From positions 1 through 38,425 of the forward strand of contig JAKSRB010000011.1 in the NCBI GenBank assembly GCA_024403825.1: a stretch of 38,425 nt of DNA. Reading direction: 5' to 3'. The notes under the pieces are model-generated. The model worked only from the letters and a program-made list of their open reading frames with translations. It did no database searches and was not told the DNA's origin. Shown in pieces: positions 1 through 38,425 of this stretch. The stretch comes from Ruminococcus sp. (GTDB lineage: Bacteria > Bacillota > Clostridia > Oscillospirales > Acutalibacteraceae). The position numbers and the translations under genes were made by a program. Every line of letters begins with the position of its first letter. Positions within the stretch are counted from its first letter, which is position 1.

Positions 1-2
1 AT

Positions 3-119
3 CGTCTGCAAGTGTATTCGATTGTAATTGATCGTATTCATGTTAATTTTCGCATAGCTTGGCGTATGTTGCAAGACGTGGGGAGGTTTGACGGTTACTT
101 GAAAAATACGAGCATATGA
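3..119 (+). CDS. Possible C-terminal end of a gene cut by the window edge
   Basis: An open frame enters from the left edge and ends at TGA 117-119, giving 38 residues that begin RLQVYSIVID and end GYLKNTSI. The composition (hydrophobic, Arg- and Asp-rich) is compatible with real coding sequence, but the piece is too short to assign to a family. It could equally be chance, because the surrounding 300 bases hold no intact gene. Sequence to the left of the window is needed to decide. Confidence 0.25.
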   Translation, partial: RLQVYSIVIDRIHVNFRIAWRMLQDVGRFDGYLKNTSI

Positions 120-131
120 TTTGAACGCCGT

Positions 132-169
132 TTTTACCAACCGAGGGGGTACCCCCTCGGTTGGTAAAA
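132..169. repeat. Perfect 38-bp palindrome
   Basis: Bases 132-150 are the exact reverse complement of 151-169, with no spacer, centred on a GGTACC. The arms are GC-rich in the middle (ccgagggggt) and end in four T / four A. RNA from either strand would fold into a long hairpin, so it could act as a bidirectional terminator, although the zero-length loop is unusual. It could also be a transposon-end or recombination scar in this decayed region. Confidence 0.85.
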
Positions 170-336
170 CATTGATTTTCTAACTTTTCAAAAAATACTT
201 ACACACTTTACTTGACAAAACCGTCTCCAGTTGAGCCGGTAAAGGCAGACATATTCCCTCATAGTGAAGCTGTGCTGGCTCTTGATGACCCAATACACTC
301 CACAAAGTTGAGTCGCCGGATTTCACCGTCTCGACC
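170..336. other. Gene-free stretch in accessory region
   Basis: No credible gene was found. An open frame on the plus strand from 212 has no ribosome site and no recognisable protein. The stretch around 225-335 is richer in G+C than its surroundings, which may indicate a fragment of foreign origin. It lies directly downstream of the small leftward gene ending at 337. Confidence 0.4.
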
Positions 337-555
337 TTACAAATTGAACTCTTTTTTCAGAATGTCTATCAGTTCTAAAGCTCGCTGCTTATCAAACTGT
401 ATTGTCTGCTTTGCACTTCCCGTGCTTCCTTCAGCTCCATAAGTCTGAATCTGAAATAACTTCTCACCACCAACTACCGTTGATGAATATGTCGTTTCTC
501 TGACATCTTGTTTTCTGAAGTTTCTGTTTTCCTTTTCCCATTTATCTACAAACAT
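337..555 (-). CDS. Small protein of unknown function, restriction-remnant neighbour
   Basis: A 72-residue hydrophilic protein with no signal peptide or membrane segment. The C-terminal part reads IQTYGAEGS...AKQTIQFDKQ and ends ALELIDILKKEFNL, a compact pattern suggesting a small folded beta-alpha domain. I chose the ATG at 555 because AGGAG lies 8 bases before it; an in-frame GTG at 561 is too close to that site. It sits 22 bases after the truncated HNH nuclease gene on the same strand, so the two were probably once co-transcribed. I do not recognise a specific family. Confidence 0.6.
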   Translation of the reverse strand: MFVDKWEKENRNFRKQDVRETTYSSTVVGGEKLFQIQTYGAEGSTGSAKQTIQFDKQRALELIDILKKEFNL

Positions 556-577
556 TCTCACATCTCCTCAAATATTA

Positions 578-1132
578 CTATTTAATCCAGCCCTTTTTCT
601 TGAATTCCTCAATGCGAGCTAAATCCTCAGCTGACGGTTCTTCTGTTTTTGACTCTTCAACAGAAATATTTAAGTACTCATTATTCCATCTATTGAGTAT
701 CGCAATAATTTCATCCGAAACTCGAATGTCACGTTTCATAATAGAATCCATATTACAATCAGAGACATCGGATGTTCCAAGAGCCTTTGTAATAGCGATT
801 TTAGAAGCAAAATATTCCTTTTTCTTCTTACCGAAATAGCCATTACCAGCTACGATATTAAGCTTCTTTTCAAACGGCAGCTTATTACCTATATGCTCAA
901 TCTTTTCCTTGATGGTCGCATCTGACTCATCCGGGAAATAGTTTGTCTGCCACTTCTGAGGGAAGATATGCTCAATTTCCCATTTTGCAGGCAGAAGCTC
1001 ATCTTGCTGCTCATACGCCAATGTCTTCAAAAGCATGCGTACCGCACTTTTATATGATTTGCGGTGTTTTTTATGCTGTTTTTTTACAGCCTCTTTTTCT
1101 TTACATTTAGCCTCATATTTGATATTATAATC
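578..1132 (-). pseudogene. C-terminal remnant of a DUF262/DUF1524 (GmrSD-like) HNH nuclease
   Basis: The frame encodes the HNH-type DUF1524 region: WEIEHIFPQKW carries the His of the nuclease motif, followed by HIGNKLPFEKKLN and GNGYFGKKKKEYFASK, both typical of the C-terminal half of GmrSD-like modification-dependent restriction proteins. An ATG at 1036 gives 152 residues, but family-like coding continues upstream in frame (KSYKSAVR, KEKEAVKKQHKKH) to a TAA at 1133-1135. That ATG is therefore internal. Full-length members are several hundred residues and start with a DUF262 ParB-like domain, which is absent. This is most likely a decayed defence gene, although a short HNH protein translated from the internal ATG cannot be excluded. 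Confidence 0.75.
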
Positions 1133-1178
1133 TTAGTAAATGCATTTTTACGACAAGTAATATGAGGATTTATTATGA

Positions 1179-1460
1179 CTATCTCTTGTAGTACCGAAGC
1201 TGTGGGAATTCTTTATGATTTTTGAATTTGTAGTATTTTCTCACAGCATTTTGCATTGGCGTATGTGCTGGGTTTTCGTGAGGCTTCAAGCCCATCAATG
1301 AATCGTACATCCGATCGTCATCGGCTACTACTTCATCGAGGGATATACCCAGTATTTCTTCAGCCTTTCGTGCCCTGTACATTCTCGAAGTGACTGCCTT
1401 GGCACTGGTAATTGATGGCTCTTGACTTAAAAAGTCCTCGAATAATCTCTCATTCTGCAT
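1179..1460 (-). CDS. Hypothetical protein, 93 residues
   Basis: A charged soluble protein beginning MQNERLFEDFL, with a basic helix-like stretch SRMYRARKAEEILG and a basic C-terminus YYKFKNHKEFPQLRYYKR. The start at 1460 is supported by AGGAG 9 bases upstream; an in-frame ATG at 1469 directly abuts that site and is unlikely. It lies 46 bases before the open frame of the HNH remnant on the same strand. It may be an accessory gene of the same lost defence cassette. I recognise no family. Confidence 0.55.
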   Translation of the reverse strand: MQNERLFEDFLSQEPSITSAKAVTSRMYRARKAEEILGISLDEVVADDDRMYDSLMGLKPHENPAHTPMQNAVRKYYKFKNHKEFPQLRYYKR

Positions 1461-1541
1461 GATGTTCATCTCCTTGAAAATATCATATCATAAAAGTGTG
1501 CAATTGTAATACTCGAGAAAAATTAAATGTTATTGCACTAA

Positions 1542-1664
1542 ACTGATTTAGATGAAGTTGTAAACACCTTATTATTTGATGTTGTAAACCTTGATGAGCC
1601 TGTGCAGGAGGAACTTCTCACTTCAATTAAACGAGAGGGGAAGGTAATATATGAAAAAGTTTGA
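1542..1664 (+). pseudogene. C-terminal remnant of an MntA-like nucleotidyltransferase (antitoxin)
   Basis: The frame opens after a TAA at 1539-1541 and ends at TGA 1662-1664, encoding 40 residues. It contains LLFDVVNLDEP and ends SIKREGKVIYEKV, the characteristic tail of small MNT-fold nucleotidyltransferases. In mntA-hepT modules the mntA end overlaps the hepT start, and that is seen here: the TGA lies inside the next gene, whose ATG is at 1651. The catalytic part (a GSxxxG...DxD motif) is missing entirely, so the protein cannot be an active AMPylating antitoxin. Confidence 0.7.
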
Positions 1665-2082
1665 TAATTATTATAAAGCATTAGACAACCTTAAACAAAT
1701 TGAAAACTATACCGAACCATATGATACTGTAACTGAAACTGGGTTAGTTGCATTATTCGAGATTTGTTTTGAACAGTCCTGGAAAGCAATGAAAGAAGTG
1801 CTTGAATATCATGGTTATGATGATAGTAAGACAGGTTCTCCAAGAATGATTATTAAATTAGCTTTTAGTGCTGGAATGATTAAAGATGAAGAAACATGGT
1901 TATCTGCTCTTTCCTCAAGAAATGATGTTCCTCATTCTTATAATGAGGAAATTGCTCTTGGTATTATACGAAGAACTTCAGAATTATTCTTTAAAATCTT
2001 TACAGACCTTAAATCAGCGATTGGGCACAGTTATTCCTCGGTGGCAGGTCGTTTTCTGATAGACAATTTCATCTGTCTATGA
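1651..2082 (+). CDS. hepT: HepT/HI0074-like toxin (MNT substrate-binding-type protein)
   Basis: The 143-residue helical protein matches the HI0074/HepT family: ALFEICFEQSWKAMKEVLEY, SPRMIIKLAFSAGMI, then SSRNDVPHSYNEE. The last stretch contains R90-x4-H95-x-Y97, the RX4-6HXY motif of HepT RNases. In characterised systems the partner MntA inactivates HepT by AMPylating the motif tyrosine. Here the partner survives only as its last 40 residues, overlapping this start. From about residue 120 the sequence no longer fits the family's usual helix and ends in an unrelated tail (AGRFLIDNFICL), suggesting a rearranged 3' end. Either the toxin is dead or it is kept without its partner. Confidence 0.75.
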   Translation: MKKFDNYYKALDNLKQIENYTEPYDTVTETGLVALFEICFEQSWKAMKEVLEYHGYDDSKTGSPRMIIKLAFSAGMIKDEETWLSALSSRNDVPHSYNEEIALGIIRRTSELFFKIFTDLKSAIGHSYSSVAGRFLIDNFICL

Positions 2083-2170
2083 TATGATAATAGTAAAATA
2101 TCTGATTTAAAATCAGAATTCGGAAACAATCATTTAATTTATTCTCAGTTTTAATAGAAAGTATAAAATT

Positions 2171-3274
2171 ATGAAAAGGAAATCAAAAAAAGCTATGCTT
2201 ATTATGCTTATTACAATTACGGCAGTTATTGTGCTTGCATTACTGTCAGTTTTTGTTTCACGCCTCATAAACAGCAATAAAAACAAAATTGATACCCAAA
2301 ACGGAATTCAGGAATCTACATACATAGACATAGACGGGATGAAACAATACATTCAGATTCGTGGAGAAAATACCGAAAATCCCGTTATGATTTTCATTCA
2401 CGGAGGTCCTGCAAGTCCTATGGGATATGTTTCGGCTTATTATCAGAGAGAACTTGAATCTGAGCTTACTATTATCAACTATGACCAGCGTGGATGTGGT
2501 AGAACTTACTATGCCAATGAATGCGATGCAAATTCCAACATAAACCTACTTGTTGATGACCTTAATTCAATAGTTGAATACGCAAAAGAACGCTTTGGCA
2601 AGGATAATGTAATTATTGCAGGACATTCTTGGGGGACTGTAATCGGCAGTATCTATGTACAGGAGCATCCTGAAAATGTAAGCTGTTATATCGGCATTAG
2701 TCAGATTACAAACCTTTATGAAAACAAGCTAAACGCCGCACGAACAGCTCTTGAAAAATATGAAATCCAAGGAACAGATGATGAGAAAAAACTTTCAGAA
2801 CTTATCAAAAGAATGAGTCAGGTCTGCGAATATAACGATATGTCGCTTGACAACCTCGGTCAGCTTGTTTCAATAACTTCAAAGTACATTGCTTGTGAAG
2901 GCGAAATGTCAGGATTTTCTCAGATGATTACAGGCATTACTTCTCCGGATATGAACTTTGAAGATATTAAATGGTTTATGTCACAAATGAATACAGAAAA
3001 ATTCTTTGCCCAGAACAGAGACATAATGGAGTATGCTTTCTTTGGTTTTGATATTGATACGCTTTCAAAAACCTATAATGTTCCTGTATATTATCTTGCC
3101 GGCAAGGGCGATTATGCTGTTTGTCAGAATGACGCTGAGGCTTATTATGAAAGTATAGAAGCACCTGACAAAGCCTTTTATTGGATTGAAAATGCAGGTC
3201 ACAGTATGTTTATGGATAATCCAAAACTGTATTGTGATGCCATAAAAGATATTTTGTCAAAATTTAATGATTGA
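2171..3274 (+). CDS. Membrane-anchored alpha/beta hydrolase (proline iminopeptidase-like)
   Basis: A 367-residue protein with a basic N-terminus and one membrane segment at about residues 9-30, then an extracellular hydrolase domain. HGGPASP (77-83) is the oxyanion-hole loop of prolyl aminopeptidase-like enzymes, YDQRGCGRT (104-112) follows, and GHSWGT (151-156) holds nucleophile Ser153. GKGDYAVC probably carries the acid and NAGHSMFMD near the C-terminus the histidine. All catalytic elements therefore look intact. The likely role is hydrolysis of small esters or peptides outside the membrane; the substrate is unknown. It stands alone between a toxin remnant and unknown genes, which fits accessory DNA. 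Confidence 0.8.
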   Translation: MKRKSKKAMLIMLITITAVIVLALLSVFVSRLINSNKNKIDTQNGIQESTYIDIDGMKQYIQIRGENTENPVMIFIHGGPASPMGYVSAYYQRELESELTIINYDQRGCGRTYYANECDANSNINLLVDDLNSIVEYAKERFGKDNVIIAGHSWGTVIGSIYVQEHPENVSCYIGISQITNLYENKLNAARTALEKYEIQGTDDEKKLSELIKRMSQVCEYNDMSLDNLGQLVSITSKYIACEGEMSGFSQMITGITSPDMNFEDIKWFMSQMNTEKFFAQNRDIMEYAFFGFDIDTLSKTYNVPVYYLAGKGDYAVCQNDAEAYYESIEAPDKAFYWIENAGHSMFMDNPKLYCDAIKDILSKFND

Positions 3275-3349
3275 TTTCTTGTAGATTAATTTAACTTAGC
3301 ATTAAAAATCCCAGTTTGCCGATTTAAAATATTAGAAAGGGTTGATATT

Positions 3350-3721
3350 ATGTCAGATAATAAATTTTATGCAACAAAAGAGGATTGGGAAAATTATCCA
3401 ATGCCTGAAAAAACGGATTCGTTTATTATTAAAAGAAATTTTAAAAAGGAAGAAATTGATAACCTGAAATCAGGGCATATTCCCAGAGAGATGGAAGATA
3501 AATGGTTTTCGTATTTTGAAGATAATAAGTTGTATATTCATCGCAGTTGGACTGGAATATGTATCTATATTGTCGAATTTAATTTTAAATCAAATTTCAT
3601 ATCTAAATTTATAACAAATAAGCATAGAGTTATTGTTAATAGAGATGAAAATCAGTACGCCTGCACAGATATTGATGAGGATATAGAGCAGTTGAATTAT
3701 TTGCTTAATTTATGGGGTTAA
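3350..3721 (+). CDS. Conserved small soluble protein, unknown function
   Basis: A 123-residue acidic protein without membrane segments. The core DKWFSYFEDNKLYIHRSWTG (about 51-70) followed by CIYIVEFNF is strongly patterned as beta strands with aromatic residues. Similar W-F-Y...RSWTG proteins occur widely in bacteria as small uncharacterised genes, in my recollection. A GAAAGGG ribosome site lies about 9 bases before the ATG. The next gene starts 26 bases downstream on the same strand, so the pair may be co-transcribed. I assign no function. Confidence 0.65.
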   Translation: MSDNKFYATKEDWENYPMPEKTDSFIIKRNFKKEEIDNLKSGHIPREMEDKWFSYFEDNKLYIHRSWTGICIYIVEFNFKSNFISKFITNKHRVIVNRDENQYACTDIDEDIEQLNYLLNLWG

Positions 3722-3747
3722 TTTTGGCTTGATGAGAGGAGATAAAA

Positions 3748-4173
3748 ATGAAAAAGTGGTACTGCGTTAAGCAAAGAACATTGCTATTAATTGCAGGAAT
3801 AGTGTGGATGATTGCAGGCTTTAATGTTGCCAGATTAGGAGTGTTATCATATTTTCTGATAGGGTTTGATTTTTATTTGCCCATATTATCTGCATTGATT
3901 TTTGTATTGTTCGGAGCAATGTTTTACAGAATGTCAAAAAAGCATATTAAAAGAATAAATGCTTATAAGGAGTATCGCCCATTTTGGATTTTTTTTGATT
4001 TGAAATCTTACATAATAATGGCAATTATGATGAGTGGCGGTATTGGATTAAGATATGCTGGAGTATTTCCAGATTGGTTTGTAGCATTTTTCTATACTGG
4101 TCTTGGTTGTGCATTATTTCTCGCAGGAGTATTGTTCATATTTTCATTTTTCAAACAAATTTTACCCCAATAG
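3748..4173 (+). CDS. Small membrane protein with four predicted membrane segments
   Basis: The 141-residue protein has hydrophobic segments at about residues 11-31, 39-60, 87-105 and 112-135, with a positively charged loop (KKHIKRINAYKEYR) after the second, predicted to be cytoplasmic. A strong GAGAGGAGAT ribosome site precedes the ATG. The gene follows the 3350-3721 gene closely and ends 61 bases before a bidirectional terminator. No catalytic motif is visible and I recognise no named family. Confidence 0.65.
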   Translation: MKKWYCVKQRTLLLIAGIVWMIAGFNVARLGVLSYFLIGFDFYLPILSALIFVLFGAMFYRMSKKHIKRINAYKEYRPFWIFFDLKSYIIMAIMMSGGIGLRYAGVFPDWFVAFFYTGLGCALFLAGVLFIFSFFKQILPQ

Positions 4174-4234
4174 TCTTATAGCTATAATAAACTGATTAAT
4201 CCTATAATTCCAATACAATATCAGATTGAAAAAT

Positions 4235-4274
4235 AAAAACAGAGTAATTTGGTTACCCAGATTACTCTGTTTTT
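4235..4274. terminator. Bidirectional intrinsic terminator
   Basis: A 14-bp perfect stem (4235-4248 with 4261-4274) encloses a 12-base loop, with an A-run on the left arm and a T-run on the right. It lies between the rightward gene ending at 4173 and the leftward nnrD ending at 4290, so it can stop transcription from both sides. Confidence 0.85.
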
Positions 4275-4289
4275 TCAGTTTTAAAATAC

Positions 4290-5180
4290 TTACTTATGGT
4301 TTAGTATTTCATTAAAAGCCAAGTGAATACAATCAACTATATTGCTTGGCAGCATTGATATTTTTCCGTACTTCTCTGCGGCAATATCTCCTGCAATCCC
4401 ATGTATAAATGCTCCAGCTATTGCGGATTTGTATGGTTCTGTACCTTGTGCAAGCAATGCTCCGATTATTCCTGCCAATACATCTCCACTTCCGCCTGTT
4501 GCCATTCCTGAGTTACCTGTCGGATTTATGAAAAGCTCTGTTTCATTACTACTGTCAGGCTTGGCTATTATAGTACCTTTCCCTTTTAGGACGCAAATTA
4601 CTCCGTATTGTTCGGCAAATGCTTTGGCGGCTTGCTCTCGGTTGGAGTTTATTTCTTTTATGCTCAGTCCATTAAGTCTGGACATTTCTCCAGGGTGAGG
4701 AGTTATTATTATCGGTGCTTTCGCTTTTTTTAATATTCCTTTGTTTTCGCTGACACAGTTTAATGCATCTGCATCTATTACCATTGGTTTTGTGCAGTTT
4801 TCTATTAAACTGTAAACTACTTTCTTGGTATCCTCACTTACAGACATTCCACAACCGATTAATACTGCCTTTGATGTATTTGCCTGCTCTATCAGAAATG
4901 GGATATTATTTTTGCTGATTTTTCCGTCCTCAGTTTCGTCAAGCGGATAAAATACGCTTTCAAGCATACATTGTGAGGCTATAGGATATATGCTTTTTGG
5001 TAATGCTGTTTTTAATAAGCCAATACCTGACCTTAATGCTCCTTTTCCTGCAAGAATTGATGCTCCTGCCATTCCATAACTGCCACTTATGCTAAGTAGT
5101 GAGCCACAGCTTCCCTTATTTGCATCATCTGGCCGCATATATATTGCATTTTTTACAAGTGTATAATCTGTTATTTTCAT
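4290..5180 (-). CDS. nnrD: ADP-dependent (S)-NAD(P)H-hydrate dehydratase
   Basis: This enzyme repairs hydrated NADH/NADPH in the cytoplasm, using ADP to drive dehydration. The 296-residue protein is a ribokinase-fold YjeF C-terminal domain: GSLLSISGSYGMAGASILAG near the N-terminus, DADALNC (137-143), the TPHPGEMSRL signature (160-169) and GNSGMATGGSGDVLAG (222-237), in which D233 is the catalytic aspartate position. The usual N-terminal epimerase (NnrE) domain is absent, so epimerase must be encoded elsewhere. It starts 5 bases after the preceding gene's stop and ends the leftward operon just before the terminator at 4235-4274. Confidence 0.9.
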   Translation of the reverse strand: MKITDYTLVKNAIYMRPDDANKGSCGSLLSISGSYGMAGASILAGKGALRSGIGLLKTALPKSIYPIASQCMLESVFYPLDETEDGKISKNNIPFLIEQANTSKAVLIGCGMSVSEDTKKVVYSLIENCTKPMVIDADALNCVSENKGILKKAKAPIIITPHPGEMSRLNGLSIKEINSNREQAAKAFAEQYGVICVLKGKGTIIAKPDSSNETELFINPTGNSGMATGGSGDVLAGIIGALLAQGTEPYKSAIAGAFIHGIAGDIAAEKYGKISMLPSNIVDCIHLAFNEILNHK

Positions 5181-5185
5181 AATAA

Positions 5186-5725
5186 TTACGCATCTTTTCT
5201 GTAGAAAAGCTTAATTAATAAATCATGGCTAAGATGCTTTTTCATTCCCTGTAAAGTGTTTTCGTCAGGATTGAAAATCAACAGACATTTGCCATAAGCG
5301 GGGCTGTTAAAGGTTGCATAATAGTTCTCAGCTTCTTTGTCTATATCAGCAGCGGCAATGTATGTTTTTGAAAATCGCATACCATTGATTGTTTTTTCTC
5401 CTTTGCCAAGCTTTTCTATTTCGTTTATTTTTACTTTGCATAATACCTTGCGTTTGCGTAAGGCTATTATTTTTGATACTGTCAGTTCACTGCCAAGAAC
5501 TGAGTATTCAAATTCAACCTTCTGACTTGTAAATACATACCATACTACATATATGCCTATAAGAAATGCAAAAAATCCAATATATATTAAGTAAGGGGTT
5601 ATTACATATGCAAGTGAAATGCATAATGTTGGTACAAGCAACAGCAGTAATATTGATATTATTTTAATAATCAGATTTTTTGGTTTATTTACCCTTTTTA
5701 CAACCTGTTCGTTAAATCCGTCCAA
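5186..5725 (-). CDS. Membrane protein with cytoplasmic domain (DUF6106-like), unknown function
   Basis: With the TTG start at 5725 the protein has 179 residues. It opens LDGFNEQVVKRVNKPKN, followed by two closely spaced membrane segments (IISILLLLLVPTLCISLAYV and LIYIGFFAFLIGIYVVWYVF), then a soluble domain of beta-strand pattern (FEYSVLGSELTVSKIIALRKRK) ending with strands resembling a PH-like fold. I chose TTG because AGGAG sits 8 bases upstream and this start avoids overlap with licD; an ATG at 5788 has no ribosome site and would overlap licD by 35 bases. It resembles a widespread Clostridia family that I recall as DUF6106. Function unknown. Confidence 0.65.
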   Translation of the reverse strand: MDGFNEQVVKRVNKPKNLIIKIISILLLLLVPTLCISLAYVITPYLIYIGFFAFLIGIYVVWYVFTSQKVEFEYSVLGSELTVSKIIALRKRKVLCKVKINEIEKLGKGEKTINGMRFSKTYIAAADIDKEAENYYATFNSPAYGKCLLIFNPDENTLQGMKKHLSHDLLIKLFYRKDA

Positions 5726-5753
5726 ATTCAACACTCCTGATTTAATATGTTTT

Positions 5754-6635
5754 TTATTTTCGTTTTTTATATTTCTGTTTGCTGTCATAGTTTATGCAAG
5801 GAGAGTTTAAGTCAAGATAAGCTATATCATGATGAGGAACTCTGTCTTTTTCAGGCGGCAGCTTCATATAATCTCCAAATACCATTGTCAGATATTCGTC
5901 ATAGCCTGCCATACAGGGCATTTCATAGCCCTCAAAGGTTACATAATCTACACCCTCATATATATGCTTTGGATATTCAACCTTCATCCAATGAGGTCCG
6001 GAACATAATTCTGTTACGCATTTGTTTTCATCAAGGTTATACTGCATCATCTTTTTTTCGCAGAATTGCCATATTTTTCTCCTAAGCTTGTCCCCTCGGA
6101 AAATTCCAAGCAAAACTCTGCTGCCAAATCCGATTATGCCTCCATGATTTTCAGGTACTATCTGTGCAAGAAACAGAGAATACAGCATTGTCCATACATA
6201 CTGCATTTTTCTTGCAAATCTGCTGTCAGGGCAGACATCAAGCGGAAATACATCAAGCACAAGTCCATGAGGTATATCTATATCAATCTGATTTGCCTTT
6301 ACCATTGTGTAGTTTGTATCGGTAATTGTAGTGAATATGTTTCCTGTAAATATATTTTCATCGGTTCTGAGAAGTCTGAAACGGCTGTTTTCATTATGCT
6401 GTTCTTTCCAAAGCTTGGGCAATTTTTCATAATCTGAGCGTGGCATAATTACATCGGCATCATCATCCCAAGGCACAAATCCTCCGTTTCGCAATGCTCC
6501 GATAAGTCCGCCACCGATTAGATATACTTTTAAATTGTTTTTCTTGCAGAAATCCCTGAAATATACAAGCATATCAAGCTGTTTAAGCTGTAATTCCCTC
6601 AATTTTTCCGGTGTAAGTTTTACAAGTTCGGACAT
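5754..6635 (-). CDS. LicD family phosphotransferase / nucleotidyltransferase-fold protein
   Basis: LicD proteins transfer phosphocholine or related phospho-substituents from CDP-activated donors to cell-surface glycans. This 293-residue protein has the family signature at residues 41-61: GGGLIGALRNGGFVPWDDDA followed by D, where the Asp cluster binds metal and nucleotide. A further VLDVFPLDVCPD motif follows near residue 125. GGAG precedes the ATG by about 8 bases. It lies between a GT2 glycosyltransferase and a small membrane protein in one leftward operon, pointing to decoration of an envelope polymer. No choline uptake or CDP-choline genes are present in the window, so the transferred group is undetermined. 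Confidence 0.85.
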   Translation of the reverse strand: MSELVKLTPEKLRELQLKQLDMLVYFRDFCKKNNLKVYLIGGGLIGALRNGGFVPWDDDADVIMPRSDYEKLPKLWKEQHNENSRFRLLRTDENIFTGNIFTTITDTNYTMVKANQIDIDIPHGLVLDVFPLDVCPDSRFARKMQYVWTMLYSLFLAQIVPENHGGIIGFGSRVLLGIFRGDKLRRKIWQFCEKKMMQYNLDENKCVTELCSGPHWMKVEYPKHIYEGVDYVTFEGYEMPCMAGYDEYLTMVFGDYMKLPPEKDRVPHHDIAYLDLNSPCINYDSKQKYKKRK

Positions 6636-6657
6636 AATAATTCTCCGTTCAGGTTAA

Positions 6658-7722
6658 TTAGTGCAGAGTGTTTTCTGCAATTTTTTCCTTTACCTTTTCA
6701 ATTCGAGCCTTTGCAGGACTTCTTTTAAGCTTTTTCTGCCACATTGGAATCTGTATCAAACCAACAATAGTGCCTATTCCGTAGGAAATATGCAGAACAG
6801 GGAATATGATTGGTAAAAGAAAAAACTGTGGCTGAACATTTTTCATTGTCATACAGCCAACTGTATTTACAATATCAAACATTCCATAAACTGTAATCAA
6901 TATATAAAGCAACATTGGGTGTCCTGCATATGCCAGCAAGCTCAGAAAAATAAGCGACATTACGAACAGAAATGGCACAAAATGAAAGTATGACAGACAT
7001 TTCGGACATTCTGACACTGTAAGACCTATCCATCTGCCGTTGGAATATTTTTGTCTTATCATATCTTTAAGGTTATTTCTTGAATGCTGATATGATATTA
7101 TATCAGGACAACAGCACATTTTATAGCCTGCCATTCTGATTCTATAATGAAATTCATTATCTTCAGTTCTGCCAAGGTCCTCGTTAAAGCCACCGACCTT
7201 TTCAATTACCTCACGCCTGTAAGCGGCATGAAAAAGACTATCCAGATATTCCTTTTGTGTGGCAGGTCTGCGGTATGAGGCAACCGAGCTTCCGAACAGA
7301 GAGTCCTCTGCCGCAAGCAAGGTAAGCTTCCATGATGATACATCTGAAGTAATGTTCGGTCTGCCACCGCCAACAACATTTTCGCCCTGCTTTATGTTAT
7401 AAACATTGCGTGCAACAAAATTTCGTGGGATTCTTGCGTGTGCATCAACCCTGATAATTATATCGCCCCTTGCATTCATAAGAGCATAATTCCATGATGA
7501 AGCCTGATTTTTTTTAGGGCATTGTACTATATTAACATCGTAAAAGCCAAAATCTGTGTTTTTAAAATCCTCCATTTTCTGGTGGGTTTTATCCGTTGAC
7601 ATACTGTCAACAAACACAACTTCAATTAATTCGTGTGGATAATCCTGCAATGCTATATCTCTGAACAGTCCGTCAACTGCATCCTCTTCATTGTAGGCTA
7701 TCATACAAAGTGATACCAACAT
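6658..7722 (-). CDS. Family 2 glycosyltransferase with C-terminal membrane segments
   Basis: The N-terminal GT-A domain begins SLCMIAYNEEDAVDGLF, with FVDSMSTDKT (37-46), the VDAHAR metal-binding element around D93, and an acidic acceptor motif EDNEFHYR (187-194). QKYSNGRW near residue 217 corresponds to the Q-x-x-R-W element of processive enzymes. Two to three membrane segments lie at about 240-330. The architecture resembles ExoA/succinoglycan-type enzymes that extend lipid-linked sugars at the inner membrane face. It starts 4 bases after the upstream gene's stop and is followed by licD, suggesting that both act on the same glycan. Sugar specificity cannot be read from sequence. Confidence 0.85.
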   Translation of the reverse strand: MLVSLCMIAYNEEDAVDGLFRDIALQDYPHELIEVVFVDSMSTDKTHQKMEDFKNTDFGFYDVNIVQCPKKNQASSWNYALMNARGDIIIRVDAHARIPRNFVARNVYNIKQGENVVGGGRPNITSDVSSWKLTLLAAEDSLFGSSVASYRRPATQKEYLDSLFHAAYRREVIEKVGGFNEDLGRTEDNEFHYRIRMAGYKMCCCPDIISYQHSRNNLKDMIRQKYSNGRWIGLTVSECPKCLSYFHFVPFLFVMSLIFLSLLAYAGHPMLLYILITVYGMFDIVNTVGCMTMKNVQPQFFLLPIIFPVLHISYGIGTIVGLIQIPMWQKKLKRSPAKARIEKVKEKIAENTLH

Positions 7723-7726
7723 AAAA

Positions 7727-8509
7727 TTAACCCCTGTATTCGTTTATTCCAAACAGCCATTTTGCTGAATTTGCCATTGAAACTCCAAGATAAGGTAAAA
7801 CATAAAAGGCAGGCACTACAAAAAAGCATAATGCAATCCAGCCTGTGAAGGTAAACAGAAGCTTAAATGTTTTACCAAAATTTTTCAAGGCAAAGCTGTA
7901 CATTTTAAAAGTAAAGTGTGAAAGTGGATAATGCTCATTTACAGATAGATATAAAATCGGATAATGTGCAAAAATCATATAAAGGAAAATTTTTATTACT
8001 ATTCCTGCAATATAAGAGCCAGTAAGGCAGAGTGTACCAAATGAAAACTCTGTAATATTGTTTATATCCATACCTGTTGCCATATTTACATAAAAATATG
8101 GATTAAGTCCGTAACCAAGACCAATTACAAGAACACCTGATACAAAATTTATTATAAGAGCCTTTAGATAAAGCTGTTTTTCTGCAAAGAAGTAGAAAAA
8201 ATCACTTAAATCAGTTTTTCCATATCTTGCGGTATTTATGAACATTCTGTATAACCCTGAATAGAGGGGAGAGAGGAACAGAGCGGAAACTATCAACGCA
8301 AAATTTACAATGATTTCAGCAATTCGGTTTTCCTTTATTGTTTCTCCAGTTTCATAATCGTAGGTTTCAAAAAAGTTAAGCACAAGTGAACCGATTAAGG
8401 CTATTCCGATTATTGCTGTCAATATAAACAAAACAGCAGATATTATGGCAACCCAGTTCCCTTTTAAGGATTGCTTTGCCTGATTTCTTATAATTTTTTC
8501 TGTACTCAT
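7727..8509 (-). CDS. DUF975-like integral membrane protein
   Basis: The 260-residue protein opens IIRNQAKQSLKGNWVAIISA, typical of DUF975 proteins, which begin with a basic amphipathic helix followed by a membrane segment. About six hydrophobic segments can be seen (roughly 20-42, 65-85, 112-135, 155-180, 212-235). DUF975 has no established biochemical role; members occur in Firmicutes envelope loci. The gene lies 25 bases after pepV and 4 bases before the GT2 gene, so it is a middle gene of the leftward operon. Confidence 0.7.
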   Translation of the reverse strand: MSTEKIIRNQAKQSLKGNWVAIISAVLFILTAIIGIALIGSLVLNFFETYDYETGETIKENRIAEIIVNFALIVSALFLSPLYSGLYRMFINTARYGKTDLSDFFYFFAEKQLYLKALIINFVSGVLVIGLGYGLNPYFYVNMATGMDINNITEFSFGTLCLTGSYIAGIVIKIFLYMIFAHYPILYLSVNEHYPLSHFTFKMYSFALKNFGKTFKLLFTFTGWIALCFFVVPAFYVLPYLGVSMANSAKWLFGINEYRG

Positions 8510-8534
8510 TATTAACCCCTTTATCTTTTATTGA

Positions 8535-9905
8535 TTATAGGCTGTTGTCTGTGTATAGTCTATACATTGCTTCAAGACAGATTTGGGCGTGTGTAAAGTA
8601 ATTATTTACATCAACACTTTCATTTGAATTATGCATTCTTATGTCATCATTTTTGAAGTTTGGTCCAAAAGCCACACCCTTACCCTGTAGCTTGCGTGCA
8701 TAGGTTCCTCCACCTGTTGAATATAGCACAGCTTTTTCACCTGTTACGCTTTCGTATGCCTCAGATAGAGCTTTGATAAGCTTTGAATCTTTTTCTACAT
8801 ATAAAGGTGGTTCGTGATGTATAACATTAACCTTTAAATCACTATTATGTGCAACTCTCTTGAATTGACTGAGAACACTTTCCCCCTTGACCGTTACAGG
8901 ATAGCGTATATCGAATCGTGCTTTGGCAGTTTGCTCATCATCAATATCAACAGAGCTTAAATTTACTGTAAGATTTCCGGAAACTGAATCACTCATTTTA
9001 AGTCCAAGTGAACGACCATTTGTTTCATTGTTAATTGCATAGTCTATAAATGAACAGATTGAGCCTATTTCTCTTGATTCATATGCATTTGAAATAACAT
9101 CTACCAAAGCGGCAGCGGCATTTGAACCCTTGTGAGGCTCGCAGGCGTGTGCAGCTTTACCTCTGCTGATTATTACAAGACCGTCTATAGAATATTTAAA
9201 TTCAAAATTTCCTTCGCTTGCATCTGCAAGTCGCATCAATGTTTGCTCGTCATAGCTTGAGGAGTCAAGTATAGCATATGCAAGGTCAGGTACGGCATTT
9301 ATTGCATTTCCTGAGTGGAATTGTGTAAGCAGGGTGGCATTGTTTAATATGGTGCTTACTTCAAGCTGTAAAATTCCCTTTTCAGCAAAGCATATTCCAT
9401 AGTCGCTGTCAGGGGTAAAAGCATAGTCAGGGAGAGGCATTTTTTCAAAATATCCGTCCATATCGTCCATTCCGACCTCTTCACTGGTTCCATAAATTGC
9501 TCTGATGGTGTTTGCCCCCTCAATTCCTGCATCCTTTAATGCTCTAAGGCAATACAGGTTCACAAGAGCCGCACCCTTATCATCAGCAATACCTCTGCCA
9601 TAAAATCTGCCGTTATCTTCAGTTAGTGCAAATGCAGGATAAGTCCAGCCGTTTCCCTGTGGAACTACATCAAGATGTGAAAGTACACCGCAGAGCTTTC
9701 CGTTGTTTCCAAGCTGTATATGTGCGGACTGTTCGGTTATTTTTTCACCGATAAGTCCGAAATCCTTTGCTCTCTGTAATATGAAGTCAAGTGCTTTTGA
9801 ACATTCCTCTGGCTTTTCACTTGCCACAGATTCTATGCTAAGAAGTGTATTAAGGTCTGCTAAAAGCTCATCTTTATAATCTAAAATTTTATTTCCAAAT
9901 AACAT
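8535..9905 (-). CDS. pepV: M20 family dipeptidase, PepV/Sapep type
   Basis: A cytoplasmic di-metal peptidase that cleaves dipeptides. The 456-residue length fits PepV. Visible metal and catalytic elements are SHLDVVPQGNGW (H77, D79), GRGIADDKG (D108/D109), GTSEEVG (E142/E143) and MHNSNE near the C-terminus with the late histidine ligand. The central lid insertion of the PepV group (residues about 190-390) is present, including SRGKAAHACEP. AGGAGG lies 9 bases before the ATG. It is the first gene of the leftward operon, directly behind the promoter at 9925-9953. In peptidoglycan-oriented loci such enzymes may recycle cell-wall dipeptides, but that is inference. Confidence 0.9.
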   Translation of the reverse strand: MLFGNKILDYKDELLADLNTLLSIESVASEKPEECSKALDFILQRAKDFGLIGEKITEQSAHIQLGNNGKLCGVLSHLDVVPQGNGWTYPAFALTEDNGRFYGRGIADDKGAALVNLYCLRALKDAGIEGANTIRAIYGTSEEVGMDDMDGYFEKMPLPDYAFTPDSDYGICFAEKGILQLEVSTILNNATLLTQFHSGNAINAVPDLAYAILDSSSYDEQTLMRLADASEGNFEFKYSIDGLVIISRGKAAHACEPHKGSNAAAALVDVISNAYESREIGSICSFIDYAINNETNGRSLGLKMSDSVSGNLTVNLSSVDIDDEQTAKARFDIRYPVTVKGESVLSQFKRVAHNSDLKVNVIHHEPPLYVEKDSKLIKALSEAYESVTGEKAVLYSTGGGTYARKLQGKGVAFGPNFKNDDIRMHNSNESVDVNNYFTHAQICLEAMYRLYTDNSL

Positions 9906-9924
9906 CGTTCATTACCTCCTGTAT

Positions 9925-9953
9925 ATTGTAATATGAAATAACATTTATTTCAA
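9925..9953 (-). promoter_or_regulatory. Sigma-A type promoter of the pepV-nnrD operon
   Basis: On the minus strand TTGAAA (9953-9948) and TACAAT (9930-9925) are separated by exactly 17 bases. The implied start site at about 9918 leaves a very short leader before the AGGAGG and the pepV ATG at 9905. Gene spacing suggests that this promoter serves six genes down to nnrD. Confidence 0.75.
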
Positions 9954-10032
9954 CAGTTTATTAAAAAATATTGGAATAATTTGTAATATTTTAATTTGCT
10001 TTAATAATATATTGTTAGTTGGCAGTTGTAAA

Positions 10033-12489
10033 TTAATGCTTTTTACTGCGTTTTCTGAAAAGGAATATCAATCCTATATATATTATAAAAGCACCCAAGG
10101 AGCAGATTGTAATTGTTTTTCCTAAAGAAAAACCAGGTGTTTCATAATTAAATTCAATTTCACATTCGGTTTCAGCAGGAATTTTAATCGCCATAAAGCC
10201 ATAATCTGCTTTTTCAACCTCGACAGCTTCACCATTTACCTTTGCAGTAAATCCTGTACTGTAAGGAACTGTAAAGAATAACAGATTTTCCTTGCCTTTG
10301 TTATTGAAATGAGCTTCAAAGCCCTTGTCAGTATATCTGAAATCTGAGCAGCTGTTGGCTTTTAGCTTTTCACAATTAGCGGTATAACTGAATATTCCGT
10401 ATTTAAAGCTTGTTGTTATGCTTTCAAAATCATTCGGAAGCTGGTCTATCTCTTTTCCGTTGCGGTAAAGTGCTGAATATTTTTCCTGAGTATATCCTGT
10501 TATTTCCGGATATTTTTCCATTACTTCCTTTGAAAGCACCATTGCATAGAGCAATGCCTCTGAGCGATAAGAGGTCTGTATTGTTTTAAATTCTTCTTCG
10601 GTTATGAATTTGTCAAACACAAAACCCATTGGAATATAACTTTCATTTTCATATATATTAAAATTATTGCTTGTAGAATTAAATGTCCAGTTTGGCATTC
10701 TTGTACTGCCGTCCTCAAGGATAAATGAATTTTTTATATCCTCTTCGTTGTCAGGAATATAGTCAAACAGATATTTACAGCTTAAGAAAGAGCGTAAGCC
10801 GTATGCTGATGTATCAGGTCTTGAGGCAACATCACGAGTTATGCCGAGTGCATTATAAAATTTCATTATAGATGCCGATACAGAGCTTTGAAAACAGTTT
10901 ATGCTCTGAATTTGCCAGAACATCTGGGTATTGTCAACACAGTTGAAGAGGTCACTACGCACTTCATCAAGGTCTTTTATTTCAATATTGTCACGCTTGC
11001 CGAGAATATCGTGTATTATAGGTTCTCTTGTATCGCTTGAAACATATCCGCTTGCTATTACAAATAATGAGCATAGATATGCGGATATGCATACCCCAAT
11101 AAGTAAAATTACATTGAATCTTCTTCTGAAAGGCTTGAATTTTTTATATATCAGGGCAAATCCGAGCAGGCTCATCATTGCAAGCATTACATAAAGCCAG
11201 AATCTTGGAAAATCTGCCTGAACTCCCAGAGTGTAGCTGATAGCATCGTTTTCGTCTTCGTTTTCAAGTGGCATTGCACCAATGAAAACCGCAAGACCTG
11301 TTGTAATTCCTGCTGACCAGCAAACAGCCCTGTTCCAGTCTGTTTCGCTGTCCTCTAAGGCTCTCAGGGTTGCCAGTACAAGCATTAATTCAATCATATA
11401 ATACCAGCGTGCATAAAAAATTGTGGTATTAAAAAGCTGAAACATACTGTTTGTAATCGGAATAAGTGCCAGCAGCATAAGCAGAGTTATAATTTTTTTG
11501 AGCCAATCTCTTTTTCTCAGCTGCAAATAGGCAATAACACCTGTCATTCCAAATAAAGGCAGCCAACCTGCAACCGATGCCCATCTGCAATTTGAATCAG
11601 GTGTGAACACAGGGAAGGCGGCAGTATCGGCAGGAAAGAAAAAGCTTAATATAATCAGCCAATATCGCTGAGGCTGACTATAAACAAGAGTATCCCAGCC
11701 CTGTGGAATACTTTCAAGACGAGGATTTTCAATAACTCCAAGAACTGACGGAACAAGTATGAAACAGCTTGCAAGAAATCCGATAGCAACCTCGAGGGCA
11801 AGCATAAGAAAATTTGATAATCTGAATTTATATGTTTTTGTAAATGTAATCATTAAAAAATAGATAATTACAAAAAATACCTGACCAACAAAGAAATAGT
11901 AATTTACAACACAAGCCACGCATACTGCAAGTGCAAAAATTCCTCTTTTGTCATCGTAGATAAAGGCATCAAGAGCGGCAAGCAGTAACGGAAATACAAT
12001 CAAAGGCTCGTGAAAATGAAAGAAAAATACATTGTAAATTGAAAAGCCTGAAAAAGCGTACAAAATACCGCCAATCATAGCATTAATTCTGCGTTTTGTA
12101 TGTCTTTTAAGGTATAGGTACGCACTAAGACCCGCACAGCCGAATTTAAAAATAAGTAAAGGTCCTATCAGATAGGGGACAGCCTCGCTTGGAAATGGAA
12201 TGGTAAGCCAGAAAAACGGACTTCCGAGAAGATAAAAGCTGTAGCTTGAAATAAAATCTGAGCCGAGGTCAGTTAAATTATGCCAGTTAGAACCGCCTGC
12301 ATGGATATAATCGTGGGCAAGCTGATAAAACGGAATTTCCTGAACATTGAAATCACCATAATAAAAGAATATGCCATTTCCGAGAATTATAAAAGGTACA
12401 AAAAGCAGAATTGCAAGCAAAATAGATGCAATAAATGTATATAATCCGAAATTATGTTTAAATGAACTTTGTTTCAATCTGGTATTCAT
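10033..12489 (-). CDS. YfhO family polytopic membrane protein (GT-C-like)
   Basis: The 818-residue protein has about 13 membrane segments. The first external loop reads FFYYGDFNVQEIPFYQLAHD, and WHNLTDLGSDFISSYSFYLL follows. Acidic residues in the first loop are the hallmark of GT-C glycosyltransferases that use lipid-phosphate sugars. A large extracellular domain (about 480-790) and a final membrane segment complete the YfhO layout. Bacillus and Listeria YfhO homologues are linked to glycosylation of lipoteichoic acid. The gene starts with GGAG about 7 bases upstream and appears monocistronic, 127 bases from the pepV start. The exact polymer modified is not visible from sequence. Confidence 0.85.
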   Translation of the reverse strand: MNTRLKQSSFKHNFGLYTFIASILLAILLFVPFIILGNGIFFYYGDFNVQEIPFYQLAHDYIHAGGSNWHNLTDLGSDFISSYSFYLLGSPFFWLTIPFPSEAVPYLIGPLLIFKFGCAGLSAYLYLKRHTKRRINAMIGGILYAFSGFSIYNVFFFHFHEPLIVFPLLLAALDAFIYDDKRGIFALAVCVACVVNYYFFVGQVFFVIIYFLMITFTKTYKFRLSNFLMLALEVAIGFLASCFILVPSVLGVIENPRLESIPQGWDTLVYSQPQRYWLIILSFFFPADTAAFPVFTPDSNCRWASVAGWLPLFGMTGVIAYLQLRKRDWLKKIITLLMLLALIPITNSMFQLFNTTIFYARWYYMIELMLVLATLRALEDSETDWNRAVCWSAGITTGLAVFIGAMPLENEDENDAISYTLGVQADFPRFWLYVMLAMMSLLGFALIYKKFKPFRRRFNVILLIGVCISAYLCSLFVIASGYVSSDTREPIIHDILGKRDNIEIKDLDEVRSDLFNCVDNTQMFWQIQSINCFQSSVSASIMKFYNALGITRDVASRPDTSAYGLRSFLSCKYLFDYIPDNEEDIKNSFILEDGSTRMPNWTFNSTSNNFNIYENESYIPMGFVFDKFITEEEFKTIQTSYRSEALLYAMVLSKEVMEKYPEITGYTQEKYSALYRNGKEIDQLPNDFESITTSFKYGIFSYTANCEKLKANSCSDFRYTDKGFEAHFNNKGKENLLFFTVPYSTGFTAKVNGEAVEVEKADYGFMAIKIPAETECEIEFNYETPGFSLGKTITICSLGAFIIYIGLIFLFRKRSKKH

Positions 12490-12668
12490 TGGATGCTCCG
12501 ATATTAAATAGGTTATTTACATTTTGCTCAAAAACAGTATAATGTAAATTAAATAAAAGCTAAAAAATTTGCAGAAATACAAATTATGATTAGCAAGCAT
12601 TACTATATTATAACATATTTTCAAATAGTTTGCACTAATTTTTGTAAAAAATCAGGAGAATAATAACT

Positions 12669-13256
12669 ATGAAACAATCACATTTCTATGCAATGCTGTC
12701 AAGAATGAAATATATTAACCGTTGGGGACTTATGAATAATACTAAAAATGAAAATATCAGCGAACACAGCTTGCAGGTAGCATTTATTGCACATTGCCTT
12801 GTGTTGATACATAATAAGCGATTTGGAGGCTCACTAAATCCAGAGAGAGCCGCAATGCTTGCTATGTATCACGATGTAACAGAGATAATCACAGGAGATA
12901 TGCCCACACCAATCAAATATTTTAACCCTGAAATAAAAAGAGTATATCAGAAGATTGAGGAAAATGCGGCAGACAGGCTTGTAAATATGCTGCCTGAGGA
13001 TTTCAGGGAGGATATTGGGGCAATAATAAAGCAAAACGCAGAGGTTGATTCAGAGCTAAAGCCGTTTGTAAAATCGGCAGACAGATTTTCTGCATTAATA
13101 AAATGCATTGAGGAGTTAAGAATGGGCAATACGGAATTTTTAAAGGCAAAGGAAGCTATAGAAAATTCTATTCATAATATGAATATGCCTGAGAATGAAT
13201 GTTTTGAAAGAGAATTTCTGCCGTCATTCTTTCTATCTATTGATGAACAGGATTAA
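12669..13256 (+). CDS. yfbR: 5'-deoxynucleotidase, YfbR type HD-domain phosphohydrolase
   Basis: YfbR dephosphorylates deoxyribonucleoside 5'-monophosphates. The 195-residue protein matches it along its whole length. The HD metal site is H33 (NISEHS), H68-D69 (YHDVTE) and D138 (VKSADRF). R18 in NRWG and E72 match positions used by the E. coli enzyme for phosphate binding and catalysis. The AGGAG in TCAGGAGAATAATAACT precedes the ATG by about 10 bases. It is divergent from the yfhO-like gene and separated from the next gene by 214 bases, so it is probably transcribed alone. Confidence 0.9.
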   Translation: MKQSHFYAMLSRMKYINRWGLMNNTKNENISEHSLQVAFIAHCLVLIHNKRFGGSLNPERAAMLAMYHDVTEIITGDMPTPIKYFNPEIKRVYQKIEENAADRLVNMLPEDFREDIGAIIKQNAEVDSELKPFVKSADRFSALIKCIEELRMGNTEFLKAKEAIENSIHNMNMPENECFEREFLPSFFLSIDEQD

Positions 13257-13363
13257 TTATAATAGATTCAGAGAAAATAATTCACTAAAAATTTGCATAA
13301 ATTAGTAAATAGCAAAGAAATATGTCGATTATTTCTATTTTAGAAATATAAAAATGACCTGTA

Positions 13364-13372
13364 TGTTATAAT
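13364..13372 (+). promoter_or_regulatory. Candidate extended -10 promoter for the LCP gene
   Basis: TGTTATAAT (13364-13372) is an extended -10 (TG-n-TATAAT) with no good -35 at 17 bases. It would give a leader of about 90 bases before the LCP start at 13471. The 214-base gap 13257-13470 holds nothing else that I recognise. Confidence 0.45.
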
Positions 13373-13470
13373 TAAATAAATATACTGATAATATTACGCA
13401 TAATCAGCATTTTTTGATGCTTGATTATTTTTAGATGTTTCGATATTATTATCCGAATCGGAGGAGTTAG

Positions 13471-14688
13471 ATGTCAGACAGCAATGCTAAAAATCTGGTT
13501 GATATAAGTTCTGGAAAACAGGTGAAGAAAATTTATAAGACTAAGGGCAGGGTAAAAAGGATTATCTGTCTGGTACTTTCAATTATTTTCCTGCTTACAG
13601 GCAGTGCAACCGTTTATTATTATTCAATACTTAATTCCCTTAATTTTAAAGATATTACAGAAATAATTAAGGGTGATAATAATAAAAATACCAAGCCGAC
13701 CACCTCTCTTGTTGATGAGCTTCAGGGCGGTGACAGGACTAATCTTTCGCTTACAGACGGTGAGCTTTTGCAGGATACCAAGGTGCTTAATATTATGCTT
13801 TTTGGTGAGGATAACTCAGGCGATGACGAGTATGGCAGAAGCGATACTATGATTATGATGTCTATTGACAACAGACATAAAAAGCTCAAGCTGACCTCCT
13901 TTCAGAGAGATACCTATGTTTATATTCCTGGCTACGGATATAATAAAATCAATGCCTCCTACACCTATGGCGGTGCAAAGCTTGCAATTCAGACCATTGA
14001 AACAAATTTTGGTGTAAAGGTTGACCGTTATGCGGTTGTTGACTTTGACAGCTTTATTGAAATTATTGATACTCTTGGCGGAATTGATTTGGAAATCAAT
14101 GATGAGGAAATTCAGTATATAAACTACCAGATGTACAAAAATGGTCAGGTTGATGATCCTGGTACTATCAAAGAGCCAGCAGGTATGGTTCATCTTACGG
14201 GTCAGGAAGCTTTGTGGTATGCACGAAACAGAGGTCTGAGCATTGGTGAGGACGGCAATACAATAGGTATTACCGGTGATGACTGGGACAGAACTTCAAG
14301 ACAGAGAAAATTGCTTGAAAAAATGTTCAATGATATGAAAAAGGCTGACATAACCAAAATTATCTCAATAGTTGGTTCTGTAGGACCTCTTGTAACAACA
14401 AATCTTAAAAAGGATGAAATTACTGCCCTTGTATCACATTCAATGAAATATTTGAAGTATGATGTAGAACAATATTATGTTCCTGAGCAGGGATTGTGGT
14501 ATTATAACGATAATTCTGAAGTAGGTTCTGTAATTCAGATAAGCGATATGTCAAAACAAAGAATAAAGTTTGCAAAGTTCCTGTATGAAGAGCTTATTGC
14601 GGCTGATGTTGCTCCAATGACTTCTATGCCTGTTGAGGATCAGTATAGTGATGTTCAGGATAATCAGAATGTTTATGGCAATTATTAA
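13471..14688 (+). CDS. LytR-CpsA-Psr (LCP) family cell-wall polymer ligase
   Basis: LCP enzymes attach teichoic acids or capsular polymers from lipid carriers to peptidoglycan. This 405-residue protein has a cytoplasmic N-terminus, one membrane segment at about 29-52 and an extracellular LCP domain: GRSDTMIMMSID, SFQRDTYVYIPGYGYNKINA with the conserved Arg/Asp residues, GGAKLAIQTIE, DTLGGIDLEI and LTGQEALWYARNR, then RTSRQRKLLEKM. All conserved blocks are present. GGAGG lies about 7 bases before the ATG. It is followed by a terminator, and the downstream sensor kinase then begins, so control may be separate. Confidence 0.92.
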   Translation: MSDSNAKNLVDISSGKQVKKIYKTKGRVKRIICLVLSIIFLLTGSATVYYYSILNSLNFKDITEIIKGDNNKNTKPTTSLVDELQGGDRTNLSLTDGELLQDTKVLNIMLFGEDNSGDDEYGRSDTMIMMSIDNRHKKLKLTSFQRDTYVYIPGYGYNKINASYTYGGAKLAIQTIETNFGVKVDRYAVVDFDSFIEIIDTLGGIDLEINDEEIQYINYQMYKNGQVDDPGTIKEPAGMVHLTGQEALWYARNRGLSIGEDGNTIGITGDDWDRTSRQRKLLEKMFNDMKKADITKIISIVGSVGPLVTTNLKKDEITALVSHSMKYLKYDVEQYYVPEQGLWYYNDNSEVGSVIQISDMSKQRIKFAKFLYEELIAADVAPMTSMPVEDQYSDVQDNQNVYGNY

Positions 14689-14705
14689 TTAGTAAATAAA
14701 GTTAT

Positions 14706-14738
14706 GGGGACTGTATCATTTTTGGTGCGGTCCTTTTT
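14706..14738 (+). terminator. Intrinsic terminator after the LCP gene
   Basis: GGACTG (14708-14713) pairs with CGGTCC (14728-14733), including one T-G pair, and is followed by five T. The stem is short, so some read-through to the histidine kinase gene is likely. Confidence 0.6.
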
Positions 14739-14767
14739 GCTTAATATCAGATGTAAGGGAAATATTT

Positions 14768-16585
14768 ATGAAAAATACCAAAAATAAAAAAGTTATTTTT
14801 AATGACAAAGTTTATATCCAAATTATAGTGACTCTTAACCTTGTACTGATAGCATCATTGCTTATATGGGCATTTCTTGGTTATACAAATAGTATTGAAA
14901 GTAATATAAAACCGCTTAGTATGGTTGGCAGCTATTCAGCTGATGACGGAGAATGGCAGCCTCTAAATTCTGACAAGTTTGTTAATAAGGGTTATACCAA
15001 GGTTGTGTTCAAGGGTAAATTTTCTCAGAATTTGCCAAAAAGAAAATTTGTTACCCTGTCTTTATGTGATGTTTGGGGAGAAATGAAAATAAACGGAATT
15101 ACTGTAGCTGAAAATTACGCTGAAAACAGGCGAGTAAAAACAGATACTCCTGGCCATTCAATAAAGTACATACCTTCTGAATATTTCGAGGATGATTATG
15201 TAATTGAGCTTATAATGAAATCTCCTTATCCTGCAAATCTTAATAAGTCAGCTTTTAGCGATACCTTTAATTTTATGGTTGTGGGTGACAAAAGTGCTTT
15301 ATATGAGGTGCTGTTAAAATATCATACATTCGGACTTTTTGTAGGACTTGCCGTAATATTTTTTGGCTTGTTTGGCTTTGGTTTTTCAGGTATTCTTTTT
15401 GCAAAAAATAAGTATAATTATTTTGCTTTTGCCTTTGTTGCAATTTCCTGCGGTTTGTATATGATTACAGACGAAATATTCCAGTTTTTACCTCTATGGA
15501 TAGATAATCCTTTCTTATGTATGCTGATTGATAAATTGCCAAGCTATCTTATTGTGCTTGCAATCTGTGTATATATCAAGGCTAATGTTGCAAACAAAAC
15601 AACTGTACTGATAATGGATATTGCAGTTACGCTATCGTTTTTTGCAATGCTTATGGCATCAATTATGCAGTTTGCTGGCTTTAGTGATATTCTTTCAAGT
15701 GAGATTTATCTCTATCCTGCGGCTATTATTGGATTAATGGGCGGTTTTTCCTGTATTATTGTTGAATCATTCAAATTCAAAAACAAAAATTCTCAACAGG
15801 TGTTAATTGCATTGTCACCAATTATTCTGGCTGAGCTTCTGGAGTATATTAATGGATACTTAAGCCTTTGGCCTGAAAGAATTTTAATTCGCGTATTTAT
15901 GATAATTTCTATCTTTATTCAGCTTGTATTTCTGATTAAGGCTACCGTTGCACATTACAAGAGTATGATTAAATATCAGAAATTGCAGACAGAATTGTTA
16001 CAATCAAGAATTTCAATTATGGTATCTCAGATTCAACCGCATTTTCTTTACAACTCGCTTACTTCAATAGCAATGTTATGTGAGAAAAATCCGAAAATGG
16101 CAAAAACCGCCACTATTGAGTTTGCGGATTATCTCAGAGGAAATATGAACTCGCTTAAGGAGAAAAATCCAGTACCGTTCAGCAATGAGTTAAAGCATCT
16201 GAAAACCTATCTTTCGCTTGAAAAAATGCGTTTTGGTGAGGATTTGAATATTGTGTACGATATTCAGGCATCTGACTTTATGATACCGTCACTCACCGTT
16301 CAGCCACTTGTTGAAAATGCTGTTAAGCATGGAGTTGGTATGAAGGACGATGGCGGAACTGTTACTATAGCTACTCGTGAGGACGAAAAAACATATCAGG
16401 TTATTATTACCGATGATGGTGTTGGCTTTGATGTAAATGAAAAGAAAAATGATGGCAGACAGCATGTTGGTATGGAGAACTGCAAGAGCAGATTAAAGGA
16501 AATGGTAAACGGAGAAGTAATCATCACCAGTAAGCGTGGTGAGGGAACAGTATCTAAAATAATTATACCGAAAGGAGAAGAATAA
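14768..16585 (+). CDS. Sensor histidine kinase, LytS-like cytoplasmic part with 7TM sensor region
   Basis: The 605-residue protein has a first membrane segment (about 15-38) and an external domain to about residue 180 with a beta-sandwich pattern (DGEWQPLNSDKF, VTLSLCDVWGEMKINGITV) resembling carbohydrate-binding jelly rolls of 7TMR-DISM sensors. About seven membrane segments follow (185-395). The kinase core has QIQPHFLYNSL with phosphoacceptor H425, and an ATPase domain with VENAVKHGV (N517) and DDGVGFD. This places it in the LytS/YehU-type His_kinase group. Its stop is one base before the response regulator gene region, so the two form an operon. The external domain hints at a sugar or envelope ligand, which is inference. 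Confidence 0.88.
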   Translation: MKNTKNKKVIFNDKVYIQIIVTLNLVLIASLLIWAFLGYTNSIESNIKPLSMVGSYSADDGEWQPLNSDKFVNKGYTKVVFKGKFSQNLPKRKFVTLSLCDVWGEMKINGITVAENYAENRRVKTDTPGHSIKYIPSEYFEDDYVIELIMKSPYPANLNKSAFSDTFNFMVVGDKSALYEVLLKYHTFGLFVGLAVIFFGLFGFGFSGILFAKNKYNYFAFAFVAISCGLYMITDEIFQFLPLWIDNPFLCMLIDKLPSYLIVLAICVYIKANVANKTTVLIMDIAVTLSFFAMLMASIMQFAGFSDILSSEIYLYPAAIIGLMGGFSCIIVESFKFKNKNSQQVLIALSPIILAELLEYINGYLSLWPERILIRVFMIISIFIQLVFLIKATVAHYKSMIKYQKLQTELLQSRISIMVSQIQPHFLYNSLTSIAMLCEKNPKMAKTATIEFADYLRGNMNSLKEKNPVPFSNELKHLKTYLSLEKMRFGEDLNIVYDIQASDFMIPSLTVQPLVENAVKHGVGMKDDGGTVTIATREDEKTYQVIITDDGVGFDVNEKKNDGRQHVGMENCKSRLKEMVNGEVIITSKRGEGTVSKIIIPKGEE

Positions 16586-16586
16586 A

Positions 16587-17381
16587 ATGAATATTTTTGC
16601 AGCAGATGATGAGGCATTGGCACTTGAAATGCTTGTACAGGCAATTAAGGAGGCTCGCCCTGATGCTACCGTATATGACTTTCAGAAGCCAAAGAAATTA
16701 CTGGAGTTCGCACAGGAAAATCAAGCTGAAATTGCGTTTCTTGATATACATATGAGAGGTATGAACGGTGTTGAGCTTGCAAAAAAGCTGAAAGACTTAA
16801 ATCCGAAAATCAATATTATTTTTGTGACAGGATTTGATGAATATACAGGTGATGCAATGGCAATGCGTGCAAGTGGCTATGTTATGAAGCCTGTTTCAAA
16901 GGAAAAGATTGAAACAGAGCTTGCAGAGCTGAGATTTCCGATAGTGCCAAAAAGCAATGCCTTGTTAAAGGTACAATGCTTTGGCAATTTTGATGTTTTC
17001 ACCCCTGACGGCAAGCCGGTGCATTTTGAACGCAGTAAATCTAAGGAGGTATTTGCTTATCTTATTCATAAGCATGGAAGCTCCTGTTCAACAAAGGAGA
17101 TAGCTGCAATATTATTTGAGGATGCACCATATGATTTAAAGCAACAGGCTTATGTACAGAAAATCATATCCGCATTAGTTAAAAGTATGAAGCAAATCGG
17201 ATGTCAGGATGTTGTAATAAAAAAATATAATAGCTTGTCTGTTAATTGCGATTTGATTGACTGTGATTATTTCAGATTTTTTGATTTGGATTCAGGTGCG
17301 GTAAACTCCTATAACTGTGAATATATGGAGCAATACTACTGGGCAGATTTTATGTTTGAGAGCTATGATGACTACGATTAA
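16587..17381 (+). CDS. Response regulator with SARP-like DNA-binding domain
   Basis: Residues 1-120 form a receiver domain: acidic DDE at 7-9, phosphoacceptor D53 in AFLDIHM, T81 and K101 in YVMKP. From residue 127 a winged-helix domain begins (LKVQCFGNFDVFTPDGKPV, FERSKSKEVFAYLIHKHG, STKEIAAILFED), typical of SARP/OmpR-type DNA-binding domains. LytS-like kinases usually pair with LytTR regulators, so this receiver plus SARP-like pairing departs from the classic arrangement, though similar ones occur in Clostridia. AAAGGAGAAG overlaps the kinase's 3' end. Its targets are unknown; the palindrome at 17436-17448 is one candidate site. Confidence 0.85.
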   Translation: MNIFAADDEALALEMLVQAIKEARPDATVYDFQKPKKLLEFAQENQAEIAFLDIHMRGMNGVELAKKLKDLNPKINIIFVTGFDEYTGDAMAMRASGYVMKPVSKEKIETELAELRFPIVPKSNALLKVQCFGNFDVFTPDGKPVHFERSKSKEVFAYLIHKHGSSCSTKEIAAILFEDAPYDLKQQAYVQKIISALVKSMKQIGCQDVVIKKYNSLSVNCDLIDCDYFRFFDLDSGAVNSYNCEYMEQYYWADFMFESYDDYD

Positions 17382-17435
17382 TTAATATTAATAATTGCAA
17401 AAATAAAAAATCCTTGAATTATGTCTGATTTTTGT

Positions 17436-17455
17436 CATAGTCACTATGCTATACT
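17436..17455 (+). promoter_or_regulatory. Promoter of the lipoprotein gene with overlapping palindrome
   Basis: TGCTATACT (17447-17455) is an extended -10 element. Immediately upstream, CATAGT-C-ACTATG (17436-17448) is a perfect 6-1-6 inverted repeat that overlaps its TG. The position suggests an operator for a repressor or a proximal activator of the gene at 17516; the regulator encoded just upstream is an obvious candidate. Confidence 0.5.
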
Positions 17456-17515
17456 TTAGACACAATCAAATAAACAAAGTAATAAAAAATCAGTTCATAA
17501 TAGGAGTTAATTATT

Positions 17516-18079
17516 ATGTTAAACGAAAAAATTGCAGCAATTATTTTTGCAATGGCTATTACAGCTACTATAGGAACATCAGCCCTGATTACAGGCTGTG
17601 GCAACAATAAGAAAGCAGAGGAAAAAAACCGAAACACAATAAGCACAACAGCAAAGGCATCAACAGAGGATATTGCAGGAATAGCAAATCCTTGGCAGGA
17701 TTGCGGACAGGATACTGAAATGGCTGAAAAAATTGCAGGATTTTCAATTAAAGCACCAGCATTTTCAAATTATACAATATATGCAATGAATGGTGTTATT
17801 GAAATTCAGATTGATACAGAGGATAATGGTACAATCAGCTTCAGAAAGGCTGAGAGTGATAATGTAAATGTATCAGGAATATACGAAGAATTGCACTATG
17901 TTATGCTTGATAACAAGGATTTGAAAACACCTGCAAGCATTGGCTGTGATTCGGATGGTAATATCAAGGTTGCAACATGGTCACAGGGTGATTACAGCTA
18001 CACAATGACAAGTGACGGAGAAATTGAGGTTGAGGATGTAGTCAATTATATAAATCAGATGTATGATGCAAATGCTTAA
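17516..18079 (+). CDS. Predicted lipoprotein of unknown function
   Basis: The 187-residue protein has a signal peptide ending in the lipobox LITGC (Cys28 lipidated), then a polar linker (NNKKAEEKNRNTISTTAKAS). The globular part begins GIANPWQDCGQDTEMAEKIAG, a pattern I associate with DUF4367-type extracellular domains. It would be anchored on the outer face of the membrane. AGGAG lies about 9 bases before the ATG. It follows the two-component pair by 134 bases behind its own promoter, and could be an output or accessory sensor of that system. Confidence 0.75.
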   Translation: MLNEKIAAIIFAMAITATIGTSALITGCGNNKKAEEKNRNTISTTAKASTEDIAGIANPWQDCGQDTEMAEKIAGFSIKAPAFSNYTIYAMNGVIEIQIDTEDNGTISFRKAESDNVNVSGIYEELHYVMLDNKDLKTPASIGCDSDGNIKVATWSQGDYSYTMTSDGEIEVEDVVNYINQMYDANA

Positions 18080-18114
18080 TGTGCTATTTTGATTTAGGGG
18101 TTTTTATATAGATG

Positions 18115-18143
18115 AAAGGGCATCCCGTTATGGGGTGTCTTTT
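18115..18143 (+). terminator. Intrinsic terminator after the lipoprotein gene
   Basis: AGGGCATCCC (18117-18126) pairs with GGGGTGTCTT (18132-18141), with several G-U pairs, closed by a 5-base loop and followed by a T-run at 18140-18143. It lies 36 bases after the stop of the rightward lipoprotein gene. Confidence 0.65.
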
Positions 18144-18169
18144 CTGCGTTATAAAGTATTTTAACGATA

Positions 18170-18214
18170 AAACAACAGGAGCTGTACTACTTATGCGGAC
18201 AGCTCCTGTTGTTT
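18170..18214 (-). terminator. Strong hairpin terminator of the leftward 50-aa gene
   Basis: A perfect 16-bp stem (18170-18185 with 18199-18214) has a 13-base loop. On the minus strand it is followed by TTTTA. It overlaps the stop codon of the small leftward gene (TAA at 18215-18213), so termination comes immediately at the end of translation. Confidence 0.7.
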
Positions 18215-18365
18215 AAAAAATTAATGCCTTTGCAGATGGAGTATTGAATTTTAGTGGATTATCTTTATTTGGTTTATTGTCCTTTGGTGAAAAAATGTCC
18301 GCCTTTTTGCGTTCCTTCTCGTCCATTGCTACAAGCTCTAAAAAGCTTGTTACTGTTTTTTTCAT
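18213..18365 (-). CDS. Small protein of 50 residues, unknown function
   Basis: The protein starts MKKTVTSFLELVAMDEKERK and ends FNTPSAKALIF. It is soluble and highly charged, with many Lys and Asp residues. The ATG at 18365 has a strong GGAGGGAAG site 5-6 bases upstream and the gene ends in a strong hairpin, both favouring real expression. Frames upstream of this ATG lack a ribosome site. I know no matching family; the first half could form one amphipathic helix. Confidence 0.55.
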   Translation of the reverse strand: MKKTVTSFLELVAMDEKERKKADIFSPKDNKPNKDNPLKFNTPSAKALIF

Positions 18366-18554
18366 TTTACTTCCCTCCACTAAATAAATTACAGATATAT
18401 TACAGTTGATAAGTGATTGTTTTTTGAAGTTATTATGATTAACTGTCAAATTTTTAGTGACTGCTTTTGTATTATTAGCATTTTGGGCAAGTTTATTTAT
18501 CTGTCTTGAATTATTTAAATATATATGATATATTATTTTATGGAAGGTGAGTAT

Positions 18555-19136
18555 ATGGAAAAAAATAAATTTTTAGTTCAGAAAGAGGACGGCTTTACGG
18601 TTTCTGTTTTTGAATGGTTTAAATGTCTGATTTATGTTATGGCTGTTCTTGCGGTTTGTTTCACTTTCGTTTTCAGAATTATTAATGTTGACGGTACTTC
18701 TATGTGTGATACTCTGCAATCAGGGGATAAGGTTGTTGTTACAGGTATGTTTTACACTCCTTGTGATGGTGATGTTATTGTGGTTTCACATGGTGAGGTT
18801 TATTCTAAGCCTATCATTAAAAGAGTTATTGCAACTGAGGGACAGTCCTTGAAGCTCGACTATAAAAATAACAGAATTATTGTTGATGGTGTTGTTATTG
18901 ACGAGCCATATATCAAGGATTATACCTTTGGAAAAAGTCTGTCAGTAAATGAGGAAAGACAAAATAATTATGATATTCCTGAGATTATTCCAGAGGGTAA
19001 GGTTTTTGTGCTTGGTGATAATCGTGATGTTTCAAAGGATAGTCGTGATTCTGAAATTGGTCTGATTGATGTAAGCAATATTATTGGAAAAGCTAATTGC
19101 GTTGCATTTCCGTTTGACCATATGTCAGTTATCTGA
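18555..19136 (+). CDS. lepB: Signal peptidase I
   Basis: Signal peptidase I removes signal peptides from secreted proteins at the outer membrane face. With the start at 18555 (GGAAGGTGAG upstream) the protein has 193 residues and one N-terminal membrane segment (about 21-41). The Ser/Lys dyad is S49 in VDGTSMCDTL and K89 in IIKRVIAT; GDNRDVSKDSR near the C-terminus is the conserved box. A start at 18525 is possible but has no ribosome site. It leads a run of lepB-murT-gatD with short gaps. Confidence 0.92.
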   Translation: MEKNKFLVQKEDGFTVSVFEWFKCLIYVMAVLAVCFTFVFRIINVDGTSMCDTLQSGDKVVVTGMFYTPCDGDVIVVSHGEVYSKPIIKRVIATEGQSLKLDYKNNRIIVDGVVIDEPYIKDYTFGKSLSVNEERQNNYDIPEIIPEGKVFVLGDNRDVSKDSRDSEIGLIDVSNIIGKANCVAFPFDHMSVI

Positions 19137-19172
19137 TTTATCTATTTTAAAATTATGGATTAAGGGGTTAAA

Positions 19173-20513
19173 ATGAAGTTTTTTGCTATTCTGGTATGTA
19201 AAATTCTGGCTTTTGTCGGAAAGCTTTTGAATAAGGGTTCAAGTTTGCCTGGTGCGGTTGCCCTTAAAATATGTCCTGATATTCTTTCTAAAATTCAGCT
19301 TACTGAAAATGTTGTTGCTGTTACAGGCTCTAACGGTAAAACCTCTACAGTAGAAATGATTGCAAGTATATTTTCTGCTGACGGCAAAAAGGTTGTATGG
19401 AACAAAGAGGGAAGTAATCAGATTGAGGGCGTTACAACCCTTCTTTTGAAAAATTCTACTTTATCAGGTAAGGTCAAGGGCGATATTGTGGTTCTTGAAA
19501 GTGACGAGAGATACGCAAGACATACTTTTAAATATGTTAAACCAACTCATTTTGTTATTACTAATCTGTATCGTGACCAGCTTACCAGAAATGTTCATCC
19601 TTTCTGGATTTATAATATCGTAAAGGATGCTGTTGAGCTTATTCCGAATACTACACTTTTGCTTAATGGTGATGACCCTATCATAAGAAAATATGCTCTT
19701 GAGCAGAAAAAGGTCTGCTATTTTGGTATGAATAAGAATGATTATTCAACATCTGAAACAGATGCCCTTTATAATGATTGCTATTATTGCCCTGTCTGCA
19801 AATCAAAAATGGATTATGACTATTTTCATTATGCACATCTTGGCAGTTATAAATGCTCTTCCTGTGGCTATGAAAAGCCTGAGCTTGATTATGCAGTTGA
19901 TAAGCTTGATTTAGAAAATAATATTATGGCTGTAAACGGCAATGAAATTGAGCTTGCCTTTGCAAGCAGATATAATGTTTATAATATTTGCTCGGCTTTT
20001 GCTATATGTTCATTATTGGGAGTAAGTGACAGCACGATCACAAAAACTCTTAATGAATTTATTATGAAAAACGGTCGTGTAATGAGATTTAAGGCAGGAA
20101 CTAATCAGGGGCTTCTGATAACCTCCAAGCACGAAAACTCAACCTCATATAATCAAAGTCTGGAGTATGTTTCTGCGGTTAAGGAGGATTGTGAGCTTGT
20201 CATAATCATTGATGCTATAAGCAGAAAGTATTATACCACCGAGATAAGCTGGATTTGGGATATTTCCTTTGAAATGCTGAAAAAGTCGAATGTCAAGAAG
20301 ATTTTTCTTTGTGGTAAATATGCCTACGATATGGCGGTAAGGTTTGAAATGATAGATTTTGACGGTATTGAAGTTGTTGTTGAACCTGACCTTGATAATA
20401 TGGCTAAATTAATTTCAGAACCAACCTCAATGAAATTGTATGCAATTACTTGTTTTTCAGACAAGGAAAAGCTTTACAGCAGGGTAGAGGTTCTGAATCC
20501 GACAGATGAATAA
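19173..20513 (+). CDS. murT: MurT-like Mur ligase, lipid II isoglutaminyl synthase ATP subunit (variant)
   Basis: MurT activates the D-Glu alpha-carboxyl of lipid II with ATP so that ammonia delivered by GatD makes D-isoglutamine. The 446-residue protein has the P-loop VTGSNGKTS (50-58), RDQLTRN at 134-140, and the Cys4 zinc ribbon C206/C209/C228/C231 that sets MurT apart from other Mur ligases. The C-terminal DUF1727 domain keeps SWIWDISFE (359-367). However, the stretch before it, normally an ADG-x-D-like sequence, reads SRKYYTTEI, and the family's KNP-type motif reads SKHENSTSYNQ (318-328). These changes lie in the region expected to touch the GatD active site. Confidence 0.85.
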   Translation: MKFFAILVCKILAFVGKLLNKGSSLPGAVALKICPDILSKIQLTENVVAVTGSNGKTSTVEMIASIFSADGKKVVWNKEGSNQIEGVTTLLLKNSTLSGKVKGDIVVLESDERYARHTFKYVKPTHFVITNLYRDQLTRNVHPFWIYNIVKDAVELIPNTTLLLNGDDPIIRKYALEQKKVCYFGMNKNDYSTSETDALYNDCYYCPVCKSKMDYDYFHYAHLGSYKCSSCGYEKPELDYAVDKLDLENNIMAVNGNEIELAFASRYNVYNICSAFAICSLLGVSDSTITKTLNEFIMKNGRVMRFKAGTNQGLLITSKHENSTSYNQSLEYVSAVKEDCELVIIIDAISRKYYTTEISWIWDISFEMLKKSNVKKIFLCGKYAYDMAVRFEMIDFDGIEVVVEPDLDNMAKLISEPTSMKLYAITCFSDKEKLYSRVEVLNPTDE

Positions 20514-20522
20514 GGTGCGATT

Positions 20523-21248
20523 ATGAAAAATATTAGAATTTTACATTTGTTTCCAAAGCTTCTTTCATTGTATGGAGAATATGGAAATGTTTCTATAATG
20601 AAAAAGTATCTGGAAAGTAATGAATATAGTGTAACTGTTGACGAATACGAAAATATTGAAAGCGGTATTTTTGAAAATGCTGATTTTGTGTATATCGGCT
20701 CTGGCACAGAGGATAATCTTATAGAGGCCTGCGAAAGGCTTGTCCCATATAGCGAGGATGTAAAAAAATCAGTTTTATCTTCTGTATGGCTTGCAACAGG
20801 AAATGCAATGACACTATTTGGAAAAAATATAGAGAGATTTGGAAAGCTTACTACTGCTGTCAATGCTTTTGAGTATGAAACAAAAATTGATGATGTCAAG
20901 AGATTTTCTGGCGATGTGCTTTCAGATAAAAATAATATTTTTAATACTGAATTTGTAGGTTATATCAATACTTCATCAATCTATAACGGAATTGAAGGCG
21001 GATTATTAAAGCTTTTGCTTAATGGCAAGCTGGGCAATGATAAGACATCAGAAAATGACGGATTTATTATCAATAATTTTATCGGTACTCAGCTTATAGG
21101 TCCGTTTTTAGTGAAAAATCCTGTTGCTTTGCAGGATATATATTTCAGAATAACAGGTGAAAAGCTGATACTTTCAGAGGAAAGCTATATTGTTAAGGCA
21201 TATAAAACCGCACTTTCTGAGCTTAAACACAGAGTGTCACAAGCATAA
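20523..21248 (+). CDS. gatD: GatD-like class I glutamine amidotransferase, catalytic residues lost
   Basis: GatD normally hydrolyses glutamine to feed ammonia to MurT. The 241-residue protein starts 9 bases after murT and is clearly GatD-like: LFPKLLSLYGEYGN, DFVYIGSGTEDN, and FIGTQLIGPFLVKNP matching the GTYLHGP-x-LPKN block. The nucleophile elbow, usually CGGYQ-like, reads WLATGNAMTLFG (89-100) with no cysteine. The histidine of the LHGP motif is Ile192. The only cysteine, C70, lies in a different helix. The glutaminase activity is therefore predicted to be absent. It may be a structural partner of MurT, or the complex may use free ammonia. Confidence 0.82.
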   Translation: MKNIRILHLFPKLLSLYGEYGNVSIMKKYLESNEYSVTVDEYENIESGIFENADFVYIGSGTEDNLIEACERLVPYSEDVKKSVLSSVWLATGNAMTLFGKNIERFGKLTTAVNAFEYETKIDDVKRFSGDVLSDKNNIFNTEFVGYINTSSIYNGIEGGLLKLLLNGKLGNDKTSENDGFIINNFIGTQLIGPFLVKNPVALQDIYFRITGEKLILSEESYIVKAYKTALSELKHRVSQA

Positions 21249-21299
21249 TTGCTTTGCGGACAAGCTGTAAATTTGTTTATAATTTGATAAAATTAAAAT

Positions 21300-21340
21300 G
21301 GAGCTGCGATACTCGGCATTATGCTTTGTATCGCAGCTCC
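21300..21340. terminator. Hairpin terminator between gatD and glyQS
   Basis: A perfect 13-bp stem (21300-21312 with 21328-21340) with a 15-base loop sits between the convergent gatD and glyQS genes. T-rich sequence follows on both sides but the runs are interrupted, so efficiency is uncertain. Confidence 0.75.
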
Positions 21341-21364
21341 TTATTATTTGCTATTTATATAATA

Positions 21365-22741
21365 TTAGTATTTGATTTTCTTAGCAATGTAATCGCTAAG
21401 CTCGTCTATTGATACTCTTTCCTGAGCCATTGTATCTCTATCTCTTACGGTTACGCAGTTGTCTTCCATTGAATCAAAGTCATATGTAATACAGAATGGT
21501 GTGCCGATTTCGTCCTGTCTTCTGTAACGCTTACCGATTGAGCCTGCATCATCATAGTCAACCATAAAGTCTGCTGAAAGCTTGTCATATACTTCCTGAG
21601 CCTTTTCATTGAGCTTCTTTGAAAGCGGTAATACTGCGGCTTTGAATGGTGCTAATGTCGGATGAAGTCTGAGTACAACTCTTGTATCCTTTTCGTCTAT
21701 TGTTTCTTCATCATAAGCCTCAACCATTAATGCAAGGAACAATCTTTCAACACCAAGTGATGGCTCGATTACATATGGAATGTATTTTTCATTTGTTGTC
21801 TGGTCAAAATATTCAAGTGTTTTTCCGCTTGTGTTGCTGTGCTGTGTGAGGTCATAGTCTGTTCTGTCTGCTACGCCCCAAAGCTCACCCCAGCCGAATG
21901 GGAAGAGATATTCAAAGTCTGTTGTTGCCTTTGAATAGAAGCATAATTCTTCTGCTGAGTGGTCACGAAGTCTGAGGTTTTCTTCCTTTATATTGAGTGA
22001 GTAGAGGAAGTCACGACAGAATGCTCTCCAGTACTGGAACCACTCAAGGTCTGTGCCAGGCTTACAGAAAAATTCAAGCTCCATTTGCTCAAACTCTCTT
22101 ACTCTGAATATGAAGTTACCTGGTGTAATTTCGTTTCTGAATGATTTACCTATCTGTGCAACACCGAAAGGAATTTTCTTTCTTGTAGTTCTCTGGATGT
22201 TTGAGAAGTTTACAAAAATTCCCTGTGCGGTTTCTGGTCTTAAATAAATTTCGTTTTTGCTGTCCTCTGTTACACCCTGGAATGTTTTGAACATAAGGTT
22301 AAACTGTCTGATGTCTGTGAAGTTGTGCTTTCCACAGTCAGGGCATGGGATTTCCTTTTCATTTATGTATGAGGTCATCTGCTCGTTTGTCCAGCCTGCA
22401 ACATTTGTGCCGTCAAAGTCTTCAATAAGATTATCAGCACGATGACGAGTTTTACATTCCTTACAGTCCATAAGTGGGTCAGAGAAGCCTCCGAGATGTC
22501 CTGATGCAACCCATGTCTGTGGATTCATCAATATTGCAGAATCAAGTCCTACATTATATTTGTTTTCCTGAACAAACTTTTTTAACCAAGCCTGTTTGAT
22601 GTTGTTTTTGAGTGCCATACCGAGTGGACCGTAATCCCAGGTATTTGCAAGTCCGCCATAGATTTCTGAACCTGGATATACAAAGCCTCTGCCTTTGCAG
22701 AGTGCAACTATTTTATCCATAGTCTTTTTTGAATTTTCCAT
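21365..22741 (-). CDS. glyQS: Glycyl-tRNA synthetase, single-chain dimeric type
   Basis: This enzyme charges tRNA-Gly. The 458-residue protein is the alpha2 class II type, distinct from the alpha2-beta2 GlyQ/GlyS form. It shows [20 protein letters not shown] near the N-terminus, a zinc-binding insertion ([18 protein letters not shown]), class II motif 2 [20 protein letters not shown], motif 3 [14 protein letters not shown], and a C-terminal anticodon-binding domain. Its promoter at 22788-22816 leaves a leader of only about 40 bases, so the T-box element common upstream of Firmicutes glyRS genes is not present here. Confidence 0.95.
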
Positions 22742-22779
22742 AACATAAACCTCACTTTTTTATTAATCTGGTTATCTGT

Positions 22780-22816
22780 ACTATAAAATAATACTATTAT
22801 TTTATAGTTATGTCAA
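22780..22816 (-). promoter_or_regulatory. glyQS promoter overlapped by a 14-1-14 perfect inverted repeat
   Basis: On the minus strand TTGACA (22816-22811) and TATTAT (22793-22788) are 17 bases apart. An AT-rich perfect inverted repeat, 22780-22793 and 22795-22808 around base 22794, covers the spacer, the -10 and the predicted start point. It may be a protein-binding operator; because it is AT-rich, chance is possible but the 29-base perfect symmetry is notable. Confidence 0.65.
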
Positions 22817-22860
22817 GGCGGTTAATTGAATTTAATAACCACTCAGATTGCATATTTATA

Positions 22861-22892
22861 ATACCGCACAACTTTTGCGAATTGTGCGGTAT
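22861..22892 (-). terminator. Hairpin after spoVAC
   Basis: ATACCGCACAA (22861-22871) pairs perfectly with TTGTGCGGTAT (22882-22892) across a 10-base loop. It begins 8 bases after the spoVAC stop in that gene's direction. The following sequence is AT-rich without a clean T-run. Confidence 0.6.
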
Positions 22893-22899
22893 AACCTTG

Positions 22900-23358
22900 T
22901 CAGAATAATGTTACGCCAAACATATGCAAAACCCATAATACTATTCCATAAAGTATTGATGTTGCTGTACTATAGACAATTACAGGACCTGCAATGATGA
23001 ACATTTTTGCTCCAAGTCCTGTTACAAATCCCTCTGCCTTAAATTCTATTGACGGTGAGGAAATTGCATTTGCAAAGCCTGTTATCGGTATCAGCGAGCC
23101 TGCTCCTGCCTGTCGTGCTATTTTGTCATATACTCCTGTTGCTGTTAGCAGTATTCCTATAAATATCAGGGTTATTGAGGTTACGGTTTTTGCGGTATCC
23201 TCTTTCATATCAAAATTATTCTGGTATATATTCATTAGTATCTGTCCTACCGTACATATTGCACCTCCGATTAAAAATGCCTTGATACTGTTTGAAAAGC
23301 ATTTGCTGTTGGGGGAGTTTTTCTTGACTAATTCACTGTATTCTTTTTTTGTAACCAT
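22900..23358 (-). CDS. spoVAC: Stage V sporulation protein AC (SpoVAC-like)
   Basis: SpoVAC is an inner-membrane component of the SpoVA channel that moves Ca-dipicolinate during sporulation and germination. The 152-residue length matches. Motifs include SIKAFLIGGAICTVGQILMN (24-43), TGVYDKIARQAGAGSLIPIT and GFANAISSPSIEFKAEGFV, with four to five membrane segments. The neighbours spoVAD and spoVAE, usually adjacent, are not on either side, so this is an isolated copy or a locus split from the rest. The AGGAAAG site lies about 8 bases before the ATG. A forespore-type promoter was sought upstream but not convincingly found. Confidence 0.85.
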   Translation of the reverse strand: MVTKKEYSELVKKNSPNSKCFSNSIKAFLIGGAICTVGQILMNIYQNNFDMKEDTAKTVTSITLIFIGILLTATGVYDKIARQAGAGSLIPITGFANAISSPSIEFKAEGFVTGLGAKMFIIAGPVIVYSTATSILYGIVLWVLHMFGVTLF

Positions 23359-23544
23359 TATTTTTTACTTTCCTTTCCTCTTTAAGGGCAATTCCGCACA
23401 AATATATGGGGCATTCTTCATTAATTTTGTTTCATTTATTATTACCTGAATTTTTCTGATTTATGTTGAAATTATTACTTTATTTTTCTGATGTTATGTA
23501 GTATAATGTATATGTATATTTATTAGTGAGAGGAGGATTTGTAA

Positions 23545-24675
23545 TTGGAACATTATCTTGATAATAGTGCAACTACTATGGTTTCTGAAAAATCTGCACA
23601 AAAGGCTTTTGAGATGATGACTGCAAATTACGGAAATCCCTCATCACTTCACGAAAAAGGCAGACTTGCTGAAATTGAATTATCCAATGCACGCAAAGCT
23701 ATTGCAAAGGCTCTTGGAGCAAATTCTGAGGAAATATTTTTTACAAGCGGTGGAACAGAAGCAAATAATACTGCTCTGTTCGGAATTGCTCAGGCTAAAA
23801 AACGCAGGGGCAATAAAATTATTATATCTGCTGTTGAGCATAGCAGTATAATTGAAATGGCAGAATGTCTTGAACAGAAATATGGCTTTTCTGTTTCTTT
23901 GGTAATGCCGAAAAGTGACGGCATTATTCATACGGAAGATGTTCTGGCAGAGGTCGATGATAATACAATTTTGGTTTCTGTTATGCTTGTAAATAACGAA
24001 ACAGGTGCAATTATGCCTGTATCTGAGATTTTTTCTGCTGTTAAACGAAAAAATCCTGATATTGTCTGCCATACCGATGCGGTGCAGGCTTTCGGAAAAA
24101 TGAATATAAATGTTAAAAAGCTGAATGTTGATTTGCTCAGCATTTCTGCACATAAGGTTCACGCTCCAAAAGGCTGCGGAGCTTTGTATATACGCAAGAG
24201 TGTAAGAATTTTACCTATGCATTTTGGTGGGGAACAGGAAAAGAAAATCCGTCCGGGTACGGAGTCAATCCCATTGATTGCCGCCTTTGGTGTTGCCTGC
24301 AACGAGTTTGATATAAATACAAATTTACTGAAAATATCTGAGCTTAACGCATATGCAAAGGAAAAACTACTTGCAATTTCAGGTGTAAGTCTGATTTCAC
24401 CTGATAATTCCCTGCCGTATGTTCTGAATATCTCGGCAGGCAGAGTAAGAAGTGAAACAATGCTTCATTTTCTTGAGGAATCTGAAATTTATATTTCGTC
24501 AGGCAGTGCCTGTGCAAAGGGCAAGCCAAGTCATACTCTGAAAGCCTTGGGAATAAGCAATGAAATAGCAGATAGTGCGTTGAGAATCAGCTTTTCAAAA
24601 TATAATACAAAAGATGACATTGATGCATTGTGCATGGAAATAAGCAGAGGTTTATCCGTTCTTGCACACTCATAA
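23545..24675 (+). CDS. Cysteine desulfurase, NifS/IscS-like
   Basis: A PLP enzyme that takes sulfur from cysteine as a persulfide. The 376-residue protein begins at TTG 23545, after AGGAGG at 23531-23536; no ATG fits. It opens YLDNSATTMVS, with SGGTEANNTAL (68-78), EHSS (98-101), the PLP lysine K204 in SAHKVHAPKG, and catalytic C323 in SSGSACAKGKPSH. The thiI gene follows 30 bases downstream, the usual arrangement for a dedicated sulfur donor (NifZ-type) to ThiI in tRNA 4-thiouridine synthesis. That pairing argues against a main role in Fe-S assembly. Confidence 0.93.
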   Translation: MEHYLDNSATTMVSEKSAQKAFEMMTANYGNPSSLHEKGRLAEIELSNARKAIAKALGANSEEIFFTSGGTEANNTALFGIAQAKKRRGNKIIISAVEHSSIIEMAECLEQKYGFSVSLVMPKSDGIIHTEDVLAEVDDNTILVSVMLVNNETGAIMPVSEIFSAVKRKNPDIVCHTDAVQAFGKMNINVKKLNVDLLSISAHKVHAPKGCGALYIRKSVRILPMHFGGEQEKKIRPGTESIPLIAAFGVACNEFDINTNLLKISELNAYAKEKLLAISGVSLISPDNSLPYVLNISAGRVRSETMLHFLEESEIYISSGSACAKGKPSHTLKALGISNEIADSALRISFSKYNTKDDIDALCMEISRGLSVLAHS

Positions 24676-24705
24676 TATATTTTAAATAATAGAAAAGGTT
24701 ATAAT

Positions 24706-25890
24706 ATGAAAGAAATTTTACTTCTGAAGGATGGCGAAATCGTTCTTAAAGGCTTGAACCGCCGTTCATTTGAAGATGTACTTAAAAAGAATCTTAAATA
24801 TGCTTTAAGCGATTTGGGCAGTTTTGAAATAAAATCCGCCCAGTCAACTATATATGTAAGACCACTTGATGATGATATTGACCTTGATGATGCGTGTGAG
24901 CGTGTTTCAAGAGTTTTCGGTATTGTGGCATTCTCAAGGGCTGTTGTTTGTGAGGAAAAAACTCTTGAATCAATCCTTGCCACTGCTCCTGTTTATCTTG
25001 CCGACAGCCTTAACGGAGTTAAGACCTTTAAGGTTGAGGCTAAACGAAGTGATAAGCGTTTTCCTTATAAATCTCCTGAAATCTGCCGAGAGGTGGGCGG
25101 TGTATTGCTGCAGAGCTTCCCACATCTTTCTGTTGATGTTCATAATCCTGATATGGTGGTTAATGTTGAGGTTCGTGATTTTGGAGCATACATCCATGGT
25201 AAGCCTTTAAAGGGTGCAGGTGGTATTCCTGTAGGAACTGGCGGTAATGCCGCTATCCTTATCAGCGGTGGTATTGATTCCCCTGTTGCGGCATATATGA
25301 TGGCTAAGCGTGGCGTAAAGCTTACGGCAATTCATTTTGCAAGTCCGCCATATACAAGCAAGCGTGCCGAAGAAAAGGTTGTAAGACTTTTGCAGAAGGT
25401 TTGCAGATATTCAGGCAGAATGAAGATGTACACCGTTCCGTTTACCAAAATTCAGGAAAAAATTAAAAATGAATGTCCTGAGGAGCTTTTCACAATTATT
25501 ATGCGTAGGCTTATGATGAAAATTTCCAGCAGGATTGCCACTGATAATGATTGCTCTGCTTTGATTACAGGTGAAAGCCTCGGTCAGGTGGCAAGCCAGA
25601 CTATTAACGCTCTTGGCTGTACTGATGCAGCGGCAGATATGCTTGTGTTCAGACCTTTGATAGGTATGGACAAGCAGGAAATTATAGATATTTCCTATAA
25701 AATAGATACTTACGAAACCTCGATTGAGCCTTATGAGGATTGCTGTACGGTGTTCACTCCCAAGCACCCTCGCACAAAGCCTGTTTTGAAGTATGTTGAA
25801 TATGCCGAAGAGGAGGCAGGTTTTGACGAACTTATACAGGAGGCTCTTGATAATTTGAAAATTACAAAAATTACAGCAGACAATGATTGA
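24706..25890 (+). CDS. thiI: tRNA 4-thiouridine synthase ThiI
   Basis: ThiI adenylates U8 of tRNA and inserts sulfur. The 394-residue protein has an N-terminal ferredoxin-like domain (MKEILLLKDGEIVLKGLNRR), a THUMP domain (about 60-165, with FKVEAKRSDKRFP), and the PP-loop SGGIDSPVA (187-195). GESLGQVASQT follows. It lacks the C-terminal rhodanese domain of the E. coli protein, as is usual in Gram-positives. Sulfur is expected to come from the desulfurase encoded just upstream. The sortase gene starts 21 bases downstream, so transcription probably continues into it. Confidence 0.94.
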   Translation: MKEILLLKDGEIVLKGLNRRSFEDVLKKNLKYALSDLGSFEIKSAQSTIYVRPLDDDIDLDDACERVSRVFGIVAFSRAVVCEEKTLESILATAPVYLADSLNGVKTFKVEAKRSDKRFPYKSPEICREVGGVLLQSFPHLSVDVHNPDMVVNVEVRDFGAYIHGKPLKGAGGIPVGTGGNAAILISGGIDSPVAAYMMAKRGVKLTAIHFASPPYTSKRAEEKVVRLLQKVCRYSGRMKMYTVPFTKIQEKIKNECPEELFTIIMRRLMMKISSRIATDNDCSALITGESLGQVASQTINALGCTDAAADMLVFRPLIGMDKQEIIDISYKIDTYETSIEPYEDCCTVFTPKHPRTKPVLKYVEYAEEEAGFDELIQEALDNLKITKITADND

Positions 25891-25911
25891 TGCAAGGGGG
25901 TTGAAACCTAA

Positions 25912-27900
25912 GTGGATATTGAAATTTTGTCTGTAACAGGCGATGCTGATATTAATAAGCTACAGAGCCGTTCAAATGAATTGCGTTCCTGTCTGACTGA
26001 TTTTGGCTTTAATCTTACTTATATTACAAAGGTTAAAGCTGGAGCGACAAATATACATAAACAGCTTGAGCTTAGTGCATCATCTCCTGCAAAGCCTGAT
26101 ATTATACTGATTTCAGATGTTTTAGATACAAAGGATAATACTTCATTTAAAAAGAATTTTGCAGAATCTGTAATGGCGGCTGAAAAAGCAGTAAATACAC
26201 CTGTTCCAAAAAACTACTGGAGAAAAAGAAATGCGGCTTTTCGCAAAGCAAGAAATGCCTGTGCTTCTCACGAGGATTTAAAGCTGATTGAAAAGGAATT
26301 TAAGGTATATCGCAAAAAGTCAAGAGTTTTCAGCCTTGGAGATTTTGGTGGTGGCTATCGTGGCTACTGCTTTATGTACAAGGGGATTAAGGTCGGAGTT
26401 CTTCCCAAGCGTGAGCTTACGGGTGTGGATATTTGTGAGATATATCCGCTTGCCGCAATAAGAATTAAGGAAGTATTTCAAAATTCTGCGGAGGAATATC
26501 CTGAGGGATTTAGCACAAGAGAGTATATTCCGCCAAAAACAGGATTTGTGCATCAGTATATTCCTTTGAGAGATGACAGCGGTAAGGAAATTGCAAGAAA
26601 ATGCGTTGTTATTGTGGCTTTTCTTGTGTTTGTAGGTGCTTTGTCATTACTTATATATAATACTGCTTTTCTAAGTGTTCAGAATACCCAGCTTAATATG
26701 GAAATTCAACGCATTGCTCACCAGACTGCAACTACCCCTCAGGGTGAGGAAATTCCTGATGTCAGCGAGGGTATTAACTGGGATGCATTGAAGGATATTA
26801 ATAAAGAAATTGTCGGTTGGATTACTGTCAACGATACTCAGGTTGATTATCCTGTTTTATGGCGAAAGGATGATACTCCGACTTATCAGTATTATCTGTC
26901 GCATAACTATAAAGGTAATTATGATTCATACGGCAGTATCTTTGTTGATTACCGTTGTACTGAGGGTACGAAAAGCAAAAACCTTGTATTGCATGGTCAT
27001 CATATGAATGACGGTTCAATGTTCGGAGAGCTTATGAAGTACGGAAGTACCTCAGGTAATCTGGATTTCTATGAGGATGTTCCTACTCTTAGATTTGATA
27101 CACCTGACGGCGAGGGAACTTATAAAATAATTTCTATCTTCAAGACAAATACACTTTCAGGTCATGGCGAGTTTTTTAACTATATGATAGGCAATTTTCA
27201 GAACGAAAAGGATTTTATGAACTATGTTTATAATGTCCGTATCCGTTCACTTATCAACTGCCCAGTAGATGTTAATGAAGATGATGAGCTGATTACTCTT
27301 TCAACCTGTTCATATGAATTTACAAATTTCAGAACAGTTGTTGTCGCTCGAAAGGTGCGTAAGGGTGAGTCAGCAAAGGTTGATGTATCTCAGGCATCTG
27401 TAAATAAAAGTGCCGTATGGCCTGATGTTTTCTATTCGGTTTATGGTGGAAAGCGTCCTAAGGTAACTGATTTCTGTACAGCCTATGAGGCAGGCGAAAT
27501 TGATTGGTATAATGGTGAATATGATTTCAAGGAGCAGAAGATTGTTACAACTTCACCGACAACCAAGCCTGACGAAGAGGAAACTACTCAGGCAGAAGAA
27601 CCTCAGACAGAAGCTCCTGCAACTGAAGAGCCTACAGAAGAGCCGACAACTGCTCCGATAATATATCTTACAGTCAATTTTATTAACTATGACGGTTCAA
27701 ATATTTCCACTCAGCAGGTAGAGTATGGAAAGGCTGCAAAAGCTCCTGAGGACCCTAAAAAACCAAGTGATGATTATTATGATTATGTGTTTAAGGGCTG
27801 GCAGCTTGAATTTAACAATGTAACTGTTGATATGACCATTGCTCCGAATTTTGAGCCTGTACCAAAGGAGCAACCATATAATAGTCAGGACGGAGGATAA
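25912..27900 (+). CDS. Class B sortase with cytoplasmic MoCF/CinA-like N-terminal domain and InlB-type repeat
   Basis: The 662-residue protein starts at GTG 25912 behind AAGGGGG. Residues 1-225 form a soluble domain with the layout of MoCF/CinA N-terminal domains (MDIEILSVTG, PDIILISDVLDTKDNTSF, then FMYKGIKVGVLPKRELTG); this match is my inference. Membrane segment 230-255. Residues 285-485 are an intact class B sortase: GWITVNDTQVDYPVL, catalytic H363 in LHGHHM, C466 in LSTCSYEF and R474. A Thr/Glu/Pro-rich linker (545-582) leads to an InlB B-repeat-like unit (586-632, ending VFKGW). Ordinary sortase B has only an N-terminal anchor, so both extensions are unusual. No LPxTG-like substrate was found in the window. 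Confidence 0.85.
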   Translation: MDIEILSVTGDADINKLQSRSNELRSCLTDFGFNLTYITKVKAGATNIHKQLELSASSPAKPDIILISDVLDTKDNTSFKKNFAESVMAAEKAVNTPVPKNYWRKRNAAFRKARNACASHEDLKLIEKEFKVYRKKSRVFSLGDFGGGYRGYCFMYKGIKVGVLPKRELTGVDICEIYPLAAIRIKEVFQNSAEEYPEGFSTREYIPPKTGFVHQYIPLRDDSGKEIARKCVVIVAFLVFVGALSLLIYNTAFLSVQNTQLNMEIQRIAHQTATTPQGEEIPDVSEGINWDALKDINKEIVGWITVNDTQVDYPVLWRKDDTPTYQYYLSHNYKGNYDSYGSIFVDYRCTEGTKSKNLVLHGHHMNDGSMFGELMKYGSTSGNLDFYEDVPTLRFDTPDGEGTYKIISIFKTNTLSGHGEFFNYMIGNFQNEKDFMNYVYNVRIRSLINCPVDVNEDDELITLSTCSYEFTNFRTVVVARKVRKGESAKVDVSQASVNKSAVWPDVFYSVYGGKRPKVTDFCTAYEAGEIDWYNGEYDFKEQKIVTTSPTTKPDEEETTQAEEPQTEAPATEEPTEEPTTAPIIYLTVNFINYDGSNISTQQVEYGKAAKAPEDPKKPSDDYYDYVFKGWQLEFNNVTVDMTIAPNFEPVPKEQPYNSQDGG

Positions 27901-27902
27901 TT

Positions 27903-28304
27903 TTGGATTGTGGGTTAATATTTTATTCAGCAAGAAAAACTTCATTTTGTGAGCGTTCACTTTGTAAAAGCTTTTCAGAGCTGGGTCTGAATTTACAGAA
28001 TACAGCCTTCGCTATTGATAACAAAGGTGTAGGTTCATTGATTATTGACACATTTAAAAAATGTAATATAATATTTATTATCGCAAATCTCAGCGTTGAT
28101 GATAAAAAAGGTATCAAGTATATTTTATCAAATGCACTTTCAAATGTGAGTGTTGATGAATGTAAAAAGCTGAAAAATGATTTGGGCGAGGACGGATATG
28201 TAATAAGGGCTGAAAATCAGTTTATGATTGTACTTCCGGACGAGCCTGAACAGATTGAGGCAATTATGCAGGGCCCGATAGGCAGATATATCTTGATGAA
28301 ATAA
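27903..28304 (+). CDS. Small protein, possibly related to the sortase N-terminal domain
   Basis: The 133-residue protein starts at TTG 27903, with GGAGG 6 bases upstream, and only two bases after the sortase stop. It reads LIFYSARKTSFCERSLCKSF, then CNIIFIIANLSVDDKKGIKY, then AENQFMIVLPDEPEQIEAIM. This order (opening strand, central strand with an Asp-rich turn, then a LP-x-E/P-type loop) parallels both MoCF/CinA domains and residues 1-175 of the sortase, suggesting a divergent paralogue. The resemblance is weak and needs structural comparison. The tight spacing argues that the two proteins work together. Confidence 0.6.
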   Translation: MDCGLIFYSARKTSFCERSLCKSFSELGLNLQNTAFAIDNKGVGSLIIDTFKKCNIIFIIANLSVDDKKGIKYILSNALSNVSVDECKKLKNDLGEDGYVIRAENQFMIVLPDEPEQIEAIMQGPIGRYILMK

Positions 28305-28347
28305 AATTATGATTTGAATTATTATTAATTCGTGGGGGTTAAATTTT

Positions 28348-29601
28348 ATGAAGACAAACACATTTGAACAGTATGAATCCAAGGTTCGCTCATATTGCAG
28401 ACATTTTCCAAAGGTATTTACTGAGGCTAAGGGTGCTGTAATGACAGACGAGGACGGAGTAAAATATATTGACTTTTTCTGCGGTGCAGGTGCAGTCAAC
28501 TATGGTCATAACAATGATTATATAAAGAGCAAGGTTATTGACTATATTTCAACTGACGGAATTATTCATGCACTTGATATGTACACAGTTCCTAAGAGAG
28601 AGTTTATTGATACACTTGAAACAAAAATCATTGAGCCAAGAGGTTATAAGTATAAAATTCAGTTCACAGGTCCTACAGGTACCAACGGTATTGAAGCAGC
28701 CATAAAGCTTGCAAGAAAAAACAAGAGAAGAAGAAATATTTTTGCATTTATGGGTTGTTTCCATGGAATGACACTTGGTTCTCTGTCACTTACCTCTGAA
28801 ATGTATGCAAGAAACGGTGCCGGTGCATCTCTTAATGATTGTACACATATTCCAGCTCCATATATGTTTGAGGGACTTGATGTAATCGAGTATATGCAGA
28901 CACTTATTGATGATGACCATTCTGCTGTTGAAAAGCCTGCCGCTGTTGTTATGGAAACTGTTCAGGCTGAGGGTGGTATTCGGGTATTCAGCGATGATTT
29001 TCTCAAAGCTGTAAGAGAGTTCTGTACTAAAAATGATATTTTAATGATTGTTGATGATGTTCAGGTTGGTTGCTGCAGAGCAGGTCATTTCTTTTCATTT
29101 GAAAGAGCAGGCATTGAACCTGATATTGTTGTAATGTCTAAATCAATCGGTGGTATTGGTATGCCACTTGCAATAGTTCTCCTCAAGGAAGAGCTTGATA
29201 ACTGGAAGCCAGGTGAGCATAACGGTACTTTCAGAGGTAATCAGCTTTCATTTGTTGCTGGTAAAGCCGCAATAGATTATCTTCTTGAAAATGATGTCGA
29301 GGCTGAAACAAGGCGTAAGGGTCAGCTTGTTAAAGAGTTTGTTGAGAAAAATATCCTACCGCTTGATTCAAGAATTAAGCTCAGAGGAATTGGACTTATC
29401 TGGGGTATTGATTTTGCAGGCGTAAGAGGCGATTTGTCAGAAAAAATAATTGAAAAGTGCTTTGAAAAGAATCTTATCTGTGAATGTGCAGGTCGTCAAG
29501 GCTCAGTTATAAAGATTATGCCTCCACTTGTTATTGAGGACGAGCTTTTAATCAAAGGTCTTAATATTCTCGCAGATGCGGTTAAAAAGTCTTTAAAATA
29601 A
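28348..29601 (+). CDS. ectB: Diaminobutyrate-2-oxoglutarate aminotransferase, EctB-like
   Basis: This class III PLP aminotransferase converts aspartate semialdehyde to L-2,4-diaminobutyrate in the EctB family. The 417-residue protein matches that subgroup: FEQYESKVRSYCRHFPKVF, YIDFFCGAGAVNYGHN (40-55), IQFTGPTGTNGIEAA (104-118), AFMGCFHGMTLGSLSLTS, D236 in VDDVQVGCCRAGHFFSFE, and PLP lysine K265 in MSKSIGG. No ectA or ectC is adjacent, so ectoine synthesis is not indicated here. Diaminobutyrate for a peptide, siderophore or peptidoglycan cross-bridge are alternatives. It lies 43 bases after the small gene and may be the last gene of the desulfurase operon. Confidence 0.85.
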   Translation: MKTNTFEQYESKVRSYCRHFPKVFTEAKGAVMTDEDGVKYIDFFCGAGAVNYGHNNDYIKSKVIDYISTDGIIHALDMYTVPKREFIDTLETKIIEPRGYKYKIQFTGPTGTNGIEAAIKLARKNKRRRNIFAFMGCFHGMTLGSLSLTSEMYARNGAGASLNDCTHIPAPYMFEGLDVIEYMQTLIDDDHSAVEKPAAVVMETVQAEGGIRVFSDDFLKAVREFCTKNDILMIVDDVQVGCCRAGHFFSFERAGIEPDIVVMSKSIGGIGMPLAIVLLKEELDNWKPGEHNGTFRGNQLSFVAGKAAIDYLLENDVEAETRRKGQLVKEFVEKNILPLDSRIKLRGIGLIWGIDFAGVRGDLSEKIIEKCFEKNLICECAGRQGSVIKIMPPLVIEDELLIKGLNILADAVKKSLK

Positions 29602-29622
29602 GTTTTATTAATAATAATAAAT

Positions 29623-29660
29623 CAGGGCAATAATGCATTTTGAAATGCATTATTGCCCTG
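29623..29660. terminator. Perfect 18-bp hairpin between ectB and folT
   Basis: 29623-29640 is the exact reverse complement of 29643-29660, with a 2-base centre. It lies between convergent genes and probably serves both as terminator, though the T-runs that follow are short (GTTT on the plus side, TTTATTATTATT on the minus side). Confidence 0.7.
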
Positions 29661-29690
29661 AGTGTTTAGTGAGATATTAAAATAAGTTTT

Positions 29691-30266
29691 TTAAATAGTC
29701 TTTTTTGTTTGTGGAAGCTTGATTTTTGTGCAAAGCTTTCCGAGTGAAAAAATAAGAATTATTTCAGGCAGACACTTTACAGCCTCACTTATAAATCTTG
29801 CGGTAAGGTATGCAGCATAGGATTTGCCTGAGCCTGCACTATATAATGTGTATAACCAGAAGGCAGATAAAAATGTTTCTACCGTAAGAGTGTTTATAAA
29901 CCACGAAATTATAGTGCGTGGAATAGTTACGGTGTTCTTGTAAAAAGCAAATCCGTAAATTAAGCCTGTGATTAATCCGTTGATTGTAAATCCCGGAAAA
30001 TACATTCCTGTTGGTGCAATCATAAATGAAATAATATCGCCTGCGGCTCCGACTATTGCGGCAGGAACAGGACCAAACATTACTCCTGCTACTGCAATAG
30101 GTAAAAACGAACCGCTGATTTTAACTGCATTGCCAAAGAAGGGGAGAGTGGCATTTGCAAAAAATCCGAGTACAACTCTTAATGCAAGCAACATTGCTAT
30201 TGCAGTAAGCGAGTAAACACTTTTAAGCTCACCGCAGGAATTGAAGAATTTTTTTGAAACTGACAT
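29691..30266 (-). CDS. folT: Folate-specific ECF transporter S-component FolT
   Basis: FolT binds folates in the membrane and works with a shared EcfA-EcfA'-EcfT module encoded elsewhere. The 191-residue protein has about six membrane segments. MLLALRVVLGFFA and PFFGNAVKISGSFLPIAV near the N-terminus, GDIISFMIAPTGMYFPGFTI, and FINTLTVETFLSAFWLY fit folT-type S-components. AAGGAGG lies about 12 bases before the ATG. Identification is strengthened by the THF riboswitch and terminator directly upstream (30311-30471), which tie expression to tetrahydrofolate level. Confidence 0.9.
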   Translation of the reverse strand: MSVSKKFFNSCGELKSVYSLTAIAMLLALRVVLGFFANATLPFFGNAVKISGSFLPIAVAGVMFGPVPAAIVGAAGDIISFMIAPTGMYFPGFTINGLITGLIYGFAFYKNTVTIPRTIISWFINTLTVETFLSAFWLYTLYSAGSGKSYAAYLTARFISEAVKCLPEIILIFSLGKLCTKIKLPQTKKTI

Positions 30267-30310
30267 AATTATATATAACCTCCTTGAAACATCGTGTTGC
30301 TTCAGGAGAT

Positions 30311-30345
30311 AAAAAAGCGGACAGATTTACAAATTCTGCCCGCTG
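30311..30345 (-). terminator. Riboswitch-controlled terminator upstream of folT
   Basis: In the sense (minus) direction AGCGGGCAGA (30344-30335) pairs with TCTGTCCGCT (30325-30316), with one G-T mismatch-tolerant pair, followed by six T (30316-30311). The left arm CAGCGGG (30345-30339) can instead pair perfectly with CCCGCTG (30374-30368) at the 3' end of the aptamer, forming an antiterminator. Ligand binding should hide that 3' end and allow termination. Confidence 0.85.
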
Positions 30346-30365
30346 ATAATTATATTTCCCAAAGT

Positions 30366-30471
30366 AACAGCGGGATGCGAAATCTGTACCGCAGGGCATT
30401 TTTTAATGCTCTTTCGTTTTTGCAGCAACTCCCCGTCTGCAAAACACTTCACGCACAAATTTCTACTCTGT
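30366..30471 (-). ncRNA. Tetrahydrofolate (THF) riboswitch aptamer
   Basis: On the minus strand the sequence contains the conserved THF blocks in order: AGAGTAG, GTGCGTGAAGTG, GGGGAGTTG, AACGAAAG, CTGCGGTAC and CGCATCCCGCT, with pairing between ACAG at the 5' end and CTGT at the 3' end. It sits between a consensus promoter and the terminator in front of folT. THF binding is expected to switch folT off. Confidence 0.88.
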
Positions 30472-30511
30472 GAAAACAAGTAAAATTGAATTTTGTTTAC
30501 TTGTCAAAGCT

Positions 30512-30540
30512 ATTATAACAGGTACAAGCCTGTTTGTCAA
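30512..30540 (-). promoter_or_regulatory. Consensus sigma-A promoter for the folT leader
   Basis: TTGACA (30540-30535) and TATAAT (30517-30512), both full consensus, are exactly 17 bases apart on the minus strand. The spacer contains ACAGG...CCTGT, a 5-bp inverted repeat. The start site would be near 30505, about 35 bases before the aptamer. Confidence 0.88.
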
Positions 30541-30570
30541 TAAATGCAGAATTATCTGAAATTCTGTTGT

Positions 30571-31212
30571 TTATTGGTCTTTCTTTTTCTTGTTAAAGGA
30601 ATTATTCATTTTAATAATTAGATTTGAAAGTGGCTTATATATAAGCATTGTTATAATTGCAACAATAATCCCCTTGCCAAATGTGAATGGAACATTGAAA
30701 ATAAGCAGAGATTTTAATAATGTATCTGATGCAGGAAGCATTGCTTTATACATACCTATAATCACATTCATATCTCCACCAGCCCAAAGCTGTGCATAGG
30801 CAGGATATACGATAAAATAATTAGTTACAACACTTAGCACAGCCATTGCAACTGCTCCGACTATGCAGGCAATTAATGCAATGGTTTTGGTCTTTTTGAA
30901 TTTGTAAATCATTCCTGCAACAAAAACAAAAATTGCACCTAAAATAAAGTTTGAAAGCTCTCCTACACCTACAGAACCTGTAAATGGCAGATGAATTATG
31001 TTTTTCAATGCACATATGATTACACCATAAAGGGGACTGATTACAAAAGCTCCGATAAGCTCAGGTACATCTGAAAAATCAAGCTTCAGAAAGCTTGGCA
31101 CAAGAGGAATTGAAACCTCTATATACTGCAAGGCGACCGCTACAGCAGTAAGCATGGCAGTAACTGTAAGCTTTGTTGTCATTGTTTTTTGATTTGTAGT
31201 TGTTTTAGTCAT
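30571..31212 (-). CDS. ribU: Riboflavin ECF transporter S-component RibU
   Basis: RibU is the riboflavin-binding membrane subunit of an ECF transporter. The 213-residue protein has six membrane segments; FLKLDFSDVPELIGAFVISP (41-60) and LKNIIHLPFTGSVGVGELSN are signature RibU blocks. The C-terminus is strongly basic. AAGGAG lies 7 bases before the ATG. The FMN riboswitch and terminator at 31250-31497 confirm the identity. It shares no transcript with folT, because each has its own promoter and switch, and no Ecf energizing genes are in the window. Confidence 0.92.
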   Translation of the reverse strand: MTKTTTNQKTMTTKLTVTAMLTAVAVALQYIEVSIPLVPSFLKLDFSDVPELIGAFVISPLYGVIICALKNIIHLPFTGSVGVGELSNFILGAIFVFVAGMIYKFKKTKTIALIACIVGAVAMAVLSVVTNYFIVYPAYAQLWAGGDMNVIIGMYKAMLPASDTLLKSLLIFNVPFTFGKGIIVAIITMLIYKPLSNLIIKMNNSFNKKKKDQ

Positions 31213-31249
31213 ACGACCACTCCTTAAAATAAAATTTTCAGAAGTCGTC

Positions 31250-31286
31250 GGGAAAAAGAAATCCTGCTGTAAAGAGTTACAGCAGG
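31250..31286 (-). terminator. Riboswitch-controlled terminator upstream of ribU
   Basis: In the minus direction CCTGCTGTAA (31286-31277) pairs perfectly with TTACAGCAGG (31272-31263) around a 4-base loop and is followed by ATTTCTTTTT. It lies between the FMN aptamer and the ribU start and is the presumed expression platform. Confidence 0.82.
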
Positions 31287-31386
31287 AGCGTTTTACAAAA
31301 TAATGCAGATAAATAGTAATTTTAAAATTACATAGTAAAATAGTATGAAATTTTACTTAAAATAAAAATACTGCATAATTCCGTTT

Positions 31387-31497
31387 CTTCTCGTATCCGG
31401 ACTTTAACCGTCGGTATCTGAATTTCACAGATTCGGCAGGAATTAACCTGTTAGTGGACTGTAACCACCGGTGGAGAATTTCACTCCGCCCCGAAGA
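31387..31497 (-). ncRNA. FMN riboswitch (RFN element)
   Basis: The minus strand reads CTTCGGGGCGGAGTGAAATT, then CACCGGTGGT, CCGACGGTTAAAGTCCGGAT and ends GAGAAG, the invariant blocks of the RFN element in order; outer CTTC and GAAG close helix P1. FMN binding should favour the terminator at 31250-31286 and reduce ribU expression. Confidence 0.95.
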
Positions 31498-31508
31498 CAA
31501 CTACTAAT

Positions 31509-31536
31509 ATTATATTCATTTCGCAGATTTTGTCAA
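31509..31536 (-). promoter_or_regulatory. Sigma-A promoter for the ribU leader
   Basis: TTGACA (31536-31531) and TATAAT (31514-31509) lie 16 bases apart on the minus strand. The start point near 31502 falls a few bases before the FMN riboswitch. Confidence 0.85.
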
Positions 31537-31579
31537 TGGATAATTTAAATTTTTTGCTTGATTACAACTTTTAAGTTTA

Positions 31580-31972
31580 TTATAATATAATAATTTTATC
31601 TTTCTTTTTTACCTGACTTCTATCTATGCCTCTTAATAATAAACCAACATTTGTATTTTCTGCAAAGTCAAGCTTTTTGCGAAATGATTCTATTCCAACT
31701 ATTGTACTGTTAGTTGATGTTCCGTCAGCGTGCATAATTTTTACAGGGTCGTTTTCTCGCACACTTCCGTTAATAAATCCTGTTACAACGGTTCCTCGCC
31801 CTGTAATTGAAAATACATCTTCAACTATAAACTCAGATTTTTTATCATTGTAATCATATGTAGTGTTATTGTTTGCAAAGCTCGTTTCAATACTTTCCTT
31901 TGCTCGCTCGTTCATATACTGAGTTACTTCGTCAATTTCTTCTTTTTTCTTGAAAATATCAAATAATCCCAT
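31580..31972 (-). CDS. Stand-alone EF-Tu domain II-like protein
   Basis: The 130-residue protein has a short charged helical N-terminus (MGLFDIFKKKEEIDEVTQYM) and a low-complexity linker. Residues 47-130 match domain II of elongation factor Tu: EFIVEDVFSITGRGTVVTGF, then VGIESFRKKLDFAENTNVGL and LLRGIDRSQVKKKDKIII. The GTPase domain and domain III are completely absent, so it cannot be a translation factor. Domain II is a beta-barrel that binds aminoacyl ends and partner proteins. Such small proteins occur in other Firmicutes, but I know no proven function. It ends the leftward cobO operon, 11 bases after the membrane-protein gene. Confidence 0.82.
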   Translation of the reverse strand: MGLFDIFKKKEEIDEVTQYMNERAKESIETSFANNNTTYDYNDKKSEFIVEDVFSITGRGTVVTGFINGSVRENDPVKIMHADGTSTNSTIVGIESFRKKLDFAENTNVGLLLRGIDRSQVKKKDKIIIL

Positions 31973-31983
31973 TTTTAAATCTC

Positions 31984-32859
31984 CTAACTTGCAATTTTTG
32001 CAATTATTAATAGTATTACACTCAATACAGTTGCTCCTAAAGTCAGTCTTCTTGCAAAGCGGAGCATTGAAGGTTTATTCAGGTAACCTTTTATTAATAT
32101 ATCATCAGGGTCAGCCTTGTTTACATACAGATTAACCGTACAGTTTAAATGTGGTACAAGCTTGTATGTTGGTTTGCATACATAGTAATCATTTAAATAT
32201 GTAGTGCCATTTACTGTATATTTTAAAACTGGTGTATATGACATTTTAAAAAAACGATGTTCGTCATAACACAGCCTTTGTCTGACCTCAACTACTGTTG
32301 CGGTTGCCTGAGTGTGGCATCTGCGGATTTTTCCTGATGTCGCAATTATATCTTTATATGCATTAAATATTGCCAATGCAACTATTGTAAAATATAATAT
32401 CCACAATAATAGCAAGGCTTTTTTGGAGGGCGTTGTCTGCATTGGGATATATCTCAGGATGCCTGCTGCTATCCCTCCAACGGATATTATAATGTAGCTG
32501 TATCTGTTTTCGTATTTTTGTGTAAATGCGTTGAATATTCCAAAGCCGAGCATTAATTCTGCAACGGACAATATAAAACCAACCTTATCAATACTAAACA
32601 GGTATATCCCCATAACTATTGAGAATACAAGCCAGCATTTGAATATTCCGTCAATTCCTGAAAAGCTGAAAATTTTTTGTTTTCGCAGACTCGTAAAATC
32701 AACTGTCTTATCATAACGATACTGCCTTTTTGGCTTAGGCCGTCGCCTTGTTTCCTGTTTTAAATGATGCCTTGCAGATTTCTGAGGCTTCGTTCTCATA
32801 TTGGCAAGAAAATCAGGTATTTGCTTTATATTCCTGCCAAATGTATCTATAAATTTCAT
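31984..32859 (-). CDS. Membrane protein with DUF3592-like domain
   Basis: The 291-residue protein has a basic N-terminus (about 1-60, rich in Arg and Lys), four membrane segments (roughly 73-90, 93-112, 122-140, 149-167), and then a beta-strand domain: TATVVEVRQRL, YTPVLKYTVNGTTYLNDYYV and VNLYVNKADPDDILIKG. That order and the NPxxP-like end resemble DUF3592. A last membrane segment closes it (272-289). Function unknown. It lies between cobO (32 bases) and the EF-Tu domain-II gene (11 bases) in one leftward transcript. Confidence 0.65.
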   Translation of the reverse strand: MKFIDTFGRNIKQIPDFLANMRTKPQKSARHHLKQETRRRPKPKRQYRYDKTVDFTSLRKQKIFSFSGIDGIFKCWLVFSIVMGIYLFSIDKVGFILSVAELMLGFGIFNAFTQKYENRYSYIIISVGGIAAGILRYIPMQTTPSKKALLLLWILYFTIVALAIFNAYKDIIATSGKIRRCHTQATATVVEVRQRLCYDEHRFFKMSYTPVLKYTVNGTTYLNDYYVCKPTYKLVPHLNCTVNLYVNKADPDDILIKGYLNKPSMLRFARRLTLGATVLSVILLIIAKIAS

Positions 32860-32891
32860 CGGAAAATATTCCTTCTTCTGTTTATCTGTTA

Positions 32892-33416
32892 TTAAAATTC
32901 CACTCCGATTCTGCCAGTTATACCTCTGTCATACGGATGCTTGATTTTTTTAAATTCTGTTACATAATCTGCTATCTGTATGAATTTTTCAGACGGATTA
33001 TGCCCTGTCATTATGATTTCCATACTTGCCGGAGCATTCGCAATAAACTCAAATACTTCACCCTCGCTAATCATTCCTGCATTGATTACTTCAAAAATTT
33101 CATCAAAAACCACCATATCATATTTTTGGGTTAATGCCATTTTTACACTGCGGTCAAATATTCCCTTGAATATTACTGAGGTCTGATGCTTTTCCTGCTC
33201 GGTCATATCAAATGTGAATTTTAATTCCAATGGACAGAATGTCAAGGTTACATTCTCGGTGTGACTTAATATATGTCGCTCCCCTGAGAACTCGGTTTTT
33301 AAAAACTGAACGAACAGAACCTTTAATTTGCTTCCTGCGGCTCTTACGGTAATTCCTACAGCAGCAGTTGTCTTTCCTTTGCCGTCACCATAATATATAT
33401 GCTTCAAAACAACCAT
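32892..33416 (-). CDS. cobO: ATP:cob(I)alamin adenosyltransferase, CobO/BtuR family
   Basis: This enzyme transfers the adenosyl group of ATP to cob(I)alamin or cob(I)yrinic acid diamide. The 174-residue protein has the Walker A YYGDGKGKTTAAVG (8-21) near its N-terminus, FVQFLKTEFSGE (35-46), FDEIFEVINAGM (99-110) and MTGHNPSEKFIQIADYVTEF near the C-terminus; all are typical of the CobA/CobO group. No other cobalamin gene is adjacent, so it may serve salvage. It is divergent from the S10 operon with about 200 bases between its start and that promoter. Confidence 0.9.
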   Translation of the reverse strand: MVVLKHIYYGDGKGKTTAAVGITVRAAGSKLKVLFVQFLKTEFSGERHILSHTENVTLTFCPLELKFTFDMTEQEKHQTSVIFKGIFDRSVKMALTQKYDMVVFDEIFEVINAGMISEGEVFEFIANAPASMEIIMTGHNPSEKFIQIADYVTEFKKIKHPYDRGITGRIGVEF

Positions 33417-33612
33417 TCCTTTTGCAAAATAACTATGAAATAATATAGATTAATATAGGTTAAGCTTTAATTTTATTGCATAAAAAGTATTTCACAGCTA
33501 ATATTATACTATAAATTACAGGTATTGGCAATATGTATAATATGTACAAAAATACAATGCATTATGCACAAAAGTTCTACTAAGGATTTGTGCGACAAAA
33601 ATTATTAAAAGC

Positions 33613-33641
33613 TTGCAATAATTAAAACATTATGGTAAAAT
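33613..33641 (+). promoter_or_regulatory. S10 operon promoter
   Basis: TTGCAA (33613-33618) and TAAAAT (33636-33641) are 17 bases apart, with TG at 33633-33634 making an extended -10. The start site is near 33648, which leaves a leader of about 305 bases before rpsJ. The preceding gap 33417-33612 holds no gene or repeat I recognise. Confidence 0.75.
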
Positions 33642-33647
33642 ACTACT

Positions 33648-33954
33648 TGTGTGTTAAAGCACACAGACTGCAAAGATATGCGATGAAGCGGGAGGTTGCG
33701 ACTGAAACAGGTCGGTTTTTCCGTGGAGTATGTCCGATTTTAAACCGGGCGATTTACAATGAAACACGAGCTTAAACGAGATGGCAGTGGGGTTGCTATG
33801 CCATAATTATGCTCATTTGGCTTTCAGAACTTCCCGGTTTAACTGAATAGTTAAACGGGTTTTTTAATGCAGGGTGAGGAAACACCCGGCACAGTTTCAA
33901 AAACTTTTTGAAAGCAAACGCCCGCCAACTAAATTTATTAAGGAGGCGACGATA
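33648..33954 (+). ncRNA. Structured leader of the S10 ribosomal operon with attenuator
   Basis: The leader has several hairpins, such as ATGGCA (33781-33786) with TGCCAT (33799-33804), and GGGTG...CACCC near 33873-33888. Segment 33740-33749 (TTAAACCGGG) can pair perfectly, 10 bp, with 33833-33842, the left arm of the terminator at 33833-33865. Two exclusive folds can therefore be read from sequence, the hallmark of transcription attenuation. The ligand is probably a ribosomal protein of the operon (L4 does this in E. coli), but the sequence is not that of the E. coli leader. Confidence 0.7.
33833..33865 (+). terminator. Attenuator terminator inside the S10 leader
   Basis: CCCGGTTTAAC (33833-33843) pairs with GTTAAACGGG (33850-33859) with one bulged G, around a 6-base loop, followed by six T (33860-33865). 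It lies about 90 bases before the rpsJ start, so it must be bypassed for the operon to be expressed. Confidence 0.85.
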
Positions 33955-34266
33955 ATGGCAGTCAAGGAAAAGATCAGAATAAGATTAAAGGGTTATGATC
34001 ATCAGCTCGTTGATCAGTCAGCTGAAAGAATCGTAGCAACAGCAAAGCGTACAGGTGCCAGAGTTTCAGGTCCAGTGCCACTTCCAACAGAGAAGCAGAT
34101 TGTTACAATTCTTCGTGCTGTTCATAAGTATAAGGACAGCCGTGAGCAGTTTGAAATCAGAACTCACAAGCGTCTTATCGACATCTTAAGACCGTCAAAC
34201 AAGACAGTCGAGGCTCTTACGAGCTTAGAGCTCCCTGCCGGCGTTGATATTGAGATTAAGTTATAA
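33955..34266 (+). CDS. rpsJ: Small ribosomal subunit protein S10
   Basis: S10 is a 30S head protein that also partners NusB in antitermination. The 103-residue protein begins [20 protein letters not shown] and contains [20 protein letters not shown] and [12 protein letters not shown], all family signatures. I chose the ATG at 33955, preceded by AAGGAGGCGACGATA, rather than an in-frame ATG at 33874, which would add 27 residues unlike any S10 and overlaps the leader hairpin. It is the first gene after the attenuator. Confidence 0.97.
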
Positions 34267-34300
34267 TCTACGATACCAACCTACAAGCAGACAGGGTCAA

Positions 34301-34316
34301 GTTGGCAGATGCCAAC
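34301..34316 (+). promoter_or_regulatory. Small hairpin in the rpsJ-rplC gap
   Basis: GTTGGC (34301-34306) pairs with GCCAAC (34311-34316) around AGAT, within the 76-base gap between rpsJ and rplC and upstream of the rplC ribosome site. There is no T-run, so it is not a terminator; RNA processing or translation control of rplC is possible. Confidence 0.4.
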
Positions 34317-34342
34317 CAATAACCTATAAGGAGGAAATATAA

Positions 34343-34975
34343 ATGCAGAAGGCAATCATCGGTAAGAAAATCGGTATGACACAGATTTTCGATGAAAAGG
34401 GAGTAGTTATCCCTGTAACTGTAATCGAAGCAGGCCCTTGCGTGGTAACAGCTAAGAAAACAGTTGAAAATGACGGCTATGCAGCAGTTCAGATTGGTTT
34501 TGGCGATTTAAAGCCTCACAAAGTGAACAAGCCTATGAAGGGTTTCTTCGATAAGGCTGGCGTAGCTCCAAAGAAAACACTTAAAGAATTCCGCTTTACA
34601 GATACTGACGCTTACAATGTAGGCGATCTCGTAAAAGCAGATGTATTTACCCCTGGTGACAAGATTGATGTTACTGGCAAGAGCAAGGGTAAGGGTACAG
34701 CAGGTGTTATTAAGAGATGGAACTTCCATCGTCTTAAGGAAACACATGGTACAGGTCCTTGTGTTCGTCACGGCGGTTCAATCGGTGCCTGCTCATCACC
34801 TTCAAGAGTATGGAAGGGCAAGAGAATGGCAGGTCATCTTGGTGCAGAGCAGGTTACAGTTCAGAACCTCACAGTAGTTAAGGTTGATGTTGAAAACAAC
34901 CTCATCGCTGTTAAGGGTGCTGTTCCTGGTCCAAATAAGGGAATCGTTGTAATCAGAGATTCCGTTAAGGCTTAA
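34343..34975 (+). CDS. rplC: Large ribosomal subunit protein L3
   Basis: L3 is an early 50S assembly protein whose loop reaches the peptidyl-transferase region. The 210-residue length is normal. It begins [20 protein letters not shown], and the glycine- and basic-rich loop [20 protein letters not shown] followed by [15 protein letters not shown] is the conserved signature reaching the catalytic centre. AAGGAGGAAATATAA precedes the ATG. Confidence 0.97.
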
Positions 34976-34991
34976 GGAAGGGGGATTATAA

Positions 34992-35615
34992 ATGCCAAGT
35001 TTATCAGTAGTAAATATGGAGGGCAAGAGCGTAGGTACAATCGAGCTTGCTGAATCCGTATTCGGTATTGAGCCTAATGCGGCTGTAATGCATCAGATGG
35101 TAGTAAATTACCTTGCATCACAGCGTCAGGGCACACAGTCCGCTCTTACAAGAGCAGAGGTTTCTGGTGGCGGTAAAAAGCCATGGAGACAGAAGGGTAC
35201 AGGTCGTGCAAGACAGGGTTCAACTCGTTCACCACAGTGGACACACGGCGGCGTTGTATTCGCTCCAAAGCCAAGAAACTATAGATTTACTGTAAATAAG
35301 AAAGTAAGAAGACTTGCTATGAAGTCAGCTTTCTCATCAAAGGCTCAGGAGAATGAAATCATTATCGTTGATTCAATCTCACTTGACGAATATAAAACAA
35401 AGAAAATTGTTGCTATGCTTAATGCTATCGGTGCAGCTAAGAAAACTCTCTTAGTTCTCCCAGAGGTTGACAGCAAGGTAATCAAATCAGCAAACAACAT
35501 TCCAGGCGTTAAGACAGCTCAGGTTAATACATTGAATGTTTATGACATTCTCAATGCAGGCAGTCTTGTAATCGTTAAGGATGCTGTAAGCAAGATTGAG
35601 GAGGTATATGCATGA
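34992..35615 (+). CDS. rplD: Large ribosomal subunit protein L4
   Basis: L4 binds 23S rRNA near the exit tunnel. Residues 40-90 hold the tunnel loop [20 protein letters not shown] followed by [20 protein letters not shown]. The 207-residue length is typical. In E. coli L4 also represses its own operon through the leader; a comparable role here is plausible because a structured leader precedes the operon, but it is not shown. The gene starts 16 bases after rplC and its last 4 bases overlap the rplW start. Confidence 0.97.
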
Positions 35616-35905
35616 TCGCTCATGATATTGTTATCCGCCCGATTATTACTGAAAAAAGTATGCTCGGTGCAGTAAATAAGGTATATACTTTCGAGGTTGC
35701 CAAGTGCGCAAACAAAATCGAAATTGCTAAAGCTTGTGAAGAAATCTTCAAGGTTAAGGTTGCTAAAGTAAACACAGTAAGTGTTCGTGGCAAGTTCCGC
35801 CGTCAGGGCAGAAATAACGGTGGCTATTCAAAGTCTTGGAAAAAGGCTATTGTAAAGCTCACAGAAGACAGCAAGCCTATCGAATTTTTTGAAGGCATGA
35901 TGTAA
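35612..35905 (+). CDS. rplW: Large ribosomal subunit protein L23
   Basis: L23 lies at the tunnel exit and docks trigger factor and SRP. The 97-residue protein starts with an ATG in the ATGA overlap of the rplD stop, showing translational coupling. It contains [20 protein letters not shown] and [20 protein letters not shown], conserved in the family. An 80-base gap before rplB follows it. Confidence 0.96.
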
Positions 35906-35984
35906 GTCTGAAAAATCTTCAGACAGAATGTATGGGAACAAAGCCATATTCCCGCAAATCCATCATGAGGAGAGTGAAAACTAA

Positions 35985-36818
35985 ATGGCAATTAAAGTAT
36001 ATAAGCCGACCATCAATTCAAGAAGAAATATGTCGGTTACAGATTATTCAGGTCTTTCAAAGGTTGCTCCTGAAAAAAGCTTGCTTGCTCCTTTAAACAA
36101 GAAAGCCGGCCGTAACAGCTACGGCAGAATCACAGTTCGTCACAGAGGTGGCGGAAACCGCAGAAAGTACCGTATTATAGATTTCAAGCGTCAGAAGTTT
36201 GATGTAGAGGCTACAGTTAAGACTATCGAGTACGATCCAAACCGTTCAGCATTCATCGCTCTTATCGAGTACACTGACGGCGTTAAGTCTTACATCATCG
36301 CTCCAGACGGTCTTAAGGTTGGCGATGTTGTTGTTGCTGGTGAAAACGCAGATGTTAAGCCAGGTAACGCACTTCCACTTACAGCTATCCCTGTAGGTAC
36401 ATTTATCCACAATGTAGAGCTTTATCCAGGCAGAGGTGCTCAGCTTGCTCGTTCAGCAGGTAATATGGCACAGCTTATGGCTAAAGAAAATGGTCTTGCT
36501 CTTTTAAGACTTCCTTCAGGTGAGCTCAGAAATGTTCCTGAAAGCTGTATGGCTACAATCGGTGTTGTTGGTAACACAGACCACAACAATGTTAAAATCG
36601 GTAAAGCAGGCCGTAAGAGAAATATGGGCTGGAGACCTACAGTTCGTGGTTCTGTAATGAACCCTAATGACCATCCACACGGTGGTGGTGAGGGTAAGTC
36701 ACCAGTTGGTCGTCCGGGACCTGTTACTCCTTGGGGTAAGCCTGCTCTCGGTTACAAGACTCGTAAGAATAAGAAGAGCAGCGATAAGCTTATCGTTCGT
36801 AGAAGAAACGGTAAGTAA
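35985..36818 (+). CDS. rplB: Large ribosomal subunit protein L2
   Basis: L2 is the most conserved 50S protein and needed for peptidyl transfer and subunit joining. The 277-residue protein has [20 protein letters not shown] early, and the C-terminal signature [20 protein letters not shown] followed by [20 protein letters not shown], including the catalytically important His in HPHGGGEG. The gene uses GAGGAGAGTGAAAACTAA before ATG. All features are normal. Confidence 0.97.
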
Positions 36819-36842
36819 GGCAGAGAAAGGAGCTTATTTAAT

Positions 36843-37115
36843 ATGAGTAGAAGTACTAAAAAAGGCCCTTTTGTACAGCCTGTATTGATTAAAAGGGTTC
36901 GTGAAATGAACGAAGCTGGCGAAAAGAGAATTTTAAAGACATGGTCAAGAAGTTCAACAATTTTCCCAGAGTTCGTTGGTCATACATTTGCCGTTCATGA
37001 CGGCCGTAAGCATGTTCCTGTATATGTAACTGAAGATATGGTTGGACATAAGCTCGGTGAGTTTGCTCCAACAAGAACTTTCAAGGGACATAGCGGTTCT
37101 AAGACATCAAGATAA
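36843..37115 (+). CDS. rpsS: Small ribosomal subunit protein S19
   Basis: S19 is in the 30S head and contacts S13 and the A-site tRNA region. The 90-residue protein starts [18 protein letters not shown] and carries [19 protein letters not shown] then [20 protein letters not shown], the full family signature. The gap from rplB is 24 bases with an AAAGGAG site. Confidence 0.97.
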
Positions 37116-37134
37116 GCGGAAGGAGAGTATTGCG

Positions 37135-37473
37135 ATGGAAGCAAAGGCATATGCGAAATTTGTTCGTATTTCACCTCGCAAGGTTGGCGTTGTTCTTGAC
37201 CTTATCAGAGGCAAAGACGCTAAATATGCGGAGGCTGTTCTCAAGCACACTCCTAAGGCCGCTTGTGAGCCACTTTTAAAGTTGCTCCATTCAGCTATGG
37301 CTAATGCTGAGAATAACCATGATATGGATGTATCCAGACTCTACATTGCAGAATGCAATGCTACAGCAGGTCCTATCCTTAAAAGAATTCGTCCAAGAGC
37401 ACAGGGCAGAGCGTTCAGAATTAACAAGAGAACTTCTCACATTTCTCTCGTACTCAAGGAAAAAGAAGATTAA
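37135..37473 (+). CDS. rplV: Large ribosomal subunit protein L22
   Basis: L22 lines the exit tunnel through its long hairpin. The chosen start at 37135 ([20 protein letters not shown]) follows GGAAGGAGAG and gives 112 residues, the expected size. An upstream in-frame ATG at 37042 would overlap rpsS by 74 bases and adds residues absent from L22. The tunnel hairpin [20 protein letters not shown] is intact, with no sign of macrolide-resistance changes that I can see. Confidence 0.97.
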
Positions 37474-37486
37474 GGGAGGTTAGATT

Positions 37487-38161
37487 ATGGGTCAGAAAGT
37501 TAATCCACACGGTCTTCGTGTTGGTGTTATTAAAGATTGGGATTCCCGTTGGTTTGCAAGCAAGAAGGATTTCGGCGACACACTCGTTGAAGACTATAAC
37601 CTTCGTAAAATGCTTAAAGCACAGCTTTACAACTTCGGTATCGCAAAGATTGAAATTGAGCGTAGCGGCAACAAAGTAAAAATCAGCATTTTCTGTGCTA
37701 AGCCAGGCCTTATCATTGGTAAGGGCGGTGCTGAGATTGAAAAGCTCAAGGCTCAGTGTGAAAAATTCCTTAACGGCAAGCAGGTTGCTATCAATGTTGT
37801 TGAGGTTAAGGCTCCTGAACTCGATGCACAGCTCGCAGCTGAAAGCATTGCTCAGCAGCTCGAAAAGAGAATTTCTTTCCGTAGAGCTATGAAGCAGGCT
37901 ATCGGCAATGCAATGCGTCGTGGAGCTAAGGGTATAAAAGTTATGTGTTCAGGTCGTCTCGGCGGTGCTGAAATCGCTCGTTCAGAGCAGTATCACGAGG
38001 GTACTATTCCACTACAGACACTTCGTGCAGATATAGACTACGGTTTTGCTGAGGCAAACACAACCTATGGTAAAATAGGTGTTAAGGTTTGGCTTTACAA
38101 GGGCGAAGTTCTTAACGAGGTTAAGTCAAGAAAGCCTCGTAGAGAAGGAGGCAGAAAGTAA
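37487..38161 (+). CDS. rpsC: Small ribosomal subunit protein S3
   Basis: S3 shapes the mRNA entry channel with S4 and S5. The 224-residue protein starts [20 protein letters not shown] and has the KH domain motif [17 protein letters not shown] (about 74-90), then [20 protein letters not shown]. Its stop TAA overlaps the rplP ATG by one base (38161), indicating translational coupling. Confidence 0.97.
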
Positions 38162-38425
38162 TGTTATTACCTAAGAGAGTTAAGTACAGAAGAGTACACA
38201 GAGGTCGTATGACCGGTAAGGCTCTTCGTGGTAACAAGGTTACTTATGGTGAATACGGTCTTCAGGCTACAGAGCCTGCATGGATTACTTCAAATCAGAT
38301 TGAAGCTGCCCGTGTTGCCATGACTCGTTACTGCAAAAGATTTGGTAAAGTATGGATTAAAATATTCCCGGACAAGCCTGTTACTGCTAAGCCAGCAGAA
38401 ACTCGAATGGGTTCAGGTAAAGGTT
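38161..38425 (+). CDS. rplP: Large ribosomal subunit protein L16 (3' end outside window)
   Basis: L16 sits near the A-site and contacts tRNA. The visible 88 residues begin [20 protein letters not shown] and continue [40 protein letters not shown] and TRMGSGKG, all matching L16. The gene is cut by the right edge; roughly 50 further residues are expected, followed by rpmC and rpsQ if the usual order holds. Confidence 0.96.

Follow-up and report, generated by a model that had tools for sequence, protein, structure and literature searches.

A class B sortase with a predicted cytoplasmic CinA-like domain that lacks the COG1058 catalytic motifs, conserved across a Ruminococcus genus

The window analysed here, a stretch of 38,425 nucleotides from Ruminococcus sp., encodes a class B sortase joined at its N-terminus to a domain of 228 residues (the N-domain) that profile alignment and a structural model show to have the COG1058/MoCF fold and to be homologous to that domain of the enzyme CinA. 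The usual picture of a sortase is of an enzyme whose cytoplasmic tail is short. Neither the N-domain nor a second, stand-alone MoCF-fold protein encoded directly after the sortase (P133) has the catalytic motifs of COG1058, although purifying selection acts on both. Each part is known by itself; their combination, a CinA-like domain and a sortase, is new to us. Section 12 of PMC3680494 describes COG1058 as a stand-alone domain and in fusions with PncC or with FAD synthase, with no sortase among these architectures. The gene order of the window is nifS–thiI–[MoCF-like]SrtB–P133–EctB-like aminotransferase, with the following features.

23545..24675, + strand: nifS-like cysteine desulfurase, first gene of the conserved run (PF00266, 2.9e-77)
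24706..25890, + strand: thiI, tRNA 4-thiouridine synthase, anchor of the locus (TIGR00342, 379.5 bits against a cut-off of 264.5)
25912..27900, + strand: class B sortase with putatively cytoplasmic MoCF-like domain (662 aa; GTG start)
25912..26595, + strand: N-domain, residues 1-228, catalytically degenerate COG1058/MoCF fold
26596..26664, + strand: single membrane segment, about residues 229-251 (hydropathy peak of 2.86 at residue 231)
26821..27357, + strand: sortase catalytic domain, residues 304-482 (PF04203; conservation)
26998-27000, 27307-27309 and 27331-27333, + strand: catalytic codons H363, C466 and R474
27670..27813, + strand: weak Flg_new/InlB-type repeat, residues 587-634, beyond a T/P/E-rich stalk (PF09479)
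27903..28304, + strand: P133, stand-alone MoCF-fold protein (133 aa; TTG start; hhalign, AF2, Foldseek, co-conservation)
28348..29601, + strand: EctB-like diaminobutyrate aminotransferase, often the next gene (NF006733, 582 bits)
29622..29661, no strand assigned: 18-pair hairpin beyond the run, terminator-like on the - strand (consensus scan only)

The hairpin possibly marks the shared end of convergent genes. A homologue of the SpoVAC/SpoVAEB sporulation membrane protein (22900-23358, other strand, 4.8e-42) adjoins the locus on its other side.

The catalytic part of the protein is that of a class B sortase, as the preliminary description had proposed. The ORF scored 169.2 bits against the class B sortase model TIGR03064 (NCBIfam cut-off 153.75) and 42.6 bits against PF04203 (Pfam, E 5.9e-11, cut-off 26.6), and the triad, described earlier as intact, was conserved over 135 aligned sortase rows at H363 (134), C466 (133) and R474 (132). 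A G-rich stretch lies upstream of the GTG start, and the frames of most relatives begin at this start codon or only a few residues from it. The sole stretch of the sortase with a mean hydropathy above 1.6 over 19 residues was 225-257. The sortase thus probably has an anchor of one membrane segment, N-terminal to the catalytic domain, in an N-in topology, and this single segment together with the usual topology of SrtB places residues 1-228 in the predicted cytoplasmic part; the earlier count of about 225 residues ahead of the membrane was close. In its catalytic domain, triad and N-terminal membrane anchor the protein resembles class B sortases (SrtB, TIGR03064), from which it differs in the folded cytoplasmic domain ahead of the anchor and in a stalk and variable part past the catalytic domain. 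L178, a sortase of 262 aa from the same genome, has some eight residues ahead of its matched block.

The TP/E-rich stalk noted previously is visible at about residues 545-585. The InlB-type repeat is weaker than had been stated: a Flg_new match is present (E 2.8e-4), at 21.4 bits and under the cut-off of 27, and among nine other sortases scanned (eight with an N-terminal domain, and L097 without one) a trace was found at E up to 0.01 in one only (L045, E 0.005), while the sortase of L092 carries Big_2 where Flg_new was sought. Nine sortase matches were found in the window's genome, so counts of NPxTN/NPxTG-type motifs would not assign a substrate to any one of them. A tblastn search of plasmids with the window sortase gave 25 records, and the five matches listed were all confined to residues 229-490.

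The locus is conserved within the genus of the window, which we take to be Ruminococcus_E. nifS and thiI lie upstream of the sortase in all 29 loci of this genus examined besides the window, and P133 directly follows it in 26, the remaining three (L035, L049, L054) stopping at a contig end. Of 53 loci found in a collection of named genomes, N-domain and sortase are encoded in a single ORF in 52, P133 follows the sortase in 50 (L116, L130 and L135 run off the contig) and the EctB-like gene lies 3' of the sortase in 36. The named members of the genus include Ruminococcus bromii YE282, ATCC 27255 and 5AMG, and the named loci overlap with the genomes searched (L115 = G002, L140 = G032). When 59 genomes were searched for the N-domain, matches came from 30, the window's own included, all of them among the 36 genomes of this genus. 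Of the six genomes of the genus with no match in this search, four (G015, G020, G022, G033) still have thiI, sortase and P133, with 203-447 residues ahead of the membrane segment of the sortase; G030 has the sortase end and P133 only, and in G019 the contig stops just past thiI. Many of the genomes are incomplete draft assemblies, so that a gene not found is weak evidence of its absence. The preliminary description had allowed that this might prove to be a common, already characterised sortase type. The architecture is common within the genus, and a literature search covering titles and abstract openings, with few subscription journals, found neither a CinA–sortase fusion nor a characterisation of one.

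The earlier description had likened the N-terminus to MoCF and CinA-like folds. Profile-profile alignment and structure prediction, two of the checks it had proposed, pointed to this fold. A profile of 33 N-domain sequences aligned with the COG1058/MoCF domain of CinA at 97.6% (hhalign, E 4.6e-12), with five controls at 3.7% or below, and the AlphaFold2 model (pLDDT 90) had CinA structures as its top structural matches, residues 195-228 being barely covered by them. The profile leaves out six of 39 sequences, longer than 262 aa (L032, L050, L051, L083, L092, L093); A1 holds 28 of 30 rows, the distant rows L051 and L059 being left out. The remainder of CinA gave no match in the N-domain (hhalign, 0.2% for the KH profile and 0.1% for the PncC profile), and no Pfam KH or PncC domain was found in the window's chain. 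As a lone sequence the N-domain of the window did not match the MoCF profile, PF00994 (MoCF_biosynth, Pfam) matched neither it nor the P133 of the window, and NCBIfam gave nothing for it. Sub-threshold Pfam matches to VWA_CoxE and DUF7242 on the N-domain were dropped after the hhalign and structure matches to CinA.

The ORF of P133, which the preliminary description had missed, begins two bases past the stop codon of the sortase. Its family profile aligned with CinA MoCF (hhalign, E 8.6e-14), its AF2 model (pLDDT 94.2) gave Foldseek matches to MoeA and CinA down to 7.6e-6, and PF00994 was above cut-off in its homologues in G010, G013 and G028; alignment and model together show a MoCF fold. In L094-L097 a hydrophobic stretch, judged by eye, ends the P133-type protein.

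The gene after thiI was then compared across relatives. In 23 other families of the order, one genome each (G036-G058; G040 has a gap of 797 bases and the contig of G039 ends near thiI), the next recognised gene after thiI was full cinA in nine, a CinA–sortase fusion in one, a PncC–sortase fusion in two and pncC alone in two, with none of these in the other nine. Relatives carry nifS–thiI–cinA–srtB as separate genes; within the window's family but outside its genus, separate thiI–cinA–srtB is found in L098, L099, L100, L103, L104 and L111, and the order thiI–pncC–srtB in L171, L172 and L176. Neither thiI nor cinA is present in the sortase regions L101, L102, L178 and L181, which argues against a fixed link. 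In the genus of the window, PF00994 and PF02464 were found together in one frame in none of 36 genomes, and in 34 of them a PncC match lies in a separate frame (170-278 aa) whose contig is not that of thiI.

Fusions of CinA-type parts to sortases were found in several relatives. A Pfam scan of 10 proteins detected full CinA–TM–sortase fusions, with PF00994, PF18146, PF02464 and PF04203 in one ORF, in L073, L106, L165, L168 and L170, and partial ones in L169 (MoCF, KH and sortase), L166 (KH and sortase), L060 and L063 (PncC and sortase), while L167 had the sortase alone of these domains. BLAST gave further full fusions in L105, L107, L108 and L109, and several of the fusions sit at the same place after thiI. 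By hhalign, L166 and L167 matched MoCF at 95.2% and 94.0% (PncC control at most 0.8%), and L165, L166, L167 and L169 are decayed fusions. These scans place CinA-type parts joined to a sortase in families f1, f4, f9, f15, f23 and f26. Because the regions were selected on high similarity or frame length, with a few controls added, they indicate that such architectures exist and do not give their frequencies. One long open frame in another family, L173, proved to contain an ordinary CinA of 417 aa. The resemblance to CinA suggested earlier is thereby made precise, with an alignment to its COG1058 domain and full fusions in relatives.

Two signature motifs hold the catalytic residues of COG1058, GxEx3G and GG[LI]GPx3D (PMC3680494, in part). 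The first was present in all 23 CinA MoCF rows, in 0 of 33 N-domains and in 0 of 37 P133 sequences; the second in 19 of the 23 CinA rows and again in 0/33 and 0/37, and the four CinA rows without it are f4 fusions carrying GGLGGT. These 23 rows were selected by BLAST (E <1e-20 to the MoCF domain) and a PncC match from the set preceding L165-L184, and include six intact fusions. Of the f26 fusions, L165 and L169 carry damaged motifs, and L166 and L167 have none left. The median dN/dS over 14 pairs was 0.10 for the N-domain, 0.14 for P133, 0.11 for the C-terminal tail and 0.05 for both the sortase and ThiI (Nei-Gojobori, own script; computed for 16 of 24 pairs, those with dS of at least 1.5 or undefined being dropped, which left 14 per median).

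The explanation that we prefer, and consider somewhat probable, is that a retired CinA domain has been reused as a non-enzymatic cytoplasmic module, the N-domain most likely pairing with P133 or with itself. The gene order after thiI in relatives points to descent of the N-domain from CinA. From that order, thiI–cinA–srtB would be the older state, and CinA would have been taken apart in the lineage of the window: PncC would now be a free gene elsewhere, and MoCF would persist in two copies, the first joined to the sortase and the second as P133. The pair would have lost nucleotide hydrolysis and would serve a non-enzymatic role in the cytoplasm. In the CinA of Thermus, the COG1058 domains associate as a two-fold dimer (PMC4246079, in part), and this dimerisation makes pairing of the fused N-domain with P133, or with itself, the most likely arrangement; P133, being co-encoded, co-conserved and of MoCF fold, would be the natural partner. 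By analogy with gephyrin and Corynebacterium Glp and their membrane partners, pairing may cluster, position or gate the sortase on the cytoplasmic side of the membrane, while the extracellular half is predicted to stay an ordinary active sortase.

The preliminary description had suggested sensing of an intracellular ligand, which was not borne out, both COG1058 motifs being found in 0 of 33 N-domains. As an alternative it would hold that the MoCF cleft binds a nucleotide (ADP-ribose, NMN or NAD-type) without hydrolysing it and signals through the membrane helix to the sortase, and we regard it as unlikely. CinA is an NAD-recycling enzyme (PMC4246079, PMC3680494, each in part), the GG[LIF] turn is kept in 35 of 37 P133 sequences, and in plant FADS1 a modelled site reportedly binds flavin without catalysis (PMC9678776, in part). 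Some members of the family have the N-domain loop rebuilt to an NAL..D.SSF-like motif, which also counts for this alternative, but the substitute is not uniform (strict pattern in 12/33), and a uniform motif in the old active-site loop is not claimed. Signalling through a single-pass helix is, moreover, unproven.

A neutral origin, in which the decayed domain persists only because the sortase has come to need it to fold, to be expressed or to insert into the membrane, is likewise improbable. It would start from the adjacency of cinA and srtB, which overlap by four bases in L174 and L175 (as called from the first start codon), so that loss of a stop codon could join them repeatedly. The part of CinA that remains varies by lineage, and a quick thiI tree with 58 rows calls for seven or more changes of the fused state, a rough figure since 23 of 55 inner branches are weak, with gains and losses not separated (the rows were eight representatives of the window's genus and those with thiI above 300 aa; L095, L105, L109, L110 and L172 are without one). 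Against neutrality stand the low dN/dS of the N-domain, about 0.10, and the second MoCF copy co-conserved beside the fused one within the genus.

A more ambitious proposal is that the fused domain and free P133, both derived from CinA and catalytically dead, form a heterodimer at the membrane which senses a nucleotide derived from NAD and so controls the anchoring of surface proteins, and that coupling of CinA and sortase arose repeatedly in the order because NAD recycling and surface assembly are functionally linked; we consider this quite unlikely. Continued pyrophosphatase activity of the N-domain or of P133, by way of altered residues, is scarcely credible: the fold is retained, but the signature motifs are absent from both, and in A. 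tumefaciens alanine at any of the three acidic residues abolished the activity of COG1058 (PMC3680494, in part). Another Rossmann-like fold unrelated to MoCF can practically be dismissed, given the hhalign and structure matches to CinA MoCF and the position of the N-domain after thiI, where relatives have cinA.

Beyond class B sortases, the closest known systems are CinA, the repurposed MoeA proteins and plant FAD synthetase. CinA (COG1058/MoCF, KH and PncC) shares the MoCF fold with the N-domain and P133, and the position after thiI; the N-domain differs in lacking KH, PncC and the catalytic motifs and in being tethered to the membrane with a sortase. In gephyrin of animals and corynebacterial Glp, MoeA has been repurposed as a scaffold on the membrane side, with the active site altered in Glp (PMC11733289, in part). 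A MoCF-fold scaffold at the inner membrane face is proven for these two and would be analogous here; theirs is derived from MoeA and binds a membrane partner, whereas the domain of the window would be derived from CinA and is fused to its partner. Plant FAD synthetase FADS1 retains an inactivated pyrophosphatase domain (PMC9678776, in part), named as COG1058 in section 12 of PMC3680494 (in part). As in the window, a COG1058 domain was fused to another enzyme, inactivated and retained, FADS1 differing from the sortase fusion in being a metabolic enzyme. We know of no link of FADS1 to a membrane or the cell surface.

A metabolic enzyme seems to have been captured beside a sortase, to have become joined to it and to have been retained after losing its catalysis, and related genomes may still preserve intermediates. 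This is a likely case of reuse of the MoCF fold at a bacterial membrane, besides Glp, and it gives the thiI–cinA neighbourhood a connection with the cell surface. The amylosome scaffoldins Sca2 and Sca5 of R. bromii bear sortase signals (PMC5814915, in part), and since this species belongs to the genus, the module is testable in a gut organism of known interest.

Other sortase architectures were observed among the relatives. In L051 and L083 long low-complexity linkers separate the N-domain from the membrane segment, with 447 residues ahead of the segment in L083. The L177 sortase (4835-6550) has an N-terminal region of 248 residues that is possibly a further type of cytoplasmic domain; it aligned with MoCF at only 4.4% by hhalign and was not counted as a MoCF fusion. 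A SpoIID-like match (PF08486) lies past the sortase domain in L165 (2.1e-7) and, below cut-off, in L167 (0.001). In L171, L172 and L183, two or three class B sortases stand in tandem after thiI–pncC; some of those in L171 and L172 have long low-complexity cytoplasmic tails in place of a folded domain.
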